Positions 1 to 64,000 of a DNA stretch of 64,000 bases are shown here, piece after piece. Under the pieces are notes generated by a model. It saw only the letters and a list, made by a program, of their open reading frames with translations. It had not been told where the DNA came from and searched no databases. Origin of the DNA: Agriterribacter humi (GTDB lineage Bacteria; Bacteroidota; Bacteroidia; Chitinophagales; Chitinophagaceae). Made by a program: the position numbers and the translations under genes. Every line of letters begins with the position of its first letter. Within the stretch, counting starts at the first letter, position 1. The DNA lies in the NCBI RefSeq assembly GCF_009192765.1, contig NZ_VOHQ01000004.1, positions 248,001 to 312,000 on the forward strand, given 5' to 3'.

Positions 1-722
1 CTATTAAAACCCTGAATACTGATCCTTCTTCCCCTGTGGTTAATAAAACTTTTTGGCTGGGCACGGATAAATTCGGGAGGGACATTCTCAGCCGCCTGAT
101 CGTAGGAGTGCGGGTAAGCCTTGCCGTTGGATTGATCGCAGTTGTAATTTCCCTGTCTATCGGCATAGTGCTGGGGCTCGTTGCCGGGTATTTCGGCGGC
201 AGAACAGATAATATCATCATGTGGTTTATTAACGTGGTATGGAGCATGCCCACCTTACTGCTGGTATTTGCCATTACCCTGGCATTGGGTAAGGGGTTCT
301 GGCAGGTATTTATTGCCGTTGGATTAACCTTATGGGTAAACACGGCAAGGATCATTCGCACGCAGGTGCTGAGTATCCGGGAACTGCAATATATTGAAGC
401 TGCCAGGGCGCTTGGCTTTACCAATACCAGAATCATCTTCCGGCATATACTGCCCAATGTGCTGGGGCCGGTAATGGTAATGGCCGCTTCCAATTTTGCA
501 TCGGCTATCGTTATAGAAGCAGGACTGAGTTTTTTAGGCATCGGCGTTCAACCACCGCAGCCCAGTTGGGGTTTAATGATCAAAGAAAACTACAATTTCA
601 TCATCACCCATAATCCATTACTGGCCATATCGCCTGGCATTTGTATTATGTTGCTGGTGCTGGCCTTTAATTTATTAGGCAATGGGTTGAGAGATGCATT
701 AGATGTAAGGGGGAAGTGGTAA
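1..722 (+). CDS. ABC transporter permease, DppC/OppC type (5' end outside window)
   Basis: Inner-membrane permease subunit of a peptide/nickel-type ABC importer. The frame is open to the left edge (first full codon at position 3), so the real start lies outside; a GTG at 36 is only an internal codon. About 239 residues are visible. The family motif TDKFGRDILSR appears near the left edge, followed by several hydrophobic membrane segments. The cytoplasmic EAA loop, which docks on the ATPase, reads EAARALGFTNTRIIF and is followed by HILPNVLGPV. The C-terminal RDALDVRGKW is typical of DppC. Partner ATPase, DppB and binding-protein genes are not visible. The substrate cannot be told from sequence. 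Confidence 0.93.
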   Translation, partial: IKTLNTDPSSPVVNKTFWLGTDKFGRDILSRLIVGVRVSLAVGLIAVVISLSIGIVLGLVAGYFGGRTDNIIMWFINVVWSMPTLLLVFAITLALGKGFWQVFIAVGLTLWVNTARIIRTQVLSIRELQYIEAARALGFTNTRIIFRHILPNVLGPVMVMAASNFASAIVIEAGLSFLGIGVQPPQPSWGLMIKENYNFIITHNPLLAISPGICIMLLVLAFNLLGNGLRDALDVRGKW

Positions 723-730
723 GGTGTAGG

Positions 731-786
731 TTTAAAATTTGAGATTGATGGGATGAAGGGCACGTTACAAGTTGCAGGGTGCAGGG
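731..786 (+). repeat. dispersed intergenic repeat, copy 1
   Basis: Contains TTTAAAATTTGAGATTGAT (731-749) and GTTACAAGTTGCAGGGT (764-780). Both blocks recur in the same order on the minus strand at 25995-26034. Low-complexity filler between genes; no function seen. A small perfect hairpin, TCCGCC-CC-GGCGGA, lies further right at 872-885. Confidence 0.75.
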
Positions 787-929
787 AATATCCGTTGCTG
801 AAATTTGGCGGTCGGGTGAGTAGATGCTTGCTGACTGCTGCCCGCTGGCAGCCCTCTTTGAATTTGAATTTTATCCGCCCCGGCGGACATGTTTGGTTCT
901 TGTGTTCTGGTTCTTGGTGCTTTCCTGAC

Positions 930-1400
930 TTATAAAGGCCCTACCTGTACATTTCGGTTAAAACTTTCTTCCAGCGATATTAATGTTTCGGTTCGTTCAA
1001 TACCCTTTATTTTTTGCAATTCATCATGCAACACATGCCGCAACTGGGTGATATCCCTGCATACAATTTCGATGAACATACTGTAGTTGCCGGTTGTATA
1101 ATTAAGGCGCACAATTTCGGGTATTCTTTTCAGGTCTTTGGCTACGGTATCGTATAAAGAGCTTTTTTCGAGGTAGATGCCCACAAAGGCTGTGATGTCA
1201 TAACCCAGTTCCTTCAACTCCACGTTAAGCCGGGTGCCCTTTACCACACCGCTTTCCTGTAGCTTTTTAATGCGCACATGGATGGTACCGCCTGATACAG
1301 AAAGATTTTTTCCCAAATCAGCATACGAGATCCCGGCATCTTCCATCATAGCTGATATGATCTGCAGGTCTAATTTGTCTAAATTTAATTTTGACGCCAT
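930..1400 (-). CDS. Lrp/AsnC family transcriptional regulator
   Basis: DNA-binding regulator of 156 residues, the usual size for the feast/famine family. Residues 5-60 form the winged helix-turn-helix: LDKLDLQIISAMMEDAG, then SYADLGKNLSVSGGTIHVRIKKL. From about residue 65 a RAM/AsnC effector-binding ferredoxin-like domain follows. Such proteins usually sense amino acids and form octamers. The gene stands alone between an ABC permease end and tatC, so its target is not obvious; autoregulation is common in the family. Ligand unknown. Confidence 0.93.
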   Translation of the reverse strand: MASKLNLDKLDLQIISAMMEDAGISYADLGKNLSVSGGTIHVRIKKLQESGVVKGTRLNVELKELGYDITAFVGIYLEKSSLYDTVAKDLKRIPEIVRLNYTTGNYSMFIEIVCRDITQLRHVLHDELQKIKGIERTETLISLEESFNRNVQVGPL

Positions 1401-1594
1401 TTTACCCTGTTTTATCTACATAATACTACAATTTATTGATACAGGCAGGAAAAAGATAATTGTAAGTAAAAAAACGTTCAGTGAAAATTAAAAGAATTTC
1501 AGTCAACCCCCGCAATGAAACCGGGATAGAGAAACAGGGCAGAAAGCATCAGCTCCCGGTGCACTGAGAAAAATCTCAAATTGCTACCTCTCCT

Positions 1595-1624
1595 CTGACC
1601 ACTCACTACTGACTACTCACCACT
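1595..1624 (+). repeat. ACTCACTAYTGAC-type dispersed repeat, copy 1
   Basis: The 20-mer ACTCACTACTGACTACTCAC at 1601-1620 matches ACTCACTATTGACGATTCAC at 16749-16768 and, on the minus strand, ACTCACTATTCACGACTCAC at 25628-25609. It lies just beyond the tatC stop codon. Confidence 0.6.
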
Positions 1625-1626
1625 TG

Positions 1627-2508
1627 CTAACTCCATTCTTCCCATTTCTTATCACTCTTTTTGTTAACCCTGGCGGCAATAATAACGCTGATCTCGTATA
1701 AAAGAAAAAGTGGAACGCAAACAATCATCTGGCTACCCCAGTCCGGCGAAGGTGTAATGATGGCGGCAAGCACCAGCAAGGCTATATATGCGTACTTACG
1801 GTAAGACCGCAAAAACCCGGCTGTGAGTAGCCCCATTCTTGCCAGCACCCATGAAGCCATTGGTAGTTCAAAGGCAACCCCCGACCCTATAGTAATATCA
1901 ATAATTGAATCCAGGTAATCACTCAGCATGGGTTTATAATCCAGTATTTGCTGGGAACCCAGTGTATAATTATACAGGAAATTAAAAGTAAAGGGCGCCA
2001 GCATAAAATAGCCAAATGCAGCCCCCAGGAAAAAGAAAAAAGAAACCCAGAAAATTATCCCCCTGGTATGTTTTAGCTCTTGTTCTTTTAATGCGGGCTT
2101 TACAAAACGCCACACTTCCCAGCACAAATAAGGGAATGCTGCAAGTATACCGCCTATGGCGGCTATAGAAATACTCGACATAAAGGTACCACTCACAGTA
2201 GTGACCTGGATCTTCATAGCGATAGGAGGCATGCATAAAGAATCGCCCATACCTATTTTATGACTTAACGCACAAAACAGTTTGTAAGAAATAAAACCTT
2301 CCTGGGTGGGTCCCATGATCACTTTGTCAAATATCCAGTCAATATTAAGGAAGATGGCAATGGCAAAAACCAATACTGCCAATACGGAACGAACAATATG
2401 CCAGCGGAGTGCTTCCAAATGGTCTATAAAACTCATTTCGGCGTCTTCAGCATCCTGCTGTCCCCTGATCCGCTTAAAAAATGATTTCCTTTGTGATTCT
2501 ATTGCCAA
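1627..2508 (-). CDS. tatC: Sec-independent protein translocase TatC
   Basis: Multi-spanning inner-membrane receptor of the twin-arginine pathway, which binds RR signal peptides of folded exported proteins. The diagnostic N-terminal motif SFIDHLEALRWHIVRS lies at residues 26-41, just before the first membrane helix. Six hydrophobic segments follow and the tail is charged. At 293 residues it is slightly longer than E. coli TatC (258), partly because of a 25-residue N-terminal extension, as is common in Bacteroidota. No tatA/B gene is adjacent. A perfect -7 box lies just upstream at 2529-2536, supporting this start. Confidence 0.96.
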   Translation of the reverse strand: MAIESQRKSFFKRIRGQQDAEDAEMSFIDHLEALRWHIVRSVLAVLVFAIAIFLNIDWIFDKVIMGPTQEGFISYKLFCALSHKIGMGDSLCMPPIAMKIQVTTVSGTFMSSISIAAIGGILAAFPYLCWEVWRFVKPALKEQELKHTRGIIFWVSFFFFLGAAFGYFMLAPFTFNFLYNYTLGSQQILDYKPMLSDYLDSIIDITIGSGVAFELPMASWVLARMGLLTAGFLRSYRKYAYIALLVLAAIITPSPDWGSQMIVCVPLFLLYEISVIIAARVNKKSDKKWEEWS

Positions 2509-2528
2509 TTAATTAAAAATTGAGGTAG

Positions 2529-2536
2529 CAAACCTA
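2529..2536 (-). promoter_or_regulatory. -7 promoter element of tatC
   Basis: The minus strand reads TAGGTTTG, a full match to the Bacteroidota -7 consensus TAnnTTTG, about 20 bp upstream of the tatC ATG. No good TTTG -33 element is seen at 19-21 bp. Confidence 0.5.
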
Positions 2537-2749
2537 ACGAAAAAACTGATCTTACCCATAATTGTATCCGGCCTGATTTTACAATACAGGAAATAAAAGC
2601 TGCTATTGAGCCGCGTTAACAATTCAGTTACAAAACCAGTCTGGAATTTTTTCTTTTTCAAGGTGGCCCTATTCACAGTATTTTTCAATTATCAGTAAAT
2701 AGTACCACGGAAGCCTGCTAATCTTCCATAAAGCACCTGTTATATGCGG

Positions 2750-2757
2750 TACCTTTG
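2750..2757 (+). promoter_or_regulatory. -7 promoter element of the AraC-type gene
   Basis: TACCTTTG matches TAnnTTTG exactly and lies 19 bp before the ATG at 2777. It excludes the in-frame ATG at 2744, which would lie upstream of the transcript start. The -33 element is weak. Confidence 0.5.
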
Positions 2758-2776
2758 TACAGGTAAAGCACAAATC

Positions 2777-3664
2777 ATGGCAAAACCCATATATCCCACT
2801 TTCGATATTCATAACCTTGTTGCCAACAAATCACACAATAACCTGTTAAATGCCGACCGGTTTAAAAGATATCTCAGCAGCAATCCGCATCTTGGGGTAG
2901 CCCATAATCATGCTTTCTATCATTTGGTATACTTTACAGAAGGCTCGGGCGAACACGTCATAGATTTCGTAACATTTCCGGTTCAAAATGGCATGATCTA
3001 TTTTATGCGACCGGGGCAGGTGCACAAGTGGCATTTTGATGAAGGAGTAGACGGCTATATCGTAAACTTCTCTTCCACTTTTTTTGATCAACTATTTATC
3101 AGTTCCAATTTTATTGACCAGTTTTCTTTTTTTGATCAAATTGCAGCGCACCAGGTATTGCTGTTAAAAGAAGATACACAGCAGCAGGCTGAACAAATTT
3201 TTGAAGCGATTTTATATGAGCAATCTGAAAAACAGCCGTCCTCGCAACTGATGATCGCTACTTTATTGCTGCAATTGTTTTTAATAGTAGAAAGAGACAA
3301 TCCCAAAACAATAAAGGAAGAACCTGCAGGTTACAATTTCGTTATCCTGCGCAATTTTCAAAAACTCATTGAGGATAATTTCAAATCCATAAGGCTTCCA
3401 AAAGATTATGCCGGCTTGCTGTATATCACCCCCAATCACTTAAATGCGTTGTGCAAAGATTACCTGGGTATTTCTGCGGGGGAAGTGATCCGGAACAGGA
3501 TCATACTGGAAGCAAAGCGCCTGCTGATCAATTTTGATCTATCGGTAGGTGATATCGCACAGGAACTCAACTTTCCGGATAACTCCTATTTTGTAAAATT
3601 CTTTAAAAAATACACCCATACAACGCCGGAGGCTTTCCGAAACAAAAATTACAAACAACATTAA
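2777..3664 (+). CDS. AraC family transcriptional regulator
   Basis: Regulator of 295 residues with an N-terminal cupin-like sensor domain (about 30-150; a GSGEHVIDF stretch and the PGQVHKWHF motif) and a C-terminal AraC double helix-turn-helix (about 195-290). The second HTH carries the family signature: GDIAQELNFPDNSYFVKFFKKYT, split here as GDIAQELNFPDNSYF then VKFFKKYTHTTPEAFR. I chose the ATG at 2777 because a perfect -7 box lies at 2750-2757. The gene ends 9 bp before the DUF983 gene, which may be cotranscribed. Ligand and targets unknown. Confidence 0.92.
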   Translation: MAKPIYPTFDIHNLVANKSHNNLLNADRFKRYLSSNPHLGVAHNHAFYHLVYFTEGSGEHVIDFVTFPVQNGMIYFMRPGQVHKWHFDEGVDGYIVNFSSTFFDQLFISSNFIDQFSFFDQIAAHQVLLLKEDTQQQAEQIFEAILYEQSEKQPSSQLMIATLLLQLFLIVERDNPKTIKEEPAGYNFVILRNFQKLIEDNFKSIRLPKDYAGLLYITPNHLNALCKDYLGISAGEVIRNRIILEAKRLLINFDLSVGDIAQELNFPDNSYFVKFFKKYTHTTPEAFRNKNYKQH

Positions 3665-3673
3665 AACAAAATA

Positions 3674-4135
3674 ATGTCAGCATCATTAAATAATAAAAAA
3701 CCTTCGCTCCTGGTAAGCATGGCCAAAACGCAATGTCCACGCTGCCGCCGGGGTAAAATGTTCACGGACCCTAACCCTTATCACCTGAAACATTTCATGA
3801 AAATGAATAATACATGCGGAGTATGCGGCCAGCATTTTGACCTTGAAGTAGGGTTTTATTATGGTACCGGCTACGTTAGCTATGGCCTGGCCATTGCCAT
3901 AAGCGTTGCAACACTCCTGCTATGGGCCTTCACTATTGGCATATCTGTTCATGATTCCAGGGTGCTTTACTGGCTAATTTTTAATGGACTGCTCCTTGTT
4001 GCATTACAGCCTTATTTAATGCGCCTCGCCCGTACCATGTGGCTGTCCTTTTTTGTAGGATATGATCCGCAATGGAGGGAAAAACCGGCTGAAGTACCGG
4101 AAAGGATAAACGACAGCATTAAGAATAACTGGTAA
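3674..4135 (+). CDS. DUF983 family membrane protein
   Basis: Protein of 153 residues with two zinc-ribbon-like CxxC pairs near the N-terminus (CPRCRRGKMF and CGVCGQHFDLE) and then two to three membrane helices (about 65-125). This layout, with YYGTGYVSY between, is the DUF983 pattern. The function of the family is not established. It follows the AraC-type gene by 9 bp on the same strand. Confidence 0.88.
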   Translation: MSASLNNKKPSLLVSMAKTQCPRCRRGKMFTDPNPYHLKHFMKMNNTCGVCGQHFDLEVGFYYGTGYVSYGLAIAISVATLLLWAFTIGISVHDSRVLYWLIFNGLLLVALQPYLMRLARTMWLSFFVGYDPQWREKPAEVPERINDSIKNNW

Positions 4136-4286
4136 TGATGAAACAGACAGCCTAAATACTCTATGATTTTGGTAGAATAAATAAAAAGTACCATAATCGA
4201 AGTATAAAACACCACAATCAAAAAATATACGGCTGTAGCTTTACAACCTGCTTCTTTATACTATTCGAACATTAAAAAACAATACT

Positions 4287-4925
4287 ATGAGTTTACGATT
4301 AGGCGACACAGCTCCGAACTTTAAAGCGGTTACATCGAAAGGCGACATTGATTTTTATGAATTCCTTGGAGATAGCTGGGGCGTTCTGTTTTCGCACCCT
4401 GCCGATTTTACTCCTGTTTGCACCACAGAATTAGGACGGACAGCGCAATTACAGAGTGAATTTGACAAACGCAATGTAAAAGTGCTGGCGGTAAGTGTTG
4501 ATCCTGTAGACAAGCACCTGGGATGGATCGGCGATATTAATGAAACGCAAAATACCAATGTGGAGTTTCCTTTAATTGCCGATGACGACAGAACCGTTTC
4601 AGGATTATACGATATGATTCATCCCAATGCTTCAGCAACAGCAACGGTACGTTCCGTATTTGTAATTGGACCCGATAAAAAAGTAAAACTTACTTTAACT
4701 TATCCGGCATCCACAGGAAGAAATTTCCTTGAAATTTTACGTGTAATTGATTCTATGCAGTTAACGGCAAAACATAGTGTGGCAACCCCTGCCGACTGGA
4801 ACCAGGGAGACGATGTTATTATATCAACGGCCATAAAAACAGAAGATGCACTAAAAAAGTTCCCCAAAGGAGTTAAGGAAATAAAACCCTATTTAAGGTA
4901 TACAGCTCAACCTGCTATTGATTAG
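4287..4925 (+). CDS. peroxiredoxin, Prx6-like (1-Cys type)
   Basis: Thiol peroxidase of 212 residues that reduces H2O2 and organic hydroperoxides. The active site reads HPADFTPVCTTELG with the peroxidatic Cys at residue 45. The long C-terminal part (PADWNQGDD, then FPKGVKEIKPYLRYT) is typical of the Prx6 subfamily. No second cysteine is visible in the translated protein, fitting a 1-Cys mechanism. It stands alone, with a 150-bp upstream gap. A second, 2-Cys AhpC-type enzyme is at 16780-17349. Confidence 0.95.
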   Translation: MSLRLGDTAPNFKAVTSKGDIDFYEFLGDSWGVLFSHPADFTPVCTTELGRTAQLQSEFDKRNVKVLAVSVDPVDKHLGWIGDINETQNTNVEFPLIADDDRTVSGLYDMIHPNASATATVRSVFVIGPDKKVKLTLTYPASTGRNFLEILRVIDSMQLTAKHSVATPADWNQGDDVIISTAIKTEDALKKFPKGVKEIKPYLRYTAQPAID

Positions 4926-5120
4926 TTTTTTTGATTGCATTTACGCACAATTTTTATACAACACCGGAAGGCAGGAATAAATTGAGACATTGCAGCATGA
5001 GAAGACGGAGCCACAGAAAGGATCAAATGCGGAGCATAATTAAGTATGTTCCGCATTATTTGTTTAATGCACTATAGAGTTGCTGTATATGGGCGTTTTT
5101 TGAGTCAGGATATAGCATAA

Positions 5121-6743
5121 TTACCTTCCGTTCAATTGCTTATTATAATCTGCTGCCTTCTCTTTATTCCCTGATCTGGCAGCGGCCAATGCTGCGCCTT
5201 TAAGGCTGTTCCTCCGGTTGGGACATCGCTTCAGATTGGTTTCATATGCCTGCAATGCTTCCCTGCTTTTTCCGAGCGCCAGCAACAGGTCTCCCTCCAG
5301 TTCTCTCGCCGGAATTACTTCGCCAGGCGTTACCGGGTGTTTTTCTGTACCATCTTCTATGTTAGCTGCTTCTAACATTAATGCGGCTGCTTCTTTCTTT
5401 TTCCCTTCGGCATAACTGATCCATGCTTCTGCGGCTTTTACCTGTATAAGAACCTGGTTGGCTTTATAATTATCTTTTGCATTTATTAATACAGTCTGCA
5501 GAGAACGCAGACGTTGTAAGTCGGCCCTGGCCGCTGTAAGCTTGCCAGTATGTACGGCACCCAGCACACGTGCAAAATGCACAATAGCTTTCTCCCATGC
5601 ATACTTGTCTGTATTAAGCGCGGCAATAGTGGTATCCAGATCAGAAGCCTCTTCCCAGCGCTGCAGTTCAAGTGCATAACGGGCCGGGATAGCCGCAGTT
5701 GCATAACTGGCTGAAAAATTTTCGGTTAATGAACCGGTGATGGTGCCGAGATAGTCTACCTGGGTTTTTGCTTCCTTGTCCTGCCCGTTTTGCAGGTAAG
5801 CATATACTAAGTAGTCCATGGCATGCAGTTCGGATCCCGGATGTTCTTTCATTTTCAAACTTGCGGCATAACACCTGGCGGCATCGGCTGAAGCAAGGTT
5901 AGACTGAATAGCTTCTTTCCATAATCCCAGCCGCGTAAAAATATGTGAAGGCATATGCAGGGCATGAGCCGATGATGGCGCTATGGAAGCATATTTACGC
6001 GCTGCCGGTAAGGCCTTTTCTGCCAGTTCGGGATAATCATAAGTGTGTATGATATAATGCACAATACCCGGATGATCGGGCTGACCGGGATACAAGGCAT
6101 TTAATATTTCACCGGCCTTTTTTTGATGCGTATAAGTTTTGTCCCGGGGATCCGCGGTGGCATCTAATGCCAGCGCATAAAATATAGCCGCTTCTTTGTC
6201 GTTGGGGTTAGTGGCATATATCTTTCCCATAGCTTTCTCATAGCTTTCTGCCCGTGTACGGTGGTCGAGTTGCTGCCAGTTATGGAAGAAATCATAAATC
6301 GCGTCTATATATTCATTCTCCCTTTTATTTTTGCCTTTTAATGATGCTGCAATTTCACTGGACCTGGCGCCTTTTTCCATTTCTGCTTTATTGGGCGGGC
6401 TCCAGAGCGGGTGAAAGTTACTCATAGCCACGCCCCAGTATGCCATCGCACAGTTTGGATCCATATCAATTACTTTGGCAAATGCTTTCTCGGCCTCCTC
6501 ATATTCAAAAGAATGCAATAAGGCCAGTGCGAGGTTAAAGCTGTCTTTAACTTTTTGTGTGGCCGATAAAGCAAAAGCAACATTGCCAAACTGTTCTTTG
6601 GCCGGGCCGCAAGTCACAATATCTCCTTTACGCAAATCAGTGATTGCGGCAATATTTGAGGTTTGAGTAGAAGAATTTTTGTTTTTACAGGCAGATATTG
6701 AAATGCCGGCCAATATCAGGACGAACAAATAAGGCGCTTTCAT
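5121..6743 (-). CDS. tetratricopeptide-repeat lipoprotein
   Basis: Secreted 540-residue protein. The N-terminus MKAPYLFVLILAGISISACK is a lipoprotein signal with the lipid-carrying Cys at 19, so it is expected to be anchored at the envelope. Several TPR-like helical pairs are visible: ALALLHSFEYEEAEKAFAKV near residue 75, then repeats to the C-terminus (GDLLLALGKSREALQAYETN, LKGAALAAARSGNKEKAADY). TPRs bind proteins; no catalytic motif is evident. Related proteins are widespread in soil Bacteroidota with no assigned role. Single gene, preceded by a 350-bp gap. Confidence 0.85.
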   Translation of the reverse strand: MKAPYLFVLILAGISISACKNKNSSTQTSNIAAITDLRKGDIVTCGPAKEQFGNVAFALSATQKVKDSFNLALALLHSFEYEEAEKAFAKVIDMDPNCAMAYWGVAMSNFHPLWSPPNKAEMEKGARSSEIAASLKGKNKRENEYIDAIYDFFHNWQQLDHRTRAESYEKAMGKIYATNPNDKEAAIFYALALDATADPRDKTYTHQKKAGEILNALYPGQPDHPGIVHYIIHTYDYPELAEKALPAARKYASIAPSSAHALHMPSHIFTRLGLWKEAIQSNLASADAARCYAASLKMKEHPGSELHAMDYLVYAYLQNGQDKEAKTQVDYLGTITGSLTENFSASYATAAIPARYALELQRWEEASDLDTTIAALNTDKYAWEKAIVHFARVLGAVHTGKLTAARADLQRLRSLQTVLINAKDNYKANQVLIQVKAAEAWISYAEGKKKEAAALMLEAANIEDGTEKHPVTPGEVIPARELEGDLLLALGKSREALQAYETNLKRCPNRRNSLKGAALAAARSGNKEKAADYNKQLNGR

Positions 6744-7095
6744 TTTTGCTGATTTGAAAGATGAAAAAATAGCCTGCTGACCAACAAATCCTTGTACTAA
6801 TAAAATTCCGGAGGAGGCATGTTGTAACCTTGCGTAAAGACCAATTATCCGAAGCAGGTTAAAGTTAATGCAATTTTGGGGAGTTGCGGGGAATGATTCC
6901 AGCCACTCAAGCCTAATTCATTCCACAATTGAATAAAGGTATTTTGGGTAAGCTATAAGGCATTACAGCATTTATTTTGAGTGTTAGCTCTTATTGTTTT
7001 AATCAGAATATGATCATAAATTAGAGAAAATATTTTTTCAGGGTTTTGGACACAACTCAAAAGCTCCATGAAAGTGGGGTTTTTTTATTGCGTCC
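6744..7095. other. gene-free stretch at the edge of the accessory region
   Basis: No ORF of note. A weak hairpin followed by seven T (stem CTCCA/TGGGG, about 7062-7087) looks like a Rho-independent terminator for plus-strand transcription, but no plus-strand gene precedes it closely. It may be a remnant marking the border of the small-gene region to the right. Confidence 0.4.
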
Positions 7096-7314
7096 CTAAT
7101 CTGATTGTTTATCCCGCCCCGCCCGGTAAGCATCAAATGTTATCTCACCTCTATTATACCGCTCCTGAAACTTTAATTGCTTTTCATTGGACTTCACATC
7201 CGGAATGCTGTTTTTGGTAATCGCCGCCGGTTTCTGTGTCTTTTCTGGCTTCTTTAATCCCGTTTCTTGCAGCAGCTTAAATAATGCCCCGACACCATGT
7301 CGAACCCCTTCCAT
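7096..7314 (-). CDS. small hypothetical protein
   Basis: A 72-residue soluble, basic protein; I do not recognise it. The C-terminal half, KQLKFQERYNRGEITFDAYR, resembles the short SHOCT-like helical motif often found at protein ends, but this is a weak likeness. The start lies 3 bp after the stop of the lipoprotein gene at 7318-7893 on the same strand, which supports a three-gene unit (8183 down to 7096). Confidence 0.5.
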   Translation of the reverse strand: MEGVRHGVGALFKLLQETGLKKPEKTQKPAAITKNSIPDVKSNEKQLKFQERYNRGEITFDAYRAGRDKQSD

Positions 7315-7317
7315 GCT

Positions 7318-7893
7318 TTATTTTTTCTTTCTCTGCACCACATCTGCAATCAAAAATTCAAATGTTTTAGAATGATAGACCCCTTTTAAATAATAAGGGA
7401 AATAAAACACCGTCTTTTGTCCTTTCATAGTCAATATCTTCTTCTTTGTTTTTTTGCTTCCGTTGTCTGAAATTGGGTAGGTGTAAAGAGGTAGAAGTAT
7501 TCTTTTACCGGAAGAAATAATATACTTTATGTTTTCAGTCGGTATAACTCCATCCACAAGCTTTGATTTAGGGGGTATAGTTGTCGGTGGCTGTGTTTCT
7601 GTTATCTTGTTTTCTCCGGTTTCATAATGCACGATCCTTTTAGCATCACCGTTTACCGAAATGCTAAGTTCATCCCAATTGATCCGGATACCATCCTCGA
7701 GTTTATTATATGTCTCAAATTCAATATACCGTGGCTTAAACTGAAATGATAAGGACATGGTGTCGTTTTCAAAAAATAGCCTGGTGGAGGGTGCAGGCTT
7801 TTCTAATCTGATATCATAAGTGTAATACCGGGTGGTGCTGCATGAACAAATAATTATCATAATAAGAAGTGCAATCAATGGGATTTTTCTCAT
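7318..7893 (-). CDS. hypothetical lipoprotein
   Basis: A 191-residue exported protein with signal MRKIPLIALLIMIIICSC; the lipobox ends at Cys18. The mature part is probably beta-rich (alternating hydrophobic residues, PPTTIPPKSKLVDGV stretch) and ends in a lysine-rich tail. No known family recognised. The ATG overlaps the stop of the upstream ORF (7890-8183) by four bases (ATGA), suggesting translational coupling. Restricted-looking accessory gene. Confidence 0.7.
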   Translation of the reverse strand: MRKIPLIALLIMIIICSCSTTRYYTYDIRLEKPAPSTRLFFENDTMSLSFQFKPRYIEFETYNKLEDGIRINWDELSISVNGDAKRIVHYETGENKITETQPPTTIPPKSKLVDGVIPTENIKYIISSGKRILLPLYTYPISDNGSKKTKKKILTMKGQKTVFYFPYYLKGVYHSKTFEFLIADVVQRKKK

Positions 7894-8183
7894 ACTGCGG
7901 GATTTAGGTTACCCCAATATAACAAAAAAGCCCGATGCCTGCTGTCGGCGTGTATAGTCTTAAAATGACAGTCGAGGAAATGATGTTGAAGTATTAGATT
8001 TAATAAAACCCCATGGTCGGTATCTTTTTCATTATTCTTAAGAGTGCTTGAGGTTACTAATCCTCGCATATTATTTAAGATGAGTTTTATCTGGCAAACT
8101 TTTTCTTGAGTGTCAGGAAAACCGATGTCCAAGATTTGACCGCGTGAAGAAAGAATTTGATTTAAGGCGTCTTTAGGTTGCAT
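7890..8183 (-). CDS. small hypothetical protein
   Basis: A 97-residue protein without signal peptide or recognised domain. It overlaps the downstream lipoprotein gene by 4 bp, which is the main reason to believe it. The C-terminal region has many His/Phe residues (LQHHFLDCHFKTIHADSRHR). It could be the remnant of a longer gene. Moderate to low confidence. Confidence 0.45.
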   Translation of the reverse strand: MQPKDALNQILSSRGQILDIGFPDTQEKVCQIKLILNNMRGLVTSSTLKNNEKDTDHGVLLNLILQHHFLDCHFKTIHADSRHRAFLLYWGNLNPAV

Positions 8184-8396
8184 AATAAGTATGTTTTAAA
8201 TAACAAAGCTATAGATGTTGCGGCGAATCCTAATTTTTTATCTTTCCGTTGGTTGCCGTGTTGCACTCTGAAACGCATACCGCGCCCCGGTTTCACACCT
8301 ATTTCAAAGCCCGTTCCATGGGTCCATTATCATTAACTTGAGCAAGTTTAACAGTATTCTCATGCTCATAAAATTGCCCGGAACAGGAATATAATC

Positions 8397-8492
8397 GGCG
8401 GAGGTCCCGAGCGGATTCAAACCGCTGTTAATCCGGATTGGATAGGAACGAATGACCTGAAATAGACCAGGGTTCGATTCCCTGCAGCTCCA
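8397..8492 (+). other. degenerate tRNA- or tmRNA-3'-end-like element
   Basis: 8468-8484 forms a perfect T arm (CAGGG-TTCGATT-CCCTG), followed by CAGCTCCA (8485-8492), the usual 3' acceptor strand of tmRNA; the AGAC just before the T stem also resembles tmRNA (GGAC). Upstream, 8410-8426 forms a 5-bp stem with 7-nt loop (AGCGG-ATTCAAA-CCGCT) like an anticodon arm with UCA. The 5' acceptor GGAGGTC pairs at only 5 of 7 positions. There is no tmRNA 5' end or tag-peptide ORF in the preceding 500 bp. Likely an ssrA 3' fragment (attachment-site scar) or a decayed tRNA. Confidence 0.4.
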
Positions 8493-8720
8493 CAATATAG
8501 CATTGACCTTAAATTCGTAAATCGAACACCATCGGACATCATTCGACGTTTGGATTATTCTTGTCAGCCCAAAACATCTTGCACAACAAACATCAATGAT
8601 AGTTTCCATTAATCACATCAATAAACCAAGATTATATCCTTTTTTTTGGATACTTTTTACAGGCGCCATTATTTTTCACTTTTTTATTTTCCAACTTTGT
8701 ATTCTAAAACATTTTAACCT

Positions 8721-8987
8721 ATGCACGCATTGAATCACGCAGACGTAATCCTTCTTGACAAGAGCTTGAGAGGGGAAGTGATCGGATCACAGATGATACC
8801 AGAATTACCGTATAAAGTCGAGAACATGTTGATTGAGAAACATATATACGATGATGGAACTTTCAAAACCTGAAATACCATGTTAGAGACCGACATACAA
8901 GGTGATAGTTACATTCAAACGATAGAGGAGTATTTTATCAAACATGGTCGTGACTTTGGAGCTTACCTTGAGAAGATATGGAGTTAG
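8721..8987 (+). pseudogene. interrupted ORF with one in-frame TGA
   Basis: One reading frame runs from ATG 8721 for 50 codons, meets TGA at 8871-8873, and continues in the same frame from ATG 8880 for 35 codons to TAG at 8985. Both halves have protein-like composition (PELPYKVENMLIEKHIYDD; TIEEYFIKHGRDFGAYLEKI). A near-consensus -7 box (CAACTTTG, 8692-8699) precedes it. No family recognised. Most likely a decayed gene; two tiny genes are possible. Confidence 0.3.
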
Positions 8988-9289
8988 CCTCTTGATCGTT
9001 TTCAGAACACGGCAATGGGGTACACAAGTGTTCCAATTTGAACTCATTACATCGCGTAATCAACTCAAGCCGAAACGCTTTGACTTTTGTACATATTTGA
9101 TATCATACCTGATTAAGGATTAGCTTGAGGTGGTATCTTGAACATAAGCCGAAAAATGAATGAGTGTTATCTGCTGCCTGGCCGAAACATATGAACAATC
9201 ATGTCATGCATCCCGATTAAAGATTCGACAACCAATGCGTCTATCGTTCTGGTTCTTGCTTTATACAAGAAGTTTGGGAAAGATCAACC
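8988..9289 (+). other. decayed coding stretch
   Basis: The same frame as the previous entry carries stops of all three kinds (TGA 9039, TAA 9057, TGA 9081, TAA 9114, TGA 9126). It opens again from ATG 9156, with a TGA at 9192, then reads a plausible peptide (TTNASIVLVLALYKKFGKD) to TAA 9291. I read this as the remains of a gene or genes, not as recoded sequence. Confidence 0.3.
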
Positions 9290-9604
9290 TTAAGGTAGCT
9301 TATCCCTAAGCTCTTTATTCGAATATACCCTATAGACCGCAAATCCGGAAACAGCGATACCGATGATAAACACGACATATGCGGATTTGATCTCTTTCAT
9401 CATGAAGTAAATGGCTGCAGCTATAAACGCCCACCCGATGACGCAAAACAGCGTGGACAATATCTTACCAGCTACTGTGTAAGCATACGGCTTTCCCTCG
9501 ATCCAAAAGGTTTTTAAAAGCATACTTGTCAACCAGTATGCCCAAGCAATCGCAAAGCACTGAGCAAGATAACCTATAGCATTGTTGAGGGATTCGCTAA
9601 ACAT
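9290..9604 (-). CDS. small membrane protein
   Basis: A 104-residue protein with three predicted membrane helices (about residues 13-30, 43-65 and 70-90: ILSTLFCVIGWAFIAAAIYF, then AYVVFIIGIAVSGFAVY) and a charged C-terminus (KELRDKLP). No family recognised. I chose the ATG at 9604 over the TTG two codons earlier. It lies in the accessory stretch and has no close partner on its strand. Confidence 0.6.
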   Translation of the reverse strand: MFSESLNNAIGYLAQCFAIAWAYWLTSMLLKTFWIEGKPYAYTVAGKILSTLFCVIGWAFIAAAIYFMMKEIKSAYVVFIIGIAVSGFAVYRVYSNKELRDKLP

Positions 9605-9672
9605 ATCCAAATTTATAGATTAACCCGCATGCAGCCATAATTCGTTAAATATTACTTAACTGAATTCCCGCA

Positions 9673-9704
9673 TTTGCAAAATCAAAAAGGGCGTATTACT
9701 TTTG
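9673..9704 (+). promoter_or_regulatory. consensus Bacteroidota promoter
   Basis: TTTG (9673-9676), 20-bp spacer, TACTTTTG (9697-9704): a perfect match to the TTTG-N19/21-TAnnTTTG consensus. Transcription should start near 9711 and run to the terminator at 9972-9993. Confidence 0.7.
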
Positions 9705-9737
9705 CAGTCCCGCAGCAGTTCGGTAGTTCTTTTGGAA

Positions 9738-9845
9738 ATGTCGTTTTCGAAAAAGCCCAGATGGCAGCTTTGTCTGGGGTCGGCTACTCTGATAGTCGAA
9801 ATACTAAGGCTGATTGTGGATTTGGTGGAACTGTTCGATTCCTAG
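9738..9845 (+). CDS. candidate 35-residue amphipathic peptide (or the unit is a small RNA)
   Basis: ATG at 9738, about 27 nt after the expected transcription start, opens 35 codons ending at TAG 9843. The peptide starts basic (MSFSKKPRWQ) and then forms a probable amphipathic helix, TLIVEILRLIVDLVELF, with a charge every three to four residues. It is the only gene-like item between a perfect promoter and a clean terminator. Alternatively the transcript is a structured non-coding RNA: CCCAGA/TCTGGG (9757-9779) and CGGCTA/TAGTCG hairpins are visible. Function unknown; a membrane-active peptide is one possibility. Confidence 0.4.
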   Translation: MSFSKKPRWQLCLGSATLIVEILRLIVDLVELFDS

Positions 9846-9971
9846 TGCGCGCAAATAAGACAAAATACTTGGACGGGGTCTGAGTTATATCGCATCCGCG
9901 GTGAAATAAGATTTAAGAATTGAGTTTGAGTAAGTTATTTAGAAAGGATTTTTTTAGTAAGGATTTAGTTT

Positions 9972-9993
9972 GCCAGGCTCGCCTGGCTTTTTT
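9972..9993 (+). terminator. Rho-independent terminator
   Basis: GCCAGG-CTCG-CCTGGC stem-loop directly followed by six T (9988-9993). It closes the orphan unit that starts at about 9711. Confidence 0.75.
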
Positions 9994-10310
9994 ATGTCCA
10001 TACTTTTAAACTTCGCAAATTTTTTCCAGCTTTTATAACCTACAATCATTGCATACTACACAATCATCATAGACTCCTCGGTTCCATTAACTGCACTTAC
10101 ACTTTCTCCAATGTAATATCGGTCGAAAGAAGGGCAATATATGATGTATACATAGTGCATAAACAAAAAAGTAGTTTGAAAAGACGTATGGGCCGTAACT
10201 CCAGATATTGCTTCCAACGGATTTGACAGTAGTATTCAACCAACAGAAAGCGGCAGATATTGTGACCCTGGTAGAAAGGGTAAATCAGAATGCGGTAGCG
10301 GTGTTTTAAA
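9994..10310. other. gene-free stretch
   Basis: No convincing gene. A plus-strand frame is open from 10180 to TGA 10336 (52 codons, including SGRYCDPGRKGKSECGSG) but has no start codon after the previous stop; it may be the remnant of a gene end. Confidence 0.35.
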
Positions 10311-10393
10311 GACGACACCTTTTGGAGGAGTATTTTGAATCTCAGATTAAACTTTTTTTCTGAAAAGGTGAGACCTTTTCAAAAGGTGTCATC
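10311..10393. repeat. nested inverted repeat
   Basis: GACGACACCTTTTGG (10311-10325) is repeated inverted at 10379-10393 with one mismatch plus an offset. Inside is a perfect hairpin, GAAAAGGT-GAG-ACCTTTTC (about 10362-10380). No T run follows on either strand, so it is not a standard terminator. It lies just beyond the stop of the GIY-YIG gene. Confidence 0.5.
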
Positions 10394-10402
10394 GCTGTCG
10401 GG

Positions 10403-10717
10403 CTATTCTTCATCAAACAAACATTCAATCTTTGATTGCTTGTAATCTAGCTTTTCAAGGGTGCTGTTAAGCATTAATTTGATCGCTTTTTTACCGGCAG
10501 TTGTTTTGAAATACATTTCCCGTTTTCGGGCATCGGGTTCAAATAGATAATATTCACAAAACACCAATTGCAACGGCCTTCTCCAGGCTGTACTCTTCGT
10601 AAGTCCGGCATTATGATTCTCTATCCTTTTTTGAATATTACTTGTAAATCCAATGTAGAGCAAATGATCTTTTTCACTAAAAAGAATATAAACACAATAA
10701 GGGAGTGGCATTGTCAT
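10403..10717 (-). CDS. GIY-YIG endonuclease superfamily protein
   Basis: A 104-residue protein that is essentially one GIY-YIG nuclease fold (UPF0213/SLX1-like group). The two short motifs read YCVYILFS and YIGFTSNIQKRIENHN, followed by EYYLFEPDARKREMYFK with the catalytic-site Glu. Physiological roles of such stand-alone proteins are largely unknown. The frame extends upstream through the tRNA trailer, but the ATG at 10717 (or 10711) gives the normal length. It sits just downstream of tRNA-Phe on the same strand. Confidence 0.85.
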   Translation of the reverse strand: MTMPLPYCVYILFSEKDHLLYIGFTSNIQKRIENHNAGLTKSTAWRRPLQLVFCEYYLFEPDARKREMYFKTTAGKKAIKLMLNSTLEKLDYKQSKIECLFDEE

Positions 10718-10792
10718 AGCTGGCTGTTTGGATAGAAAGTTAAAGAAAAGTCCCGAAGCAGATGTCGTTCGTTCCTCCCCATCGCTTCGGGA

Positions 10793-10867
10793 CACAGTGA
10801 AGCGAAAAGCCCATCGGCAAAAACAAAAGCCCCAACGGTTTCGTTGGGGCTTTTCTGCTTCACTGTG
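10793..10867. repeat. inverted repeat touching the 3' end of tRNA-Phe
   Basis: CACAGTGAAGCGAAAAGCCC at 10793-10812 is the inverse of 10847-10867 with a single-base gap. The right arm overlaps the last two bases of tRNA-Phe. A second flanking pair (GTCCCGAAGC/GCTTCGGGAC, about 10750-10792) lies to the left. The arrangement looks like a duplicated and inverted tRNA trailer. Confidence 0.6.
10825..10854 (-). terminator. terminator downstream of tRNA-Phe
   Basis: Perfect 13-bp stem AAAAGCCCCAACG (10825-10837) with loop GTTT and the inverse arm to 10854. The stem itself ends in a T run on either strand, so it can work in both directions; it lies 12 bp beyond the tRNA on the minus strand. Confidence 0.75.
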
Positions 10868-10938
10868 GTGTGGGCCGGGATCGAACCGGCGACACAAGGA
10901 TTTTCAGTCCTTTGCTCTACCGACTGAGCTACCGCACC
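10866..10938 (-). tRNA. tRNA-Phe(GAA)
   Basis: Complete cloverleaf read on the minus strand. The anticodon arm is AAGGA-CTGAAAA-TCCTT with anticodon GAA; the D arm is GCTC...GAGC; the T arm is GCCGG-TTCGATC-CCGGC. The acceptor is GGTGCGG against CCACACC, which leaves one C-A mismatch at pair 5-68. No CCA is encoded. A strong terminator follows and a 23-nt copy of its 5' end lies upstream at 11019-11041. Confidence 0.92.
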
Positions 10939-11018
10939 ATTTAATTTTCTATCTACCGTCCCGATTTCGCTATTGCTTATCGGATCTTGAAATCTACGAC
11001 TCCTGCCTCGCCTTGATT

Positions 11019-11041
11019 TCTACGAACTGAGCTACCGCACC
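11019..11041 (-). pseudogene. 5' fragment of a tRNA-Phe gene
   Basis: Positions 1-23 of tRNA-Phe are repeated here with two substitutions (the shared core is ACTGAGCTACCGCACC on the plus strand). The rest of the tRNA is missing. It lies 80 bp upstream of the complete gene in the same orientation, as left by a partial duplication or an integration event. Confidence 0.75.
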
Positions 11042-11161
11042 GTAATACCCCTTTCTTTCAAAAGGGGCAGCAAAAATAGGGGTTTCCTGAATAATTCCGA
11101 AATCTAAACCACGAAATTCCAATCTTTTGTAAATTTCGCTATCCCTTCATACCTTACTTCC

Positions 11162-13441
11162 CTACATCCCATATTCATTCAAAAACTTAATACGCATGAT
11201 CTTTAACTGCTCCCAGGTAAAGTTCCCTTCACTTAATTCCTGCTGGGCTACTTGTAAAGACGAGGTTTCGCAACTTTTAAAATAATCCAGGATATCATCC
11301 TGATCATACTCATCCACCATTTCTCCTATGGCATAATCAAGGTTTAGTTTGGTTCCGCTGGCGGCAATGGTTTCCATTTCTTCCAGCAAAGCATCTAAAC
11401 GCAGGTCTTTGTTTTTGGCAATGGCCTCCAAAGGAATTTTTTTATCGGTTTGCTGTATAATATACACTTTCAGACCGCTCTTGTTCACCACGCTCTTCAT
11501 CACAAAATCATCCGGACGCTCAATATTATTTTCTTCCACGTAGCGGGCAATCAGCTCTACAAATGGCTTCCCGTACCGTAATGCTTTTCCTTTACTTACA
11601 CCCTGGCATTTTTCAAGCTCAGTTATAGTGGTAGGATACAAGGTTGCCATATCCTGCAGGGAGGTTTCGAGGAAAATTACAAAGGGCGGCAGGCCTTTTT
11701 TCTTTGCCTCTTTTTGCCGTATTTCTTTGAGCATCTCAAATAACTTATCATCCGTACCAGCGGCTGATGCCGCTTCAATTCCCTCATCATCGTCATCATC
11801 CGCTTCCTCAAATAAATTGTTCAGTACAATCTTAAATGAAGTGGGCTTCTTAAGGAACTTTTCGCCTTTAGCACTCAGTTTCAGTACGCCATATTCTTCA
11901 ATGTCCTTTTCTAATAAGCCCTCCAGCAGCATTTGCCGCATCAGCGAATTCCAGTAATGAGGGAGCTGATCATTCCCTATGGCAAATTCATTTATGGCTC
12001 CATGCCGGTACATATTGATTTGTGGTGTAAGCCGCCCAATGAGAATATTCACCACATAATCCGTAGCGAAACGTTCATCTAATTTTTTTACTACTTTTAA
12101 TACCTTCACCGCATCATCTTTGGCTTCCACTCTTTCTTTCGGATGCAGGCAATTATCACAACTTCCACAATTTTTATCACCATAATCTTCACCAAAATAA
12201 CTCATCAGCACTTTACGCCGGCAAACCCCCGTTTCGGCAAAAGCTACGGTTTCATTAATTAACTGGGCGCCTACTTCTCTTTCACTCAGCGGCTTGTCGC
12301 GCATGAGGTGTTCTAATTTCGCCACATCTTTATGCGAATAGTATAATATACATTTCCCTTCCAGCCCGTCGCGGCCGGCACGGCCGGTTTCCTGGTAATA
12401 ATTTTCAACCGATTTTGGAATATTATAATGGATCACAAAACGGATATCGGGTTTATCAATACCCATACCAAAAGCAATGGTGGCCACAATTACCTGCACA
12501 TCCTCATTCATAAAAAGATCCTGCCTGCCCGCCCTCAGCTTGCTGTCGAAGCCTGCATGATAAGCTACGGCCTTAATGCCGTTCGCTACCAGTATGTCTG
12601 CCAGCTCCTCCGTTGTTTTACGGTTGAGGGTGTAAATGATACCGCTTTTGCCTTTCATGTTTACAATGAACCGCACAATATTTTTGATGGTTTGATCCTT
12701 GCCGATCTTGGGTTGTATTTCGTAATACAGGTTGGGACGGTTAAACGAAGAAATATATATTTTAGGATCCTTAAGACCGAGATTCTTAACGATATCACTT
12801 TGCACTTTGGGTGTTGCCGTTGCGGTAAGTGCAATAACGGGAATATTGGGATTGATCTCCGTCATCATCTCCCGCAACCTGCGGTATTCCGGCCTGAAGT
12901 CATGCCCCCATTCAGAAATACAATGGGCTTCATCAACAGCAAAAAACGATACTTCCAGGTCGCGGAAAAAATCAAGGTTCTCCTGTTTGGTAAGCGTTTC
13001 CGGCGCTACATACAACAACTTGGTATCGCCGCTCAGCAGGTCGTCATGTACTTCCTTTATTTCCTTTTTATTTAAGGTGGAATTTAAAAAATGCGCTACA
13101 TTGTCTTTACTGCTGTAACCCCGTACCAGGTCAACCTGGTTTTTCATTAAAGCTATAAGTGGTGAAACAATAATAGCACAGCCCGGGCTGATGATGGCAG
13201 GAAGCTGGTAGCATAAACTTTTTCCGCCACCCGTTGGTTTTATAACAAAAGTATCATTTCCTGCAAGCAGGCTCTCAATAACGGCTTCCTGGTTACCTTT
13301 AAATGCATTAAAACCGAAATATTCCCGGAGACTGGCCTTAAGGTCTATACTTTTTTTTGCTGCTTTGGGTTTGCTGTTTCCTTTATTGTTCCTGGTTGGG
13401 GGTTCTGCTTTTGCAGATGGTTTTTTTGTTGCTGTTGGCAT
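11162..13441 (-). CDS. recQ: ATP-dependent DNA helicase RecQ
   Basis: 3'-5' DNA helicase for recombination and fork repair, 759 residues. Walker A reads KPTGGGKSLCYQLPA near residue 70, and the DEAH box lies in FAVDEAHCISEWGHDFRPEY. Motifs V and VI follow (TIAFGMGIDKPDIR; YYQETGRAGRDG). A zinc-binding RecQ-Ct cysteine cluster (CRRKVLMSYFGE, CGSCDNCL) comes before a winged helix and an HRDC domain (about 530-620). The C-terminal extension of about 130 residues is common in Bacteroidota RecQ. The N-terminus is lysine-rich and disordered. Divergent from the isomerase gene across 270 bp. Confidence 0.97.
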   Translation of the reverse strand: MPTATKKPSAKAEPPTRNNKGNSKPKAAKKSIDLKASLREYFGFNAFKGNQEAVIESLLAGNDTFVIKPTGGGKSLCYQLPAIISPGCAIIVSPLIALMKNQVDLVRGYSSKDNVAHFLNSTLNKKEIKEVHDDLLSGDTKLLYVAPETLTKQENLDFFRDLEVSFFAVDEAHCISEWGHDFRPEYRRLREMMTEINPNIPVIALTATATPKVQSDIVKNLGLKDPKIYISSFNRPNLYYEIQPKIGKDQTIKNIVRFIVNMKGKSGIIYTLNRKTTEELADILVANGIKAVAYHAGFDSKLRAGRQDLFMNEDVQVIVATIAFGMGIDKPDIRFVIHYNIPKSVENYYQETGRAGRDGLEGKCILYYSHKDVAKLEHLMRDKPLSEREVGAQLINETVAFAETGVCRRKVLMSYFGEDYGDKNCGSCDNCLHPKERVEAKDDAVKVLKVVKKLDERFATDYVVNILIGRLTPQINMYRHGAINEFAIGNDQLPHYWNSLMRQMLLEGLLEKDIEEYGVLKLSAKGEKFLKKPTSFKIVLNNLFEEADDDDDEGIEAASAAGTDDKLFEMLKEIRQKEAKKKGLPPFVIFLETSLQDMATLYPTTITELEKCQGVSKGKALRYGKPFVELIARYVEENNIERPDDFVMKSVVNKSGLKVYIIQQTDKKIPLEAIAKNKDLRLDALLEEMETIAASGTKLNLDYAIGEMVDEYDQDDILDYFKSCETSSLQVAQQELSEGNFTWEQLKIMRIKFLNEYGM

Positions 13442-13712
13442 GTCTGTCTGTTTTCCTTCGCACTCTAAAAATTCCTTATTGTGTGTTTTAAAAAAGTGAA
13501 CGAAGTTACTATATTAACCGCTATCACGAAAGTTAATATGTACTAAATATTAAGGTTAAAGAATGTATATTAAATTCCATAAGTTATGAAATATGCAGTA
13601 TATAAAAAAGTATCCGGGATGTTTTTTTGCAAAATGATATTCCACTCAGCTCCTATAATAATGCCTTGTTTTGTTAACCAGTATTTTTAAATTAGGTTTG
13701 CGGAAATTACAA

Positions 13713-14675
13713 ATGAGATCAACTGATATTCAGGCAATTGCCAGACAAACAATTTTGCTGGAATCGGAAGCCGTTCAACAATTGTCCGGGTTTATCAATA
13801 TGCAATTTGAAGAAATTGTAAAAAAAATAGCTGCGTGTACGGGAAAGATAGTGATTAGCGGTATCGGCAAAAGCGCTGTTATAGCTCAAAAAATAGTAGC
13901 TACTTTTAATTCAACAGGAACCCAGGCTTCTTTTTTGCATGCAGCAGACGCTATCCATGGCGACCTGGGGCTGGTACGGGAAGATGATATTATATTGATT
14001 ATAAGCAAAAGCGGTGAAAGTTCCGAGATCAAATTGCTGTTACCCCTCATAAAAAACTTTGGTAATCCTGTTATTGCAATGACGGGAAACCTGGATTCCT
14101 ATTTGGCCGCAAACGCCGATTTTATTTTAAATACAACGGTTCAACAGGAAGCCTGTCCTAATAACCTGGCGCCTACCACAAGCACAACGGCGCAATTGGT
14201 AATGGGTGATGCCCTTGCCGTTTGCTTAATGGAATACAATGGGTTTACAAGCGATGATTTTGCCAAATTTCATCCCGGCGGCATGCTGGGCAAGCGCCTG
14301 TATTTAAAAGTAAGTGATTTGCTTATGAAAAACGCCCGCCCGCAGGTAAGAGAAAACAGCAAATTGAAGGAGATAATTGTAGCCATCACTCAAAACCGCA
14401 TGGGTGCCACTGCAGTAATGAAAGATGGAGCAATTGCAGGAATTGTTACAGACGGAGATTTACGGCGCATGCTTCAAAAAGAAGAAAACTTATCGGGCGT
14501 TACTGCGGAAGATATCATGAGCAGGCACCCTAAATGTATTGAAGAAGACCAGTTGGCGGTTTCTGCTCTGGATATGATGAGAAAAAACAATGTAAGCCAG
14601 TTGCTGGTAACCCGCAATGGACTTTATGCAGGAGTGTTACATTTGCATGACCTGATCAGGGAGGGAATCATTTAA
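13713..14675 (+). CDS. kdsD: arabinose-5-phosphate isomerase (KdsD/KpsF/GutQ family)
   Basis: Interconverts ribulose-5-phosphate and arabinose-5-phosphate, the first step towards Kdo for the lipopolysaccharide core. Of 320 residues, about 35-165 form a SIS sugar-isomerase domain (VISGIGKSAVIAQKIVATFN, then LIISKSGESSEI and CPNNLAPTTSTTAQ) and about 205-320 hold two CBS domains (MGATAVMKDGAIAGIVTDGD; NVSQLLVTRNGLYAGVLHLH). I chose the ATG at 13713 because upstream codons start from a TTG and lack conservation-like features. A mannose-1-phosphate guanylyltransferase follows after 79 bp, fitting a surface-sugar role. Confidence 0.93.
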   Translation: MRSTDIQAIARQTILLESEAVQQLSGFINMQFEEIVKKIAACTGKIVISGIGKSAVIAQKIVATFNSTGTQASFLHAADAIHGDLGLVREDDIILIISKSGESSEIKLLLPLIKNFGNPVIAMTGNLDSYLAANADFILNTTVQQEACPNNLAPTTSTTAQLVMGDALAVCLMEYNGFTSDDFAKFHPGGMLGKRLYLKVSDLLMKNARPQVRENSKLKEIIVAITQNRMGATAVMKDGAIAGIVTDGDLRRMLQKEENLSGVTAEDIMSRHPKCIEEDQLAVSALDMMRKNNVSQLLVTRNGLYAGVLHLHDLIREGII

Positions 14676-14754
14676 CAGCCTATAAGCATTGGGTGGCAGA
14701 CCTTATAACCATTGAGAAAAGATTTTTTACGACTTTAATATTTCAGGAGCAGTC

Positions 14755-15837
14755 ATGAATAAAAACCATTACGTAGCCATTATGGCCGGTGGAATCGGCA
14801 GCCGTTTTTGGCCGATGAGCAGAACGGCCTTACCCAAACAGTTCCTGGATATTTTGAATACAGGTAAAACGCTGATACAGGAAACCTTTGACCGCTTTTC
14901 AGATTTTATTCCCAAGGAAAATATATTCATCATTACTTCTGACGAATATATTCCCATTGTAAAAAAGCAATTGCCCGATGTGCTTCATGAAAATATAATA
15001 GGAGAGCCCTCCCGAAAAAACACGGCTCCATGCATTGCTTATATTTCCTATAAACTTAAAGGCATTAATCCTAACGGATGTTTGATCTGTGCGCCTTCTG
15101 ATCATTTGGTAATGGAACATATCGCCTTTAAAAAGGTATGTTACGAGGCATTGAATTTTGTTCGTCAAAACAATGCACTGCTTACCCTGGGCATTAAACC
15201 AAGCAACCCCAACACAGGTTACGGGTATATACAAATTGAGCAGTATGAAGTAAGTGATAACGTTTATAAAGTAAAAACGTTTACAGAAAAGCCCAGTCTT
15301 GAAATAGCAAAAACATTTTTAGCAAGTGGCGAATTTTTATGGAACGCCGGCATTTTTGTATGGAAAGTAAAAAATATAATACAGGCATTTGAAAAATACC
15401 TCCCGGAGATTCATGAACTTTTTACGGCAGAAGAAACTGCGCTGAATACGCCTGCAGAAAAAAAAGCAATTGCAAGGATTTATCCGCAATGCACCAATAT
15501 ATCCATTGATTATGGCATCATGGAAAAAGCGGATAATGTATATCTCATCCCTTCCAGCTTTGGCTGGAGCGACCTGGGAACATGGAATTCGGCGTATGAA
15601 AACATGGAAAAGGATGAGAACGCCAATGCCGTTTCCGCAACCAATATCATGCTCTTTGACGCTTCTAAAAATATTGTTTCTGCCAAAAAAGACAAGCTGG
15701 TAGTACTGCAGGGACTTGAAAATTATATTGTGATTGATACAGGCGATGTGCTGCTGATCTGCGACAGGAACAAAGAACAGGAAGTAAAAGAGTATGTTTC
15801 ACAAATCAAAATTGCCAAGGGCGATAAATACCTTTAA
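14755..15837 (+). CDS. manC: mannose-1-phosphate guanylyltransferase
   Basis: Makes GDP-mannose from mannose-1-phosphate and GTP for polysaccharide or lipopolysaccharide synthesis. It is a 360-residue single-domain enzyme without the C-terminal isomerase half of bifunctional ManC. The pyrophosphorylase signature reads AGGIGSRFWPMSRTALPKQF at residues 11-30. PSDH, NTGYGYIQIE, the FTEKP motif and FLWNAGIFVWK follow in order. Same strand as, and 79 bp after, the arabinose-5-phosphate isomerase gene, so the two may be cotranscribed. Confidence 0.95.
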   Translation: MNKNHYVAIMAGGIGSRFWPMSRTALPKQFLDILNTGKTLIQETFDRFSDFIPKENIFIITSDEYIPIVKKQLPDVLHENIIGEPSRKNTAPCIAYISYKLKGINPNGCLICAPSDHLVMEHIAFKKVCYEALNFVRQNNALLTLGIKPSNPNTGYGYIQIEQYEVSDNVYKVKTFTEKPSLEIAKTFLASGEFLWNAGIFVWKVKNIIQAFEKYLPEIHELFTAEETALNTPAEKKAIARIYPQCTNISIDYGIMEKADNVYLIPSSFGWSDLGTWNSAYENMEKDENANAVSATNIMLFDASKNIVSAKKDKLVVLQGLENYIVIDTGDVLLICDRNKEQEVKEYVSQIKIAKGDKYL

Positions 15838-16089
15838 AGCCATCGGGTTGGCGATCAGGAGTACTCAAGTATCAGGAGAGTTACTACTAACGACAGGATG
15901 AATACCTGAATAGTGAGGTGTCGGTTGAAGAATTTGAAATTTGGAATTTAATATTTGAAATTTATTTGGTTCTTGCTATTTGTCTTTTGGTACCTTGCTG
16001 TTATCAGGTATCAGCTATCAGTTGTTGCTGAGCGCTGATACCTGAAAGCCCACCTGTGCATGCTGCGATGTTTTTCTGCGTTGCAAAAG
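15838..16089. repeat. intergenic patchwork of short dispersed repeats
   Basis: No gene. TATCAGG-type units recur (about 15867-15873 and 16009-16050, the latter forming a palindrome around GGTATCAGCTATCAG). A segment TTATTTGGTTCTTG (about 15962-15975) resembles 893-917 and, inverted, 46471-46515. Confidence 0.5.
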
Positions 16090-16689
16090 CTACGAAAGTA
16101 CAGTGATGAGCCCTTTGATGATCGCCCCTGTTTTTACCGCTTCAAAAACCCTTGCTTCGCTGCTGCCATGCTGTAAAACAGATTGCTCATGCGAGGATAC
16201 GCACATTTCGCAACCGTTAATGGCAGAAATAACAAGGCTCACCAGCTCAAAAAATTCTTTACCCAGCACCGGGTTCATCATTACGCTCATTTTAATTCCT
16301 GCAGGCTGGTTGTTGTAAAAATCCTTTTGCATAAAATGCCTGAACCGGTAGAATACATTATTGGTATTCATAAGCGAAGTAATTGCGGTAATTTCCGCTA
16401 TCTCCGCTTCTCCGGCTCCTTCTTCTTTAGCCTGGTTGGTAAAGCTTTGTTTGAGCAGGTCAAATTTTTCATTGATCGCAACGGCCAATCCTAATAATAA
16501 AGCTTCTTTTCTGTTCAAATATTGCGTGTTGTTCAATGCATTGCTTACATTGATCTTCAGATCTTTAATATAACGTGATGCTGCATTTGCCAGTGTTTCC
16601 ATATTTGCAGATGGTTCATAGCCCTGCAATTGCAGATCATTTACCAGGTTATTTAAAGTTTCATTTTGTATGGCTACTATTTCAGACAT
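16090..16689 (-). CDS. AhpD-like alkylhydroperoxidase (carboxymuconolactone decarboxylase fold)
   Basis: Disulfide reductase-like protein of 199 residues. The AhpD redox motif is complete: NGCEMCVSSHEQSV holds CxxC and the proton-relay His three residues later. A CMD fold spans about 60-190. In Mycobacterium AhpD passes electrons from lipoamide to AhpC; here the 2-Cys AhpC gene lies 91 bp upstream on the same strand, so the same couple is likely. The N-terminal 60 residues are helical and variable. Assignment by motif and context. Confidence 0.9.
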   Translation of the reverse strand: MSEIVAIQNETLNNLVNDLQLQGYEPSANMETLANAASRYIKDLKINVSNALNNTQYLNRKEALLLGLAVAINEKFDLLKQSFTNQAKEEGAGEAEIAEITAITSLMNTNNVFYRFRHFMQKDFYNNQPAGIKMSVMMNPVLGKEFFELVSLVISAINGCEMCVSSHEQSVLQHGSSEARVFEAVKTGAIIKGLITVLS

Positions 16690-16748
16690 GATATTTTATT
16701 TTTATTAGCTTATAACAGGAATCGAATTGCCTGTTTTAAGCATTGACT

Positions 16749-16768
16749 ACTCACTATTGACGATTCAC
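16749..16768 (+). repeat. ACTCACTAYTGAC-type dispersed repeat, copy 2
   Basis: ACTCACTATTGACGATTCAC, three mismatches from the copy at 1601-1620 and three from the minus-strand copy inside the cobalamin riboswitch. It lies between ahpD-like and ahpC, so it would be in their transcript. Confidence 0.65.
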
Positions 16769-16779
16769 TACTCCCTATC

Positions 16780-17349
16780 CTAATTCAAATTCAATTGTGT
16801 GGTTAGCGTTTCTTCTCCTTTCTTCCAGTTGCAGGGGCACAGCTCATCTGTTTGTAATGCATCCAGCACACGAAGCACTTCCTGCACATTACGCCCAACG
16901 TTCAGATCGTTTACGCTCACCCAACGGATAATACCCTGCGGATCTATAATAAATGTGGCGCGATACGCTACCTTTTCGTCTTCAGTTAAAATTCCCAGCG
17001 CTTCAGCAAGCGATTTGGAAGTATCGGCAAGCATGGGAAATTTCAATTCACGAAGATCTGTATGATCCTTTCTCCAGGCTAAATGTACAAATTCAGAATC
17101 GGTAGACGCGCCAATCAGCACCGTATCCCTGTCAGCAAATTCACTATGCTTTTTATTGAATTCCGCTATTTCGGTAGGACATACAAAAGTAAAATCCTTA
17201 GGCCACCAGAACAGTACGGTCCATTGCTCTTTGGCAGCAGCATAATCATTGGTAATGTCAATAAATTCTTTCCCTTTTTCGGTTGATACAACGGCTTTCT
17301 TTTGAAATGCAGGAAGCACACTTCCTACGGATAATACACGATTGCTCAT
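16780..17349 (-). CDS. ahpC: 2-Cys peroxiredoxin AhpC
   Basis: Reduces H2O2 and alkyl hydroperoxides. The 189-residue protein has the peroxidatic Cys57 in KDFTFVCPTEIAEF and a C-terminal ELCPCNWKKGEETL with the resolving cysteine, so it is a typical 2-Cys enzyme. The ATG at 17349 is chosen: an in-frame ATG at 17478 lies upstream of the promoter found at 17444-17474. The AhpD-like gene follows as probable reductant. The 5' leader is about 88 nt, long for this genome. Confidence 0.95.
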   Translation of the reverse strand: MSNRVLSVGSVLPAFQKKAVVSTEKGKEFIDITNDYAAAKEQWTVLFWWPKDFTFVCPTEIAEFNKKHSEFADRDTVLIGASTDSEFVHLAWRKDHTDLRELKFPMLADTSKSLAEALGILTEDEKVAYRATFIIDPQGIIRWVSVNDLNVGRNVQEVLRVLDALQTDELCPCNWKKGEETLTTQLNLN

Positions 17350-17443
17350 ATTGAAATTAAATTTTTTACTATGAGTGAATAAACGAGATCTGACTTTTCT
17401 ATGGCAGGAAACTGTGGCCGGAATGGCTTTGTCGTTGGTGATG

Positions 17444-17474
17444 CAAATGTACAGCAATAAATTATAGACATCAA
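17444..17474 (-). promoter_or_regulatory. promoter of ahpC
   Basis: The minus strand reads TTG (17474-17472), 20-bp spacer, TACATTTG (17451-17444), a full -7 match. Transcription should start near 17437, which fixes the ahpC start at 17349. Confidence 0.6.
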
Positions 17475-17559
17475 TCATGATTATCTATCATCCTATAAAT
17501 TATATCTATGAAAGAAAAAAAATAGATCTTCCCCGAGATTAATTATCCCCGATAAGGAT

Positions 17560-18615
17560 TTACTTAAGCCAGGTCTCTAACGGCTTACTTATTAATGAAA
17601 ATGTTTTACCAGGATCAGTAAGCTGCCTGCATAATGCGTTAGCCAATGCAGGTCCGCAGGAAAATCCTTTTGTGCCCAACCCGTTAAATATAGCTGCAGA
17701 GGGCATTGCAGGATGTATTCCTGCCAGAAACTGCTGCCCTGCAGTGGTGGGCCGTTCTGCTACAACATGATCAACCACCTCAAAAGGAATGGTAAGCCAT
17801 TGTCGCAATGTTGCTTCTGTTTGCATACGCCAGATTGGATCGGGCAATACATTATTGAACTGCCACTGGTAATTGCTGCCGCACCAGAATAAATCTTTAG
17901 CAGCAGGCACCAAACGAATGCCATAATGATATATATTTTCCCGTGGCAAATCCGGAACAGACAACAACAGCGCTTCTCCCCTGTTTTTGGTAAAGGGCAG
18001 TTTATTAAAAAGAGGATTGTGCATAGCTTTCGCTCCTTCACAAAAAATTATTTTTTCAGCACGGATTTCTTTGAAAGTCACACCTCCGGGTGTTATCACG
18101 CATTCATCGGTATTAAGAAATTCTTCTTTAAGCAATTTTTTGCTTTTTAGAAAATCAGACCAGGCCGATAACAATTGTGCGGCATGTATTTTCCATACCG
18201 GCGCTACTTTAGCTATACCATATTTACCAGTAAAAAAACGGTTGGCCAATGTAATATCTGCACGACTTGGCGGGTGTATATATTCAGAAGAAGACGATTG
18301 TGCTTCTTTCAACAATTGCCCTTTTCTTTCATCATGAAAAACCAGCATGGATTTTTCCTCTACTAATGAAATTCCGAGAATCCTTTCCAGATCCCTATAG
18401 GTTTGCAGTGCCGTTGGAATATAATTTTCCTGTCCCTGTACCGTTGTCCACCGATTCACATTTACAGGATTAATAATGGCTCCGGCAACGAGGCTTGCCT
18501 TTGAAATATTATGCGCCTCGTCTATTAGCAGGAAAGATTTACCCTGCTTCCAAAATTCATAACTCAACAATGTACCCGCTATCCCCTGGCCTATAATGAG
18601 GTATTGAGGTTGCAT
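17560..18615 (-). CDS. FAD-dependent oxidoreductase, DAO superfamily
   Basis: A 351-residue flavoenzyme of the D-amino-acid oxidase/glycine oxidase fold. The N-terminal dinucleotide motif reads IIGQGIAGTLLSYEF (residues 6-20), followed by an acidic strand end (FLLIDE). The C-terminal part has GTKGFSCGPALANALCRQL, the usual second FAD contact. The substrate is unclear; some relatives are annotated as amine or amino-acid oxidases or as MnmC-like. It starts 9 bp after the stop of the UvrD gene, so the two are probably cotranscribed without an obvious functional link. Confidence 0.85.
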   Translation of the reverse strand: MQPQYLIIGQGIAGTLLSYEFWKQGKSFLLIDEAHNISKASLVAGAIINPVNVNRWTTVQGQENYIPTALQTYRDLERILGISLVEEKSMLVFHDERKGQLLKEAQSSSSEYIHPPSRADITLANRFFTGKYGIAKVAPVWKIHAAQLLSAWSDFLKSKKLLKEEFLNTDECVITPGGVTFKEIRAEKIIFCEGAKAMHNPLFNKLPFTKNRGEALLLSVPDLPRENIYHYGIRLVPAAKDLFWCGSNYQWQFNNVLPDPIWRMQTEATLRQWLTIPFEVVDHVVAERPTTAGQQFLAGIHPAMPSAAIFNGLGTKGFSCGPALANALCRQLTDPGKTFSLISKPLETWLK

Positions 18616-18624
18616 ATAAAATGA

Positions 18625-21087
18625 TCAACTGATGATGCGGAGCTTCGCGTAATTCAACATGATTTTTTTCTCTCCATTGTGGTCGAACTTTACCAGTGCA
18701 ATTGGGTTTTGCGCACTGCCTTCAACTTTTATCACTTCCCCAAAGCCAAATTTCTGGTGTTCCACTTTTTGCCCTGCCTGCAAACCTGAAGTATCACTTG
18801 CAGTAAAATCGGGTGAAGGCTGATGCTCTTTGAGCTTGTTTTGAGGTATGGGACCAATATAAGCAGGAGCAGCTTCCTGTTTCTTACCGGGAGGAGCTCC
18901 ATATTGCTTTTCGGCCTGCCAGGCAGTTGAGCGGGATGTTGTACCAAAGGCATCTCCCTTCATCCGTTCAAAAGCCGGACTCCTTAATCCATTCCTGGCG
19001 CCACCTCCTGCAAAACTCCTGTCTAAATATTCTTCAGGTATTTCATTAATAAAACGGCTGGGTTCATTTTGTATAAGACTTCCAAAACGGTAACGCGAAT
19101 TGGCATGAGTAATCCATAGCTTTTGTTTGGCCCTGGTAACTACCACGTAAAACAGTCTTCTTTCTTCTTCCAGCTCTTCCCGGGTATTAATGCTCATCGC
19201 ATTAGGGAAAAGACTTTCTTCCAGGCCTGCTGCAAACACACAACCAAACTCTAATCCTTTTGCCGCATGTATGGTCATCAGTTTTACCGTATCGGCATCG
19301 GCATTTTTATTATCGGCATCGGTCAATAAAGTAATTTGCTGCAGGTATGCGCCCAGGCTTTTGTCTTCTGTTTCCAATACTTCGCCGGTATTATCTGCAT
19401 CATGCAGACCTTCTGTATTTTCTCCAATTACTAATGCTGCAGTGACATTATTGACCAGCACCGGTTGATTGGCTGCATTTTCATCTTCAACAGGAGGAAG
19501 CGAAGCGCTTTCTACCCATTCCTTAACAGAGTTCAACAATTCCTGTATGTTCTCATATCTTGCTACACCTTCGGTGCTTTTGTCATTAAACAATTCCTTT
19601 ACGAAATTGGTTTGCTTGCCTACATGCACGGCCACCTCGTATGCATTTTTATGCTGCAGCATGCTCGAAAAACTTCTGATCATCAGCACAAAATTTTCAA
19701 TCGCTTCCAGCGTGCCGCCTTTATAGCCGAATTCCCGTGCACGTTCCAATACCTGCCAGAATGAAATATTATTTTCATTAGCAGCTAAGATGGCTCTGTC
19801 AACAGAAGTTTTACCGATCCCCCTTGCCGGGTAATTGATGATCCTTTTTAAGGCCTCTTCATCATTTGGATTTACCAGCACACGTAAATAACATATATAG
19901 TCCTTAATTTCTTTGCGCTGGTAAAAGCTAATGCCCCCGTAAATAGTGTAAGCAATGCCCATGCGCCGTAGGGCTTCCTCAAAAGCACGGCTTTGTGCAT
20001 TGGTCCGGTACAGAATGGCAAAATCCTTATTGTTAAAATGATTGCGCAGCTTTTGTTCCTGGATAGTATCCGCAACAAACTTTCCTTCATCATTATCAGA
20101 CATGGTACGGACCAGCCTTATTTTTTCGCCAATTACATTTTCGGTAAATAAGGTTTTTTCTATCTGCCCTTTGTTATTGCTTATAATTTCATTGGCTACA
20201 TTCAGGATGTTTTGCGTGCTCCGGTAATTTTGTTCCAGCTTCACCACTTTTACATCATCATAATCCTTTTGAAACTGCAAAATATTTTCGATGGTAGCGC
20301 CCCGAAAACTGTATATGCTTTGTGCATCATCGCCCACAACACAAACATTTTCGTGCATGGCGCCAAGCAGCTTTATGATCTCGTATTGCGCCGGATTGGT
20401 ATCCTGGTATTCATCAATTAAAATGTATTTGAATTTACGCTGGTATTTGCTTAATGCTTCAGGGAAATTTTTGAGCAGCTCATACATTTTTATCAGCAGG
20501 TCGTCAAAATCCATAGCGCCGTTCCTGAAACAGCGTTTGGTGTAGGCATCAAAAATTTTTGCAATGGCCGGGCGGTTGCTGCGCAAATCTTCCTGTTGAA
20601 TAGCATAATCATTAGCGTATTCTTCTGCATTGACCAACGCATTTTTTGCGCTTGAAATGCGGTTGTATACCGTAGCTGGTTTATAATGCTTGTCGTCTAA
20701 ATTCATTTCATTTACAACGGCCTTTATTACGCTTTTGGCGTCATCCGTATCATAAATGGTAAAATGGTTGGGGTAGCCCAAACGATGCGCCTCTCCGCGA
20801 AGAATACGTGCAAATACACTGTGGAAAGTTCCAATATATAAATTGCGGGCTTCATTATTACCCAAAATATGCTCTATTCTTTCCTTCATTTCTTTTGCCG
20901 CCTTGTTGGTAAAGGTGAGCGCCAGTATATTAAAAGCATCCACACCATTGGCCATCAAATGTGCGATACGGGTAGTAAGCACTTTGGTTTTTCCACTGCC
21001 CGCACCGGCAATGATCATTAACGGACCGTCAACATGCAATACGGCTTCTATCTGCCTTTCATTCAATCCTTTTAAATACTCCTGCAT
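18625..21087 (-). CDS. UvrD/PcrA-type ATP-dependent DNA helicase
   Basis: Superfamily 1A 3'-5' helicase of 820 residues used in excision repair and fork processing. Motif I is AGAGSGKTKVLTTRIAHL (residues 27-44). Motif II lies in IDEYQDTNPAQYEI, motif III in GDDAQSIYSFRGA, motif IV at LEQNYRSTQNIL, and motifs V/VI in MTIHAAKGLEF and RLFYVVVTRAKQKL. A low-complexity acidic insert (about 535-590) precedes motif V. The C-terminus carries a tudor-like segment (GQKVEHQKFGFGEVIKVEG), typical of PcrA. Upstream of the FAD oxidoreductase gene. Confidence 0.96.
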   Translation of the reverse strand: MQEYLKGLNERQIEAVLHVDGPLMIIAGAGSGKTKVLTTRIAHLMANGVDAFNILALTFTNKAAKEMKERIEHILGNNEARNLYIGTFHSVFARILRGEAHRLGYPNHFTIYDTDDAKSVIKAVVNEMNLDDKHYKPATVYNRISSAKNALVNAEEYANDYAIQQEDLRSNRPAIAKIFDAYTKRCFRNGAMDFDDLLIKMYELLKNFPEALSKYQRKFKYILIDEYQDTNPAQYEIIKLLGAMHENVCVVGDDAQSIYSFRGATIENILQFQKDYDDVKVVKLEQNYRSTQNILNVANEIISNNKGQIEKTLFTENVIGEKIRLVRTMSDNDEGKFVADTIQEQKLRNHFNNKDFAILYRTNAQSRAFEEALRRMGIAYTIYGGISFYQRKEIKDYICYLRVLVNPNDEEALKRIINYPARGIGKTSVDRAILAANENNISFWQVLERAREFGYKGGTLEAIENFVLMIRSFSSMLQHKNAYEVAVHVGKQTNFVKELFNDKSTEGVARYENIQELLNSVKEWVESASLPPVEDENAANQPVLVNNVTAALVIGENTEGLHDADNTGEVLETEDKSLGAYLQQITLLTDADNKNADADTVKLMTIHAAKGLEFGCVFAAGLEESLFPNAMSINTREELEEERRLFYVVVTRAKQKLWITHANSRYRFGSLIQNEPSRFINEIPEEYLDRSFAGGGARNGLRSPAFERMKGDAFGTTSRSTAWQAEKQYGAPPGKKQEAAPAYIGPIPQNKLKEHQPSPDFTASDTSGLQAGQKVEHQKFGFGEVIKVEGSAQNPIALVKFDHNGEKKIMLNYAKLRIIS

Positions 21088-21148
21088 GGGTGCAAGGTAA
21101 GAAAAGGATTAAAGCCGGAAAAGTTTGTGCAAAAAGCAGTAATGAAAA

Positions 21149-21167
21149 CAGGGCAGCAACTGCCCTG
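21149..21167 (-). terminator. terminator of the 21251-21514 gene
   Basis: Perfect CAGGGCAG-CAA-CTGCCCTG hairpin; on the minus strand it is followed by TTTT. It lies between the small gene and the UvrD start. Confidence 0.5.
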
Positions 21168-21250
21168 AAAAAAAATGTGCGCAGCCAAAGCCACGCACAT
21201 TATCAGTGCATTCATAGATTGGATATAATAAATTAAGGTAATTTAAAAGA

Positions 21251-21514
21251 TTATGCTGCCTGTTTTTTGGCAAACAGATTTTCCAGTTTCCTGGCAACGA
21301 TCATTTCTACAGCAGGCTGGATATCCGGATCCCGTGCATCTTTCAATATTGCAAAGCGGTCCAGATCTTCATCCCATCCGAAAATACAAACGGGACTATT
21401 GTTCACGCTCACACGAAAACGTAGCTTTTCCATTCCATTCAGGAAAGATGTTGTCTTTACCGTATATGGTTTACCTTCTGCTATAATTTCAAATATTTCT
21501 GTTATTGTTTTCAT
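21251..21514 (-). CDS. small hypothetical protein
   Basis: An 87-residue soluble protein, no family recognised. It begins MKTITEIFEIIAEGKPYTVK and contains several aromatic and acidic residues (FGWDEDLDRFAILKD). A start eleven codons earlier (21547) is possible; I prefer 21514 because it is preceded by the A-rich leader usual in this genome. It reads like a small beta-alpha protein. Single gene with its own terminator. Confidence 0.6.
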   Translation of the reverse strand: MKTITEIFEIIAEGKPYTVKTTSFLNGMEKLRFRVSVNNSPVCIFGWDEDLDRFAILKDARDPDIQPAVEMIVARKLENLFAKKQAA

Positions 21515-21867
21515 TTCCGTTTTTTTTGATGATTTGATTAACCTCATATTTGCAAGAAACAGGCCATAATCTGTTCTGTTGCGTGAAAAAGCATCGTAAG
21601 TGATTGTTTATTAACGCTTAGTCATAAATTTATTTTTCTTTTAAATGCCTGGGATAATTATATTTTTAGCAAAATAAAACTGTGGAAACCTGGGAAAAAA
21701 AATCATCATTTTGAAAATCCGTTAACAATATTTTATAAAATTCCGGTTAATAAAATGGTTAATTTTTTCTGTTGTAAATTTGCATTCTGCCTTCAACCTC
21801 TGCCATGAGGATGTACTTATACAAGCAGTAATTTCAACAATTGCTTCGTCTGTAACTTTAAATATTA
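21515..21867. other. divergent intergenic region with mqo upstream sequence
   Basis: About 350 bp, very A/T rich, separating the small gene from mqo. A -7 box for mqo is at 21775-21782. I see no ORF, RNA gene or clear operator here. Confidence 0.5.
21775..21782 (+). promoter_or_regulatory. -7 promoter element of mqo
   Basis: TAAATTTG, a full match to TAnnTTTG, 85 bp upstream of the ATG. The -33 region (TAAA) is poor. The leader would be about 80 nt. Confidence 0.4.
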
Positions 21868-23397
21868 ATGCAAATGCATAAATCTCATGCAGGTAGTAAT
21901 CCTGACGTAGTATTAATAGGCGCGGGCATTATGAGCGCAACATTGGGTGTGATGCTGAAAGAGCTGCAACCCGATTTGACCATACATGTAATAGAGCGGT
22001 TAGATACTGTAGCTGCGGAAAGTTCTGATGCCTGGAACAATGCCGGCACAGGGCACTCGGCTTTTTGTGAATTGAATTATACTCCTCAAAAAGACGATGG
22101 AACCATTGATTGCAGTAAAGCAATAAAAATTGCGGCCCAGTTTGTTCAAAGCAGGGAATTCTGGACTTATCTGATAGAGCGTGGGCATATTCGCAACCCC
22201 GCAGATTTTATCCGTTCCATTCCTCATATGAGTTTTGTGCAGGGCGAGGAAAATGTGGCTTACCTGAAAAAACGCGTCCGGGCGCTCACCCAATATGGGC
22301 TGTTTAAGGGCATGCAGTATTCGGAGGCTCGGGATCAGTTAGCCGAGTGGATACCATTGGTAATGGAAGGGCGCGACCCGCTGGTAAAAGTTGCTGCTAC
22401 CCGCATGGATATAGGCACCGATGTTAATTTTGGAGCCCTTACCCGCAAATTGTTCAGGTATCTATTTGACTTTCCAAGCGTAAAACTACACCTGGCGCAT
22501 GAAGTAAACGACCTGAGCCAGGATGCTTCGGGGTTGTGGAAAATAAAAGTAAAAAACCTTACCACCGATAAAAAAAGAACCATTACTACGCCATTTGTAT
22601 TTATAGGCGCCGGCGGGGGCTCCTTACCATTGTTAGAAAAATCTGATATCCCCGAAAGTAAAGGCTATGGCGGGTTTCCGGTAAGCGGGCAGTGGCTCAT
22701 CTGCAATAATCCCGCGGTAATTGAACGGCATCATGCAAAAGTATATGGTAAGGCCGCGGTAGGTTCGCCGCCAATGAGCGTACCACATTTAGATACGCGG
22801 GTGATTGAGGGAAAAAAATCATTGCTGTTTGGTCCGTATGCAGGCTTCTCCACCAAATTTCTTAAAAATGGTTCCTTATGGGATCTTCCTTCTTCTATTA
22901 AACTAAGTAATATCAAACCAATGGTAATGGCAGGCATTCATAATCTGCCGCTAACCAAATATCTTATTGAGCAGGTAAGTCAATCCGGTGAAGACAGGAT
23001 AGAAGCACTGCAGGAATATTTTCCAAATGCTATAGCTGAGGACTGGGATTTAGAGATCGCAGGGCAAAGAGTACAGGTGATTAAAAAAGATGAAGAGGAA
23101 GGTGGTGTACTGGAGTTTGGAACGGAAGTGGTAAATGCAGCAGACGGCAGCATATCTGCATTATTAGGTGCTTCCCCTGGCGCCTCCACGGCAGTAGCCA
23201 TAATGATTGATCTTTTACACCGGTGCTTTGCTGATAAAATGAAAACAGCAGAGTGGCAAAATAAAATACAAAAAATGATTCCTTCTTACAGGCAATCTTT
23301 AGCTGAAAATGAAACATTCAGCAAAGAGTCGAGGAAGAGAACCGCAGCAGCGCTTGATCTGGTGAATGAAAAAGAAGCAGTAGCCAATGAACTATAG
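21868..23397 (+). CDS. mqo: malate:quinone oxidoreductase
   Basis: Membrane-associated FAD enzyme of the TCA cycle; oxidises malate to oxaloacetate and reduces quinone. The 509-residue length fits the family (about 500). The FAD motif is VLIGAGIMSATLGVMLKEL near residue 15. Conserved segments include AWNNAGTGHSAFCELNYTP, the GGGSLPLL loop with GYGGFPVSGQWL, and a C-terminal ALLGASPGASTAVAIM. Single gene; convergent with btuB and separated from it by a hairpin terminator. Confidence 0.97.
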   Translation: MQMHKSHAGSNPDVVLIGAGIMSATLGVMLKELQPDLTIHVIERLDTVAAESSDAWNNAGTGHSAFCELNYTPQKDDGTIDCSKAIKIAAQFVQSREFWTYLIERGHIRNPADFIRSIPHMSFVQGEENVAYLKKRVRALTQYGLFKGMQYSEARDQLAEWIPLVMEGRDPLVKVAATRMDIGTDVNFGALTRKLFRYLFDFPSVKLHLAHEVNDLSQDASGLWKIKVKNLTTDKKRTITTPFVFIGAGGGSLPLLEKSDIPESKGYGGFPVSGQWLICNNPAVIERHHAKVYGKAAVGSPPMSVPHLDTRVIEGKKSLLFGPYAGFSTKFLKNGSLWDLPSSIKLSNIKPMVMAGIHNLPLTKYLIEQVSQSGEDRIEALQEYFPNAIAEDWDLEIAGQRVQVIKKDEEEGGVLEFGTEVVNAADGSISALLGASPGASTAVAIMIDLLHRCFADKMKTAEWQNKIQKMIPSYRQSLAENETFSKESRKRTAAALDLVNEKEAVANEL

Positions 23398-23462
23398 GTT
23401 CTGTATAAATGTTATTGCAGCAGGTATGCACATTAACAGGAGCTGGAAATGTGGCTCAAAAA

Positions 23463-23504
23463 CAGGATGATTGTCAGCCGTTATTTTAGCCGGCAATCAT
23501 CCTG
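23463..23504. terminator. bidirectional terminator between mqo and btuB
   Basis: CAGGATGATTG (23463-23473) pairs with CAATCATCCTG (23494-23504), with an inner GCCG/CGGC pair. It lies between two convergent genes. Confidence 0.6.
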
Positions 23505-23513
23505 AAACTCCCT

Positions 23514-25403
23514 TTATATTTTAATTCTTATTCCGCCAGTTATATTAAATCCCTGCGTACTATACCCATATACTTCAGTATACTTTGCGTTAGCAATATT
23601 CTTTACATCCACAAAAAGCTTTATACGGTTCTGAACAAACCCGTAGGAGGCGTACGCATTCCACAGCGCATAGGCGCCCAGTATTGCCGGTTGTTGTGAA
23701 AAAGTAGCCGCGTCATAATACAGATCACTTCTTTTACCGTAACTGCTGAGTTGTGTGCTCACAAAAAATTGTGGTGTAACCTGGTAAGCTGCATTAATGC
23801 CAAAACTGTGTTTTGGCCTGCGGATAAGATTAGCGTAGGTGCTGTCTTTAGCATTGTTTTTTGTAGTTACTTTCCCGTCTACATAAGCATAAAAAAGTTT
23901 CAATGTCAATTGCTTATTTATATAAACTGTAGGTTCAAATTCAAAGCCATGATCTTTTTGCTTATTCAGGTTAATCAATTGGAAAGAAGGACCGTATACA
24001 ATTACATTTTCAATGGTACGCCTGAAATATACCGCTCTTGCATCTATTGTACCCGACAATAGCGTTGCCTGCACACCCGTTTCTGTTGTAGTGGAGGTTT
24101 CCGGTGCAAGATCTGTGTTTGAACTAAAAGGTCCGTACAGGGCCTGGAGAGATGGCGCTTTAAATGCAGTAGCATAATTAGCGAAAATTTTTACAGCGTT
24201 ACTAAAAGTAAAAGAAGGGTTGATGCTGTATGTAAAATTATCGCCGTATCCGGAGTGTTTATTGTATCGCCCGCCTAACTCAAGATTAAAACCACCCGGA
24301 TCGCGTACAAAAAAAGACAGGTATGGACTTGTTAGTTCCGCCGTTGGATTTTTAGGTGTTGCTGTTTCATCATTCATTTTTTGTTTATTGTAGTGAATGC
24401 CTGTCAGTAACTGAAAACGCGGATTAAATGAATAATGGGCATATAGTTCAAGACTGTTTTTATTTCCCTTATAAGGATATACGCCATATATTTCTGAAAA
24501 GGTTCGGCTTACTTCATCATAATTATAAAAAGCAGTTAGCCCGCCATTTGCAAAACTATATTGTGCCTGGGCGCCGGTAGTAATCATTTGCGCCTCGTAT
24601 TTGCTGTCGGCATCAGTATATGCGCCGCCATCGTAATCCCCTTTAAAATGCGCATACCTGAAATAAGGTTTGAAGTGCAGACCTTTTACGACCCGGGCAT
24701 CAAAATTGGCATGAAATGCATTTCGGGTAAATCCATCCTTATCAAATATCCCGGCAGCAGTTGTGTCGGAGGCCTCAGAAAAACCATCTGTTTTGTAATG
24801 CGTAAAGCCAATGTTATACGATGATCCCTCGGCGGCCCCATATATGCCGGCATCGGCCTTAAAAGTTTTGTACGAACCTGCGGCCAGACCTCCGTATGCC
24901 TGCACCGGCTTATCTGTTGCTTTTTTAGTTATAATATTTATAACCCCTGCAATGGCATCCGAACCATATAAAGTAGATTGCGCTCCTTTAAGTATTTCAA
25001 TACGCTCAACCTGCTCCAAAGGAAACATCCGTATATCAAAAGCCCCGCCCGTACCAGAAGGATCACTTACGGGAATTCCATTAACAAGAATAACGATATA
25101 ATCTGTTGAAGCACCTCTCAGGTAAATGCTTTTATCCTTTCCGGGATTGCTGTACGCGCTGTTAACCAATAGTCCCGCCTGCTCGCTGAGCAATTGTGCA
25201 AGGTCTTTACCATTACTGCTTTCTATATCCTTTTTACTGATAACACTGACTACCTTGCCGGTTTCACTTACCTTTTTAGGAAACCGTGTAGCGGTAATAA
25301 CTACCTCGTTTAAGGAGGTGGCTTTGGTGCTGTCATCCTGTGCCCATGCTGCATGGCTGCATATTAAAAGCATAGCCATAAAACTTACCTGTGTTCTGTT
25401 CAT
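23514..25403 (-). CDS. btuB: TonB-dependent outer-membrane receptor, BtuB-like (cobalamin)
   Basis: A 629-residue outer-membrane transporter. The signal peptide (about 1-21) ends AHAAWAQDD. A TonB-box-like stretch and plug domain follow (SLNEVVITATRFPKK; YLRGASTDYIVILVNGIPVSDP; LEQVERIEILKGAQSTLYGS). The rest is a 22-strand beta-barrel that ends in the required aromatic/hydrophobic strand (NITGGIRIKI). The cobalamin riboswitch upstream (25530-25735) identifies the substrate as a corrinoid. Periplasmic BtuF and BtuCD genes are not in the window next to it. Confidence 0.93.
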   Translation of the reverse strand: MNRTQVSFMAMLLICSHAAWAQDDSTKATSLNEVVITATRFPKKVSETGKVVSVISKKDIESSNGKDLAQLLSEQAGLLVNSAYSNPGKDKSIYLRGASTDYIVILVNGIPVSDPSGTGGAFDIRMFPLEQVERIEILKGAQSTLYGSDAIAGVINIITKKATDKPVQAYGGLAAGSYKTFKADAGIYGAAEGSSYNIGFTHYKTDGFSEASDTTAAGIFDKDGFTRNAFHANFDARVVKGLHFKPYFRYAHFKGDYDGGAYTDADSKYEAQMITTGAQAQYSFANGGLTAFYNYDEVSRTFSEIYGVYPYKGNKNSLELYAHYSFNPRFQLLTGIHYNKQKMNDETATPKNPTAELTSPYLSFFVRDPGGFNLELGGRYNKHSGYGDNFTYSINPSFTFSNAVKIFANYATAFKAPSLQALYGPFSSNTDLAPETSTTTETGVQATLLSGTIDARAVYFRRTIENVIVYGPSFQLINLNKQKDHGFEFEPTVYINKQLTLKLFYAYVDGKVTTKNNAKDSTYANLIRRPKHSFGINAAYQVTPQFFVSTQLSSYGKRSDLYYDAATFSQQPAILGAYALWNAYASYGFVQNRIKLFVDVKNIANAKYTEVYGYSTQGFNITGGIRIKI

Positions 25404-25529
25404 CTGCTGTTCCCTGCGGGATTTTAATAATTGAGCGAATGAGCCATGGTGAAAGGAAAAGAAACTGCTTAATGCATTAAGTCATTTTCATCTCCGGCTT
25501 TTCACCCGAAAGCCCTTTGATTAAGAAAT

Positions 25530-25735
25530 GGATCTGGCAGGTCTTCTGGCTTGGTTACTGTTGAACACCTTCCCGTTCTTTCGGAACAGTGGTATGAAGA
25601 TTCAACAGGTGAGTCGTGAATAGTGAGTGAGAAATACACACTGACTATCGCCAACTCACAAACCTTACAGCTACGGGGATAGCGCCGGATTTACACCGGA
25701 CTTCCCTTTTAATGGCGCCGCGGCGCCAACCAAAT
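25530..25735 (-). promoter_or_regulatory. cobalamin riboswitch controlling btuB
   Basis: Read on the minus strand, the aptamer core is plain: AAGGGAAGTCCGGTGTAAAT, then CCGG...CTATCCCCGTAGCTGTAAGG, a CCACTG/GGGAAGG segment, and the 3' B12 box AGCCAGAAGACCTGCC. Adenosylcobalamin binding would repress btuB. The peripheral hairpin between CTGTAAGG and CCACTG is about 75 nt, roughly twice the usual length, because it contains a dispersed genomic repeat (25609-25660). Confidence 0.92.
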
Positions 25736-25741
25736 ACAGCG

Positions 25742-25773
25742 CAAAGGTGATGACAGAAAATGGAAATACCAAA
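25742..25773 (-). promoter_or_regulatory. promoter of the riboswitch-btuB transcript
   Basis: TTTG (25773-25770), exactly 20-bp spacer, CACCTTTG (25749-25742), one mismatch to TAnnTTTG. Places the transcript start near 25735, right at the 5' end of the aptamer. Confidence 0.6.
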
Positions 25774-25994
25774 AAAGAAAATACCCCTCACCCTCTTTCC
25801 CTCTCCACGTTGTGCAGAGGGATGGCGCTTAATGGCAACACCAAGCGTAGGTTCTTCCATTTCAACTGTCGAATAAAAGTGAGCAATGCTGTAGCTGGCG
25901 GTGATTGAATAAAAGTGAAAAAATGGGCTTTGCGTCTTTGCATTCGTTGCGCATTCTGCGTGAAACCATCTAAAGCGACATCCTTGTAACCTGA

Positions 25995-26034
25995 ACCCTG
26001 CAACTTGTAACCTGAATCAATCTCAAATTTTAAA
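25995..26034 (-). repeat. dispersed intergenic repeat, copy 2
   Basis: Minus-strand copy of the repeat at 731-786: TTTAAAATTTGAGATTGAT (26034-26016), then GTTACAAGTTGCAGGGT (26011-25995). It overlaps the 3' end of the NadR-like gene and supplies its stop codon. The region from 25774 to 25990 is otherwise gene-free, with a duplicated GAATAAAAGTGA motif. Confidence 0.75.
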
Positions 26035-26599
26035 TCTCAAATTTTAAATCTCTTTCCACCGCTTCTTTTGCTTTTTCAAAGCGTTCGTTATAATCACCGC
26101 TAATGTCGGCCCAGGGCGTGTTCTGGTTAATCATAATATCCTTATAAATATGATACAGCCTTTCTCTTGTTTCTAGGTCGGGGTATTCTCTCAACTCGTC
26201 TTTCACCCAGGGAAGATCAGTATTGCACAACAGGTAAAGATCATAATGCCGGTTAATGATCTGTTCAATGATCCATTGATGGCATTTATCGAAAACAAAT
26301 TCACACCACACTTTCATTACGTACATATTGGTATCTATAAAAAGAAGCGGGGAACCAACTGTAACGGTTGGTGCAGCATGTTCCAATACCGATGCAGCTG
26401 CTTTATCCTCCAGCTCAATCTGACCTTTTGCAATCGTTAACAGGTTGTCGTACGTGTAATTTGTTCCATGCTTTAAGAGATATTCCCTTGCATATTCCCT
26501 GCACCATATGGTTTGATAGTGGTTGGCCAACTGTTCGCACAAGGTACTTTTGCCTGTTGACTCGGGACCAATGATCACAATTTTTTTTAGTTGCTGCAT
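26030..26599 (-). CDS. NadR-like nicotinamide-riboside kinase / AAA ATPase
   Basis: P-loop kinase of 189 residues matching the C-terminal kinase domain of NadR, which phosphorylates nicotinamide riboside in NAD salvage. Walker A is IGPESTGKSTLCEQLANHY (residues 10-28). WCREYAREYL and LLFIDTNMYVMKVWCEF follow, as in the family. The NadR adenylyltransferase half and HTH are absent, so it is a stand-alone kinase. The last residues (LKFEI) are encoded by the dispersed repeat at 25995-26034, which suggests an altered C-terminus. Confidence 0.85.
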   Translation of the reverse strand: MQQLKKIVIIGPESTGKSTLCEQLANHYQTIWCREYAREYLLKHGTNYTYDNLLTIAKGQIELEDKAAASVLEHAAPTVTVGSPLLFIDTNMYVMKVWCEFVFDKCHQWIIEQIINRHYDLYLLCNTDLPWVKDELREYPDLETRERLYHIYKDIMINQNTPWADISGDYNERFEKAKEAVERDLKFEI

Positions 26600-26771
26600 A
26601 GCGAAAGTTTAAATTGCACTTACCCGGCTTCTTGTATCCATAGCGGAAATTAAACACAGAATGCGAAAGGACAAAGTTCACAGAAATTTATTATCCCAAT
26701 GCATTCATTAAAGAAGGAAGTAACGCGATGTAAAAGCGAAATAATATCTTTATTGCTCAAAATAATCATTC

Positions 26772-27902
26772 ATGAAAATTGCTGTTTTGGGCGCCGGTAT
26801 GGTTGGACGCGCTATTGCTGAAGATCTCGCCGCATCTTTTGACGTCACTTCTTTCGATAAAAGCACTGAATCGCTTGCTATACTTGCACAAAGAGCGCCT
26901 TCAGTAAAAACACAGCAATACAACCTTACGGAGCCCGGCGGATACAACGCGCTACTTAAATCTTTTGATGTGGTGGTAACCGCTGTTCCCGGCTTTATGG
27001 GTTTCGCCATATTGAAGCAGGTTATTGAAGCAGGGAAAAACGTGGTTGATATTTCTTTTTCTCCCGAAGAGACCCTTCAGTTGGATGCACTCGCAAAAGA
27101 AAAAAATGTTACCGCTATAGTAGATTGCGGTGTCGCGCCTGGTATGAGCAACCTGGTATTAGGAAGGTACAATGAGGAAATGAAGGTGCATAATTTTGAA
27201 TGTTATGTAGGAGGATTGCCTAAGATCAGGAAAAAACCATTTGAATACAAAGCGCCATTTTCGCCGGTTGATGTAATTGAAGAATATACACGTCCGGCAA
27301 GGCTGATGGAAAATGGTTGCATTGTTACCAAACCTGCATTAACGGAAATTGAACTGATGGAATTTGAAGGCGTAGGCACCCTGGAGGCTTTTAATACAGA
27401 TGGATTGCGATCCATTTTATATACCATGCCCCATATTCCGAACATGAAAGAAAAAACCCTCCGCTACCCGGGGCACTGCGAACTTATTATTGCATTGCAA
27501 CGAAGTGGGTTTTTTAATATCAACAGTATCTCATACAAAGGCCTTGATATATCACCAATTGAATTTGCCTCGGCTATTTTATTTAATGAATGGAAACTAC
27601 AACCTGGCGAAGAAGAGCTTACCGTTATGAAGATATTGGTAGAGGGCGAGAAGGAAGGCGTAAAGCAAACGATTGAATACACCCTGATGGATCGGTATGA
27701 TGTAAAAAGCCAAACTACCTCCATGGCGCGTTCCACCGGCTATACCTGCACCGCGGCAGTGCATCTTATTGCTCAAAAACTTTTTAAAGAAACCGGTGTA
27801 TTCCCGCCTGAAAAAGTAGGCAGGAACCAGTCCTGCTTCGACTTTATGATTCAGTACCTGAAAGAACGGGATGTAATTTGGAAAAAAAAGGAACTTGTGT
27901 AA
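26772..27902 (+). CDS. saccharopine dehydrogenase family protein
   Basis: NAD(P)-dependent oxidoreductase of 376 residues. The Rossmann motif is VLGAGMVGRAIAEDLA (residues 5-20), followed by SFDKSTESLAILAQ. The catalytic C-terminal domain holds DCGVAPGMSNLVLGRY and TRPARLMENG. Bacterial relatives act in lysine degradation or as carboxynorspermidine synthase; which applies cannot be told here. Convergent with the Nfu gene 57 bp away. Confidence 0.9.
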   Translation: MKIAVLGAGMVGRAIAEDLAASFDVTSFDKSTESLAILAQRAPSVKTQQYNLTEPGGYNALLKSFDVVVTAVPGFMGFAILKQVIEAGKNVVDISFSPEETLQLDALAKEKNVTAIVDCGVAPGMSNLVLGRYNEEMKVHNFECYVGGLPKIRKKPFEYKAPFSPVDVIEEYTRPARLMENGCIVTKPALTEIELMEFEGVGTLEAFNTDGLRSILYTMPHIPNMKEKTLRYPGHCELIIALQRSGFFNINSISYKGLDISPIEFASAILFNEWKLQPGEEELTVMKILVEGEKEGVKQTIEYTLMDRYDVKSQTTSMARSTGYTCTAAVHLIAQKLFKETGVFPPEKVGRNQSCFDFMIQYLKERDVIWKKKELV

Positions 27903-27959
27903 AACAAAAAAGAGACATGCGCTAACATATCTCTTATATTTCTTATCAAACCAATTACC

Positions 27960-28556
27960 TTATTCGGCTTCCGCCACCACTTCTTTCACTTCAGGTACCA
28001 TTCTTTTCATCATACCTTCGATGCCCGCTTTAAGCGTGATCATGGAAGAAGGACAGCCTGAGCAGGAGCCCTGTAGCATGAGGTTCACTACACCATCATC
28101 ATAACTCCTGAACTGTATAGCGCCTCCGTCCATTTCAACGGCAGGTTTTACATAATTATCCAGGATCTCTTTAATTCTTTTCACAACATCATCGTCATCG
28201 GCTGCAACATTATTAGATGCTTCTGGTTTTAATATTGCTACCTCTTCTTCATTTATGATAGCTTTGCCTTCTTCGAGATATTCTTTTAAAAAACTGCGTA
28301 TGGAAGGAATCACATCCTGCCATTCTGTTTCTAATGTTTTAGTAAGCGTTACAAAATTGCTGGCAATAAATACAGATTTTATAAAAGGAAAACCAAAAAG
28401 CTCCTGCGCCAGGGCAGAAGGCTTTGCCGTTTCAATATCCGGGAAATCAATGCTTTTACCGGGATACAGCAACTTATTGGCAACAAACTTCATTGTTTCG
28501 GGGTTCGGTGTCATTTCCGTATAAATGCTTATAACGGGGTTACCTGTCCTGATCAT
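27960..28556 (-). CDS. Fe-S cluster carrier Nfu/NifU family
   Basis: A 198-residue iron-sulfur carrier with an N-terminal Nfu_N domain (YTEMTPNPETMKFV, then LFGFPFIKSVFIASNFVT) and a C-terminal NifU-like domain (about 110-190). The cluster-binding CxxC is in GSCSGCPSSMITLKAG. Delivers 4Fe-4S clusters to client enzymes. I chose the ATG at 28556 because a perfect -7 box at 28575-28582 would exclude the in-frame ATG at 28577. An acidic linker (AADDDDVVKR) joins the domains. Confidence 0.94.
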   Translation of the reverse strand: MIRTGNPVISIYTEMTPNPETMKFVANKLLYPGKSIDFPDIETAKPSALAQELFGFPFIKSVFIASNFVTLTKTLETEWQDVIPSIRSFLKEYLEEGKAIINEEEVAILKPEASNNVAADDDDVVKRIKEILDNYVKPAVEMDGGAIQFRSYDDGVVNLMLQGSCSGCPSSMITLKAGIEGMMKRMVPEVKEVVAEAE

Positions 28557-28574
28557 ACACTCAAATTTAGGATG

Positions 28575-28582
28575 CAAAGATA
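28575..28582 (-). promoter_or_regulatory. -7 promoter element of the Nfu gene
   Basis: The minus strand reads TATCTTTG, full match to TAnnTTTG; transcription should start near 28569. The -33 element is weak. Confidence 0.45.
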
Positions 28583-28719
28583 AAAAGAATTACGCTTCTT
28601 CAGGCTATTTTCTATTGGCTGCTCCCGATTAGGCAATCATTTAACGATTCCGTACATTCGGTAAAATTATGCTGCACGGGCTTCAATTATTCATTTATTG
28701 AACTGATAAACTGAACATT

Positions 28720-29241
28720 ATGATATCTCCTAAAATTGCAACATCACTGAACCAGCAGGTACAACTTGAAGCCGAATCCTCGCAGATCTATCTGGCTATG
28801 GCCAGTTGGGCCGAGGTTGAAGGATATAATGGCATTGCGGACTTTTTGTTCAAGCATTCCGATGAAGAACGGATCCACATGCTAAAACTCATAAAATTTA
28901 TCAATGAAAGAGGAGGGCATGGCATTATTCCGGCACTTCCTCAACCCGCCCAAAAATACAAAGGTATCCGGCCCTTATTTGAACAGGTGCTCAATCATGA
29001 AATTCATGTAAGCGAAGAGATCAATAAGCTGGTAGACATCTGTTTAAAGGAAAAAGACTACACCACCCATAATTTCCTGCAGTGGTATGTAAGTGAACAG
29101 ATAGAAGAAGAAGCTTTAGCCAGAAGAGTAATTGACAAGTTGAAGCTGATTGGAGATGATAAAGGCGGCTTGTATTTATTTGACCGCGATATTGTTACCA
29201 TTGAAGTTTCCTTAAAATCAGAAAAAGGAGGCAGGGGCTAA
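28720..29241 (+). CDS. ftnA: ferritin
   Basis: Iron-storage ferritin of 173 residues, a four-helix bundle forming a 24-mer. Ferroxidase ligands are visible: the Glu of LEAESSQIYLAM (helix A), Glu/His in HSDEERIHMLKL (helix B), Glu in HEIHVSEEINKLV, and the Gln/Glu of WYVSEQIEEE. Non-haem type; no bacterioferritin methionine ligand is obvious. Single gene with a 140-bp upstream region; no Fur box recognised. Confidence 0.96.
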   Translation: MISPKIATSLNQQVQLEAESSQIYLAMASWAEVEGYNGIADFLFKHSDEERIHMLKLIKFINERGGHGIIPALPQPAQKYKGIRPLFEQVLNHEIHVSEEINKLVDICLKEKDYTTHNFLQWYVSEQIEEEALARRVIDKLKLIGDDKGGLYLFDRDIVTIEVSLKSEKGGRG

Positions 29242-29303
29242 AATTTATTATATCATTTTTTTAACGTCGGGCTTCCGCTATACCGTTCATTAAACAAAAC
29301 CTG

Positions 29304-30401
29304 ATGGTAAAAAACAAATACCTCCGTTATTTGCCGCTGGCCTCGCTGTTTGGTACGCAGCGTACTAGAGAATTATTTCAATATAATCCTACCATACTTC
29401 CTGTTCGGGAAGAAGCGGATGAAGTAAAAATATACGTATATGATTACAATGCACAACATTTTGAAGAACAGAGGCCGGCTCATGTAGCAGATTGCTTTTC
29501 GTTCCGCGATAATGAACATATTACGTGGATCAATATTGACGGGCTGCGCAAGCAGGATGTAGAAACGATTTGCAACCAGTTTGGTATACATGCCCTGCTG
29601 ATGGAAGATATTCTGAGCGTAGGACAGCGCCCTAAGATGGATGATGTGGAAGGCATTTTATTTTGCCTGCTCAATATGCTGTATTTTAATGAAACCACAC
29701 GAACAGTAGAAACCGAGCAGATCAGCATTGCGATGGGAAAGGATTTTGTTATTTCATTCCAGGAAGACGGATCAAGGGATGTGTTTGACCCGATGCGGAA
29801 CAAATTAAAAATGGTGAACAGCAAGATAAGACAGCGCGGGGCGGATTACCTGTGCTATTCGATGCTCGACATGATTGTGGATAATTACTTTGTAGTAATG
29901 GAAAGGCTGGGTGAACAAATTGAACTGCTGGAAGAAGAAGTGATCCGCCGGAGCAATACCCGCTCTTTGGCACACATTAACCACTTACGCAAAGAATTAA
30001 TTGTACTCAAACGCAATATCGCCCCCGTTCGTGAGCTTATCAATGGTTTTATACGCAGCGAAAGCGACTTACTCGAGGACCGCACCACCAAATATTTTAA
30101 AGACGTATACGACCATATTGTACAGGCTTATGATTTTACCGAGAACTACCGCGATATGATGATGAGCATGCAGGATATTTACATCAACAATGTAAATCTT
30201 CGCATGAATGAAGTGATGAAAGTAATGGCGATTGTTACCTGCCTGATGGCTCCTGCCACGGTTATAGGTGGCATTTTTGGAATGAATTTCGAAGCCATTC
30301 CTTTGCTCCACAATAAGTGGGGTTTTTACATTTCCGTGACAGCCATGCTGTTTATTCCCCTGATTATGCTGTATCTTTTCAGAAAAAGAGGCTGGTATTA
30401 A
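29304..30401 (+). CDS. corA: CorA magnesium/cobalt transporter
   Basis: Pentameric divalent-cation channel of 365 residues. A large cytoplasmic domain (about 1-295) with the long stalk helix ends in two C-terminal membrane helices. The selectivity motif reads GGIFGMNFEAIPLL; the GMN is intact and the common GMNFEHMP loop is changed to GMNFEAIP. The C-terminus RKRGWY is typical. Follows ferritin by 62 bp and may share transcription. Confidence 0.96.
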   Translation: MVKNKYLRYLPLASLFGTQRTRELFQYNPTILPVREEADEVKIYVYDYNAQHFEEQRPAHVADCFSFRDNEHITWINIDGLRKQDVETICNQFGIHALLMEDILSVGQRPKMDDVEGILFCLLNMLYFNETTRTVETEQISIAMGKDFVISFQEDGSRDVFDPMRNKLKMVNSKIRQRGADYLCYSMLDMIVDNYFVVMERLGEQIELLEEEVIRRSNTRSLAHINHLRKELIVLKRNIAPVRELINGFIRSESDLLEDRTTKYFKDVYDHIVQAYDFTENYRDMMMSMQDIYINNVNLRMNEVMKVMAIVTCLMAPATVIGGIFGMNFEAIPLLHNKWGFYISVTAMLFIPLIMLYLFRKRGWY

Positions 30402-30668
30402 GAGAACCTCAGAATGTAAAATGCAGCTTCCTGTTTTAAAATAACCGGTATACCACTGATCAGGCGATGCCTAACCTTCGTTGTTTGTTTGGTTACTCAC
30501 TGCAGTGTATCTAAATTTTTCGTCAAATCTACTTTTTTAATTGCCTAAAAGCATAATGCACCACCTATAATTGCGGCAATCCCCTTTAAAAATGCTATGC
30601 ATCCGTTACCTGTTATACCCAGGTATCCTGTAACTTTAACAACGAAAACTTACACTTTTTTTAAACCT

Positions 30669-31181
30669 ATGCATATGAAACAACAATTTAATTCACTGCT
30701 AAACTGCTGTTTATTTGCAGGGATGCTATTTATTTTTATTCCCCCCGGTTGCTCTCCTGCGAAGCAGGCCACGGGTACTGGCTCCAATGAAGAAATTGCA
30801 CAGGCGATATCTACAGATAACTGGTTATTTATTGCCGACAGGGCCCTTCCTCAACGTGGACGTTCAAGAAATTTAACCGGCCAATATGAAGTACATTGCA
30901 GCAAGGATACGATCGTATCCTACTTACCCTATTTTGGCAGGGCATATTCAGCTCCTGTTCTGGAAACGACCAGCCCGCTGGATTTTAAAACCACAGACTT
31001 TAGCATTAGTAAAGAACAAAATGACAAAGGGCGGTGGAGCATTACGATCAGACCAAAAGATTACAGGGAAGTGCAGTCATTCGATTTTATTTTATTCAAC
31101 AATGGCTCAGCACAGTTAAATGTACAGCTTACCAACAGATCTTCCATCAGCTTCAATGGTTTTGTAAGGCCCGGAAAGTAA
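30669..31181 (+). CDS. DUF4251 lipoprotein
   Basis: A 170-residue exported protein. The lipoprotein signal ends in IFIPPGCS, so the mature protein is lipid-anchored. DUF4251 features: WLFIADRALPQRGRSRNLTG, then GRAYSAPV, SPLDFKTTDF and NDKGRWSITIRPKD. The family is confined mostly to Bacteroidota and has no known function. I prefer the ATG at 30669 (or 30675), since the preceding codons do not extend the signal peptide sensibly. Confidence 0.85.
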   Translation: MHMKQQFNSLLNCCLFAGMLFIFIPPGCSPAKQATGTGSNEEIAQAISTDNWLFIADRALPQRGRSRNLTGQYEVHCSKDTIVSYLPYFGRAYSAPVLETTSPLDFKTTDFSISKEQNDKGRWSITIRPKDYREVQSFDFILFNNGSAQLNVQLTNRSSISFNGFVRPGK

Positions 31182-31331
31182 AAGCGGTATATGATATAAC
31201 AAGGAATCAATAAACACGGAACTCTCAGGCTATTACCCTTCCCATAAATGGATCGCTGAAACCTTCCTTACCCGTTTCTACCCTTCCGGCATAGCACTTT
31301 TCAAAATCATCATAACCAGCGACTTTTATAC

Positions 31332-31502
31332 TAAAGTCGCGAAGACGCAAAGATTCACAAAACAACTTGGCGCGATTTAGTGCCTTAGTGGCTTGGTAGC
31401 ATTCCTTTATTACTTGCCACAAAATCTCAAAGACACAAAGATTCACAAAACGACTTAGCGCGACTTATGTGGCATTCCTTTATTACCACAAAGTCACGAA
31501 GG
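31332..31502. repeat. CAC-AAG repeat array left of the GxxExxY gene (two and a half units)
   Basis: Unit 1 (31332-31403), unit 2 (31404-31476) and a truncated unit 3 (31477-31502) share AAAGATTCACAAAACRACTT and the CCTTTATTAC junction. Each unit is an imperfect palindrome, with GCCACnAAGnCnCnAAG-type ends facing each other. Unit 1 is nearly identical (about 69 of 72) to the copy right of the gene at 31972-32059. The rest of the gap 31182-31536 holds no gene. Confidence 0.8.
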
Positions 31503-31536
31503 TTTCTTTTTACGTAGCCGTAGTTCAATTATACAA

Positions 31537-31929
31537 TTATACTCTATACCTTTTTATACCTTCTTTAATCATTGGAACAGTAAAATTTATAAGATATCCA
31601 AGTCTGAGTCCGGTCATTTTTAAGTGGCTTATTATTTGTGCCTGCCAAACAGGATTCATAGTTTCTACCGCTTTTAATTCTGCTATGACTAAATCATTCA
31701 CCAGCAAATCTAATCTCAATCCTTCATTAAAAACAATTCCATCATAAACAATAGGGATATCTACCTGGCGCTGAACATGAAAGCCGTTTTTAGTGAGTTC
31801 ATGAACCATGCATATTTCATAAACCTTCTCAAGTAAACCGGGGCCCAGCGTTGTATGGATTTTAAAAGCAGCATTTACTATGGCTTTTCCGATTGTTTCT
31901 TCTTCTTTGGTCAGGGGAAAATATTCCAT
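31537..31929 (-). CDS. GxxExxY protein (PD-(D/E)XK nuclease-like)
   Basis: A 130-residue member of the GxxExxY family. The name motif is GLLEKVY at residues 31-37 (within LGPGLLEKVYE). A PD-(D/E)XK-like active site is visible: Asp74 in GLRLDLLVND and the ELK triad half at 84-86 in LVIAELKAV. The C-terminus (LGYLINFTVPMIKEGIKRYR) is typical. The biological role is not established. It lies between near-identical direct repeats (31332-31403 and 31972-32059), like a cassette. A broken relative is at 44834-45247. Confidence 0.92.
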   Translation of the reverse strand: MEYFPLTKEEETIGKAIVNAAFKIHTTLGPGLLEKVYEICMVHELTKNGFHVQRQVDIPIVYDGIVFNEGLRLDLLVNDLVIAELKAVETMNPVWQAQIISHLKMTGLRLGYLINFTVPMIKEGIKRYRV

Positions 31930-31971
31930 AAGTTTTATCTTTTTATCAATACGGTTTTTATTGATGGGTTT

Positions 31972-32059
31972 CCTTTATTACTTGCCACAAAGTCGCGAAG
32001 ACGCAAAGATTCACAAAACAACTTGGTGCGATTTAGTGCCTTAGTGTCTTGGTGGCATT
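31972..32059. repeat. CAC-AAG repeat unit right of the GxxExxY gene
   Basis: A complete unit, from CCTTTATTACTTGCCACAAA to CTTAGTGTCTTGGTGGCATT, in direct orientation relative to 31332-31403. Its ends are imperfect inverse complements of each other. Confidence 0.8.
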
Positions 32060-32075
32060 ATGCGTCTCCATCACT

Positions 32076-32990
32076 TTATCTTCTTTCACGTCCTATGATC
32101 AGGCTCAGCTTACATTGTATGGTAAAATAAGAATCGTTCCTGCTGTTGTTGCCCCGTATAGCGTTGGGCGTTGTTACAATTAAAGGATCAAGTTCCTTTT
32201 GCCTGTTGTGTAATTGCAGGGCATAAGATGCCTTGTTGGGAGAAAGATATTTTTGAAATAAAGAAGGATCAATATACCGTGTACTTACATCATCTAAATA
32301 ATCCGTTCGGGTAATGCGATGCAATATTTCGAGTCGAAGATTCAGTAAAGCTGAGCATTCTAATTTTATACCAGCTCCTAGAGGAAAATTTAATTGTGTG
32401 AGTTTGTATTCCTTTCTTTCAGGATATTCCACAAAGCCCTGTCCTTCGGTATGCAGTTCATTTAGGGAAATCCATTCTCCGTTAAGACAGGCTTGCGGAT
32501 CAAAATGAAATAACCCTATACCGCCAACCAAATAGGGAGAAAATATATTCGCTTTATTATTTACCGGGAAAAACATCAGCGGGTGCAATTCGGCAAGCAA
32601 CATCAACTCAGCAATGTTACTTTTGAAATGCAGGTTGCGCCGGTAACGGTTCCGGGCTTCGGAAGGATCATTTTTTAGAATACTGTCACAGGCAAGAATA
32701 TTGCCCATATTAAATGATAACCTGGCAGATAGTGCATAACGGTAAGTTACACCCATAAATATACCTCCGCTGAACTTTGTATTTTGCCAGTTCAAATCTT
32801 TCAGGAATCTTTTGCCATTGCCCGGCCTTCCCCCTATATCCGTGAGGCAATTGATGGCGCCAATTGAAAACCCGGCTTCAAAAAGAAAATCGCTTTCGTA
32901 ATAACGGTTATTGTAAAAATAATCCTGTGCAAAGGAGGGATTGCTCAATAAGCAGCACAGGAACAACAGGTAAACTGTGTGCACTTTCAT
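32076..32990 (-). CDS. DUF6089 outer-membrane beta-barrel protein
   Basis: A 304-residue exported protein. The signal peptide ends LLSNPSFAQDY, and the mature N-terminus (FLFEAGFSIGAINCLTDIGG) is the typical start of DUF6089 barrels. Alternating hydrophobic strands and aromatic-rich turns follow, ending in CKLSLIIGRERR. Probably a small outer-membrane barrel of unknown cargo. I chose the ATG at 32990 because it opens the signal peptide directly; an in-frame ATG 32 codons upstream is unlikely. Confidence 0.85.
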   Translation of the reverse strand: MKVHTVYLLFLCCLLSNPSFAQDYFYNNRYYESDFLFEAGFSIGAINCLTDIGGRPGNGKRFLKDLNWQNTKFSGGIFMGVTYRYALSARLSFNMGNILACDSILKNDPSEARNRYRRNLHFKSNIAELMLLAELHPLMFFPVNNKANIFSPYLVGGIGLFHFDPQACLNGEWISLNELHTEGQGFVEYPERKEYKLTQLNFPLGAGIKLECSALLNLRLEILHRITRTDYLDDVSTRYIDPSLFQKYLSPNKASYALQLHNRQKELDPLIVTTPNAIRGNNSRNDSYFTIQCKLSLIIGRERR

Positions 32991-33168
32991 GGTTAGCATT
33001 TTAGGTGTTAGCTGTAAATAATGAAACGGCGGGAACGGATAGCTTAAGATAATAAAATATTTTATTAACCCGCAAAGGGTTTTCAAAAAACATTCCGGAC
33101 TAATACCATAATATCAAAGTAAAATGTACGGGAAGCTGTATTTTTAATAGAATTAATTAAGCGTCTCT

Positions 33169-34689
33169 ATGAGAAGGTTTCTATTTATTCTGCTTTGCGT
33201 TCATTTTATTATCAACTTTCAAAGGCTGCATGCACAGACTGTAACAATTCGCTATACCGAAAGCAGCGCCGATTTCCCCAACCCCGAAAGAGGTTTCTAT
33301 ATCCCTTCACAAACACATGCGGGCAATTTTGTTCCTTTGAACAAACAGCAGTTGATCCAATACAGAACAGCGCAGCAAAAGCACGGCAGTGCCAGTTACG
33401 CTATCTATTCAACCCTGCTATTCAGGTATTATATATTAGACCAGTTCGTTCACAAGCCATTGAGTACTGATTTTCTTCAGAAACTGGATAATGATTTCAC
33501 CGTGGTGAGAGATGCAGGACTAAAAATGATCATCCGTTTTTCCTATATCAATAAAGTACAGGCAAATGGCTGTGCCGATAAAGAAGGCATTTGCCCTCCC
33601 TATGGAGATGCGCCCAAAACCATTGTGCTGCAACACATTTTGCAGTTGAAACCATTACTGCAAAAAAATGCGGATATTATCGCCGTTCTGCAACAGGGCT
33701 TTATTGGTATATGGGGTGAAAACTATTATACAGATTATTTTGGCGATGCTTCCGAAAATGGCGCCGGAAGGATAATGGACAGTAGCTGGCGCGACAGGAA
33801 CGACATACTGAAAGCGCTGTTAGATGCTTTACCAAAGAACAGGATGGTGCAGGTTCGCACCCCGCAAATGAAACAGAAATTTGTATACGGACCAGTTGCA
33901 TCTACCGATTCAAAACCAATGAGCCGCGAAAAAGCATACAACAATACCGATGAAGCACGAATAGGATTTCATAACGATTGCTTTTTAGCAAGTTCCGATG
34001 ATTACGGTACATACTATGATTATGGCAGTTCCTCCACTCCAAAAAAACCTGCCAATGAAACAATGCGAAAATATTTTGCAGCCGATAGCCGGTACGGGCC
34101 GGTTGGCGGCGAAACCTGCGATGATGCTTTTAGTCCGCAAAATGACTGCGCTCCTGCGGGGCGCGCAGAAGAAGAAATGGCGGCTATGCATTACAGTTAC
34201 CTCAATACAGGTTACAACAATACAGTAAACAATGATTGGGATTCGGCGGGCTGCATGAGCAGCATTAAAAAAAGACTGGGCTATCGTTTTGTTTTAAAGG
34301 ATGCCCATTTTCCGGCTGCCGGTAAAGCAGGTGAACCATTTGCTTTTTCGGTTAACCTCAGCAATAAAGGTTTTGCTTCTCCTTTCAATCCCCGTACTGT
34401 TGAACTGGTATTACGTAATACGGAAAGCGGAAAAATTTTTATCCTTCCCTGCAAAACCGATATACGATTCTGGTTTTCGGGCGATATACAATGGAAGGAA
34501 ACAGAAGCACTACCTGACACCATTGCCGCCGGCAGCTATGCATTGCTGTTGAACTTTCCCGATCAATATCCTTCTCTTTCAGAAAGACCCGAATACAGCA
34601 TACAACTCGCCAATGAAAATGTATGGGAAGCCGGAACAGGCTATAATAAGTTAAACCATATTGTCATGATCGGAAATGAAAATGATTGA
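33169..34689 (+). CDS. secreted DUF4874/DUF4832 protein
   Basis: A 506-residue secreted protein. The signal peptide ends FQRLHAQTV. An N-terminal DUF4874 domain (SSADFPNPERGFYIPSQTHA; IIRFSYINK) is followed by a C-terminal DUF4832 domain (VQVRTPQMKQKFVYGP; RIGFHNDCFLASSDDYGTYY; RLGYRFVLKDAHFPAAG). The fold is glycosidase-like (TIM barrel plus a beta-sandwich), and the family is assumed to act on polysaccharides, but the substrate is unknown. Single gene; purU follows after 51 bp. Confidence 0.85.
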   Translation: MRRFLFILLCVHFIINFQRLHAQTVTIRYTESSADFPNPERGFYIPSQTHAGNFVPLNKQQLIQYRTAQQKHGSASYAIYSTLLFRYYILDQFVHKPLSTDFLQKLDNDFTVVRDAGLKMIIRFSYINKVQANGCADKEGICPPYGDAPKTIVLQHILQLKPLLQKNADIIAVLQQGFIGIWGENYYTDYFGDASENGAGRIMDSSWRDRNDILKALLDALPKNRMVQVRTPQMKQKFVYGPVASTDSKPMSREKAYNNTDEARIGFHNDCFLASSDDYGTYYDYGSSSTPKKPANETMRKYFAADSRYGPVGGETCDDAFSPQNDCAPAGRAEEEMAAMHYSYLNTGYNNTVNNDWDSAGCMSSIKKRLGYRFVLKDAHFPAAGKAGEPFAFSVNLSNKGFASPFNPRTVELVLRNTESGKIFILPCKTDIRFWFSGDIQWKETEALPDTIAAGSYALLLNFPDQYPSLSERPEYSIQLANENVWEAGTGYNKLNHIVMIGNEND

Positions 34690-34740
34690 AATGCTGTATA
34701 TTAAAAAAACATTTACTTTACAAAAAGGATATTGATAAGC

Positions 34741-35577
34741 ATGAATAAATCAATCACCATACTGGTGAATTGCACCGATGAGAAAGGTTTGATCTATAAG
34801 ATCACCCGTGTATTATATGAAAACGGGTTGAATATTGTAAAAAATAAGGAGTTTGTAGATGAAGATACCAATCGCTTCTTCATGCGCACCGAAGTGGAAG
34901 GGATAGCAGATGCAAAGGCATTGCTGGAAGCATTAACAAAAGTGCTTCCGCCCAATAGCCGGATAGAAGTAGTGCCCGACCGCAAAAAGAAACTGGTTAT
35001 ATTGGTTACCAAAGAAAATCATTGTTTGGGCGACCTGCTGATGCGCAATCATTTTAACGAATGGAATGCAGAGATAAAGGGAGTAATAAGCAACTATGCC
35101 CTGTTAAAGGATTTTACCGAAAGGTTCAACCTGCCCTATCATCATATTGCTGCAGAAGGATTTTCCCGGGAGGAACATGAACAATTGCTGATCAGCACCA
35201 TCAACAGCTATGCACCGGATTATATTGTATTGGCCAGGTATATGCGCATACTCACTCCTTCGTTTGTAAAACAGTACGATGGAAAAATAATCAACATCCA
35301 TCACTCTTTTTTGCCTGCTTTTATCGGCGCACATCCCTACCGCCAGGCCTACAACCGTGGTGTAAAGATCATTGGCGCCACTGCGCATTTCGTAAATAAT
35401 AATTTAGATGAAGGACCCATTATATGCCAGAACGTTATTCCTGTTGATCATTCGCAGAACGCAGCCGAAATGTCCCGCGCCGGCAAGGGTATAGAAAAAA
35501 TGGTACTGGTTCAGGCACTAAAGCTGGTGCTGGAAGACAGGGTAATGCTGAGCGGAAATAAAACGGTGATCTTTTAA
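34741..35577 (+). CDS. purU: formyltetrahydrofolate deformylase
   Basis: Hydrolyses 10-formyl-THF to formate and THF, balancing one-carbon pools and supplying formate for purine synthesis. The 278-residue protein has an N-terminal ACT domain (ILVNCTDEKGLIYKITRVL) and a formyltransferase-fold domain. The catalytic segment reads NIHHSFLPAFIGAHPYRQAY and then GATAHFVNNNLDEGPIICQ, with the Asn/His/Asp triad intact. The ATG at 34741 is used; the frame extends only three codons to a TTG. Confidence 0.95.
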   Translation: MNKSITILVNCTDEKGLIYKITRVLYENGLNIVKNKEFVDEDTNRFFMRTEVEGIADAKALLEALTKVLPPNSRIEVVPDRKKKLVILVTKENHCLGDLLMRNHFNEWNAEIKGVISNYALLKDFTERFNLPYHHIAAEGFSREEHEQLLISTINSYAPDYIVLARYMRILTPSFVKQYDGKIINIHHSFLPAFIGAHPYRQAYNRGVKIIGATAHFVNNNLDEGPIICQNVIPVDHSQNAAEMSRAGKGIEKMVLVQALKLVLEDRVMLSGNKTVIF

Positions 35578-35686
35578 TGAAGAACGGTTTAAAAGACCCG
35601 GAGAATCTGCCCGGAAAGCCTTTTGATGAGTAAAAAATGTTAAATGCTTTGAGCAGGTCCGTACCCCTCCGGCCATTTACACTTTA

Positions 35687-35719
35687 TTTGAACGCTGCCC
35701 AATAGAAGCTTTACTTTCA
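35687..35719 (+). promoter_or_regulatory. probable promoter of the dinD remnant
   Basis: TTTG (35687-35690), 21-bp spacer, TACTTTCA (35712-35719; two mismatches to TAnnTTTG). It lies 23 bp before the remnant ATG at 35743, so transcription may persist although the gene is gone. Confidence 0.35.
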
Positions 35720-35742
35720 CATCAACCATAAAACTAACCATT

Positions 35743-35811
35743 ATGAAAAAAGAACAGATCGCAGCATTATTTCAGCAGTTTGAACAAGCCGCTTACCAGT
35801 ACAACCGTTGA
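35743..35811 (+). pseudogene. dinD: fossil of a dinD gene (first 22 codons)
   Basis: ATG 35743 opens a 22-codon frame, MKKEQIAALFQQFEQAAYQY then NR and TGA. It reads like the start of DNA-damage-inducible protein D, where a KxEQIxxLFxxFEQAxY segment is followed by NGVECWSARDLQ. Here it stops directly after Asn-Arg, and none of the following sequence continues DinD. The 340-bp gap 35578-35917 holds nothing else but this remnant and the upstream elements of the next gene. Confidence 0.5.
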
Positions 35812-35891
35812 TAAATAGCCTCACCCAGCCATCAAAAGCAGAAAGATATTCCTGTCAATCCTTACTGATACATAAATCATTAGCATTGTAA

Positions 35892-35908
35892 TACTAATTA
35901 ATTTAGTA
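35892..35908 (+). promoter_or_regulatory. candidate operator TACTAA-N5-TTAGTA upstream of the EndoQ-like gene
   Basis: TACTAA (35892-35897), five bases, TTAGTA (35903-35908): a perfect inverted repeat ending 9 bp before the ATG. It overlaps a -7-like box (TAATTTAG, 35899-35906). The same 17-bp arrangement occurs at 45961-45977 before the S24 gene. Confidence 0.6.
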
Positions 35909-35917
35909 ACTTCGGTT

Positions 35918-37186
35918 ATGTTTTTTATCGCCGATCTGCATACACATTCGCATTATGCCGGAGCTACCAGTAAATTTCTCTGCCTGGAAACGATGTATCA
36001 GTGGGCATTGATAAAAGGTATTGATGTAGTGGGCACGGGCGACTTCACACATCCGGCATGGATAAAAGAGCTGGAGGAAAAGCTGCAGCCTGCCGGTAAC
36101 GGGTTTTTTACATTAAAGCAACTGCCGGAATTAACTGTGCTGCCCGGCGCAAAGCCACAGGGCAGAACGGTGTACTTCTGCCTGTCAACGGAAGTGAACT
36201 GCGAATATGCAGTAAACGGTAAACAGTATAAGAACCACCATTTAATATATGCCCCGGATTTTGAAACTGCCCGCCACATCAACAAAGCCCTTGCAGGCTA
36301 CGGCGATCTTTCATCCGACGGAAGGCCAACACTCTTGTTACCGGCGCATGAATTGTTGAAAATAGTATTGGATATTGCTCCCCGGGCCTTTTTTGTACCG
36401 GCGCATATATGGACACCCTGGTTTTCAACGCTGGGCTCAAAGAACGGGCATGCTTCGCTTCAGGATTGTTTTAAAGATGTTACGAACGAGCTGTTTGCTG
36501 TGGAAACAAGTCTTTCTGCGGATCCGCTCATGTGTCGGCGGTATGCAGAATTAGATGGGTTAACCCTGCTCTCCAACTCCGACGTGCACTCCGCCCACAA
36601 GCTGGGCAGGGAAGTGAATTTGCTCGATACAGCACAGGATTACGATGCGATGTTCAATGCCTTTAAAACAAAACAGGGTTTCTCCGGAACCTGGGAATAC
36701 TATCCGCAACGTGGCAAATACTTCAACGATGGTCACCGCAATTGCAATATATCATTTGGCGTAGAAGAAGTGCATGATGCTACTTGTCCTGTGTGCCGGA
36801 AGCCGTTGACCGTTGGCGTTGCGCACCGTGTGGAACAATTGGCCAACCGTAGCGAGCAGGAAGCAGCCGGTCAGGTTCAGCCTTTCAAATATGTATTGCC
36901 ATTGCCCGAAATATTTGCTGAGATCGCAGGCTTTAGCGAAAGCAGCTTAAAAGTAAACGCCCTGTATGTAAAAGCAATATCGCATTTTGGTACGGAGTTC
37001 AATATTTTGCACCAGGTGCCCATACAGGATATTCAACGTTATCATCATCAGCTATCCGTTGCTGTTGATCGCCTCCGTCAAAATAAAAAGCATTTCACCG
37101 CAGGTTATGACGGCGCTCATGGCCGCGTCTGGTTTTTTGATAAAACGGAATTAAATACAAAACCCGAACAGATGGTATTGTTTTAA
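35918..37186 (+). CDS. endonuclease Q-like PHP-domain protein
   Basis: A 422-residue protein with an N-terminal PHP metal site (DLHTHSHYAGATS, residues 6-18; GTGDFTHP; HHLIYAP; LSNSDVHSAHKLGRE). A zinc-finger-like cluster follows: Cys at about 275, 290 and 293 (NCNISFGVEEVHDATCPVC), and then a helical C-terminal domain (VAHRVEQLAN). This is the layout of endonuclease Q, which nicks DNA 5' of deaminated or abasic bases and was first studied in archaea. The gene is preceded by a candidate damage operator and a dinD fossil, both of which fit a repair role. Confidence 0.85.
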   Translation: MFFIADLHTHSHYAGATSKFLCLETMYQWALIKGIDVVGTGDFTHPAWIKELEEKLQPAGNGFFTLKQLPELTVLPGAKPQGRTVYFCLSTEVNCEYAVNGKQYKNHHLIYAPDFETARHINKALAGYGDLSSDGRPTLLLPAHELLKIVLDIAPRAFFVPAHIWTPWFSTLGSKNGHASLQDCFKDVTNELFAVETSLSADPLMCRRYAELDGLTLLSNSDVHSAHKLGREVNLLDTAQDYDAMFNAFKTKQGFSGTWEYYPQRGKYFNDGHRNCNISFGVEEVHDATCPVCRKPLTVGVAHRVEQLANRSEQEAAGQVQPFKYVLPLPEIFAEIAGFSESSLKVNALYVKAISHFGTEFNILHQVPIQDIQRYHHQLSVAVDRLRQNKKHFTAGYDGAHGRVWFFDKTELNTKPEQMVLF

Positions 37187-37248
37187 GGATCGCTCAGCCA
37201 TTGACGTTATGAGGTAACGCCCTGCATCCCTCAAAAATAATATTATTG

Positions 37249-37321
37249 AGCCAACTATCGGATTCGAACCGACGACCCTTTCATTACGAATGAAATGCTC
37301 TACCAGCTGAGCTAAGTTGGC
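37249..37321 (-). tRNA. tRNA-Thr(CGT)
   Basis: Complete cloverleaf on the minus strand: acceptor GCCAACT/AGTTGGC, D arm GCTC...GAGC, anticodon arm TTTCA-TTCGTAA-TGAAA with anticodon CGT (reads ACG), and T arm TCGG-TTCGAAT-CCGA. Discriminator U; no encoded CCA. Stands alone, just downstream of crcB on the same strand. Confidence 0.95.
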
Positions 37322-37387
37322 GTAATGTTATTGCTGCAAAATAATGATCAGCAATTAATTGTTGTACACTCCCATTGCCTGAAGCAG

Positions 37388-37759
37388 TTATTTGCCCACT
37401 GCCATTCCACCAATAGTGCACAGCAATCCGGCAAAAATACTTAAACCCGTATACAATGAAAACTGGAGATAATGTCCGTTTTTCAATAAATCTATATTCT
37501 CGTACGAAAAACTTGAAAAAGTAGTGTACCCGCCACAAAGCCCGGTAATTAAAAACAGCCGCCATTCCAAATTCAGCATATTGTTCCTGGAAGCCAGTGC
37601 ATAAAACAGTCCTATTAAAAAGCAGCCGGTAATGTTTACGATAAAGGTTCCGGCAGGAAATACCATAGTAGTGTGCCTGCTTATTGACCACTGCACTACA
37701 TAGCGCAGTATACTGCCAATACCACCACCAATTCCTATAAAGAGTAATTGTTTGAACAT
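37388..37759 (-). CDS. crcB: fluoride channel CrcB/Fluc
   Basis: Small inner-membrane fluoride exporter of 123 residues with four membrane helices; works as a dual-topology dimer. Conserved signatures are present: GIGGGIGSILRYVVQW near the start, VNITGCFLIGLFYAL (pore Asn), and GLCGGYTTFSSFSYEN (the TTFS Phe-box region). No fluoride (crcB) riboswitch is evident upstream; the 108-bp divergent gap to arsR is short. Confidence 0.93.
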   Translation of the reverse strand: MFKQLLFIGIGGGIGSILRYVVQWSISRHTTMVFPAGTFIVNITGCFLIGLFYALASRNNMLNLEWRLFLITGLCGGYTTFSSFSYENIDLLKNGHYLQFSLYTGLSIFAGLLCTIGGMAVGK

Positions 37760-37839
37760 ACCATTCTAAATAAAACCTTCCTACAAAAGGAGTACAAAAA
37801 AAAGAATATTCCCGGAAAACTTTTGATTTTTTAAAATTA

Positions 37840-37855
37840 ATCGTAATATTGCGAT
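37840..37855 (+). promoter_or_regulatory. ArsR operator 1
   Basis: ATCGTAATATTGCGAT, a palindrome of form ATCGnAATATTnCGAT, 13 bp upstream of arsR. It overlaps a -7-like box (TAATATTG). The same element precedes arsM at 38219-38234. Confidence 0.75.
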
Positions 37856-37867
37856 ATAATTACAACG

Positions 37868-38200
37868 ATGGGAGCAACAAAGGCAGAAGAATTTTCGGTA
37901 AAAGACAACAGGGTAGCAAAATATGCCAGGGCACTGGCGCATCCCGCACGTGTGGCCATATTGAAATTATTGATCAATAAGCAGTCCTGTATTTGTGGTG
38001 ATATCGTGGATGAACTGCCGCTGTCGCAAAGTACGGTATCACAGCATTTAAAAGAGCTGAAAGTCGCAGGTTTAATAAAAGGAGATATAGAAGGGGTGAA
38101 GGTTTGTTATTGTATAGATGAAACGGAATGGAACATCGCCAAAAATTACATAAGCGATTTGTTTTCGGCATATAAAGCCGTTGCCGGAAAATGCTGCTGA
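37868..38200 (+). CDS. arsR: ArsR/SmtB family metalloregulator
   Basis: A 110-residue winged-helix repressor that releases DNA on binding arsenite or antimonite. [22 protein letters not shown]. Candidate metal ligands are Cys in [14 protein letters not shown], within the alpha-3 region where ArsR type II proteins bind As(III), and the terminal GKCC. Preceded by a 16-bp palindrome (37840-37855). First gene of arsR-arsM-arsC. Confidence 0.94.
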
Positions 38201-38218
38201 TTTTTTTTGACTCAATCA

Positions 38219-38234
38219 ATCGTAATATTTCGAT
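38219..38234 (+). promoter_or_regulatory. ArsR operator 2, upstream of arsM
   Basis: ATCGTAATATTTCGAT, a palindrome identical to operator 1 except for one central-flank base. It lies 23 bp before the arsM ATG, so arsM-arsC may have their own ArsR-controlled start. Confidence 0.75.
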
Positions 38235-38257
38235 CATACACTTTAAATATTAAAAAT

Positions 38258-39106
38258 ATGCAAACGCAGGAACAACTAAAAGATATAGTAAGGCAGAAAT
38301 ACAGTGAAATAGCCTTGCAGGATAAAGAAGTAAATCAGTCCTCCTGTTGCGGCGCTGGTGGCTGTTCAACCGAAGTATACAATATTATGACCGATGATTA
38401 CAGCCAGGTGGAAGGATATGTGCCCGATGCCGATTTAGGGCTGGGTTGCGGACTGCCCACGCAGTTTGCCAAAATAAAGGAGGGCGATACGGTCATTGAT
38501 CTGGGCAGCGGCGCGGGTAATGATTGCTTTATTGCAAGAGCAGAAACCGGGGCAGCCGGTAAGGTAATTGGTATTGACTTTACACCCGCTATGATTGTAA
38601 AAGCAAAAGCAAACGCTGAAAACCTGGGCTATACCAATGTGGAATTCAGGCAGGGCGATATTGATAATATGCCTGTTGCCGCCGATGTAGCGGATGTTAT
38701 TGTAAGCAATTGCGTGCTTAACCTTGTGCCCGACAAAGCCAAAGTATTTAAAGAAATGTACAGGGTGCTGAAACCCGGCGGCCACTTCAGTATTTCAGAT
38801 ATTGTGCTGGTGGGCGAGCTTCCCGGTAATCTTAAAAAAGATGCCGAAATGTATGCGGGTTGCGTGGCAGGCGCCATTCAAAAGAAGGCATACCTGGAAT
38901 TGATACAGGCGAGTGGTTTTGAAAATATGGTTCTGCAAAAAGAAAAGCCCATCGTCATCCCGGCCGATATACTAAAGAACTATTTGAATGAAGATGAAAT
39001 GGCTGATTTTAAAGCAGGTCACACCGGTATATTCAGCATTACCGTATATGCTGAAAAGCCAGTAGAAGCAAAAGATACCTGCTGTGGTTCGGGATGCTGC
39101 CAGTAA
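38258..39106 (+). CDS. arsM: arsenite S-adenosylmethionine methyltransferase
   Basis: Methylates As(III) to volatile or less retained forms using SAM; 282 residues. SAM motif I is TVIDLGSGAGNDCFIA. The three As(III)-binding cysteines of ArsM are present: DLGLGCGLPTQ, VSNCVLNLVP and YAGCVAGAIQK. An extra CCGAGGCS near the N-terminus and a terminal CCGSGCCQ may bind arsenite or be scavenging sites. I chose the ATG at 38258, since an upstream in-frame start would overlap operator 2. Confidence 0.95.
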   Translation: MQTQEQLKDIVRQKYSEIALQDKEVNQSSCCGAGGCSTEVYNIMTDDYSQVEGYVPDADLGLGCGLPTQFAKIKEGDTVIDLGSGAGNDCFIARAETGAAGKVIGIDFTPAMIVKAKANAENLGYTNVEFRQGDIDNMPVAADVADVIVSNCVLNLVPDKAKVFKEMYRVLKPGGHFSISDIVLVGELPGNLKKDAEMYAGCVAGAIQKKAYLELIQASGFENMVLQKEKPIVIPADILKNYLNEDEMADFKAGHTGIFSITVYAEKPVEAKDTCCGSGCCQ

Positions 39107-39124
39107 TCATTTAAAGTTAAGGGA

Positions 39125-39541
39125 ATGAAGAAGATTTTAGTACTCTGTACGGGCAACAGTTGCCGCAGCCAGATAGCGGAAGGATACCTTGTGCATTTTG
39201 CAGGCGATAAAGCAGCAGTATACAGCGCAGGTATAGAAACGCATGGCGTAAACCCACGTGCGATAACGATTATGAAGGAAGATGGTATTGATATTTCAAA
39301 GCATACTTCCAATAATATGGAGGAATACCGGCGTATTGGGTTTGATTATATTATTACGGTTTGCGACAATGCCAGGGAACGCTGCCCGGTTTTTCCTTCA
39401 ACCGCACAGCAGTTTCATCATAATTTCCCGGATCCGGCAAAGGCAAAAGGTACTGAGGAAGAGATCATGCAGCAATTCAGAAATGTAAGAGATATGATTA
39501 AAGCGTATGCGGATGATTTTGTAAAAGAGAATATACAATAA
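39125..39541 (+). CDS. arsC: arsenate reductase, LMW-PTP/thioredoxin type
   Basis: Reduces arsenate to arsenite in the cytosol; 138 residues. The phosphatase-like P-loop is CTGNSCRSQIAEG (CX5R). The redox pair reads CDNARERCPVFP, giving the three-cysteine relay of the Staphylococcus pI258 type, which is regenerated by thioredoxin. Third gene of the operon, 18 bp after arsM. The operon visible here has no ArsB or Acr3 efflux pump. Confidence 0.96.
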   Translation: MKKILVLCTGNSCRSQIAEGYLVHFAGDKAAVYSAGIETHGVNPRAITIMKEDGIDISKHTSNNMEEYRRIGFDYIITVCDNARERCPVFPSTAQQFHHNFPDPAKAKGTEEEIMQQFRNVRDMIKAYADDFVKENIQ

Positions 39542-39599
39542 CCAGGGCCTGTGTAGGCTTCATGCATATCTTTAGCATTACCGGTGACAGCTATTTTTA

Positions 39600-39646
39600 G
39601 CTGCAGATTCGCAGAAGATTTCTGTGAATCTGCAGCAGTTTTTTTT
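39600..39646 (+). terminator. terminator of the ars operon
   Basis: GCTGCAGATTC (39600-39610) pairs perfectly with GAATCTGCAGC (39626-39636). An inner GCAGAA/TTCTGT extends the stem to about 17 bp, and eight T follow (39639-39646). Confidence 0.9.
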
Positions 39647-39716
39647 AAAATAGGTATACTACAGGCAGCATGGTCATGTCTGCATACTAAATTTCATGTG
39701 CTGTTTTGCTTTGTAA

Positions 39717-40292
39717 TCAGCCGTTTTTATTTTCTTCTTTGAATTTTTTATCGGCCGCAGCCGCTTTTTCAAAGTCAAGTACAACACCGTTAATGCAGTA
39801 TCGCAGGCCGGTCGGCGGCGGTCCATCTTCAAATACGTGCCCCAGGTGACTTTTACAGCGCCCACACATCACTTCAGTTCTTTCCATACCTGCTGTATTG
39901 TCCGGAGCATAAATTATACTGCCTTTGGTAACAGGCTCGTAAAAACTGGGCCAGCCGCACCCGCTTTCAAATTTGGTATCGCTTCTGAATAAGGGATTGC
40001 CGCAAGCCGCACAATAATAGGTTCCCACATCGCTGAACTTTTCGTACTTACTGCTCCATGGTCTTTCCGTTCCTTTTTGCCTCGCTATATAATAAACGTC
40101 TTCGGGCAAAACTTTTTTCCACTCTTCATCACTTAACACAACCTTCGACTTGTCGGAGCGGGAGTACACTTTGTTTTTATTATTTGTATTATCCATATGT
40201 GCTGATGATTTTTTTTGAGGTGGTTGCGAAAAACTACACTGGCAAAAGATCATGGGCGCGAATAACAACGTAAAAAGAGGTTTTATATGCAT
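39717..40292 (-). CDS. msrB: peptide-methionine (R)-S-oxide reductase MsrB, exported
   Basis: Repairs methionine-R-sulfoxide; 191 residues. The zinc site uses CAACGNPL and CGRCKSHLGHVF, and the catalytic cysteine is in LRYCINGVVLDF. An N-terminal signal (MHIKPLFTLLFAPMIFCQCS) points to the envelope, possibly as a lipoprotein. The usual resolving Cys position must be checked by alignment. The ATG at 40292 is fixed by a perfect -7 box at 40316-40323. Divergent from a MarR-type regulator, 144 bp away. Confidence 0.95.
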   Translation of the reverse strand: MHIKPLFTLLFAPMIFCQCSFSQPPQKKSSAHMDNTNNKNKVYSRSDKSKVVLSDEEWKKVLPEDVYYIARQKGTERPWSSKYEKFSDVGTYYCAACGNPLFRSDTKFESGCGWPSFYEPVTKGSIIYAPDNTAGMERTEVMCGRCKSHLGHVFEDGPPPTGLRYCINGVVLDFEKAAAADKKFKEENKNG

Positions 40293-40315
40293 GATCTGTG
40301 ATTTTGACTTTAAAA

Positions 40316-40323
40316 CAAATTTA
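40316..40323 (-). promoter_or_regulatory. -7 promoter element of msrB
   Basis: The minus strand reads TAAATTTG, full match to TAnnTTTG. Start near 40310 gives an 18-nt leader to ATG 40292 and excludes the in-frame ATG at 40337. Confidence 0.5.
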
Positions 40324-40436
40324 CGAAACAATATCAACTACGTTATGTACGATGTTTGACCAAAAAAAATCAACCTCTTTTTTAATATAATGTTAAAAAT
40401 GGTTTAAAAATATATTTTTGCAGCAAAACCATCAGC

Positions 40437-40892
40437 ATGTCCTTAGAAGATGATATCCGCCAACCTTCGTTCCGCAATGAGCACCAAAAAGGCATTATCA
40501 ACATGATCTATACCTGTAACTGGATCATGGCGCGGCAGAAAAATTTTTTCGATCAGGAAAATATTACGCTTCAGCAATTCAATATTCTGCGCATACTCAG
40601 GGGTTCTTATCCAAAGCCTATTTCTACACTTCAGATCAGGGAAAGAATGCTGGATAAAATGAGCGACACCAGCCGTATTGTAGACCGGCTGGTTATAAAA
40701 GACCTGGCAACTAAAAAACCCTCCCTCACCGATAAACGCCTTGTAGACATTGCCATTACCTCAAAGGGCATTGCTATGCTGGAACGTTTGGATCGAAAAA
40801 ATGAAGAAATGGATTCCCTTTTACAAGCGCTCTCGGAGCATGAAGTAAAAATACTGAACCAACTGTTAGATAAGATCAGGAAGCCGGATTGA
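40437..40892 (+). CDS. MarR family transcriptional regulator
   Basis: A 151-residue winged-helix dimer. The HTH and wing read ENITLQQFNILRILRG, then ISTLQIRERMLDKMSDTSR, and the wing DLATKKPSLTDKRLVDIAIT. A -7 box (TATTTTTG) lies at 40413-40420. Divergent from msrB, which makes an oxidative-stress ligand or Cys sensing conceivable, but no cysteine pair is evident. Overlaps nothing upstream; the next gene begins about 40 bp later. Confidence 0.9.
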   Translation: MSLEDDIRQPSFRNEHQKGIINMIYTCNWIMARQKNFFDQENITLQQFNILRILRGSYPKPISTLQIRERMLDKMSDTSRIVDRLVIKDLATKKPSLTDKRLVDIAITSKGIAMLERLDRKNEEMDSLLQALSEHEVKILNQLLDKIRKPD

Positions 40893-40930
40893 TGTATCTT
40901 CCGCTTTATTTATTCCTTTATAATTGCTGC

Positions 40931-42490
40931 ATGAAAGTTCTGCTTATTTTCTGGGCTGCTGTTTGTCCTTTTGTTTTTTGCGCTGCACAACCTAAATATG
41001 AGTTTCGTGCCGCATGGATCGCTACTGTAGACAATATTGATTGGCCGTCAAAGGGAAATTACAATTCCGACAGCCAGAAAGCGGAGTATAAGAAACTGCT
41101 GGATATGCATGTACAAAATGGCATGAATGCGGTTATTGTGCAGATCCGTCCCGCAACAGATGCTTTCTATCCTTCGCCTTATGAACCCTGGAGCGAATGG
41201 CTTACGGGTAAGCAGGGCCGCCCTCCCGTGCCCTATTATGATCCACTGCAGTTTATGATTGAAGAAGCCCATAAAAGAGGACTCGAATTTCATGCCTGGT
41301 GCAATCCTTACAGGGCGGAATTACAGATCGGCAAATCCTCTATTTCACCCACCCATATTACCAAAGTGCATCCCGAATGGTTTGTGGCTTATGGAGGGAA
41401 AAGGTATTTTGATCCGGGTAACAAGGAGGCGCAGGAATTTGTGGTGAATGTGATCCGCGATATTGTTAGCCGTTATGATGTGGATGCCCTTCACTTTGAC
41501 GATTATTTTTACCCTTACAGGATTGCCGGACAGGAATTCCCGGATGATAAAACCTACGCCCAATATGGTTCGGGTATGGACAGGGGCGACTGGCGAAGGG
41601 GTAATGTAGATTCTATCATTGTTAAACTGCACCGCGGGATAAGGCAGGAAAATCCGCATTGCAAATTTGGTATCAGTCCTTTTGGGGTATGGCGCAACAA
41701 AGACAGGGACAGCCTGGGAAGTGATACCAAAGCCGGGCAAACCAATTACGATGACCTGTATGCCGACATATTATTGTGGTTGCGGGAAGGATACATTGAT
41801 TACGTAGTGCCCCAGTTGTACTGGGAGCATGGCCACAGAGCGGCGCCGTATGAAGTGCTGGTAGACTGGTGGAGCCGGCACAGCTATGGCAAACATTGTT
41901 ATATAGGATTAGGTATTTATAAAGCAGGGAGCAATGTACGCTGGCGCGACAGGAATATCATTCCCATGCAAATACGCGATGCAAGATCATACAGCACCAT
42001 ACAGGGGCAGGTTTATTTCAGCAGTAAATCTTTTTTGAAAAACCCTAACGGGTGGAACGACAGTTTGCAGCAGCATTACTATAAATATCCTGCTTTAATT
42101 CCTCCCATGCCGTGGATAGACAGCATACCGCCCAAACCCCCGGTAATCAATACCATCAGCAGCGAAGGAAAAGGATCTGAACAACAGGTCAGGATCAATA
42201 CGGCATATATTGATACAGACAAAAGGCTGCGTCAATTTGCTTTATATGTTTTTCCTTCTTTGGAAAATACCGATATCTCCAATAAAGCGCCATTGCAGAT
42301 CATTCCATCTACTACAGATTCAGCAGATTGCGTGTTGACATTATCGTTGTTGCCACAGCCGCTTTCTTCAGGTAAGGAATTATACATTGGTATTACCGCG
42401 GTAGATATTAACAATGTGGAAAGTGAGATCAGCATACTGCAAAAATTGGAAAGGGCAAATGAAAAATCCGATTGGGAAATAGTGAGGTGA
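40931..42490 (+). CDS. secreted GHL10 family glycosidase-like protein
   Basis: A 519-residue secreted protein of the GHL10 (formerly DUF187) group. The signal peptide ends PFVFCAAQPK. The TIM-barrel domain has RAAWIATVDNIDWPSKG, then VQIRPATDAFYPSPYEPWS, HAWCNPYRAE, LHFDDYFYPY and GISPFGVWRN; the Asp pair of HFDDYF is the likely catalytic region. A small beta-sandwich domain follows (about 410-510). Substrate not known for most members; some act on peptidoglycan-derived glycans. ATG 40931 gives a clean signal peptide. Confidence 0.9.
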   Translation: MKVLLIFWAAVCPFVFCAAQPKYEFRAAWIATVDNIDWPSKGNYNSDSQKAEYKKLLDMHVQNGMNAVIVQIRPATDAFYPSPYEPWSEWLTGKQGRPPVPYYDPLQFMIEEAHKRGLEFHAWCNPYRAELQIGKSSISPTHITKVHPEWFVAYGGKRYFDPGNKEAQEFVVNVIRDIVSRYDVDALHFDDYFYPYRIAGQEFPDDKTYAQYGSGMDRGDWRRGNVDSIIVKLHRGIRQENPHCKFGISPFGVWRNKDRDSLGSDTKAGQTNYDDLYADILLWLREGYIDYVVPQLYWEHGHRAAPYEVLVDWWSRHSYGKHCYIGLGIYKAGSNVRWRDRNIIPMQIRDARSYSTIQGQVYFSSKSFLKNPNGWNDSLQQHYYKYPALIPPMPWIDSIPPKPPVINTISSEGKGSEQQVRINTAYIDTDKRLRQFALYVFPSLENTDISNKAPLQIIPSTTDSADCVLTLSLLPQPLSSGKELYIGITAVDINNVESEISILQKLERANEKSDWEIVR

Positions 42491-42516
42491 GCGTGAAAGT
42501 TTGAAAAAAGCTACAA

Positions 42517-43350
42517 TTAAAAAATAAACTTCATTCCCCCTGATTTGTTATTGGCAACTTTTTGCGAATTATTTTGTACAGGATTTTGCGAAGTCTGATG
42601 CATTTCCTGTTTCATCCTGTTGATAGAGGTCTGAATAAAAAAAGATGATATTACATTTAAATCATTGTGCTTATGTGAAAACTTAAGTGCATTAATATAC
42701 TCCTCTTTTTGTTTTGCTTCGATGATAACATATGGGTGGCCGGCTTTAGCCAGAATAAAATTTGACAAGAGTCGTCCAAGTCTGCCGTTACCATCAGGAA
42801 ATGGATGGAGATAGATAAAATATTTGTGGAATTTGGCAGCTATTTCAATTGGATGGACTGTTTTTTTTTCTAATGCTGCTTGTGTCTGCTCCATTAAAGC
42901 CGGCACGTTGGCGATGCTGGTTTCATGATCAGGAAATATGGTGTCGCCTGCTGCCATCCTTGATTTGGTATATTCTCCCGGTGCATAACCTTTGGTATAT
43001 TGAATCGTATTATTAGTAAGCAGCTTATGCGTATCTACCAGCAATTGTTCTGTCAGAGGTAATTCCAGGTTAGTAAACAGGTATTCAAAAGCTTTAAAGT
43101 GGTCTAAGATTTCATAGGCTTCAAGCATGGATTTATTCTGAAGCTTCAGATTAAGCCCATGCTCTTTCAGTTCCTTTGTGTCGTTGACAGAAAAGCTGTT
43201 GCCTTCTATCGCGCATGAATGAGCTGAAAGGAGGATTTCATTGTATTCAAAAAGGGTTTCTTTGGAAAATGTGGATGTTACTCGTTTGTATTGTTCAAGC
43301 GTTGATTGATACTCAGTTAAGAGCTTTTCTATTGTATGATCATTACTCAT
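42517..43350 (-). CDS. Fic family protein (class II, self-inhibited)
   Basis: A 277-residue Fic enzyme that should transfer AMP (or another nucleotide group) to a protein hydroxyl. The active-site motif is canonical: HPFPDGNGRLGR at about 178-189. The inhibitory helix motif SCAIEGN (S45, E49, G50) is N-terminal, which marks class II Fic proteins whose glutamate blocks ATP until relieved. A flexible Gln/Asn-rich tail follows. No antitoxin gene is adjacent, so a toxin-antitoxin role is not shown. Confidence 0.93.
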   Translation of the reverse strand: MSNDHTIEKLLTEYQSTLEQYKRVTSTFSKETLFEYNEILLSAHSCAIEGNSFSVNDTKELKEHGLNLKLQNKSMLEAYEILDHFKAFEYLFTNLELPLTEQLLVDTHKLLTNNTIQYTKGYAPGEYTKSRMAAGDTIFPDHETSIANVPALMEQTQAALEKKTVHPIEIAAKFHKYFIYLHPFPDGNGRLGRLLSNFILAKAGHPYVIIEAKQKEEYINALKFSHKHNDLNVISSFFIQTSINRMKQEMHQTSQNPVQNNSQKVANNKSGGMKFIF

Positions 43351-43464
43351 TATGTGACGGTATACTATTAATGTACAATAAAAACGTGATTTTCAAAGAT
43401 TTGTTTTGATGCAAAGTTAGGCAATTATGAATGTTATGTTTAGCAGTCATAGTAAGGATTTATG

Positions 43465-44574
43465 CTAAAACAATCTCCCCTGTTGTCCCGGTCTTCTGAA
43501 AATGGTAGTATCCAATTCAAAACGGTCTTCATTCATGTGATACATTTTGCCGTATTTTTTATATTGTTGCGTTATAATCTCCGCTATGGCGCCTTCTCCC
43601 CGCATACGCAGTCCCCAGCGGGTATCGTTCACTTTGCCATCGTGACTTTGCTCAATTAAATGCCATACTTTATCGGCTCTGTCGGGGAAGTTTTTATACA
43701 GCCAGTCGTGAAACAAAAACTTGATAGCGCCATTTAAACGGATGAAAGTATAGGCGGTAAATACAGCGCCCACATCTGCGGCGGCTTTCATGATGCGCTG
43801 CATTTCGTGATCATTGAGCCCCGGGATCATAGGGCCCATCATCACACCCATGCGAATGCCGGCACTGCTTAGCTCTTCAATTACTTTTAGTCGCTGTTTG
43901 GCAGTAGTGGTGCGGGGTTCCATTACCCTGCGCAAATCTTCATTAAAGGAAGTGATGGAAACCATTGCCGATACCAGTCGCTTTTTGGCCAACTCCTGCA
44001 GTACATCCTTGTCTTTAATGATCCATGCGTTTTTGGTAAGGATTCCTACCGGCTGGTTGAATTCATTGCATACTTCAAGCAGCCCCCTGGTTAACCGGTA
44101 TTTTTGTTCGGCGGGCTGGTAACAATCGGTATTGCCACTCAGCATAATGGGCATTACCTCCCACCTGGGATGCATAAGTTGCTTTCGCAACAACTGTGGC
44201 GCATTTTTTTTAACGATGATCTTTCGTTCAAAATCCAATCCTGCACTATAGCCCCAGTATTCATGTACGTTGCGGGCATAGCAGTAAATGCAGCCATGCT
44301 CACAGCCGGCATACGCATTCATGCTGTAAGCCATGCCCACATCCGGGCTCTCTACTTTATTTACAATGGTTTTTGAAAGTTGTTCCAGGTATTGTGTGGG
44401 CGTGTTGTCTTCCGACCAGTCGTCAATGGCTTCCACGTGTTCCCTCGTTCTTTCGTCTTTAAGAAAACGGTTCTTGGTATTGAACTGGGCGCCGCGACCC
44501 TGTAAATATTGCTCTGCCTCCTCTTTTTCTTTGGCGGAAACTTTATAATGATCCTGCTTAAGTTTTTCTGACAT
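43465..44574 (-). CDS. radical SAM protein, PA0069/SPL-related family
   Basis: A 369-residue radical SAM protein. The 4Fe-4S motif lies in AGCEHGCIYCYARNVHEYWG (CxxxCxxC). GILTKNAWIIKDKDVL and RTTTAKQRLKVIEEL follow. The family, related to spore photoproduct lyase, is of unknown function, although repair of nucleic-acid lesions has been suggested. It stands near a run of DNA-related genes but is not in an operon with them. Confidence 0.9.
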   Translation of the reverse strand: MSEKLKQDHYKVSAKEKEEAEQYLQGRGAQFNTKNRFLKDERTREHVEAIDDWSEDNTPTQYLEQLSKTIVNKVESPDVGMAYSMNAYAGCEHGCIYCYARNVHEYWGYSAGLDFERKIIVKKNAPQLLRKQLMHPRWEVMPIMLSGNTDCYQPAEQKYRLTRGLLEVCNEFNQPVGILTKNAWIIKDKDVLQELAKKRLVSAMVSITSFNEDLRRVMEPRTTTAKQRLKVIEELSSAGIRMGVMMGPMIPGLNDHEMQRIMKAAADVGAVFTAYTFIRLNGAIKFLFHDWLYKNFPDRADKVWHLIEQSHDGKVNDTRWGLRMRGEGAIAEIITQQYKKYGKMYHMNEDRFELDTTIFRRPGQQGRLF

Positions 44575-44667
44575 AAAATTGATTCAAACTTGTTAATAAA
44601 ATGGGATTAATGTCGAACTCATCTTCTTTGCGTACGATCAGATAATCTGAAAAATTACATACTTTTT

Positions 44668-44818
44668 GTTTTGAAACACGGTGTCACAGAGACATAAAGA
44701 CACGGAGGATGTTTTGTCTTTACTATTCTTATTTTTTTGAAACACCCGCGCGCAAGGCGCGGGAAATGCCTTTGTTTTCTCTGTGCCATAGTGTCTCCGT
44801 GTCCCTTTGTTCCAAAAC
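44668..44818. repeat. palindromic CAC-GAG repeat beside the broken GxxExxY gene
   Basis: The left arm (44668-44709; GTGTCACAGAGACATAAAGA, then CACGGAGG) and the right arm (44778-44818; CTCTGTGCCATAGTGTCTCC) are imperfect inverse complements built on CACnnAGnCAC. A GC-only hairpin CCCGCGC-GCAAG-GCGCGGG lies between them (44744-44762). It is the same family of sequence that borders the intact GxxExxY gene at 31537-31929. The gap 44575-44833 has no gene. Confidence 0.7.
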
Positions 44819-44833
44819 CAATTTGCGCGTTCA

Positions 44834-45247
44834 TTACATAATCATTCTTTTAATTCCCTTTTTCATCAGGGGTACATTAAAATTTAATATATAGCCTAAA
44901 CGTTTTCCACTTAGTTTCAAATAACTCAATACCTGTGCGTCCCATACAGGATGGTAATACTCTTGTGCTTTTAATTCTACAACAACCAATCCATCTACAA
45001 GTAGATCAATCCGCAGGCCTTCATCAATTACCAGTCCATCATATTGTAACCGGACAGTCTTTTGCCTTTCAAAAGGAATATTTCTTTTACCCAATTCATA
45101 GCAGAAACACTTTTCATATACACCTTCCATTCATCCGGGGCCAAATGCCCTATGAATGCAGATTGCGATATCTATTATCTGGTTAGCTAACCACTGCTCT
45201 CTTGCTGTAAGTGGATCGAAATCTTTTTGCTCACTACTATTTACCAT
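44834..45247 (-). pseudogene. GxxExxY gene with in-frame stop
   Basis: The frame runs from ATG 45247 to a stop at 44834 (138 codons), interrupted only by TGA at 45133-45131 (codon 39). The stop replaces the first x of the name motif: GPG, stop, MEGVYEK. Everything downstream is intact, including GLRIDLLVDGLVVVELKAQ with the nuclease-like Asp and ExK. A protein from the ATG at 45130 would lack the first helix, so I call it a pseudogene, although the damage looks recent. Confidence 0.88.
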
Positions 45248-45306
45248 TGACGTCTTCTATTTTAAATCAGCTCATGTTGTTACAATAGGGCGGCATGTCC
45301 GGGCAA

Positions 45307-45921
45307 TTATCCAAACAATTCTCCCTGTATTGTGGCTACCGGTAAGTTCTGGAACGCAAACCGTTGTACGATCTGGTATGCTTTTGTGTTTTGTGCCCGT
45401 TTCAGCAGCAGCATGCCATCCGCAATAAAGCGCCCGGTAAAGTGTTTGTTGCTGTATGCCAGCCATGCTTTTTCATATTGCCAGGGCTGCAGCTTGCGCG
45501 CAACCGTTACATGCGGTTCCATAATAAAATGCGGCTTGTTCTCCTCATTTAATTTCATTAGCCGTTGCGTTTCACTGCGCACCTGTTTAATAAGGTTTTG
45601 CACCGGCACTTTTGTTACCACATTAATATATATGGTGTGCGAAGGAAAGCTGCCATAGTCGCGCAGTTCCGCCTTAAACGGATACTGCCCCATGCCTACC
45701 GCTTTGAGCCGGTTCACAATCCGTGCTTCCATCATTTCGTATTGCACAAAAGTTGCCAGCGTAATGTGCGGCTTGCCCCACCTGGCTTGCGCACTCTGGT
45801 ATGTTTCAGCAAATTCTTCTTTTACTTTTACAATCTTATTCCATACTTCTTCCGGCGGGCTCAGCACCAGCAGGTATTCATTAATGCGATAGCCGGGCAG
45901 CATTTGAATATTATGTTCCAT
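45307..45921 (-). CDS. 2'-5' RNA ligase / 2H phosphoesterase family protein
   Basis: A 204-residue 2H-phosphoesterase. The two HxT motifs are PHITLATF (about 60-67) and PHVTVARKL (about 150), which set the catalytic histidines. Relatives ligate or hydrolyse 2'-5' or cyclic phosphate bonds in RNA (ThpR, CPDase, YjcG-like); the exact activity cannot be told. Divergent from the S24 gene, with the TACTAA/TTAGTA operator in the 73-bp gap. Confidence 0.88.
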   Translation of the reverse strand: MEHNIQMLPGYRINEYLLVLSPPEEVWNKIVKVKEEFAETYQSAQARWGKPHITLATFVQYEMMEARIVNRLKAVGMGQYPFKAELRDYGSFPSHTIYINVVTKVPVQNLIKQVRSETQRLMKLNEENKPHFIMEPHVTVARKLQPWQYEKAWLAYSNKHFTGRFIADGMLLLKRAQNTKAYQIVQRFAFQNLPVATIQGELFG

Positions 45922-45931
45922 AAAAAACCAT

Positions 45932-45977
45932 TTTGAATGATCAAATATTTAGTATAAATTTACTAAAAATATTAGTA
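45932..45977 (+). promoter_or_regulatory. promoter and double operator of the S24 gene
   Basis: TTTG (45932-45935), 19-bp spacer, TAAATTTA (45955-45962; one mismatch to TAnnTTTG). The -7 box is covered by the palindrome TTTAGTA-N6-TACTAAA (45948-45967) and followed by TACTAA-N5-TTAGTA (45961-45977), the same arrangement as before the EndoQ-like gene at 35892-35908. A repressor bound here would block transcription, expected to start near 45969. Confidence 0.65.
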
Positions 45978-45994
45978 ATTCCAAAAAATGATAT

Positions 45995-46429
45995 ATGGAC
46001 GGCGAAATGGTGCTCAATACTGCTTACAATGGTTCAAAACGCTTTACACAATGGAATGTGGATCATGCCAACGCCACAGGTTTCGGCGCTGCCGCGGATG
46101 ATTATATGGAAAGAGGCATCGATTTGAATGAGCAACTGATCCGCAACAAGCCCTCAACTTTTTTAATGAAAGTAAGCGGGGATGCAATGATTGATGCGGG
46201 CATATTCAACGGTGATATTGTAATTGTTGACCGGTCGGTAAAAGCCGCTAACGGTAAAATAGTAATTGCCATACTCAATGGGGAAATGCTGATCCGCAGG
46301 CTGGAGAAAACTTTTAATAAAACGAGACTGATACCGGAAACACGCAAGCTGTCGCCTATAGATATAGACCTGGCTGCTGCAGATTTTTCAATATGGGGTG
46401 TGGTTACTTATTGTATTCATGCAGTATGA
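45995..46429 (+). CDS. UmuD-like S24 peptidase-fold protein without the Ser-Lys dyad
   Basis: A 144-residue protein that reads along its length as UmuD (YMERGIDLNEQLI; VSGDAMIDAGIFNGDIVIVD; GKIVIAILNGEMLIRRL). The catalytic Ser of GDSM is Ala64 (codon GCA at 46184-46186), and the position of the UmuD catalytic Lys is Arg101; the 37-residue spacing equals that of Ser60-Lys97 in E. coli UmuD. The Ala/Cys-Gly cleavage site is TG here. No umuC or dinB gene follows. A binding or regulatory role without self-cleavage is likely. Confidence 0.88.
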   Translation: MDGEMVLNTAYNGSKRFTQWNVDHANATGFGAAADDYMERGIDLNEQLIRNKPSTFLMKVSGDAMIDAGIFNGDIVIVDRSVKAANGKIVIAILNGEMLIRRLEKTFNKTRLIPETRKLSPIDIDLAAADFSIWGVVTYCIHAV

Positions 46430-46543
46430 TGGAGTGTACAAATCCGAAGCCGGAAATTGAGGGAATACAAAGCAGCAAGAACCAAAATGCAGAAGACAAA
46501 TAAATTTTAAATTCCGAAGATGTACAAACAATAAACCATAAAC

Positions 46544-47494
46544 TCATACCTTCCTTATGGTATATTGTGTGGTGAAAGTGGTGCTGTTGCCTGCTGCGAG
46601 TGTAATAAGACCAATACCATTATTGAATGAATCGGGCGGGGCGCTGAGGTTTTCAATAGCAATGCTCTTGCGGTGCGGAGGAATGTAAATTTGCAAATAA
46701 GGATAGCTTTTATCCGGTCGTATTTCCAATTGCCATCCTATGGAAGGGGCGCGTAAAATACACATGGGTTGCGTTTTGCTGAAATCCAGCACAAATGAAT
46801 TGTCCAATGCTGTTTCACCAATGCGTGCTGGTGAAGTGAATGCAGTATAAGGCAATATTTTTCCGGAAGGAATAAGATTGATGAATTCCATCATTTCCTG
46901 CGATTGAAATTGCAATTCGAGATCATCAACCTTACTGCCAAAGGTAAAATAAGGGTGCCAGCCATCGGCTATTGGCAGGGCAGAATCACCTGTGTTTTTT
47001 ACCGTGGTGGTGATGCTTAATGCATTTTCTTTTTCCAAACGATAATCAATAATGCAGTTATACGGAAAAGGATAACCTGCATCACCGCCTTTATATTCAT
47101 GCAATAGACTTATGCCGGCGAAATTTTCGGTTGCCTGTTCCTGCACTAACCGGAACGGTTGTTTGTATAATAAACCGTGTATGGCAGATCCGTTTAGCAA
47201 AAAATTATTAAAATGATACTGCTGGTTGTTAAACCTGTATACTGCATCGGGGATCCTGCACGGGAAGGGCGATAGCTTTAACCCCTTAAATCCATTGGCT
47301 TCGGCATTTTCATCAAACTCTTTTTTGCTATCGTAACTGTCAATAATATTTATTGAATCTTTTTTGTACCGCACAGTAAATGCATGCAACATGGCGCCGC
47401 AGCCAGGTACAATTTCTACTTTACTTTGTGAAGCATTGTCTGTTAACAGGATCTTATCAAATCCATTATGCTGAAGTTTCTCTATTGCGAACAT
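46544..47494 (-). CDS. galM: aldose 1-epimerase
   Basis: Mutarotase-fold enzyme of 316 residues interconverting sugar anomers. Recognisable segments are LKLSPFPCRIPDAVYRF (substrate loop), NFLLNGSAIHGLLYK with the catalytic-region His, the second His/Asp site WHPYFTFGSKVDDLEL, and a C-terminal QIYIPPHRKSIAIENLS with the base Glu. Specificity (galactose, glucose-6-P or other) is not clear. Its own short operon; a terminator of the next gene lies just beyond its start. Confidence 0.88.
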   Translation of the reverse strand: MFAIEKLQHNGFDKILLTDNASQSKVEIVPGCGAMLHAFTVRYKKDSINIIDSYDSKKEFDENAEANGFKGLKLSPFPCRIPDAVYRFNNQQYHFNNFLLNGSAIHGLLYKQPFRLVQEQATENFAGISLLHEYKGGDAGYPFPYNCIIDYRLEKENALSITTTVKNTGDSALPIADGWHPYFTFGSKVDDLELQFQSQEMMEFINLIPSGKILPYTAFTSPARIGETALDNSFVLDFSKTQPMCILRAPSIGWQLEIRPDKSYPYLQIYIPPHRKSIAIENLSAPPDSFNNGIGLITLAAGNSTTFTTQYTIRKV

Positions 47495-47558
47495 TGACGG
47501 TGATTTATCTCCAAGATAATATAACGCAACGACAAAACGCCGCTCAACCGGTTGCGTA

Positions 47559-47601
47559 AATTAAAATGCCCGCATGATTTACTCACGCGGGCATTTTAAT
47601 T
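47559..47601 (-). terminator. terminator of the glutathione peroxidase gene
   Basis: A 15-bp perfect stem, AATTAAAATGCCCGC (47559-47573) with its inverse 47587-47601. The minus strand ends the stem in a T run, and the hairpin lies 16 bp past the stop at 47617. Confidence 0.85.
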
Positions 47602-47616
47602 ATATCAAACTCAGGA

Positions 47617-48129
47617 TCAGTTCAGGTATTTTAAAACCTCTTCGCTCATTGGTTTTACTTTGCTTGGAAAAACAGTAACCAGCTTTCCTTTTTCATCTAT
47701 CAAAAACTTGGTGAAATTCCATTTAACCGGATCTTTGATCCCCAATTTCTCCGCTTCGTCATCAAGGTATTTGAACAATGGATGTATATCATCTCCTTTT
47801 ACAGAAATCTTAGCCGCCATGGGAAATGTAACCCCATAATTTTTTTCACAAAACTCCTTTATCTCTGCATTGGTGCCGGGCTCCTGCCGCATGAAATTGT
47901 TTGCCGGAAATCCAATAACCACCAGCTTTCCTTTATATTGCTCATATAATGCCTCCAGGTCTTTGTATTGAGGAGTAAATCCACATTTAGATGCGGTGTT
48001 TACTATTAATATTTTTTTCCCTTTATATTGGGAAAGATCAATTGTTCCGCCTTCCAGTCCTTCTACTTTAAAATCGTAAACAGAAGAGGCGATCATTACA
48101 GCAAGTGCTACAAATAATAAACGTATCAT
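47617..48129 (-). CDS. glutathione peroxidase-like thiol peroxidase
   Basis: A 170-residue Cys-type GPx. Catalytic Cys is in NTASKCGFTPQYKDLE, and the Trp/Asn pair is in KWNFTKFLID. The usual Gln of GFPCNQF is Asn here (GFPANNFMRQEPG), and that loop's Cys is Ala; I have seen similar loops described in Bacteroidota. An N-terminal hydrophobic segment (MIRLLFVALAVMIASSV) suggests export. Probably thioredoxin-linked rather than glutathione-linked. Confidence 0.9.
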   Translation of the reverse strand: MIRLLFVALAVMIASSVYDFKVEGLEGGTIDLSQYKGKKILIVNTASKCGFTPQYKDLEALYEQYKGKLVVIGFPANNFMRQEPGTNAEIKEFCEKNYGVTFPMAAKISVKGDDIHPLFKYLDDEAEKLGIKDPVKWNFTKFLIDEKGKLVTVFPSKVKPMSEEVLKYLN

Positions 48130-48182
48130 AACGAAGAGTTTAATTAAAGTACAAATTTGCTACAAAAAATCCGAATCCGGCG

Positions 48183-49577
48183 TTAATCTTTTGTATAACA
48201 GCCCAGGTCGGGCTCACCTGTTCTTGTTTTTCCATCAAGATCATTGCTTACCGGAGTGGCTGTGCCCGCGTTAACAGCAGGAGATTGATTTTTATCAATA
48301 TGATAATCAAAATAATGGCGATCGGCATTAACACTGTCAAATGCAGGGTCCTGGTTGGCGATACTATTCATTACATTAATATCCGGCGATATATTTTTAG
48401 CCTTGTATAAAACATGATCAAAGTTTGCATTAAAAGCAGTGTTGCCTTTTTTATCTGCTAACACTTCATTTTCAACATTTTCGCCGCCAGCCCATATGAT
48501 ACAGTTGCGGAACAGTGCATTGAGATTATAGCTGTTGCCTGCCTCATCGGCATTGCTTAAGGTCAATAGCGGTTTTTTATGACTGATATAGCTGTTATCA
48601 TAACCTACTATTGTACAATAGGTGAAATTATATTCTCCACCTTCGCTGAGCACTATATTGGATCCGCAATTGCTGATAAGGCAGTTCACAGCATCAATAC
48701 CAGAGCCCAGCGCCTGTATGCCGGCATCGTATATATTATCTATAGTACATTGTCGCAGTTGTAGTTTGGGTAATGCATTAGCGGCGTCTCCAAAGGCTAT
48801 AATGCCCCGGTACGCGTTTTTGATAGTGCCGTAATGAATTATATTATTAACACTGGTTTGCCTGAAATATATACCTGGCCAGGATGCCGGAAGATCGCGG
48901 TATACGTTATCTAACCTGTCGCCCTGGAAACTTACACCCTCCGTGTTTGTTCCGTTAACGGTCAATGTGCCGTCTACAATAAATGGCGCATCGGCATGCA
49001 AATAAATACGGCAGCCTTTTTCAATGGTGAGTGTGGCATTTTGCGCAACCTGTATGCCACCCGAAATAACATAGGGGAGATCATTGTTCCAGGTAATATC
49101 TGTATCAATAAAATGATTGCGCAGGAAATGTGCGTTTTGTCCATACGCTTCTAATTGAATATATTTTTGATTGCCATTGTAATTAACCTGTATACTATCC
49201 TGCACAATAAAAGGAAGATCGGTTGATGAAGGATCAATAGTAACCGAAACGAATATATAAATGCTGTCTCCTGCCTCTATTTCAATATTGTTTATCTCCG
49301 GCGAAGCGTTGCCATCCACATTTATTTTATAGCCGGAGCCATTGCCTCCCATTAGTTTTATACTGCTTAGTTTGAGTTTTTGTGTGTTGCTGTTGATGAT
49401 GGTAAAATATTGTGTAACCGATCCGGTGGATGTGAATACGGTATCGAATCGCAAAGTGTCGGCGGTAAAAGACAATACCGCATTTTTATCGGTAATGAAT
49501 GTTTGTTTTTTACAGGACACAATACCTTTCAGCAAAAACAATAGCAGCAAAAAATAAATGAGTCTTTTCATTTGCAC
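48183..49577 (-). CDS. lipoprotein with right-handed parallel beta-helix
   Basis: A 464-residue secreted lipoprotein. Signal MKRLIYFLLLLFLLKGIVSC, lipid Cys near residue 22. An N-terminal Ig/choice-of-anchor-like domain (about 30-150) is followed by short beta-helix repeats (LQLRQCTIDNIYDAGIQ; CTIVGYDNSYISH). The C-terminal LDGKTRTGEPDLGCY is the signature of choice-of-anchor Q proteins. Role unknown; may bind surface polysaccharide. Last gene of the radA-comF unit, 11 bp after comF. Confidence 0.85.
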   Translation of the reverse strand: MQMKRLIYFLLLLFLLKGIVSCKKQTFITDKNAVLSFTADTLRFDTVFTSTGSVTQYFTIINSNTQKLKLSSIKLMGGNGSGYKINVDGNASPEINNIEIEAGDSIYIFVSVTIDPSSTDLPFIVQDSIQVNYNGNQKYIQLEAYGQNAHFLRNHFIDTDITWNNDLPYVISGGIQVAQNATLTIEKGCRIYLHADAPFIVDGTLTVNGTNTEGVSFQGDRLDNVYRDLPASWPGIYFRQTSVNNIIHYGTIKNAYRGIIAFGDAANALPKLQLRQCTIDNIYDAGIQALGSGIDAVNCLISNCGSNIVLSEGGEYNFTYCTIVGYDNSYISHKKPLLTLSNADEAGNSYNLNALFRNCIIWAGGENVENEVLADKKGNTAFNANFDHVLYKAKNISPDINVMNSIANQDPAFDSVNADRHYFDYHIDKNQSPAVNAGTATPVSNDLDGKTRTGEPDLGCYTKD

Positions 49578-49588
49578 GTATAATTCTT

Positions 49589-50293
49589 TTAAGCAGCAGC
49601 AAAGGCCAAAGTGGCAATGCTTAATTTTACATCCGGCACATCTTCCAGGATAGCATTACCACAGGCTTCAATGGTAGCGCCTGTGGTAATCACATCATCT
49701 ACCAGCAATATATTCTTTTGACGGAGTTCCGTATTGGCTGCTGTTGTAAAAACACCTTCTACATTTTGCCAGCGCTCCATACGTGTTTTATGGGTTTGAG
49801 TAGTAGTATACCTTGTGCGGAGCACTGCATTGTATAATACCGGAACCTGTAAAACTGCAGCAATGCCTTCGCCTAATAAAGCCGCCTGGTTATAACCTCT
49901 TTTATATTCCTTATCAGGGAAAAGCGGTAAAGGAACAATCGCATCCGGCAGTTGAAACCTTGAGGATGTTTGTAATGTTTCGCCCATCAGCGTTCCAAAG
50001 TAATGGGCCAGTTCTTTATTGTCTTTGTATTTAAACTGGTGAATAAGCTGTTGCAGCAATGAATCTTTAGCAAAGTAATACTGGCTCATGGCACTGCTGC
50101 AGATCAGTCTTCCCCAAAATGTTTTTTCAACCGGGTTATTGGCGAGCGATGCGAAGCCGGTTTCGTGCAGGTGCTGATAACATTTCAGGCAAATGAGGTG
50201 ATGCCCGTTAACCAGGTCGCTTCCGCAGCCATTGCACAATTGCGGAAAGAGAAGGTGAGAAACGCTATTGAAAGCAGTTTTTATCAAGTGCAA
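49589..50293 (-). CDS. comF: ComF family phosphoribosyltransferase-like protein
   Basis: A 234-residue protein: N-terminal zinc ribbon (LFPQLCNGCGS, then CLKCYQHL) and a type I PRTase domain with the PRPP loop ILLVDDVITTGATIEACG and the KRGYNQAALLGEGIA segment. ComF proteins are needed for DNA uptake in competent bacteria; relatives occur in non-competent species. Located 6 bp after radA, whose product processes incoming single-stranded DNA in competent bacteria. Confidence 0.94.
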   Translation of the reverse strand: MHLIKTAFNSVSHLLFPQLCNGCGSDLVNGHHLICLKCYQHLHETGFASLANNPVEKTFWGRLICSSAMSQYYFAKDSLLQQLIHQFKYKDNKELAHYFGTLMGETLQTSSRFQLPDAIVPLPLFPDKEYKRGYNQAALLGEGIAAVLQVPVLYNAVLRTRYTTTQTHKTRMERWQNVEGVFTTAANTELRQKNILLVDDVITTGATIEACGNAILEDVPDVKLSIATLAFAAA

Positions 50294-50299
50294 TTCATT

Positions 50300-51670
50300 T
50301 TAAAACAGGTATTTATACAGTTCGTCAACCCTGCCCAGCGTTACCAGTTCAATGCCAAAATGTTGTTTGCTTAAGCCCTTTTGATTGTATTTGCTGATGA
50401 TCATTTTTTCAAAACCCAGTTTTTCGGCTTCTGCAATGCGCTGCTCTATCCGGTTTACCGCCCTTATTTCACCACTCAGCCCAACTTCGCCGGCAAAAGC
50501 AATCTGATGCGGAAGGGAAATATCTTCATAAGAGCTCAGCAAAGCGCTTACCATGGACAGGTCTATGGAAGGGTCTTCTACTTTTAGTCCGCCTGCAATA
50601 TTCACAAATACATCCTTCATTCCAAAATGAAATCCGCCTCTTTTTTCCAAAACAGCCAGCAAAAGCTGAAGTCTGCGCAGATCGAACCCGCTGCTTGTTC
50701 GTTGAGGGGTGCCATACACCGATTGGGTAACAAGCGCCTGTACTTCTATCAATAAAGGCCGTTGCCCTTCAAGCGTAGCTGCAATGGCTATACCGCTTAA
50801 TTGTTCTTCTTTTTGGGTAATCAGTATTTCGGAAGGGTTAGATACCGGGCGCATACCGGTTCCTGTCATTTCGTAAATGCCTAATTCGGAAGTGGAGCCA
50901 AAACGGTTTTTGAGCGTACGTAAAATCCGGTAAGCATAATGCTGATCGCCTTCAAACTGAAGTACAGTGTCAACCATATGCTCCAAAATTTTAGGGCCGG
51001 CAATACTTCCTTCCTTGGTAATGTGTCCAATCAAAAAAACAGGTGTGTTGGTTTCTTTTGCAAAGCGTTGAAATTCGGAAGCGCTTTCCCTGATCTGCGA
51101 TACGCTTCCTGCGGAAGATTCAATGTATGGAGAATGTAAAGTTTGAATGGAATCAACAATTACCAACTGCGGCTTTAGTTTTTTTATTTCCTGGAATATA
51201 ATTTGTGTTGATGTTTCGGTAAGCAGGTAAAAGTTTTCATTTTTGATATTCAGGCGATCGGCCCGCATTTTAATTTGCTGTTCACTTTCTTCTCCACTGA
51301 TGTATAAAGTAATCACGTCTTTCAGCAATAATGCGTTTTGCAGAAACAGCGTAGATTTACCAATGCCCGGTTCACCTGCTACCAGCACAAGACTTCCTGT
51401 TACAATGCCATCGCCTAAAACCCTGTTCAGCTCTGCATCCGGTGTAATAATCCTTTTCTCTTCCGCCGCTGATATTTCGTGCAGCGCAATTGTTTTTACT
51501 TCGCTTCCATTCTCACTGTATCCTTTCCATCCCTTATTATTTTTAGAAGGTTTTTCAATAAGCTCTTCCACAAAAGTATTCCACTCGCTGCATGAAGGAC
51601 ATCTTCCTGTCCATCTAGCAGATTCATAGCCGCAATTACTACAAAAGAAAGCAGTTTTTATTTTGCTCAT
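50300..51670 (-). CDS. radA: DNA repair protein RadA (Sms)
   Basis: Hexameric branch-migration helicase of 456 residues. Order of domains: zinc finger (CSNCGYESARWTGRCPSCSE, residues 10-29), RecA-like ATPase with Walker A GEPGIGKSTLFLQNAL and Walker B LVIVDSIQTL, the RadA-specific KNRFGSTSELGIYEM, and a C-terminal Lon-protease-like domain (inactive). Acts in recombination with RecA. First gene of radA-comF-beta-helix lipoprotein. Confidence 0.97.
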   Translation of the reverse strand: MSKIKTAFFCSNCGYESARWTGRCPSCSEWNTFVEELIEKPSKNNKGWKGYSENGSEVKTIALHEISAAEEKRIITPDAELNRVLGDGIVTGSLVLVAGEPGIGKSTLFLQNALLLKDVITLYISGEESEQQIKMRADRLNIKNENFYLLTETSTQIIFQEIKKLKPQLVIVDSIQTLHSPYIESSAGSVSQIRESASEFQRFAKETNTPVFLIGHITKEGSIAGPKILEHMVDTVLQFEGDQHYAYRILRTLKNRFGSTSELGIYEMTGTGMRPVSNPSEILITQKEEQLSGIAIAATLEGQRPLLIEVQALVTQSVYGTPQRTSSGFDLRRLQLLLAVLEKRGGFHFGMKDVFVNIAGGLKVEDPSIDLSMVSALLSSYEDISLPHQIAFAGEVGLSGEIRAVNRIEQRIAEAEKLGFEKMIISKYNQKGLSKQHFGIELVTLGRVDELYKYLF

Positions 51671-52269
51671 GTGCTAAAGATACGGAGAGGGAAGAAACCG
51701 GAAATGGATATGTTTGATTGTATCGTAGTATAGGTAAAGTAAAAAATGGGCTTTGGTCAATCATTAAAATTTGACTTTATGCTGAAGAAAAGATCATTGA
51801 TGAATATGCAAATGAGAATTACAGCAATTAAAATTTAAAGACGGGTAAAATTTTTAAAAAGATCGCAGAAAATATTTTACAAAGAAAACATGCAGATAAA
51901 AACGAAAAGTATTTTAAAGTTAAAGGGTCAGCTTTCGCCGACCCTTTAGTACTTACTAACCCATTAAATTCTTGCACTAAATTACAAATTGCTTAAACAT
52001 AACAAAATTAATTTTGGCCCCTGTGAATAACTTTTCATACCACAGGACAGCCTGTTTGCGCATTATAATTATATGTTAATCAGTATGTTATGGTTTTTTT
52101 TAAATTGCCCGAAGCTTAGTAAATTTCGTCAAGTTGGCAGTTATATTTTTTTTAAACTAATGCAACTGACAAAAAGACTTCATACACATTTGTTTCCCGG
52201 ATTTAATGTCAATAATCTTAAATGGTAGGTAGTTTGCTGTATTTAACGCATAATAAATATTCAAAAACT
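51671..52269. other. long gene-free region between radA and the protease gene
   Basis: About 600 bp of A/T-rich sequence. A hairpin AAAGGGTC...GACCCTTT (51922-51947) is directly followed by TTAGTA-CT-TACTAA (51945-51958), a compact version of the TTAGTA/TACTAA half-sites. A TTAGTAAA half-site occurs again near 52115. I see no ORF or known RNA; an unannotated small RNA is possible. Confidence 0.45.
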
Positions 52270-52953
52270 ATGGGATCAATTTGGGTGGTATCGCTCATTT
52301 TTGTGGGTATCAGTATGCTGGTAAGCATGCGCTTAAAAGGAAAATTTGCCGGTTACAGTAAAGTAGGACTTACAAGTGGCTTAAGTGGCAGGCAAGTGGC
52401 AGAAAAGATGTTAAAAGAAAATGGAATATATGATGTTGCCGTTAACGCCTCAAATGGCTTTTTAACCGACCATTATAATCCATTGAATAAAACCGTAAAC
52501 CTTAGTCCGGATGTGTATAATGGGGTGTCTGTGGCAGCCGCAGCGGTGGCCGCCCATGAATGCGGTCATGCCGTTCAGCATGCTACTTCCTACAGGTGGC
52601 TAATGTTAAGAAGCCGCCTGGTGCCTGCAGTGCAATACAGCTCTGTGCTGGTACAGTGGGTTTTAATTGGTGGCATACTCCTCATCAAGGTGTTTCCCTC
52701 GCTATTATTGATAGGAATTGTTTTATTTGCGCTTACTACCATCTTTTCTGTTATAACCCTTCCGGTAGAGTTTGATGCCAGCAAACGGGCCTTAGCCTGG
52801 CTGCAAAGAACCAATGTTACCAATGGGCAGGAATTTCCCATGGCGAAAGATGCTTTAAAGTGGGCTGCCATGACTTATGTAGTTGCGGCGATAGCTTCTA
52901 TAGTTACCCTTGCTCAATATATACTTATATACGCTGGCAACAGGAGAAGTTAA
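52270..52953 (+). CDS. zinc metallopeptidase, YugP family
   Basis: A 227-residue integral-membrane protease. The first helix starts at SIWVVSLIFVGISMLVSMRL, then YNPLNKTVNLSPDVYNG, and the HExxH site in AVAAHECGHAVQHATSYRW. Further membrane helices (about 125-170 and 195-225) follow. The family is of unknown substrate. I chose the ATG at 52270 since it places the first helix at the usual position; an ATG at 52222 is also in frame. Confidence 0.92.
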   Translation: MGSIWVVSLIFVGISMLVSMRLKGKFAGYSKVGLTSGLSGRQVAEKMLKENGIYDVAVNASNGFLTDHYNPLNKTVNLSPDVYNGVSVAAAAVAAHECGHAVQHATSYRWLMLRSRLVPAVQYSSVLVQWVLIGGILLIKVFPSLLLIGIVLFALTTIFSVITLPVEFDASKRALAWLQRTNVTNGQEFPMAKDALKWAAMTYVVAAIASIVTLAQYILIYAGNRRS

Positions 52954-52976
52954 ATAATTTTTATTTTATTATATGT

Positions 52977-53006
52977 ACTCCCGGCACGGCAACCGGGAGT
53001 GCTTTT
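52977..53006 (+). terminator. terminator of the YugP-type gene
   Basis: ACTCCCGG-CACGGCAA-CCGGGAGT hairpin (52977-53000) followed by GCTTTT. It separates two convergent genes. Confidence 0.7.
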
Positions 53007-53010
53007 GTCT

Positions 53011-53757
53011 TTATTTAAAGCTCCACACCGGGTTTTTTACATCGTGATAAAAAAGAAAGGTCCATTTTTCCCGTTGGCCCTGCTGCCACCATTGTTGCCG
53101 CAGCTCCATGCATTTTTTCCCATCATAATCGTATTTGGCTACAAACCTGCTTTTCATCTGGTGCAACTGGGGGGCGTCATCACCCCCGAAAAAAATAGTT
53201 TCCCCGTTTTCTTCTATCCAAAATACCTGGTGCCAGGGACTGTGAGCGCCGGTAACCTCGTAACGGATATAATCATCAATAACGCCATCTCCCTGTAAAA
53301 AATGTACATTGCCTGCATGCTGCAGTATTTCGATTTCGCCGGGTATATACGATGGCAATCCTTTTTGCAATGCAAACGATAATTCCTCCTGTTGTACATA
53401 ATAGGTGGCATTAGGAAAACTCAGGAAACGCTGGTTAAGCATTGTATCATTTAAGCTCACTCCACCCGCGTGATCTTTGTGCAGGTGGCTCATCAGTACT
53501 TTGGTGATATCTGATGGATTAATATCATTGTTAATGAGGTTTTGATGAATTTGAAGCGTGTCGCCGGCACTTAAAAACCCCAATCCCGCATCTATTAATA
53601 AAATATCTTTTGAAGTAACTACGACAAAGGGTTGAATTTCCACGAGCAGGCTTCCCGCAGGTCTTTGCTGAAGATCATCATTAGTAAGATTGAAGGGAAC
53701 AAATAATTTAGACTGGTCAATGGTAAAACTGCCTTCGCTTAGTGGAATAATTTTCAT
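53011..53757 (-). CDS. MBL-fold metallo-hydrolase
   Basis: A 248-residue metallo-beta-lactamase-fold hydrolase. The metal motif is SHLHKDHAGGVSL (HxHxDH), with further ligands in HSPWHQVFW (the HSPGH equivalent) and FFGGDDAPQLHQ. Relatives include lactonases, glyoxalase II and RNases; no subfamily signature settles the activity. Single gene. Confidence 0.9.
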   Translation of the reverse strand: MKIIPLSEGSFTIDQSKLFVPFNLTNDDLQQRPAGSLLVEIQPFVVVTSKDILLIDAGLGFLSAGDTLQIHQNLINNDINPSDITKVLMSHLHKDHAGGVSLNDTMLNQRFLSFPNATYYVQQEELSFALQKGLPSYIPGEIEILQHAGNVHFLQGDGVIDDYIRYEVTGAHSPWHQVFWIEENGETIFFGGDDAPQLHQMKSRFVAKYDYDGKKCMELRQQWWQQGQREKWTFLFYHDVKNPVWSFK

Positions 53758-53804
53758 AAGGCAAATGTATTAACGAATCTCAAATTTGAGATTTCAAATT
53801 GAAA

Positions 53805-55148
53805 TTACCTGAGCACCATCTGCCTGTCTTTATCCAAACGAAGCAGTATGAATATCATAATGCTGAAAGTTACCAGAGATAAACCCCCGTAACTTACAAA
53901 AGGAAGCGGGATACCAATTACAGGCGCCAGGCCCATTGTCATGCAAAGATTGATAGCGATGTGAAAGAAAAGTACAGAAGCCACTCCGTAAGCATAACAC
54001 CGGCTAAACGCACTTCGCTGCCTTTCTGCAATAGTAACAATGCGGAAAAGCAAAATAACGTAAATGGATAAGAATATCATGCTGCCCACAAACCCAAAGC
54101 CTTCTCCAATGGTACAGAAAATAAAATCTGTTCTTTGTTCAGGTACAAAAGCATAACGGGTTTGAGTGCCTTTTAAAAGTCCTTTTCCCAACAAACCGCC
54201 ACTGCCTATTGCAATTTTACTTTGCTTTACGTTATAGTTTCCGGCATCTCTTTTTTGGGGGGTATTCTTTTCAATATCGGCAAGCGCAGCAGCGTCTTTA
54301 GGAATATAATCCTTTCCAATGGTATCGTATATGCGTTTTACCTGGTATGGTTGTAATACATGATCAAAAATAAAAGGTACAGCAAAGCGCTGTATGCTTA
54401 CACAAATGGCCCAGATGGTAATGATCCAGAACAATACAGATTTGTAGCGTTTAATTTGCCGGCGCATAAAATAAGCGGCAAGCAGCCCAATGCCGGTAAG
54501 AATGAGCGCAAGTATATTGGGATCCATTAATAAGGTAGCTACTACCAGTATAGCAAATGAAAATCCTATTACCAGCACAATAGCAGGTAAGCCTTCGCGA
54601 AACATTACCAGGAAAAATGAAAAATATACCAGTGCCAGCCCGGTTTCTTGTTGCAATATAGCCAGCAAAGCCGGCGCCACTACAATAGATGCAGCGATTA
54701 ACTGCGACCGGAGTTTGGTGAAATCGGTTTCAATGCGCGACATATATTTTGACAGGGCAAGATTGGCAAACACTATGCATAGCTGTATGGGTTGTAGCTG
54801 AAAGGCATTACCGAATTTAATGATGGATTCGGTTCCTTTAATGTTTGAGTGGAATGGAAAAACCAGCAATAATAAAAATATACCTGCCGTATACCATAAA
54901 TTGGCTGTTGCCGTAAAAAACTTGCTGTCTGTTAATAGTATTACAACGCCTGCAAAAAGGGAAAACAAAAAAAACATAGTTTGTTTTCCATAATCGGTTC
55001 TAAAAGAAATGAAACTATCCACTATATTTTCACCTTCATTATAAGTGGCGGCAAAAATGCTTACAATGCCTACAAGGCATAATAATATATACAGCAATAG
55101 CAGCAAGCCGTCTATACCCTTCGATATTTCATTGTTGTTGGTTCTCAT
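53805..55148 (-). CDS. rodA: peptidoglycan polymerase RodA (SEDS family)
   Basis: Lipid II polymerase of the elongasome, 447 residues, about ten membrane helices. The SEDS motifs are present: AIGSGGLLGKGLLKG, the PEQRTDFIFCTIGEG loop and, near the end, GIPLPFVSYGGLSLVTF. A large loop of about 60 residues (VKRIYDTIGKDYIPKD) between helices is common in Bacteroidota. Its start codon overlaps the mrdA stop by one base (TGATG), so the two are translationally coupled. Confidence 0.96.
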   Translation of the reverse strand: MRTNNNEISKGIDGLLLLLYILLCLVGIVSIFAATYNEGENIVDSFISFRTDYGKQTMFFLFSLFAGVVILLTDSKFFTATANLWYTAGIFLLLLVFPFHSNIKGTESIIKFGNAFQLQPIQLCIVFANLALSKYMSRIETDFTKLRSQLIAASIVVAPALLAILQQETGLALVYFSFFLVMFREGLPAIVLVIGFSFAILVVATLLMDPNILALILTGIGLLAAYFMRRQIKRYKSVLFWIITIWAICVSIQRFAVPFIFDHVLQPYQVKRIYDTIGKDYIPKDAAALADIEKNTPQKRDAGNYNVKQSKIAIGSGGLLGKGLLKGTQTRYAFVPEQRTDFIFCTIGEGFGFVGSMIFLSIYVILLFRIVTIAERQRSAFSRCYAYGVASVLFFHIAINLCMTMGLAPVIGIPLPFVSYGGLSLVTFSIMIFILLRLDKDRQMVLR

Positions 55149-57331
55149 CAGGACGCTTGGTTTTTCAGGTGTTTCTCATCATTGATCCATATTGTATCTG
55201 CCTTACGGGGCGGTCTTTTAATATGTATGATCTTGTTATCCGGAAAAGCATGTGCTGAAGAAGTGTCGGCAGGTCTTTGTGCCTTCCTGTTGTTCACGGT
55301 TTCTTCAGATGCTTTTACTTTTACAGGCTGAGCTGCTTTTACAGGTTTTTTTTCTTTGATTGTATATCCCCTTAGATATTTTTTGATGTAACTGCTGTCT
55401 TTCCTCAGGTTAAAATAAAAATAAGCTCTTGTAGAATCCGCAATGAATTGTTTGCGTTTAAGGTAGGAAGGCATAAGGTTGGTATTGGATATTCTTTCTA
55501 CCTCTTTCATCCGGTCGGTTCGTATAGAATCTGTAAGATATTTTTCTATCAAAAAGGAGGCGATGGGAGATGCCCATGTAGAACCAAACCCTGCATTTTC
55601 AACTGCTACGGCAATGGCAATTTTGGGATTTTCACGTGGCGCGAAACAAACAAACATTGAGTTATTGGGAAGTTTGATGCGTTTACCATCCAGAATAGTA
55701 TATTTTTCAGCAGTTCCCGTTTTAGCGCAAATACTTATGCCCGGAACCTTTGCACTTCTGGCCGTTCCGCTTTCCACCACATCCTGCATGCCGGCATGAA
55801 TGGCTTCGTATGCTTCATTTGGTATATGCGTGAGCGCTGCATGTTTTTCCCTGAATTTATTAAGTATAGAATCCTTTGCGGTTTCGTTTTCAATTTTTTC
55901 AACAAAATGCGGGGTGTAATAATAGCCTTTATTGGCAATGATGCACATGGCATTGGCCAATTGAACAGGAGTTACCTGCATTTTATCCTGCCCTATACCC
56001 AGGGTAACATTGGTGCATGAATTCCATGATCCCCTGTAGTCTTTATCATATTCAGTGGTATCCGGAATATTGCCAGGCAATTCATTGGGGAGATCTATAC
56101 CTAATTTTTTACCCCAGCCAAATGCATTCATATATTCTTCCCAGCGGGCATACCCTTTTTTTACACTTCTGTCTTTGGAATTATCCAGTGTTAGCCTGTA
56201 TATCTGGCAGAAATAAGAGTTGCATGAATTGGCTAATGCCAGGCGCATATTGGCCGCATGTCCTGGATTATGGTGTTCGCATCTTACTAATCTTGCACAT
56301 CCATGATAGGCGCCGTTACATGCTACACCATAGTCGGCAGTGATAACCCCCATATCAAGCGCAACCAGTCCGCCAATAGGTTTAAATGTAGAGCCCGGCT
56401 CATACATACCTCTTGTTGCACGGTTCATAAGTGGTGCAGATACATCTAATGCTAAGTTTGCGTATTTTTTCTGGCGTGTACTCCCTGTAAGGTCATTCGG
56501 ATCGAATGAAGGTCCCGACACCATAGTGAGAATGCCCCCTGTTTGGGGATCAATAGCTACTATGCTGCCTACTTTATTGGCCATTAGTTTTTCGGCTAAC
56601 TGCTGTAGTTCAATATCTAAGTAAGTGTACAGGTTGCGGCCGGCCGATGCAGCGGTATCGTATTTACCGTTTTCCCACGATCCCTGTAAACGGTTTCTGT
56701 TATCCTTAATCAGGTTTTGAATACCTCTTTGTCCCATCAGCACACTTTCATAATATTGCTCCAGCCCCGACCTGCCTACAAAATCACCCATCTGGTAAAA
56801 ATAATTGCTTCGCCGGATAATGGCTGTGTCTACCTCGCCAATATCGCCCAGCAAATGGGCGCCGGCATTATACAGATAATTTCTTATTGGTCGTTCAATC
56901 AGTGTAAATCCGGGGAACCGCCAGATATTCTCCTCTAATTTGGCCTGCAGATCAAGTGAAAGCAACCCTTCAAAAACAGAAGGCCGGTAGCGCCCGTTTT
57001 TGATGATAGCTGTAATTATCCTTTCCCTGAATTCGGCTGTATCTATACTTAAAAGTTTACATAAAAAAAAGGTGTCTACCTTTCTTACTTCGTAAGGAGT
57101 AACAGTAAGATCATAAATGATAGTATTGTTCAGGATGGCTTTGTTATTCCGGTCAAAAATAATTCCCCTGTCGGGATATACCACTTTCTTGTATACTGCA
57201 TTATCGAGCGCCAATAACTTGTACTTATCAGAAACCACCTGAAGTATAAACAAGCGTCCCGCAATAATTAAAAAAGTGGCCGCAAAAATGAGCCTTATAA
57301 TAGTTTGTCGTGATTGATTAAACGCAGGCAT
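55148..57331 (-). CDS. mrdA: penicillin-binding protein 2 (elongasome transpeptidase)
   Basis: A 727-residue class B PBP. One N-terminal membrane helix, a PBP dimer domain (about 50-240, including YPDRGIIFDRN), and the transpeptidase domain. Active-site motifs: STFKPIG (the SxxK serine), SCNSYFCQ (SxN), and KTGTAEKYT (KTG). A basic proline-rich tail follows (about 660-727). Cross-links peptidoglycan with RodA during elongation. In operon order mreB-mreC-mreD-mrdA-rodA. Confidence 0.97.
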   Translation of the reverse strand: MPAFNQSRQTIIRLIFAATFLIIAGRLFILQVVSDKYKLLALDNAVYKKVVYPDRGIIFDRNNKAILNNTIIYDLTVTPYEVRKVDTFFLCKLLSIDTAEFRERIITAIIKNGRYRPSVFEGLLSLDLQAKLEENIWRFPGFTLIERPIRNYLYNAGAHLLGDIGEVDTAIIRRSNYFYQMGDFVGRSGLEQYYESVLMGQRGIQNLIKDNRNRLQGSWENGKYDTAASAGRNLYTYLDIELQQLAEKLMANKVGSIVAIDPQTGGILTMVSGPSFDPNDLTGSTRQKKYANLALDVSAPLMNRATRGMYEPGSTFKPIGGLVALDMGVITADYGVACNGAYHGCARLVRCEHHNPGHAANMRLALANSCNSYFCQIYRLTLDNSKDRSVKKGYARWEEYMNAFGWGKKLGIDLPNELPGNIPDTTEYDKDYRGSWNSCTNVTLGIGQDKMQVTPVQLANAMCIIANKGYYYTPHFVEKIENETAKDSILNKFREKHAALTHIPNEAYEAIHAGMQDVVESGTARSAKVPGISICAKTGTAEKYTILDGKRIKLPNNSMFVCFAPRENPKIAIAVAVENAGFGSTWASPIASFLIEKYLTDSIRTDRMKEVERISNTNLMPSYLKRKQFIADSTRAYFYFNLRKDSSYIKKYLRGYTIKEKKPVKAAQPVKVKASEETVNNRKAQRPADTSSAHAFPDNKIIHIKRPPRKADTIWINDEKHLKNQAS

Positions 57332-57341
57332 AAATATCCCC

Positions 57342-57872
57342 CTATATGTTTGTCCTGAACTTCTGTTTCCTGTAAAATAGTATTTCCGTGATCATGATCA
57401 ATAAAAAGCTAACGCCTGTAGTAGCTATAACCTTGCCTAAGAAGTACCAAAAATTTGCAAATTGCAGCCATTCTAAAAAAACAAGGTAAACATTATGAAT
57501 AAAAGACAATACCAGCACATACACAATATATGGAGACCATCCCATGCTGGAAGGTGCGGGAGCAATATAATTAAAGTCTGAATCTTCTTTTGAAATAAGA
57601 ATATTGATCATAAAAGGACGAAGGTAAGCTACTAAGGTGCAGGCAGCGGCATGAAGCCCGGGTGTTTTAGTAAAAAAATCAAGACTAAGCCCAAACAAAA
57701 AGCCTGCTAAGGTTAATGAAAGCCTTGGTATTTTAAAAGGCAGCCATAGTATAAAAAGGAAATACAGGTAAGGTGTAATAAACTGGTGAAGAGGTGGTAT
57801 TTTATTCAGGATAAATACCTGGAATAATATAAAAATTATAAAACGGATAATATTTTTCAATAGTTCACTCAT
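57342..57872 (-). CDS. mreD: rod-shape protein MreD
   Basis: A 176-residue membrane protein with five or six helices (IIRFIIFILFQVFILNKIPP at the start). Sequence is weakly conserved across phyla; the family call rests on length, hydropathy and its place between mreC (3 bp upstream) and mrdA. Member of the MreBCD scaffold. Confidence 0.9.
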   Translation of the reverse strand: MSELLKNIIRFIIFILFQVFILNKIPPLHQFITPYLYFLFILWLPFKIPRLSLTLAGFLFGLSLDFFTKTPGLHAAACTLVAYLRPFMINILISKEDSDFNYIAPAPSSMGWSPYIVYVLVLSFIHNVYLVFLEWLQFANFWYFLGKVIATTGVSFLLIMITEILFYRKQKFRTNI

Positions 57873-57874
57873 CT

Positions 57875-58723
57875 TTACTCCTGTTTGCGTGTTGCTTTTT
57901 CTAAGGCGTCCTGTTCCTCCTTTTGCAAATTTTTTACGGCATATACAAATTGAATATTAAAAAAATTAGTGGATGGTTTTATATTCATCAAATAAAAGTT
58001 ACTGCCTGCCTGGCTTACAATTTCAACAATAACACCTATAGGCTGCCCGGGAGGGAAAGTAGAGTACCTGCTGGTTACAACGGTATCGCCTTTCTTTGCC
58101 TGGGCCGATTTGGGAATATTTCTGAAGGTAAGAAGCTGGGGATTTTTGCCATCCCATTCCACACTGCCCGTTTCACCTGTTTTTAACAGGCTGGCGCTTA
58201 TGCGGCTTTGCCGGTGTAATAGGCTCATTACTGTAGCCATATTCGGGCTTACGTTTACTACGGTTCCAACAACTCCCGCGGGGCTAACTACAGCCATATC
58301 TTTGGTGATTCCCTGGTTGGTTCCACGGCTTATAGTTAAATAATTGGTTTGTGAAGTAACAGAATTGTTAATGACCTTGGCAGGAAAATACAAGTATCGC
58401 CGGTATTGTTCAAGCGAATCTACTTTTATAGAATCCACTACAATTTTGGTAGTAGTGTCTGCGGGGAGAAAATCATCTTTTAATAAATTACGAAGCTTTT
58501 GATTTTCTTCAACAAGTAATGCATTGGTTTTTTGGAGTTGAAAATAGTACTCAACGGTGTTGTATTGTTTGCTTATTTTGCCGGTTACTTCGCCTGCAAC
58601 ACCCATAAATGCCGCTTCATGAAACCTGTTATAATGAAACAGCATATACAGGGCAACCGCCTGCATTATAATAAAGATGAGGAAATTAAAATAACGCCTG
58701 ACAAAAAGAAAAACATTTCGCAC
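57875..58723 (-). CDS. mreC: rod-shape protein MreC
   Basis: A 282-residue bitopic protein: membrane helix (about 10-30), a coiled-coil region (YYFQLQKTNALLVEENQKLR, residues 56-75) and a periplasmic beta-barrel domain with the family motif PAGVVGTVVNVSPNMATVM. Binds MreB, PBP2 and RodA. It sits 87 bp after mreB and 2 bp before mreD. Confidence 0.94.
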   Translation of the reverse strand: MRNVFLFVRRYFNFLIFIIMQAVALYMLFHYNRFHEAAFMGVAGEVTGKISKQYNTVEYYFQLQKTNALLVEENQKLRNLLKDDFLPADTTTKIVVDSIKVDSLEQYRRYLYFPAKVINNSVTSQTNYLTISRGTNQGITKDMAVVSPAGVVGTVVNVSPNMATVMSLLHRQSRISASLLKTGETGSVEWDGKNPQLLTFRNIPKSAQAKKGDTVVTSRYSTFPPGQPIGVIVEIVSQAGSNFYLMNIKPSTNFFNIQFVYAVKNLQKEEQDALEKATRKQE

Positions 58724-58810
58724 TTGGTTGTGTTTTTACAATTCTACAGTTTGAATACCGCCGGTAAAAATGTTTTCACAGAGGGAGGTGTAGAATCAGC
58801 AATAGTGTTA

Positions 58811-59836
58811 TTATCTCATTACAAAGGGATAGCGTTGATAATTTTTAAGCGCAATGCCCGTTCCTCTTACCACGCTTTTTAAAGGATCATCGGCTACATG
58901 TACGGGTAATTTAATTTTTTGGCTTAATCTTTTATCTAAACCGCGAAGGAGCGCACCACCACCTGTAATGTAAATTCCCCTGCGATAAATATCGGAAGCC
59001 AGTTCAGGAGGAGTGGTTTCCAATGCTTTAAGAATAGCTTCTTCAATTTTGAAAATACTTTTATCCAAAGCTTCAGCAACCTCCTGGTAGCTCACCATAA
59101 TTTGCTTGGGTATACCTGTTACCAGGTCGCGCCCATTAACCGGAAGGTCATCGGGAGGATTGTCTAAGTCTTTCATTGCAGCTCCTATCTGTATTTTTAT
59201 CTGTTCTGCTGTTCTTTCTCCAATCAACAAACTGTGGTAGCGACGCAGCGCTTCCATAATATCTGCGGTAAATTCATCGCCGGCAATTCTAATGGACTGA
59301 TCGCAAACAATGCCTGCCAGCGCAATAACCGTAATACCCGTAGTTCCGCCGCCAATATCTACAATCATATTCCCCACCGGTTCTTCCACATCTATACCTA
59401 TTCCCAGGGCTGCCGCCATGGGCTCATGCAATAAATATACTTCTTTGGCGCCTGCCTGCTCCGAACTGTCTCTTACCGCACGTTTTTCCACTTCGGTAAT
59501 GCTCGAAGGAATACAGATCATCATCCGCCAGCTTGGGGGAAACAGGGGCTTTTTGGGATAGATCATTTTGATCAGTTCCCTTATCATTAGTTCGGCCGCG
59601 TTAAAATCGGCTATCACCCCATCTTTTAAAGGACGTATTGTGCGTATACTTTCATGGGTTTTTTCATGCATCATCAATGCCTTTTTGCCCACCGCAAGTA
59701 CATTTTTAGGATTATTCCTGTCTAATGCTATAATAGAAGGTTCATTTACTACTATCTCATCGTTATGAATAATAAGGGTATTAGCCGTTCCCAGATCTAT
59801 AGCAATTTCCTGTGTAAACCAGTTGAAAAGACCCAT
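58811..59836 (-). CDS. mreB: rod-shape-determining actin homologue MreB
   Basis: Actin-like ATPase of 341 residues that directs lateral wall growth. Phosphate-1 motif IDLGTANTLIIHN (residues 13-25), phosphate-2 VDIGGGTTGITVIAL and adenosine motif ITGGGALLRGLDKRL are intact. The N-terminus MGLFNWFTQEIAID is typical of membrane-binding MreB. First gene of the operon, transcribed from the promoter at 59876-59905. Confidence 0.98.
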   Translation of the reverse strand: MGLFNWFTQEIAIDLGTANTLIIHNDEIVVNEPSIIALDRNNPKNVLAVGKKALMMHEKTHESIRTIRPLKDGVIADFNAAELMIRELIKMIYPKKPLFPPSWRMMICIPSSITEVEKRAVRDSSEQAGAKEVYLLHEPMAAALGIGIDVEEPVGNMIVDIGGGTTGITVIALAGIVCDQSIRIAGDEFTADIMEALRRYHSLLIGERTAEQIKIQIGAAMKDLDNPPDDLPVNGRDLVTGIPKQIMVSYQEVAEALDKSIFKIEEAILKALETTPPELASDIYRRGIYITGGGALLRGLDKRLSQKIKLPVHVADDPLKSVVRGTGIALKNYQRYPFVMR

Positions 59837-59875
59837 AATTGATATTGGAGAAATGTGGTTCTAAAATAATGTTTG

Positions 59876-59905
59876 CAAAGTTGTTGTAAATAATTTGAAA
59901 TACAA
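59876..59905 (-). promoter_or_regulatory. promoter of the mre operon
   Basis: TTG (59905-59903), 19-bp spacer, CAACTTTG (59883-59876; one mismatch to TAnnTTTG). Transcription start near 59869, giving a leader of about 33 nt before mreB. The 213-bp gap 59837-60049 holds nothing else I can identify. Confidence 0.55.
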
Positions 59906-60049
59906 CGGCAAAACCTTGATTTTTATTGACTTTGAGGGAAATAATTTTTTTTCATATCTGCGGGCTACCGCTTAATGATTGCTATTTTCCCGGCTGTGAT
60001 TGTTGCCGGTGGCTGCTTATGTACGCGATTGTCAGTGGGCTATCGCATT

Positions 60050-61330
60050 TTAATAAAATTCGTATCCTATATCCGAACGGAAATGCATGCCATCGAATTC
60101 AACAATATCAAGGATAGCTCTTGATTTTTCAACAGCTTTTTGCAAAGTATTTCCAAAAGAGGTTACAGCCAATACTCTTCCCCCGTTGGTAACTGTTTTA
60201 TCATCTTCCTGTTTGGTGCCGGCATGAAATACAATAGCATCATCTTCCTGGAGCAAATCCAGCCCATCAATGAGCAGTCCCTTTTCATATTCACCCGGGT
60301 AGCCCCCGCTTACGGCTACTATCGTTGCCGTTTGCCTGTTATCTGTTTCCAGCTTTATTTCATGCAGCTTTTTTGCGGCCGTAGCCTCAAACAATTCTAC
60401 CAGGTCATTTTTTAACCTGGGCAACACGGCTTCCGTTTCGGGATCGCCCATACGACAGTTATATTCAATAACATAGGGGTCGTCTCCTACCTTTATTATC
60501 CCAAAAAAGATAAATCCCGCATATTCAATCTGCTCTTTTTTTAACCCGCTGATCGTAGGATCAATGATGGTGCTGGTTATCTTTTGCATAAATGTTTCTG
60601 TGGCAAAGGGTACAGGGCTAATAGCACCCATGCCACCGGTGTTCAGCCCTTTATCTCCTTCATCAATCCGTTTGTAATCTTTGGCTTCCGGCAGTAGTAC
60701 ATAATGTTCTCCGTCTGTTAGTACAAATACGCTTAATTCTATTCCGGAAAGAAAATCCTCAACTACTACCTTTTTACTGGCATCCCCAAATTTGGCCTGC
60801 TGGATCATCAGTTCAAATTCAGCCATTGCTTCTACATGATTCTGGCAAATGATCACGCCTTTGCCTGCCGCCAGTCCATCGGCCTTTAATACAATTGGCG
60901 TGGCATGTGATTGCAGGTAGGCAATGCCGTCTTCATAATTATCTGCATTAAATTCCCTATAAGCGGCAGAAGGGATTTTATGCCGCTGCATAAATGCTTT
61001 GGCGAAGGCTTTGCTGCCTTCTAAATTTGCGCCTGCTTTTGAGGGTCCGATTACAGAAATATGCTGAATAGCAGGATCATTTTTAAAATAATCATAAATG
61101 CCCTTCACTAAGGGTTCTTCCGGACCCACTACTACCATTTCAATGGTATGTTCAATACAAAATTGTTTTATTCCATCAAAATCTGTGACTGCCAGCTCCA
61201 CATTGGTACCACAAAGGCTGGTGCCTGCATTACCCGGGGCGATAAATAATTTTGTGCATCGGCTGCTCTGACTCATTTTCCAGGCAAAAGCATGTTCGCG
61301 TCCACCGGAGCCTAATAATAAAATATTCAT
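60050..61330 (-). CDS. purD: phosphoribosylamine-glycine ligase
   Basis: Second step of de novo purine synthesis: joins glycine to phosphoribosylamine with ATP; 426 residues. Nucleotide loop MNILLLGSGGREHAFAWKMS, ATP-grasp segments GLAAGKGVIICQN and EYNCRMGDPETEAVLPRLKN, plus the substrate motif GPSKAGANLEGSKAFAKAF. Complete and standard. Single gene, divergent from the first peptide transporter. Confidence 0.97.
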   Translation of the reverse strand: MNILLLGSGGREHAFAWKMSQSSRCTKLFIAPGNAGTSLCGTNVELAVTDFDGIKQFCIEHTIEMVVVGPEEPLVKGIYDYFKNDPAIQHISVIGPSKAGANLEGSKAFAKAFMQRHKIPSAAYREFNADNYEDGIAYLQSHATPIVLKADGLAAGKGVIICQNHVEAMAEFELMIQQAKFGDASKKVVVEDFLSGIELSVFVLTDGEHYVLLPEAKDYKRIDEGDKGLNTGGMGAISPVPFATETFMQKITSTIIDPTISGLKKEQIEYAGFIFFGIIKVGDDPYVIEYNCRMGDPETEAVLPRLKNDLVELFEATAAKKLHEIKLETDNRQTATIVAVSGGYPGEYEKGLLIDGLDLLQEDDAIVFHAGTKQEDDKTVTNGGRVLAVTSFGNTLQKAVEKSRAILDIVEFDGMHFRSDIGYEFY

Positions 61331-61489
61331 AGCAATAAACTTATAGTAAAGAGTTGCGAAAATAGAACGATGTTGTTTTAAAACTTCATTTTTTTTACAA
61401 GCGGAAGTATTCTAAGTAATAGCTGTCCCAAAATAAGCATTATATTGAGGTGCAGATCAGGAACATTACATCCATAAAACCATTGATGA

Positions 61490-62998
61490 ATGAATCAAAC
61501 AGCTTCAAAGGGACACCCTAAAGGATTATACGTTTTGTTTGCAACTGAAATGTGGGAGCGCTTTAACTATTATGGTATGCGGGCCATTTTAGTGCTTTTT
61601 ATGACCAAAGCGCTTTTGTTTGATAAAGTTTTCGCTTCCAACCTGTATGGAAGTTATACCAGTCTTGTTTATTTAACGCCCTTACTGGGTGGCTATATTG
61701 CAGATCGTTACTGGGGCAACCGGATGTCTATTATTGCAGGCGGACTGGTAATGGCTATTGGTGAATTTATTTTATTTTTTTGCGGGCACCTGTATGAAAG
61801 CTCGCCACAATTATCGTCTTTATTGTTTTTTTCGGGGCTTGGCTTTATGATAGCGGGCAATGGTTTCTTCAAACCCAATATTTCTTCTCTTGTAGGACAG
61901 TTGTATCCTAAAGGCGATCGCAGAATTGACGCGGCGTATACCATTTTTTACATGGGCATTAATGTGGGCGGAGCTATCGGTCCTTTTATCTGTGGTTTGG
62001 TTGGCGATACCGGCAACCCTGCCGATTTTAAATGGGCTTTCCTGGCTGCCGGCATTGGCATGCTGTTAAGTGTGGTGGTTCAGAAATTGTTTCATCATAA
62101 ATATGTATTAAACCCGAAGGGAGAAGTGCTTGGGCTGGTGCCTAAGGACGCACCCAAAATAGCAACCAGGCCTGTGGTGGTGGTTGGCGGATTGATTTTA
62201 ATGTCTTTTTTAATGATTGGGCTGCTTTATATAGATGCCAAAGTGGTAAATTATCTCACCTATTTACTTTTAGCTGCGGTGTTGTTTATTGCATTTCTTA
62301 TTTTTTCCGATAAAACATTAAATGGCATTGAAAAACAGCAGATAGGCGTCATTTTTATCGTGGCTTTTTTTGTTATCTTTTTTTGGAGCGCATTTGAGCA
62401 GGCCGGGGCTTCACTAACTTTTTTTGCAGAGGAGCAAACAAAAAGGGATATGGGCTTCTTTGTTGTACCTGCCAGTTTTTTTCAATCCCTGAATTCCCTT
62501 TTTGTAGTGGCATTTGCACCGTTGTTCGCGTGGTTATGGATCAAACTGGGCAAGAAGGAACCCGCTTCTCCTACAAAAATGGCATTGGGTTTATTGCTGC
62601 TGGCTATAGGATATTTATGGATAGCATTTGGTGTAAAAGATGTGCAGCCGGGTATTAAAGTGAGTATGATATGGCTAACGGGGATGTATATGCTACATAC
62701 CTGGGGCGAATTGTGCCTGTCGCCTATCGGCTTGTCCCTCGTTAATAAATTAGCGCCTTTTAAATTCGCCTCTCTGTTAATGGCCGTCTGGTTTCTTGCC
62801 AATGCCGCTGCCAATAAACTTGCAGGTGTATTAAGTGCATTGTATCCTGAAGCCGGAAAAACCACCTCTTTTTTAGGCTATAAAATGCATAATATGCATG
62901 AGTTCTTCATGTTGTTTGTATTTATGGCGGGGATTGCCTCTTTGCTATTATTCCTCCTTACTAAAAAGTTGCAGTATATGATGCACCAGGACAAATAA
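61490..62998 (+). CDS. POT/PTR family peptide:H+ symporter
   Basis: A 502-residue MFS transporter for di- and tripeptides. The POT signature EMWERFNYYGMRAILVLFM holds the ExxER motif in helix 1. FFKPNISSLVGQLYPKGD (PTR2 signature) and YIADRYWGN follow. About 14 helices. A second, homologous gene starts 204 bp downstream (63203), so this is a tandem pair of related transporters. Confidence 0.95.
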   Translation: MNQTASKGHPKGLYVLFATEMWERFNYYGMRAILVLFMTKALLFDKVFASNLYGSYTSLVYLTPLLGGYIADRYWGNRMSIIAGGLVMAIGEFILFFCGHLYESSPQLSSLLFFSGLGFMIAGNGFFKPNISSLVGQLYPKGDRRIDAAYTIFYMGINVGGAIGPFICGLVGDTGNPADFKWAFLAAGIGMLLSVVVQKLFHHKYVLNPKGEVLGLVPKDAPKIATRPVVVVGGLILMSFLMIGLLYIDAKVVNYLTYLLLAAVLFIAFLIFSDKTLNGIEKQQIGVIFIVAFFVIFFWSAFEQAGASLTFFAEEQTKRDMGFFVVPASFFQSLNSLFVVAFAPLFAWLWIKLGKKEPASPTKMALGLLLLAIGYLWIAFGVKDVQPGIKVSMIWLTGMYMLHTWGELCLSPIGLSLVNKLAPFKFASLLMAVWFLANAAANKLAGVLSALYPEAGKTTSFLGYKMHNMHEFFMLFVFMAGIASLLLFLLTKKLQYMMHQDK

Positions 62999-63076
62999 TT
63001 AAGTCCTTTTTTTGTACGCAATACTATATATTAAGTCAAACAAATAATGTCTGTATTTTATGGTGAAGAATGATAG

Positions 63077-63114
63077 CCCGCCCGCCTGGCGACTGAGCCA
63101 TTCAGGCGGGGCGG
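63077..63114. repeat. GC-rich imperfect palindrome
   Basis: CCCGCCCGCCTG (63077-63088) and CAGGCGGGGCGG (63103-63114) form a 10-of-12 pair stem with 14-nt loop. It stands out from the surrounding A/T-rich gap and is of REP-like size. A shorter GC hairpin of similar type is at 872-885. It may terminate transcription of the first transporter. Confidence 0.55.
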
Positions 63115-63202
63115 AATGCCATTCGGATGGGGGAAAGGTGAAAGAGGTGTCGCTTCTCACGTTTCACGATTGACAAAACACTATAAACTTCAACACTGGC
63201 AT

Positions 63203-64000
63203 ATGTGGAAAAAACATCCCAAAGCGCTTCCCTTTTTATTTTTTTCAGAAATGTGGGAACGTTTTGGCTATTACCTGATGATCGGCATTTTTACATTGTA
63301 CCTGAAAGATGTAAAAACAGGATATGGTATGACGGAAGCCGAGTCCGCCGATTTGTACGGTACATTTATCGCGCTTGTTTTTTTTACACCATTTCTGGGC
63401 GGATTGATCGCCGACCGCTATCTTGGCTATAGAAAATCTATTATTATCGGGGGGTTAATGATGGGCGTTGGGTACTGTTTGATGTCGGTTCATAATCTTG
63501 TGATGCTGTATGTTTCCATGACACTTGTAATTGTGGGCAACGGATTTTTTAAACCCAATATTTCTACACTTCTGGGTAATGTATATTCAACTCCGGCCTA
63601 TAAAGCACAAAAAGATGAAGGGTATAACATCTTTTATATGGGCATAAATGTAGGTGCATTTATCTGCAATTTCTTTGGAGCTGCACTCTATGTTATGATG
63701 GGATGGAGCTATGCTTTTATTGCAGCCGGGATTGGAATGTTTATAGGCGTAGTGGTGTTTTTAACAGGTACAAAGCATTATGCCGCATTTGATATAAAAA
63801 AAGGGGTTCAGCAAAGCGATATGTCTTTTACCCGCATTGTTTTGCTGATTCTTGTGCCATCGGTTGTTGCCGGCGCCGCCGGATGGGTATTGCCGGGATT
63901 GATTTGGAATGCTACTTTATTCGGTTCACCTTCTACCGATGCATTCATTTTCGCCTGTACACCGGTTATTTATTTTTATACATCATTATATGCCAAAGCC
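63203..64000 (+). CDS. POT/PTR family peptide:H+ symporter (3' end outside window)
   Basis: Second POT transporter; 266 codons visible, no stop before the right edge. ATG 63203 opens MWKKHPKALPFLFFSEMWER, and the ExxER motif is again in SEMWERFGYYLM. GNGFFKPNISTLLGNVYS is the PTR2 signature and LIADRYLGYRKS follows. It is a paralogue of the preceding gene with a similar N-terminal half, fitting an old tandem duplication with divergence. Confidence 0.94.
   Translation, partial: MWKKHPKALPFLFFSEMWERFGYYLMIGIFTLYLKDVKTGYGMTEAESADLYGTFIALVFFTPFLGGLIADRYLGYRKSIIIGGLMMGVGYCLMSVHNLVMLYVSMTLVIVGNGFFKPNISTLLGNVYSTPAYKAQKDEGYNIFYMGINVGAFICNFFGAALYVMMGWSYAFIAAGIGMFIGVVVFLTGTKHYAAFDIKKGVQQSDMSFTRIVLLILVPSVVAGAAGWVLPGLIWNATLFGSPSTDAFIFACTPVIYFYTSLYAKA

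Follow-up and report, generated by a model that had tools for sequence, protein, structure and literature searches.

The window analysed here, a 64,000-nt stretch of the Agriterribacter humi genome, contains two forward-strand genes preceded by the same perfect inverted repeat, TACTAA-N5-TTAGTA. An endonuclease Q (EndoQ)-like gene (35918..37186) encodes a PHP-family protein of 422 aa, and its repeat, with the spacer TTAAT, occupies 35892..35908 (TACTAATTAATTTAGTA), leaving a gap of 9 bp to the ATG at 35918. A umuD-like gene (45995..46429) encodes a protein of 144 aa, and its repeat, with the spacer AAATA, occupies 45961..45977 (TACTAAAAATATTAGTA), 17 bp from the ATG at 45995; neither repeat is assigned a strand. 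Coordinates and shuffling agreed with an earlier note on this DNA, which had described two perfect repeats at these distances: there were two exact matches in the window against 0.02 expected (sd 0.14), and none of 100 shuffles reached two. When two mismatches were allowed, four sites were found against 3.5 expected; what exceeds chance in the window is thus confined to the exact palindromes. Two putative -7-like elements were called on the forward strand from TAnnTTTG, which we take to be the -7 consensus: TAACTTCG (35907..35914), which begins with the last two bases of the EndoQ-gene operator, and TAAATTTA (45955..45962), before umuD. Of 11 printed loci from relatives, five have TAnnTTTG immediately 3′ of the box and two have TAnnTTCG there.

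The earlier note had also placed a second palindrome of the same half-sites over the -7 box of the umuD-like gene. This palindrome exists (45948..45967, TTTAGTA and TACTAAA around TAAATT, no strand assigned) and the -7-like element lies there, but its half-sites face outward, in the order TTAG..CTAA, and the most fitting interpretation is that it marks where two tandem operators adjoin. The upstream member, ATCA-AATAT-TTAG (ATCAAATATTTAG, 45940..45952, likewise without strand), is degenerate, with two of its eight core bases off, and the main operator lies 23 bp downstream of it. Of 50 related umuD promoters, 36 have the upstream TTAG placed 14 bp ahead of CTAA, and at one relative (locus L045) both tandem operators are exact and 23 bp apart.

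The palindromic CTAA-N5-TTAG core of the window sites is the SOS box of the non-canonical LexA of Bacteroidetes, published in 2021 (PMC8565304). Passages of that paper describe an HTH+S24 repressor with autoregulatory operators, damage induction, occurrence in Chitinophagaceae, and umuD/umuC, recA, imuA-imuB-dnaE2 and parE as regulon targets; the window operators have the same motif and spacing, and the system the same repressor class, autoregulation and target genes. The idea of a new operator class was therefore rejected: neither the operator nor the regulator class is new, and the shared operator is already explained. What looks new, judging from sequence comparisons, is the SOS operator before Bacteroidota EndoQ genes and a family of UmuD proteins that lack the catalytic dyad and keep the N-terminal arm. 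The main-text passages of PMC8565304 make no mention of EndoQ (COG1379), endonuclease Q or PHP, and report no loss of the UmuD dyad.

The exact 17-mer occurs six times in the 5.69 Mb genome. Five copies precede repair or SOS-type genes or the repressor's own gene, namely parE, an imuA-like gene, an HTH_3+S24 repressor gene and the EndoQ and umuD genes of the window, and the sixth has only an orphan ORF without a Pfam family downstream, 148 bp away. The shorter core was found upstream of umuC, uvrA, recA and vsr (the imuA-like and recA identities were assigned by eye). The genome-wide enrichment that the earlier note had called for was not seen in raw counts, which with up to one mismatch gave 15 sites against 64 for a reversed control pattern, and for the core 40 against 126; 16 of the 40 cores fall within ORFs of at least 100 aa. 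The operator signal is in the position of the sites and the identity of the downstream genes, rather than in raw number. Because the same box stands before repair and SOS genes across the genome, the EndoQ and umuD genes very probably share a non-canonical LexA-type regulator, which supports the earlier proposal of one damage regulator for both. A radical SAM gene in the window (43465-44574, PA0069 family), presumably close to SplB/COG1533, an SOS gene elsewhere, was considered as a third target and rejected, as no site with up to two mismatches lies near its start.

The candidate repressor gene (G000:C12:603910-604662) encodes an N-terminal HTH_3 domain and a C-terminal Peptidase_S24 domain, as expected of a non-canonical LexA. 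Read by eye, its translation contains an Ala-Gly site (AAAGY) and the apparent Ser-Lys dyad motifs GDSM and VYKR. A relative of the repressor was found in 93 of 98 genomes of the family with a threshold of E 0.001, weak paralogues counted.

Sequence comparisons bore out the assignment of both window genes in the earlier note. The PHP protein is homologous over its full length to PfuEndoQ of Pyrococcus furiosus (PDB 5zb8; E 2e-39, residues 5-406), while its score against the TIGR00375 equivalog, 125 bits, is below the curated cut-off of 326.6, and a Pfam search of the protein gave no match. Residues H8, H10, D42, E92, H107, H163, D222, H224, C276, C290 and C293 are invariant in four aligned sequences and, by analogy with the PHP family, would belong to the metal site and zinc region. 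The window protein shares with PfuEndoQ the PHP-core His, Asp and Glu and the zinc-region Cys positions, but its first zinc-region Cys is replaced by His, and it is bacterial, rare and encoded behind an SOS box. EndoQ is known mainly from archaea. The core was absent upstream of all 61 EndoQ genes from other phyla, and a LexA-type box before EndoQ outside Bacteroidota was rejected, since GAAC-N4-GTTC, CTGT-N8-ACAG and GTTC-N7-GTTC, which we take to be LexA-type motifs, each occurred at 0 of these 61 genes and a loose GGA-N5-TCC at 7.

The S24 protein passes the UmuD subfamily profile NF007621 (129.2 bits, cut-off 110). In place of the Ser-Lys dyad of self-cleaving UmuD it has Ala64 and Arg101, and Thr28-Gly29 stands at the cleavage position, where Cys-Gly or Ala-Gly would be expected. 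These substitutions are general among the 52 type-A UmuDs of the family, the window protein included: the catalytic Lys is Arg in all 52, the catalytic Ser is Ala in 48, and the first residue of the cleavage site is Thr in 47, Asn in four and Ser in one. Like E. coli UmuD, the window protein has the S24 fold (by sequence), an N-terminal arm, a co-occurring UmuC and SOS control; it differs in lacking the catalytic Ser and Lys and in having Thr-Gly for Cys-Gly, and umuD and umuC are unlinked in A. humi. The genome's own UmuC carries DUF4113 at its C-terminus, in keeping with a partner that has a UmuD-binding region. As in HumD, presumably the name for the ready-made UmuD′ type (the window UmuD matches NF051876), function without self-cleavage is possible, but HumD proteins have no arm, whereas that of the window UmuD is full and conserved. 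Five short type-B UmuDs of the family look HumD-like, and viral contigs contained no type-A UmuD. A single-sequence fold prediction of UmuD was set aside at a mean pLDDT of 33.8.

With gene starts placed by script, the core precedes umuD in 51 of 52 type-A genomes (50 under an alternative start placement) and in 14 of 18 type-B cases, those 18 being the non-type-A hits fetched from 25, with seven weak ones left out; for the tree, alternate type-A rows were taken (26 of 52). Dyad loss was also found in members of family f90, from another Bacteroidota class. Outside the family, 39 rows, less two duplicates (G531, G580), gave 37 genes, and 16 of the last 20 rows were picked from f90 after two members had shown dyad loss, which makes this a directed and not a random choice; the listed matches came from 306 of 395 genomes, of which a minority was examined.

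The umuD box could be a real SOS operator while the EndoQ box arose by chance, as a palindrome in AT-rich upstream DNA. Only 4 of 98 genomes of the family have EndoQ, and among 19 Bacteroidota EndoQ genes (one, L129, added from a separate upstream read-out) the exact core is missing upstream of eight, and at up to one mismatch it is still absent from six; an exact search of the 250 bp before the EndoQ gene of G104 likewise gave none. The other 11, however, have the exact core within 200 bp upstream, a total of 3.8 kb in which three control palindromes gave no match, while the remaining 134,224 bases of the 19 loci contain no exact core; for 10 of the 11 cores, the distance from the core's end to the start codon is about 11-15 bp. 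We consider a chance origin most improbable, and the core is conserved before orthologues of both window genes. It is also very unlikely that the palindrome is bound by a factor other than the HTH+S24 repressor. Further HTH proteins in the genome do match the repressor's HTH weakly, and repressor binding is itself predicted from sequence. But two operator cores, 24 bp apart, precede the candidate's own gene, two likewise precede that of a 90%-identical relative (L293 in G028), and for the repressor of a published relative EMSA was carried out with site mutants, according to passages of PMC8565304. The only other Peptidase_S24 protein in the genome is UmuD, which was rejected as the repressor on its single Pfam match, Peptidase_S24, and its lack of an HTH match.

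A less improbable alternative, which we still think rather doubtful, is that the dyad-less UmuD acts as a brake that is never released, or that a different protease processes it, the uncut protein not serving pol V. Arm conservation is 0.56 in type-A proteins against 0.26 in dyad-bearing relatives, and any arm-based function would explain this. On the other side, a close UmuC is present in 52 of 52 type-A genomes, with 34 pairs operon-like, and no second UmuD was found in the A. humi genome for cutting in trans; the repressor, though, belongs to the S24 proteins too. Self-cleavage of UmuD is the textbook post-translational gate on the mutagenic pol V. Given the lost dyad, the retained arm, the constant presence of UmuC and the conserved core, we infer that pol V in the type-A lineage may work without UmuD self-processing.

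We regard as highly probable an account in which both palindromes are SOS operators. A CI-like HTH_3+S24 repressor would most likely occupy CTAA-N5-TTAG, next to the -7 region or overlapping it, and keep transcription off; self-cleavage of this repressor, set off by the RecA filament after DNA damage, would release both promoters. Once expressed, EndoQ would nick DNA where bases are deaminated or at abasic sites, while UmuD would pair with UmuC, which is encoded elsewhere behind a box of its own, to form a pol V-like translesion polymerase. In this UmuD lineage, control of pol V would lie with transcription and with its partners instead of with conversion of UmuD to UmuD′. For Chitinophagaceae and the separate Bacteroidota-class family we lean, with reserve, towards a non-self-cleaving UmuD always partnered by UmuC (in Chitinophagaceae at least) and a pol V without the RecA-driven UmuD′ step, in which the arm would be a permanent dock and the SOS box would set the dose, EndoQ having joined the regulon in some members. 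If this is true, EndoQ in the SOS regulon would extend the SOS response to cutting out deaminated bases, and would gain a damage-responsive role testable in named soil species, Deminuibacter soli among them. A lineage that has pol V and SOS control, seemingly without the gate, would make the need for the UmuD gate directly testable.

Both palindromes (TACTAA-N5-TTAGTA) were confirmed, at 35892-35908, 9 bp upstream of the ATG of a PHP-family gene (35918..37186, + strand), and at 45961-45977, 17 bp upstream of that of an S24 gene encoding a UmuD (45995..46429, + strand). The exact 17-mer occurs twice in the 64-kb window against 0.02 expected, and 0 of 100 shuffles gave two, a signal that is gone when 2 mismatches are allowed (4 sites against 3.5 expected). 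The second palindrome reported before umuD is present (45948-45967), but is best explained as the place where two operators, spaced by 23 bp, meet; in related umuD promoters a TTAG lies 14 bp before the CTAA in 36 of 50, and two exact cores (CTAA-N5-TTAG) are found in just 3 of 50. The final two bases of the other operator overlap the start of a -7-like element, and among relatives TAnnTTTG, the consensus of such elements, directly follows the box in 5 of 11 inspected loci, with TAnnTTCG in 2. Also seen in the window were an arsenic-like cluster (37868-39541), recognized by eye from ArsR-type regulator, arsenite methyltransferase-like and arsenate reductase-like proteins, and a Fic/DOC family protein (PF02661; 42517-43350).

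A scan of the source genome (5.69 Mb, 34 contigs) found six exact 17-mers. Besides the two in the window, they lie before parE (Pfam gyrase B and Toprim; 42 bp between), 46 bp before an imuA-like ORF with imuB-like and dnaE-like ORFs behind it (identified by eye and by location; a Pfam search with the imuA-like ORF gave no match), 148 bp before a 105-aa orphan ORF, and before a 251-aa HTH_3+S24 protein (contig C12, 603910-604662), whose ATG shares one base with the operator and which has a second operator 24 bp upstream of the first. The umuC gene, on a different contig from umuD, is preceded at 19 bp by a 17-mer that has one mismatch but keeps the core intact. Cores were also found upstream of uvrA (at 21 bp) and of recA (at 66 bp; gene identified by eye). 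At locus L087 on contig C34 another core, 32 bp from the start of a gene for a vsr mismatch endonuclease, could be a coincidence or mark an additional target. Enrichment by count, which the earlier note had proposed as a check, did not materialize: there were 15 sites at up to 1 mismatch against 64 for the reversed control pattern, and 40 cores, 16 of them within ORFs of at least 100 aa, against 126. Because these raw counts fall under the reversed control, the case is built on where the sites lie and which genes they precede rather than on how often they occur. On contig C1 (L070:3879-4260), a tRNA-Arg gene and, behind it, three incomplete repeats of its sequence (by eye) are located some 650 bp away from the sixth exact operator.

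The sections of PMC8565304 consulted report a CTAA-N5-TTAG motif and a CI-like S24 repressor, the repressor being described as exclusive to Bacteroidetes, with repressor binding in P. actiniarum by EMSA with site mutants, induction by mitomycin C, and large regulons in several families, Chitinophagaceae included; the operator and repressor class are therefore already known. A search of the genome for Peptidase_S24 proteins gave just UmuD and the HTH+S24 protein. By transfer from the published relatives, the latter would act as repressor and its RecA-driven cleavage would release the promoters, a scheme that fits the anatomy here.

The window PHP protein matched three sequences among solved structures, all EndoQ (E 2e-39 to 8.6e-39); at 125 bits it falls short of the 326.6-bit cut-off of TIGR00375, and a Pfam search gave no match. 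EndoQ, described in the part of PMC11354406 consulted as found in archaea and some bacteria, is rare here, occurring in 4 of 98 Chitinophagaceae genomes and 3 of 395 genomes of the class, one a weak match. G060, a genome of the family, matches Deminuibacter soli, itself a Chitinophagaceae species, without a difference over 500 nt at EndoQ. Among the best 80 of 369 relatives in the genome collection, 19 were, by record title, from Bacteroidota and 61 from other phyla. The operator is conserved before part of the Bacteroidota set, with an exact core in the upstream 200 bp of 11 of the 19 Bacteroidota genes and no other exact core in the 134,224 bases of their loci; three control palindromes were absent upstream of these genes, and the core was found at 0 of the 61 loci of other phyla, even at 1 mismatch. 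In 10 of the 11 the core ends some 11-15 bp upstream of the start codon, and in the remaining one 59 bp upstream. All eight relatives at 68-88% identity have the core; the other eleven comprise three with an exact core, two in which the core has one mismatch (at -34 and -91, of which the second may be chance) and six with none. No exact core lies within 250 bp of the G104 gene. Of the two EndoQ genes in assembly ACE_BAC12, L123 has a box and L140 has none. Unboxed L139 and L140 have in common a different imperfect palindrome, TTTTGACTAAATTTGrTCAAA, perhaps another operator. Searches of literature listings found no paper linking EndoQ to SOS or naming it as an SOS target, and a word search of the main text of PMC8565304 found no EndoQ terms.

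UmuD matches were present in 63 of 98 Chitinophagaceae genomes, 52 of them with a close match (type A; at least 51% identity, a cut-off of our choosing); 18 of the 25 further matches were fetched (type B). Here too the box is conserved, with an exact core before 51 of 52 type A and 14 of 18 type B genes, and before 0 of 39 rows (37 genes) outside the family. Alignment to E. coli UmuD' places Ala64 of the window protein at the catalytic Ser, Arg101 at the Lys and Thr28-Gly29 at the site of cleavage. Across type A (n=52, window included), Arg occupies the Lys position in all 52; Ala replaces the Ser in 48, against 3 that retain Ser and 1 that has Thr; and at P1, 47 have Thr, 4 have Asn and 1 has Ser. 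In type B the dyad goes together with the N-terminal arm: Ser and Lys are both kept in the 13 with an arm, and Lys is lost in all five short proteins (L262, L263, L267, L268, L271), with Ser replaced by Ala in two and Asn in one. The short proteins, with starts assigned by script at Met-(G/A/L)FPSP, appear to begin at the point of cleavage and so resemble ready-made UmuD'; their whole open frames of 124-137 aa, against 143-173 aa in the armed 13, leave room for little or no arm. Type A breaks this rule, as the arm is kept and the dyad is gone. Mean pairwise identity in type A is 0.56 for the arm and 0.63 for the body, against 0.26 and 0.50 in armed type B and 0.28 and 0.55 in 20 dyad-bearing UmuDs outside the family.

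A second dyad-less group was found in a family of another Bacteroidota class (L272-L283, L286, L287, L290, L291), where the dyad is absent in 16 of 16 proteins (14 Ala/Arg, 2 Gly/Arg), a sample chosen after two members had shown the loss. These have Thr-Gly at the cleavage position, and no core lies upstream of the 16 genes. In a tree of 80 rows, including 26 of the 52 type A proteins, type A forms one group (support 100/100) and the second group (99/93) is placed apart; deep branches are weak, and the losses may have one or two origins. Neither searches of literature listings nor the sections of PMC8565304 consulted turned up a dyad-less UmuD that keeps its arm throughout a clade.

A close UmuC is present in all 52 genomes with type A UmuD, and of the 53 genomes with that UmuC only G043 (83% complete) is without the type A UmuD. 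The pairs are operon-like in 34, in the same order 300-1200 bp apart in 7, otherwise within 3.5 kb in 7, and apart or on different contigs in 4, A. humi included. Because the arm and the link to UmuC are kept in type A, and no other UmuD is found in A. humi, we favor the interpretation that the dyad-less protein is active uncut in pol V, although its UmuC would then have to carry a compensating change. That it serves as a permanent brake, or is cut by another protease, appears less probable than activity without cleavage. In A. humi, pol V is encoded at two separate loci linked by a common box.
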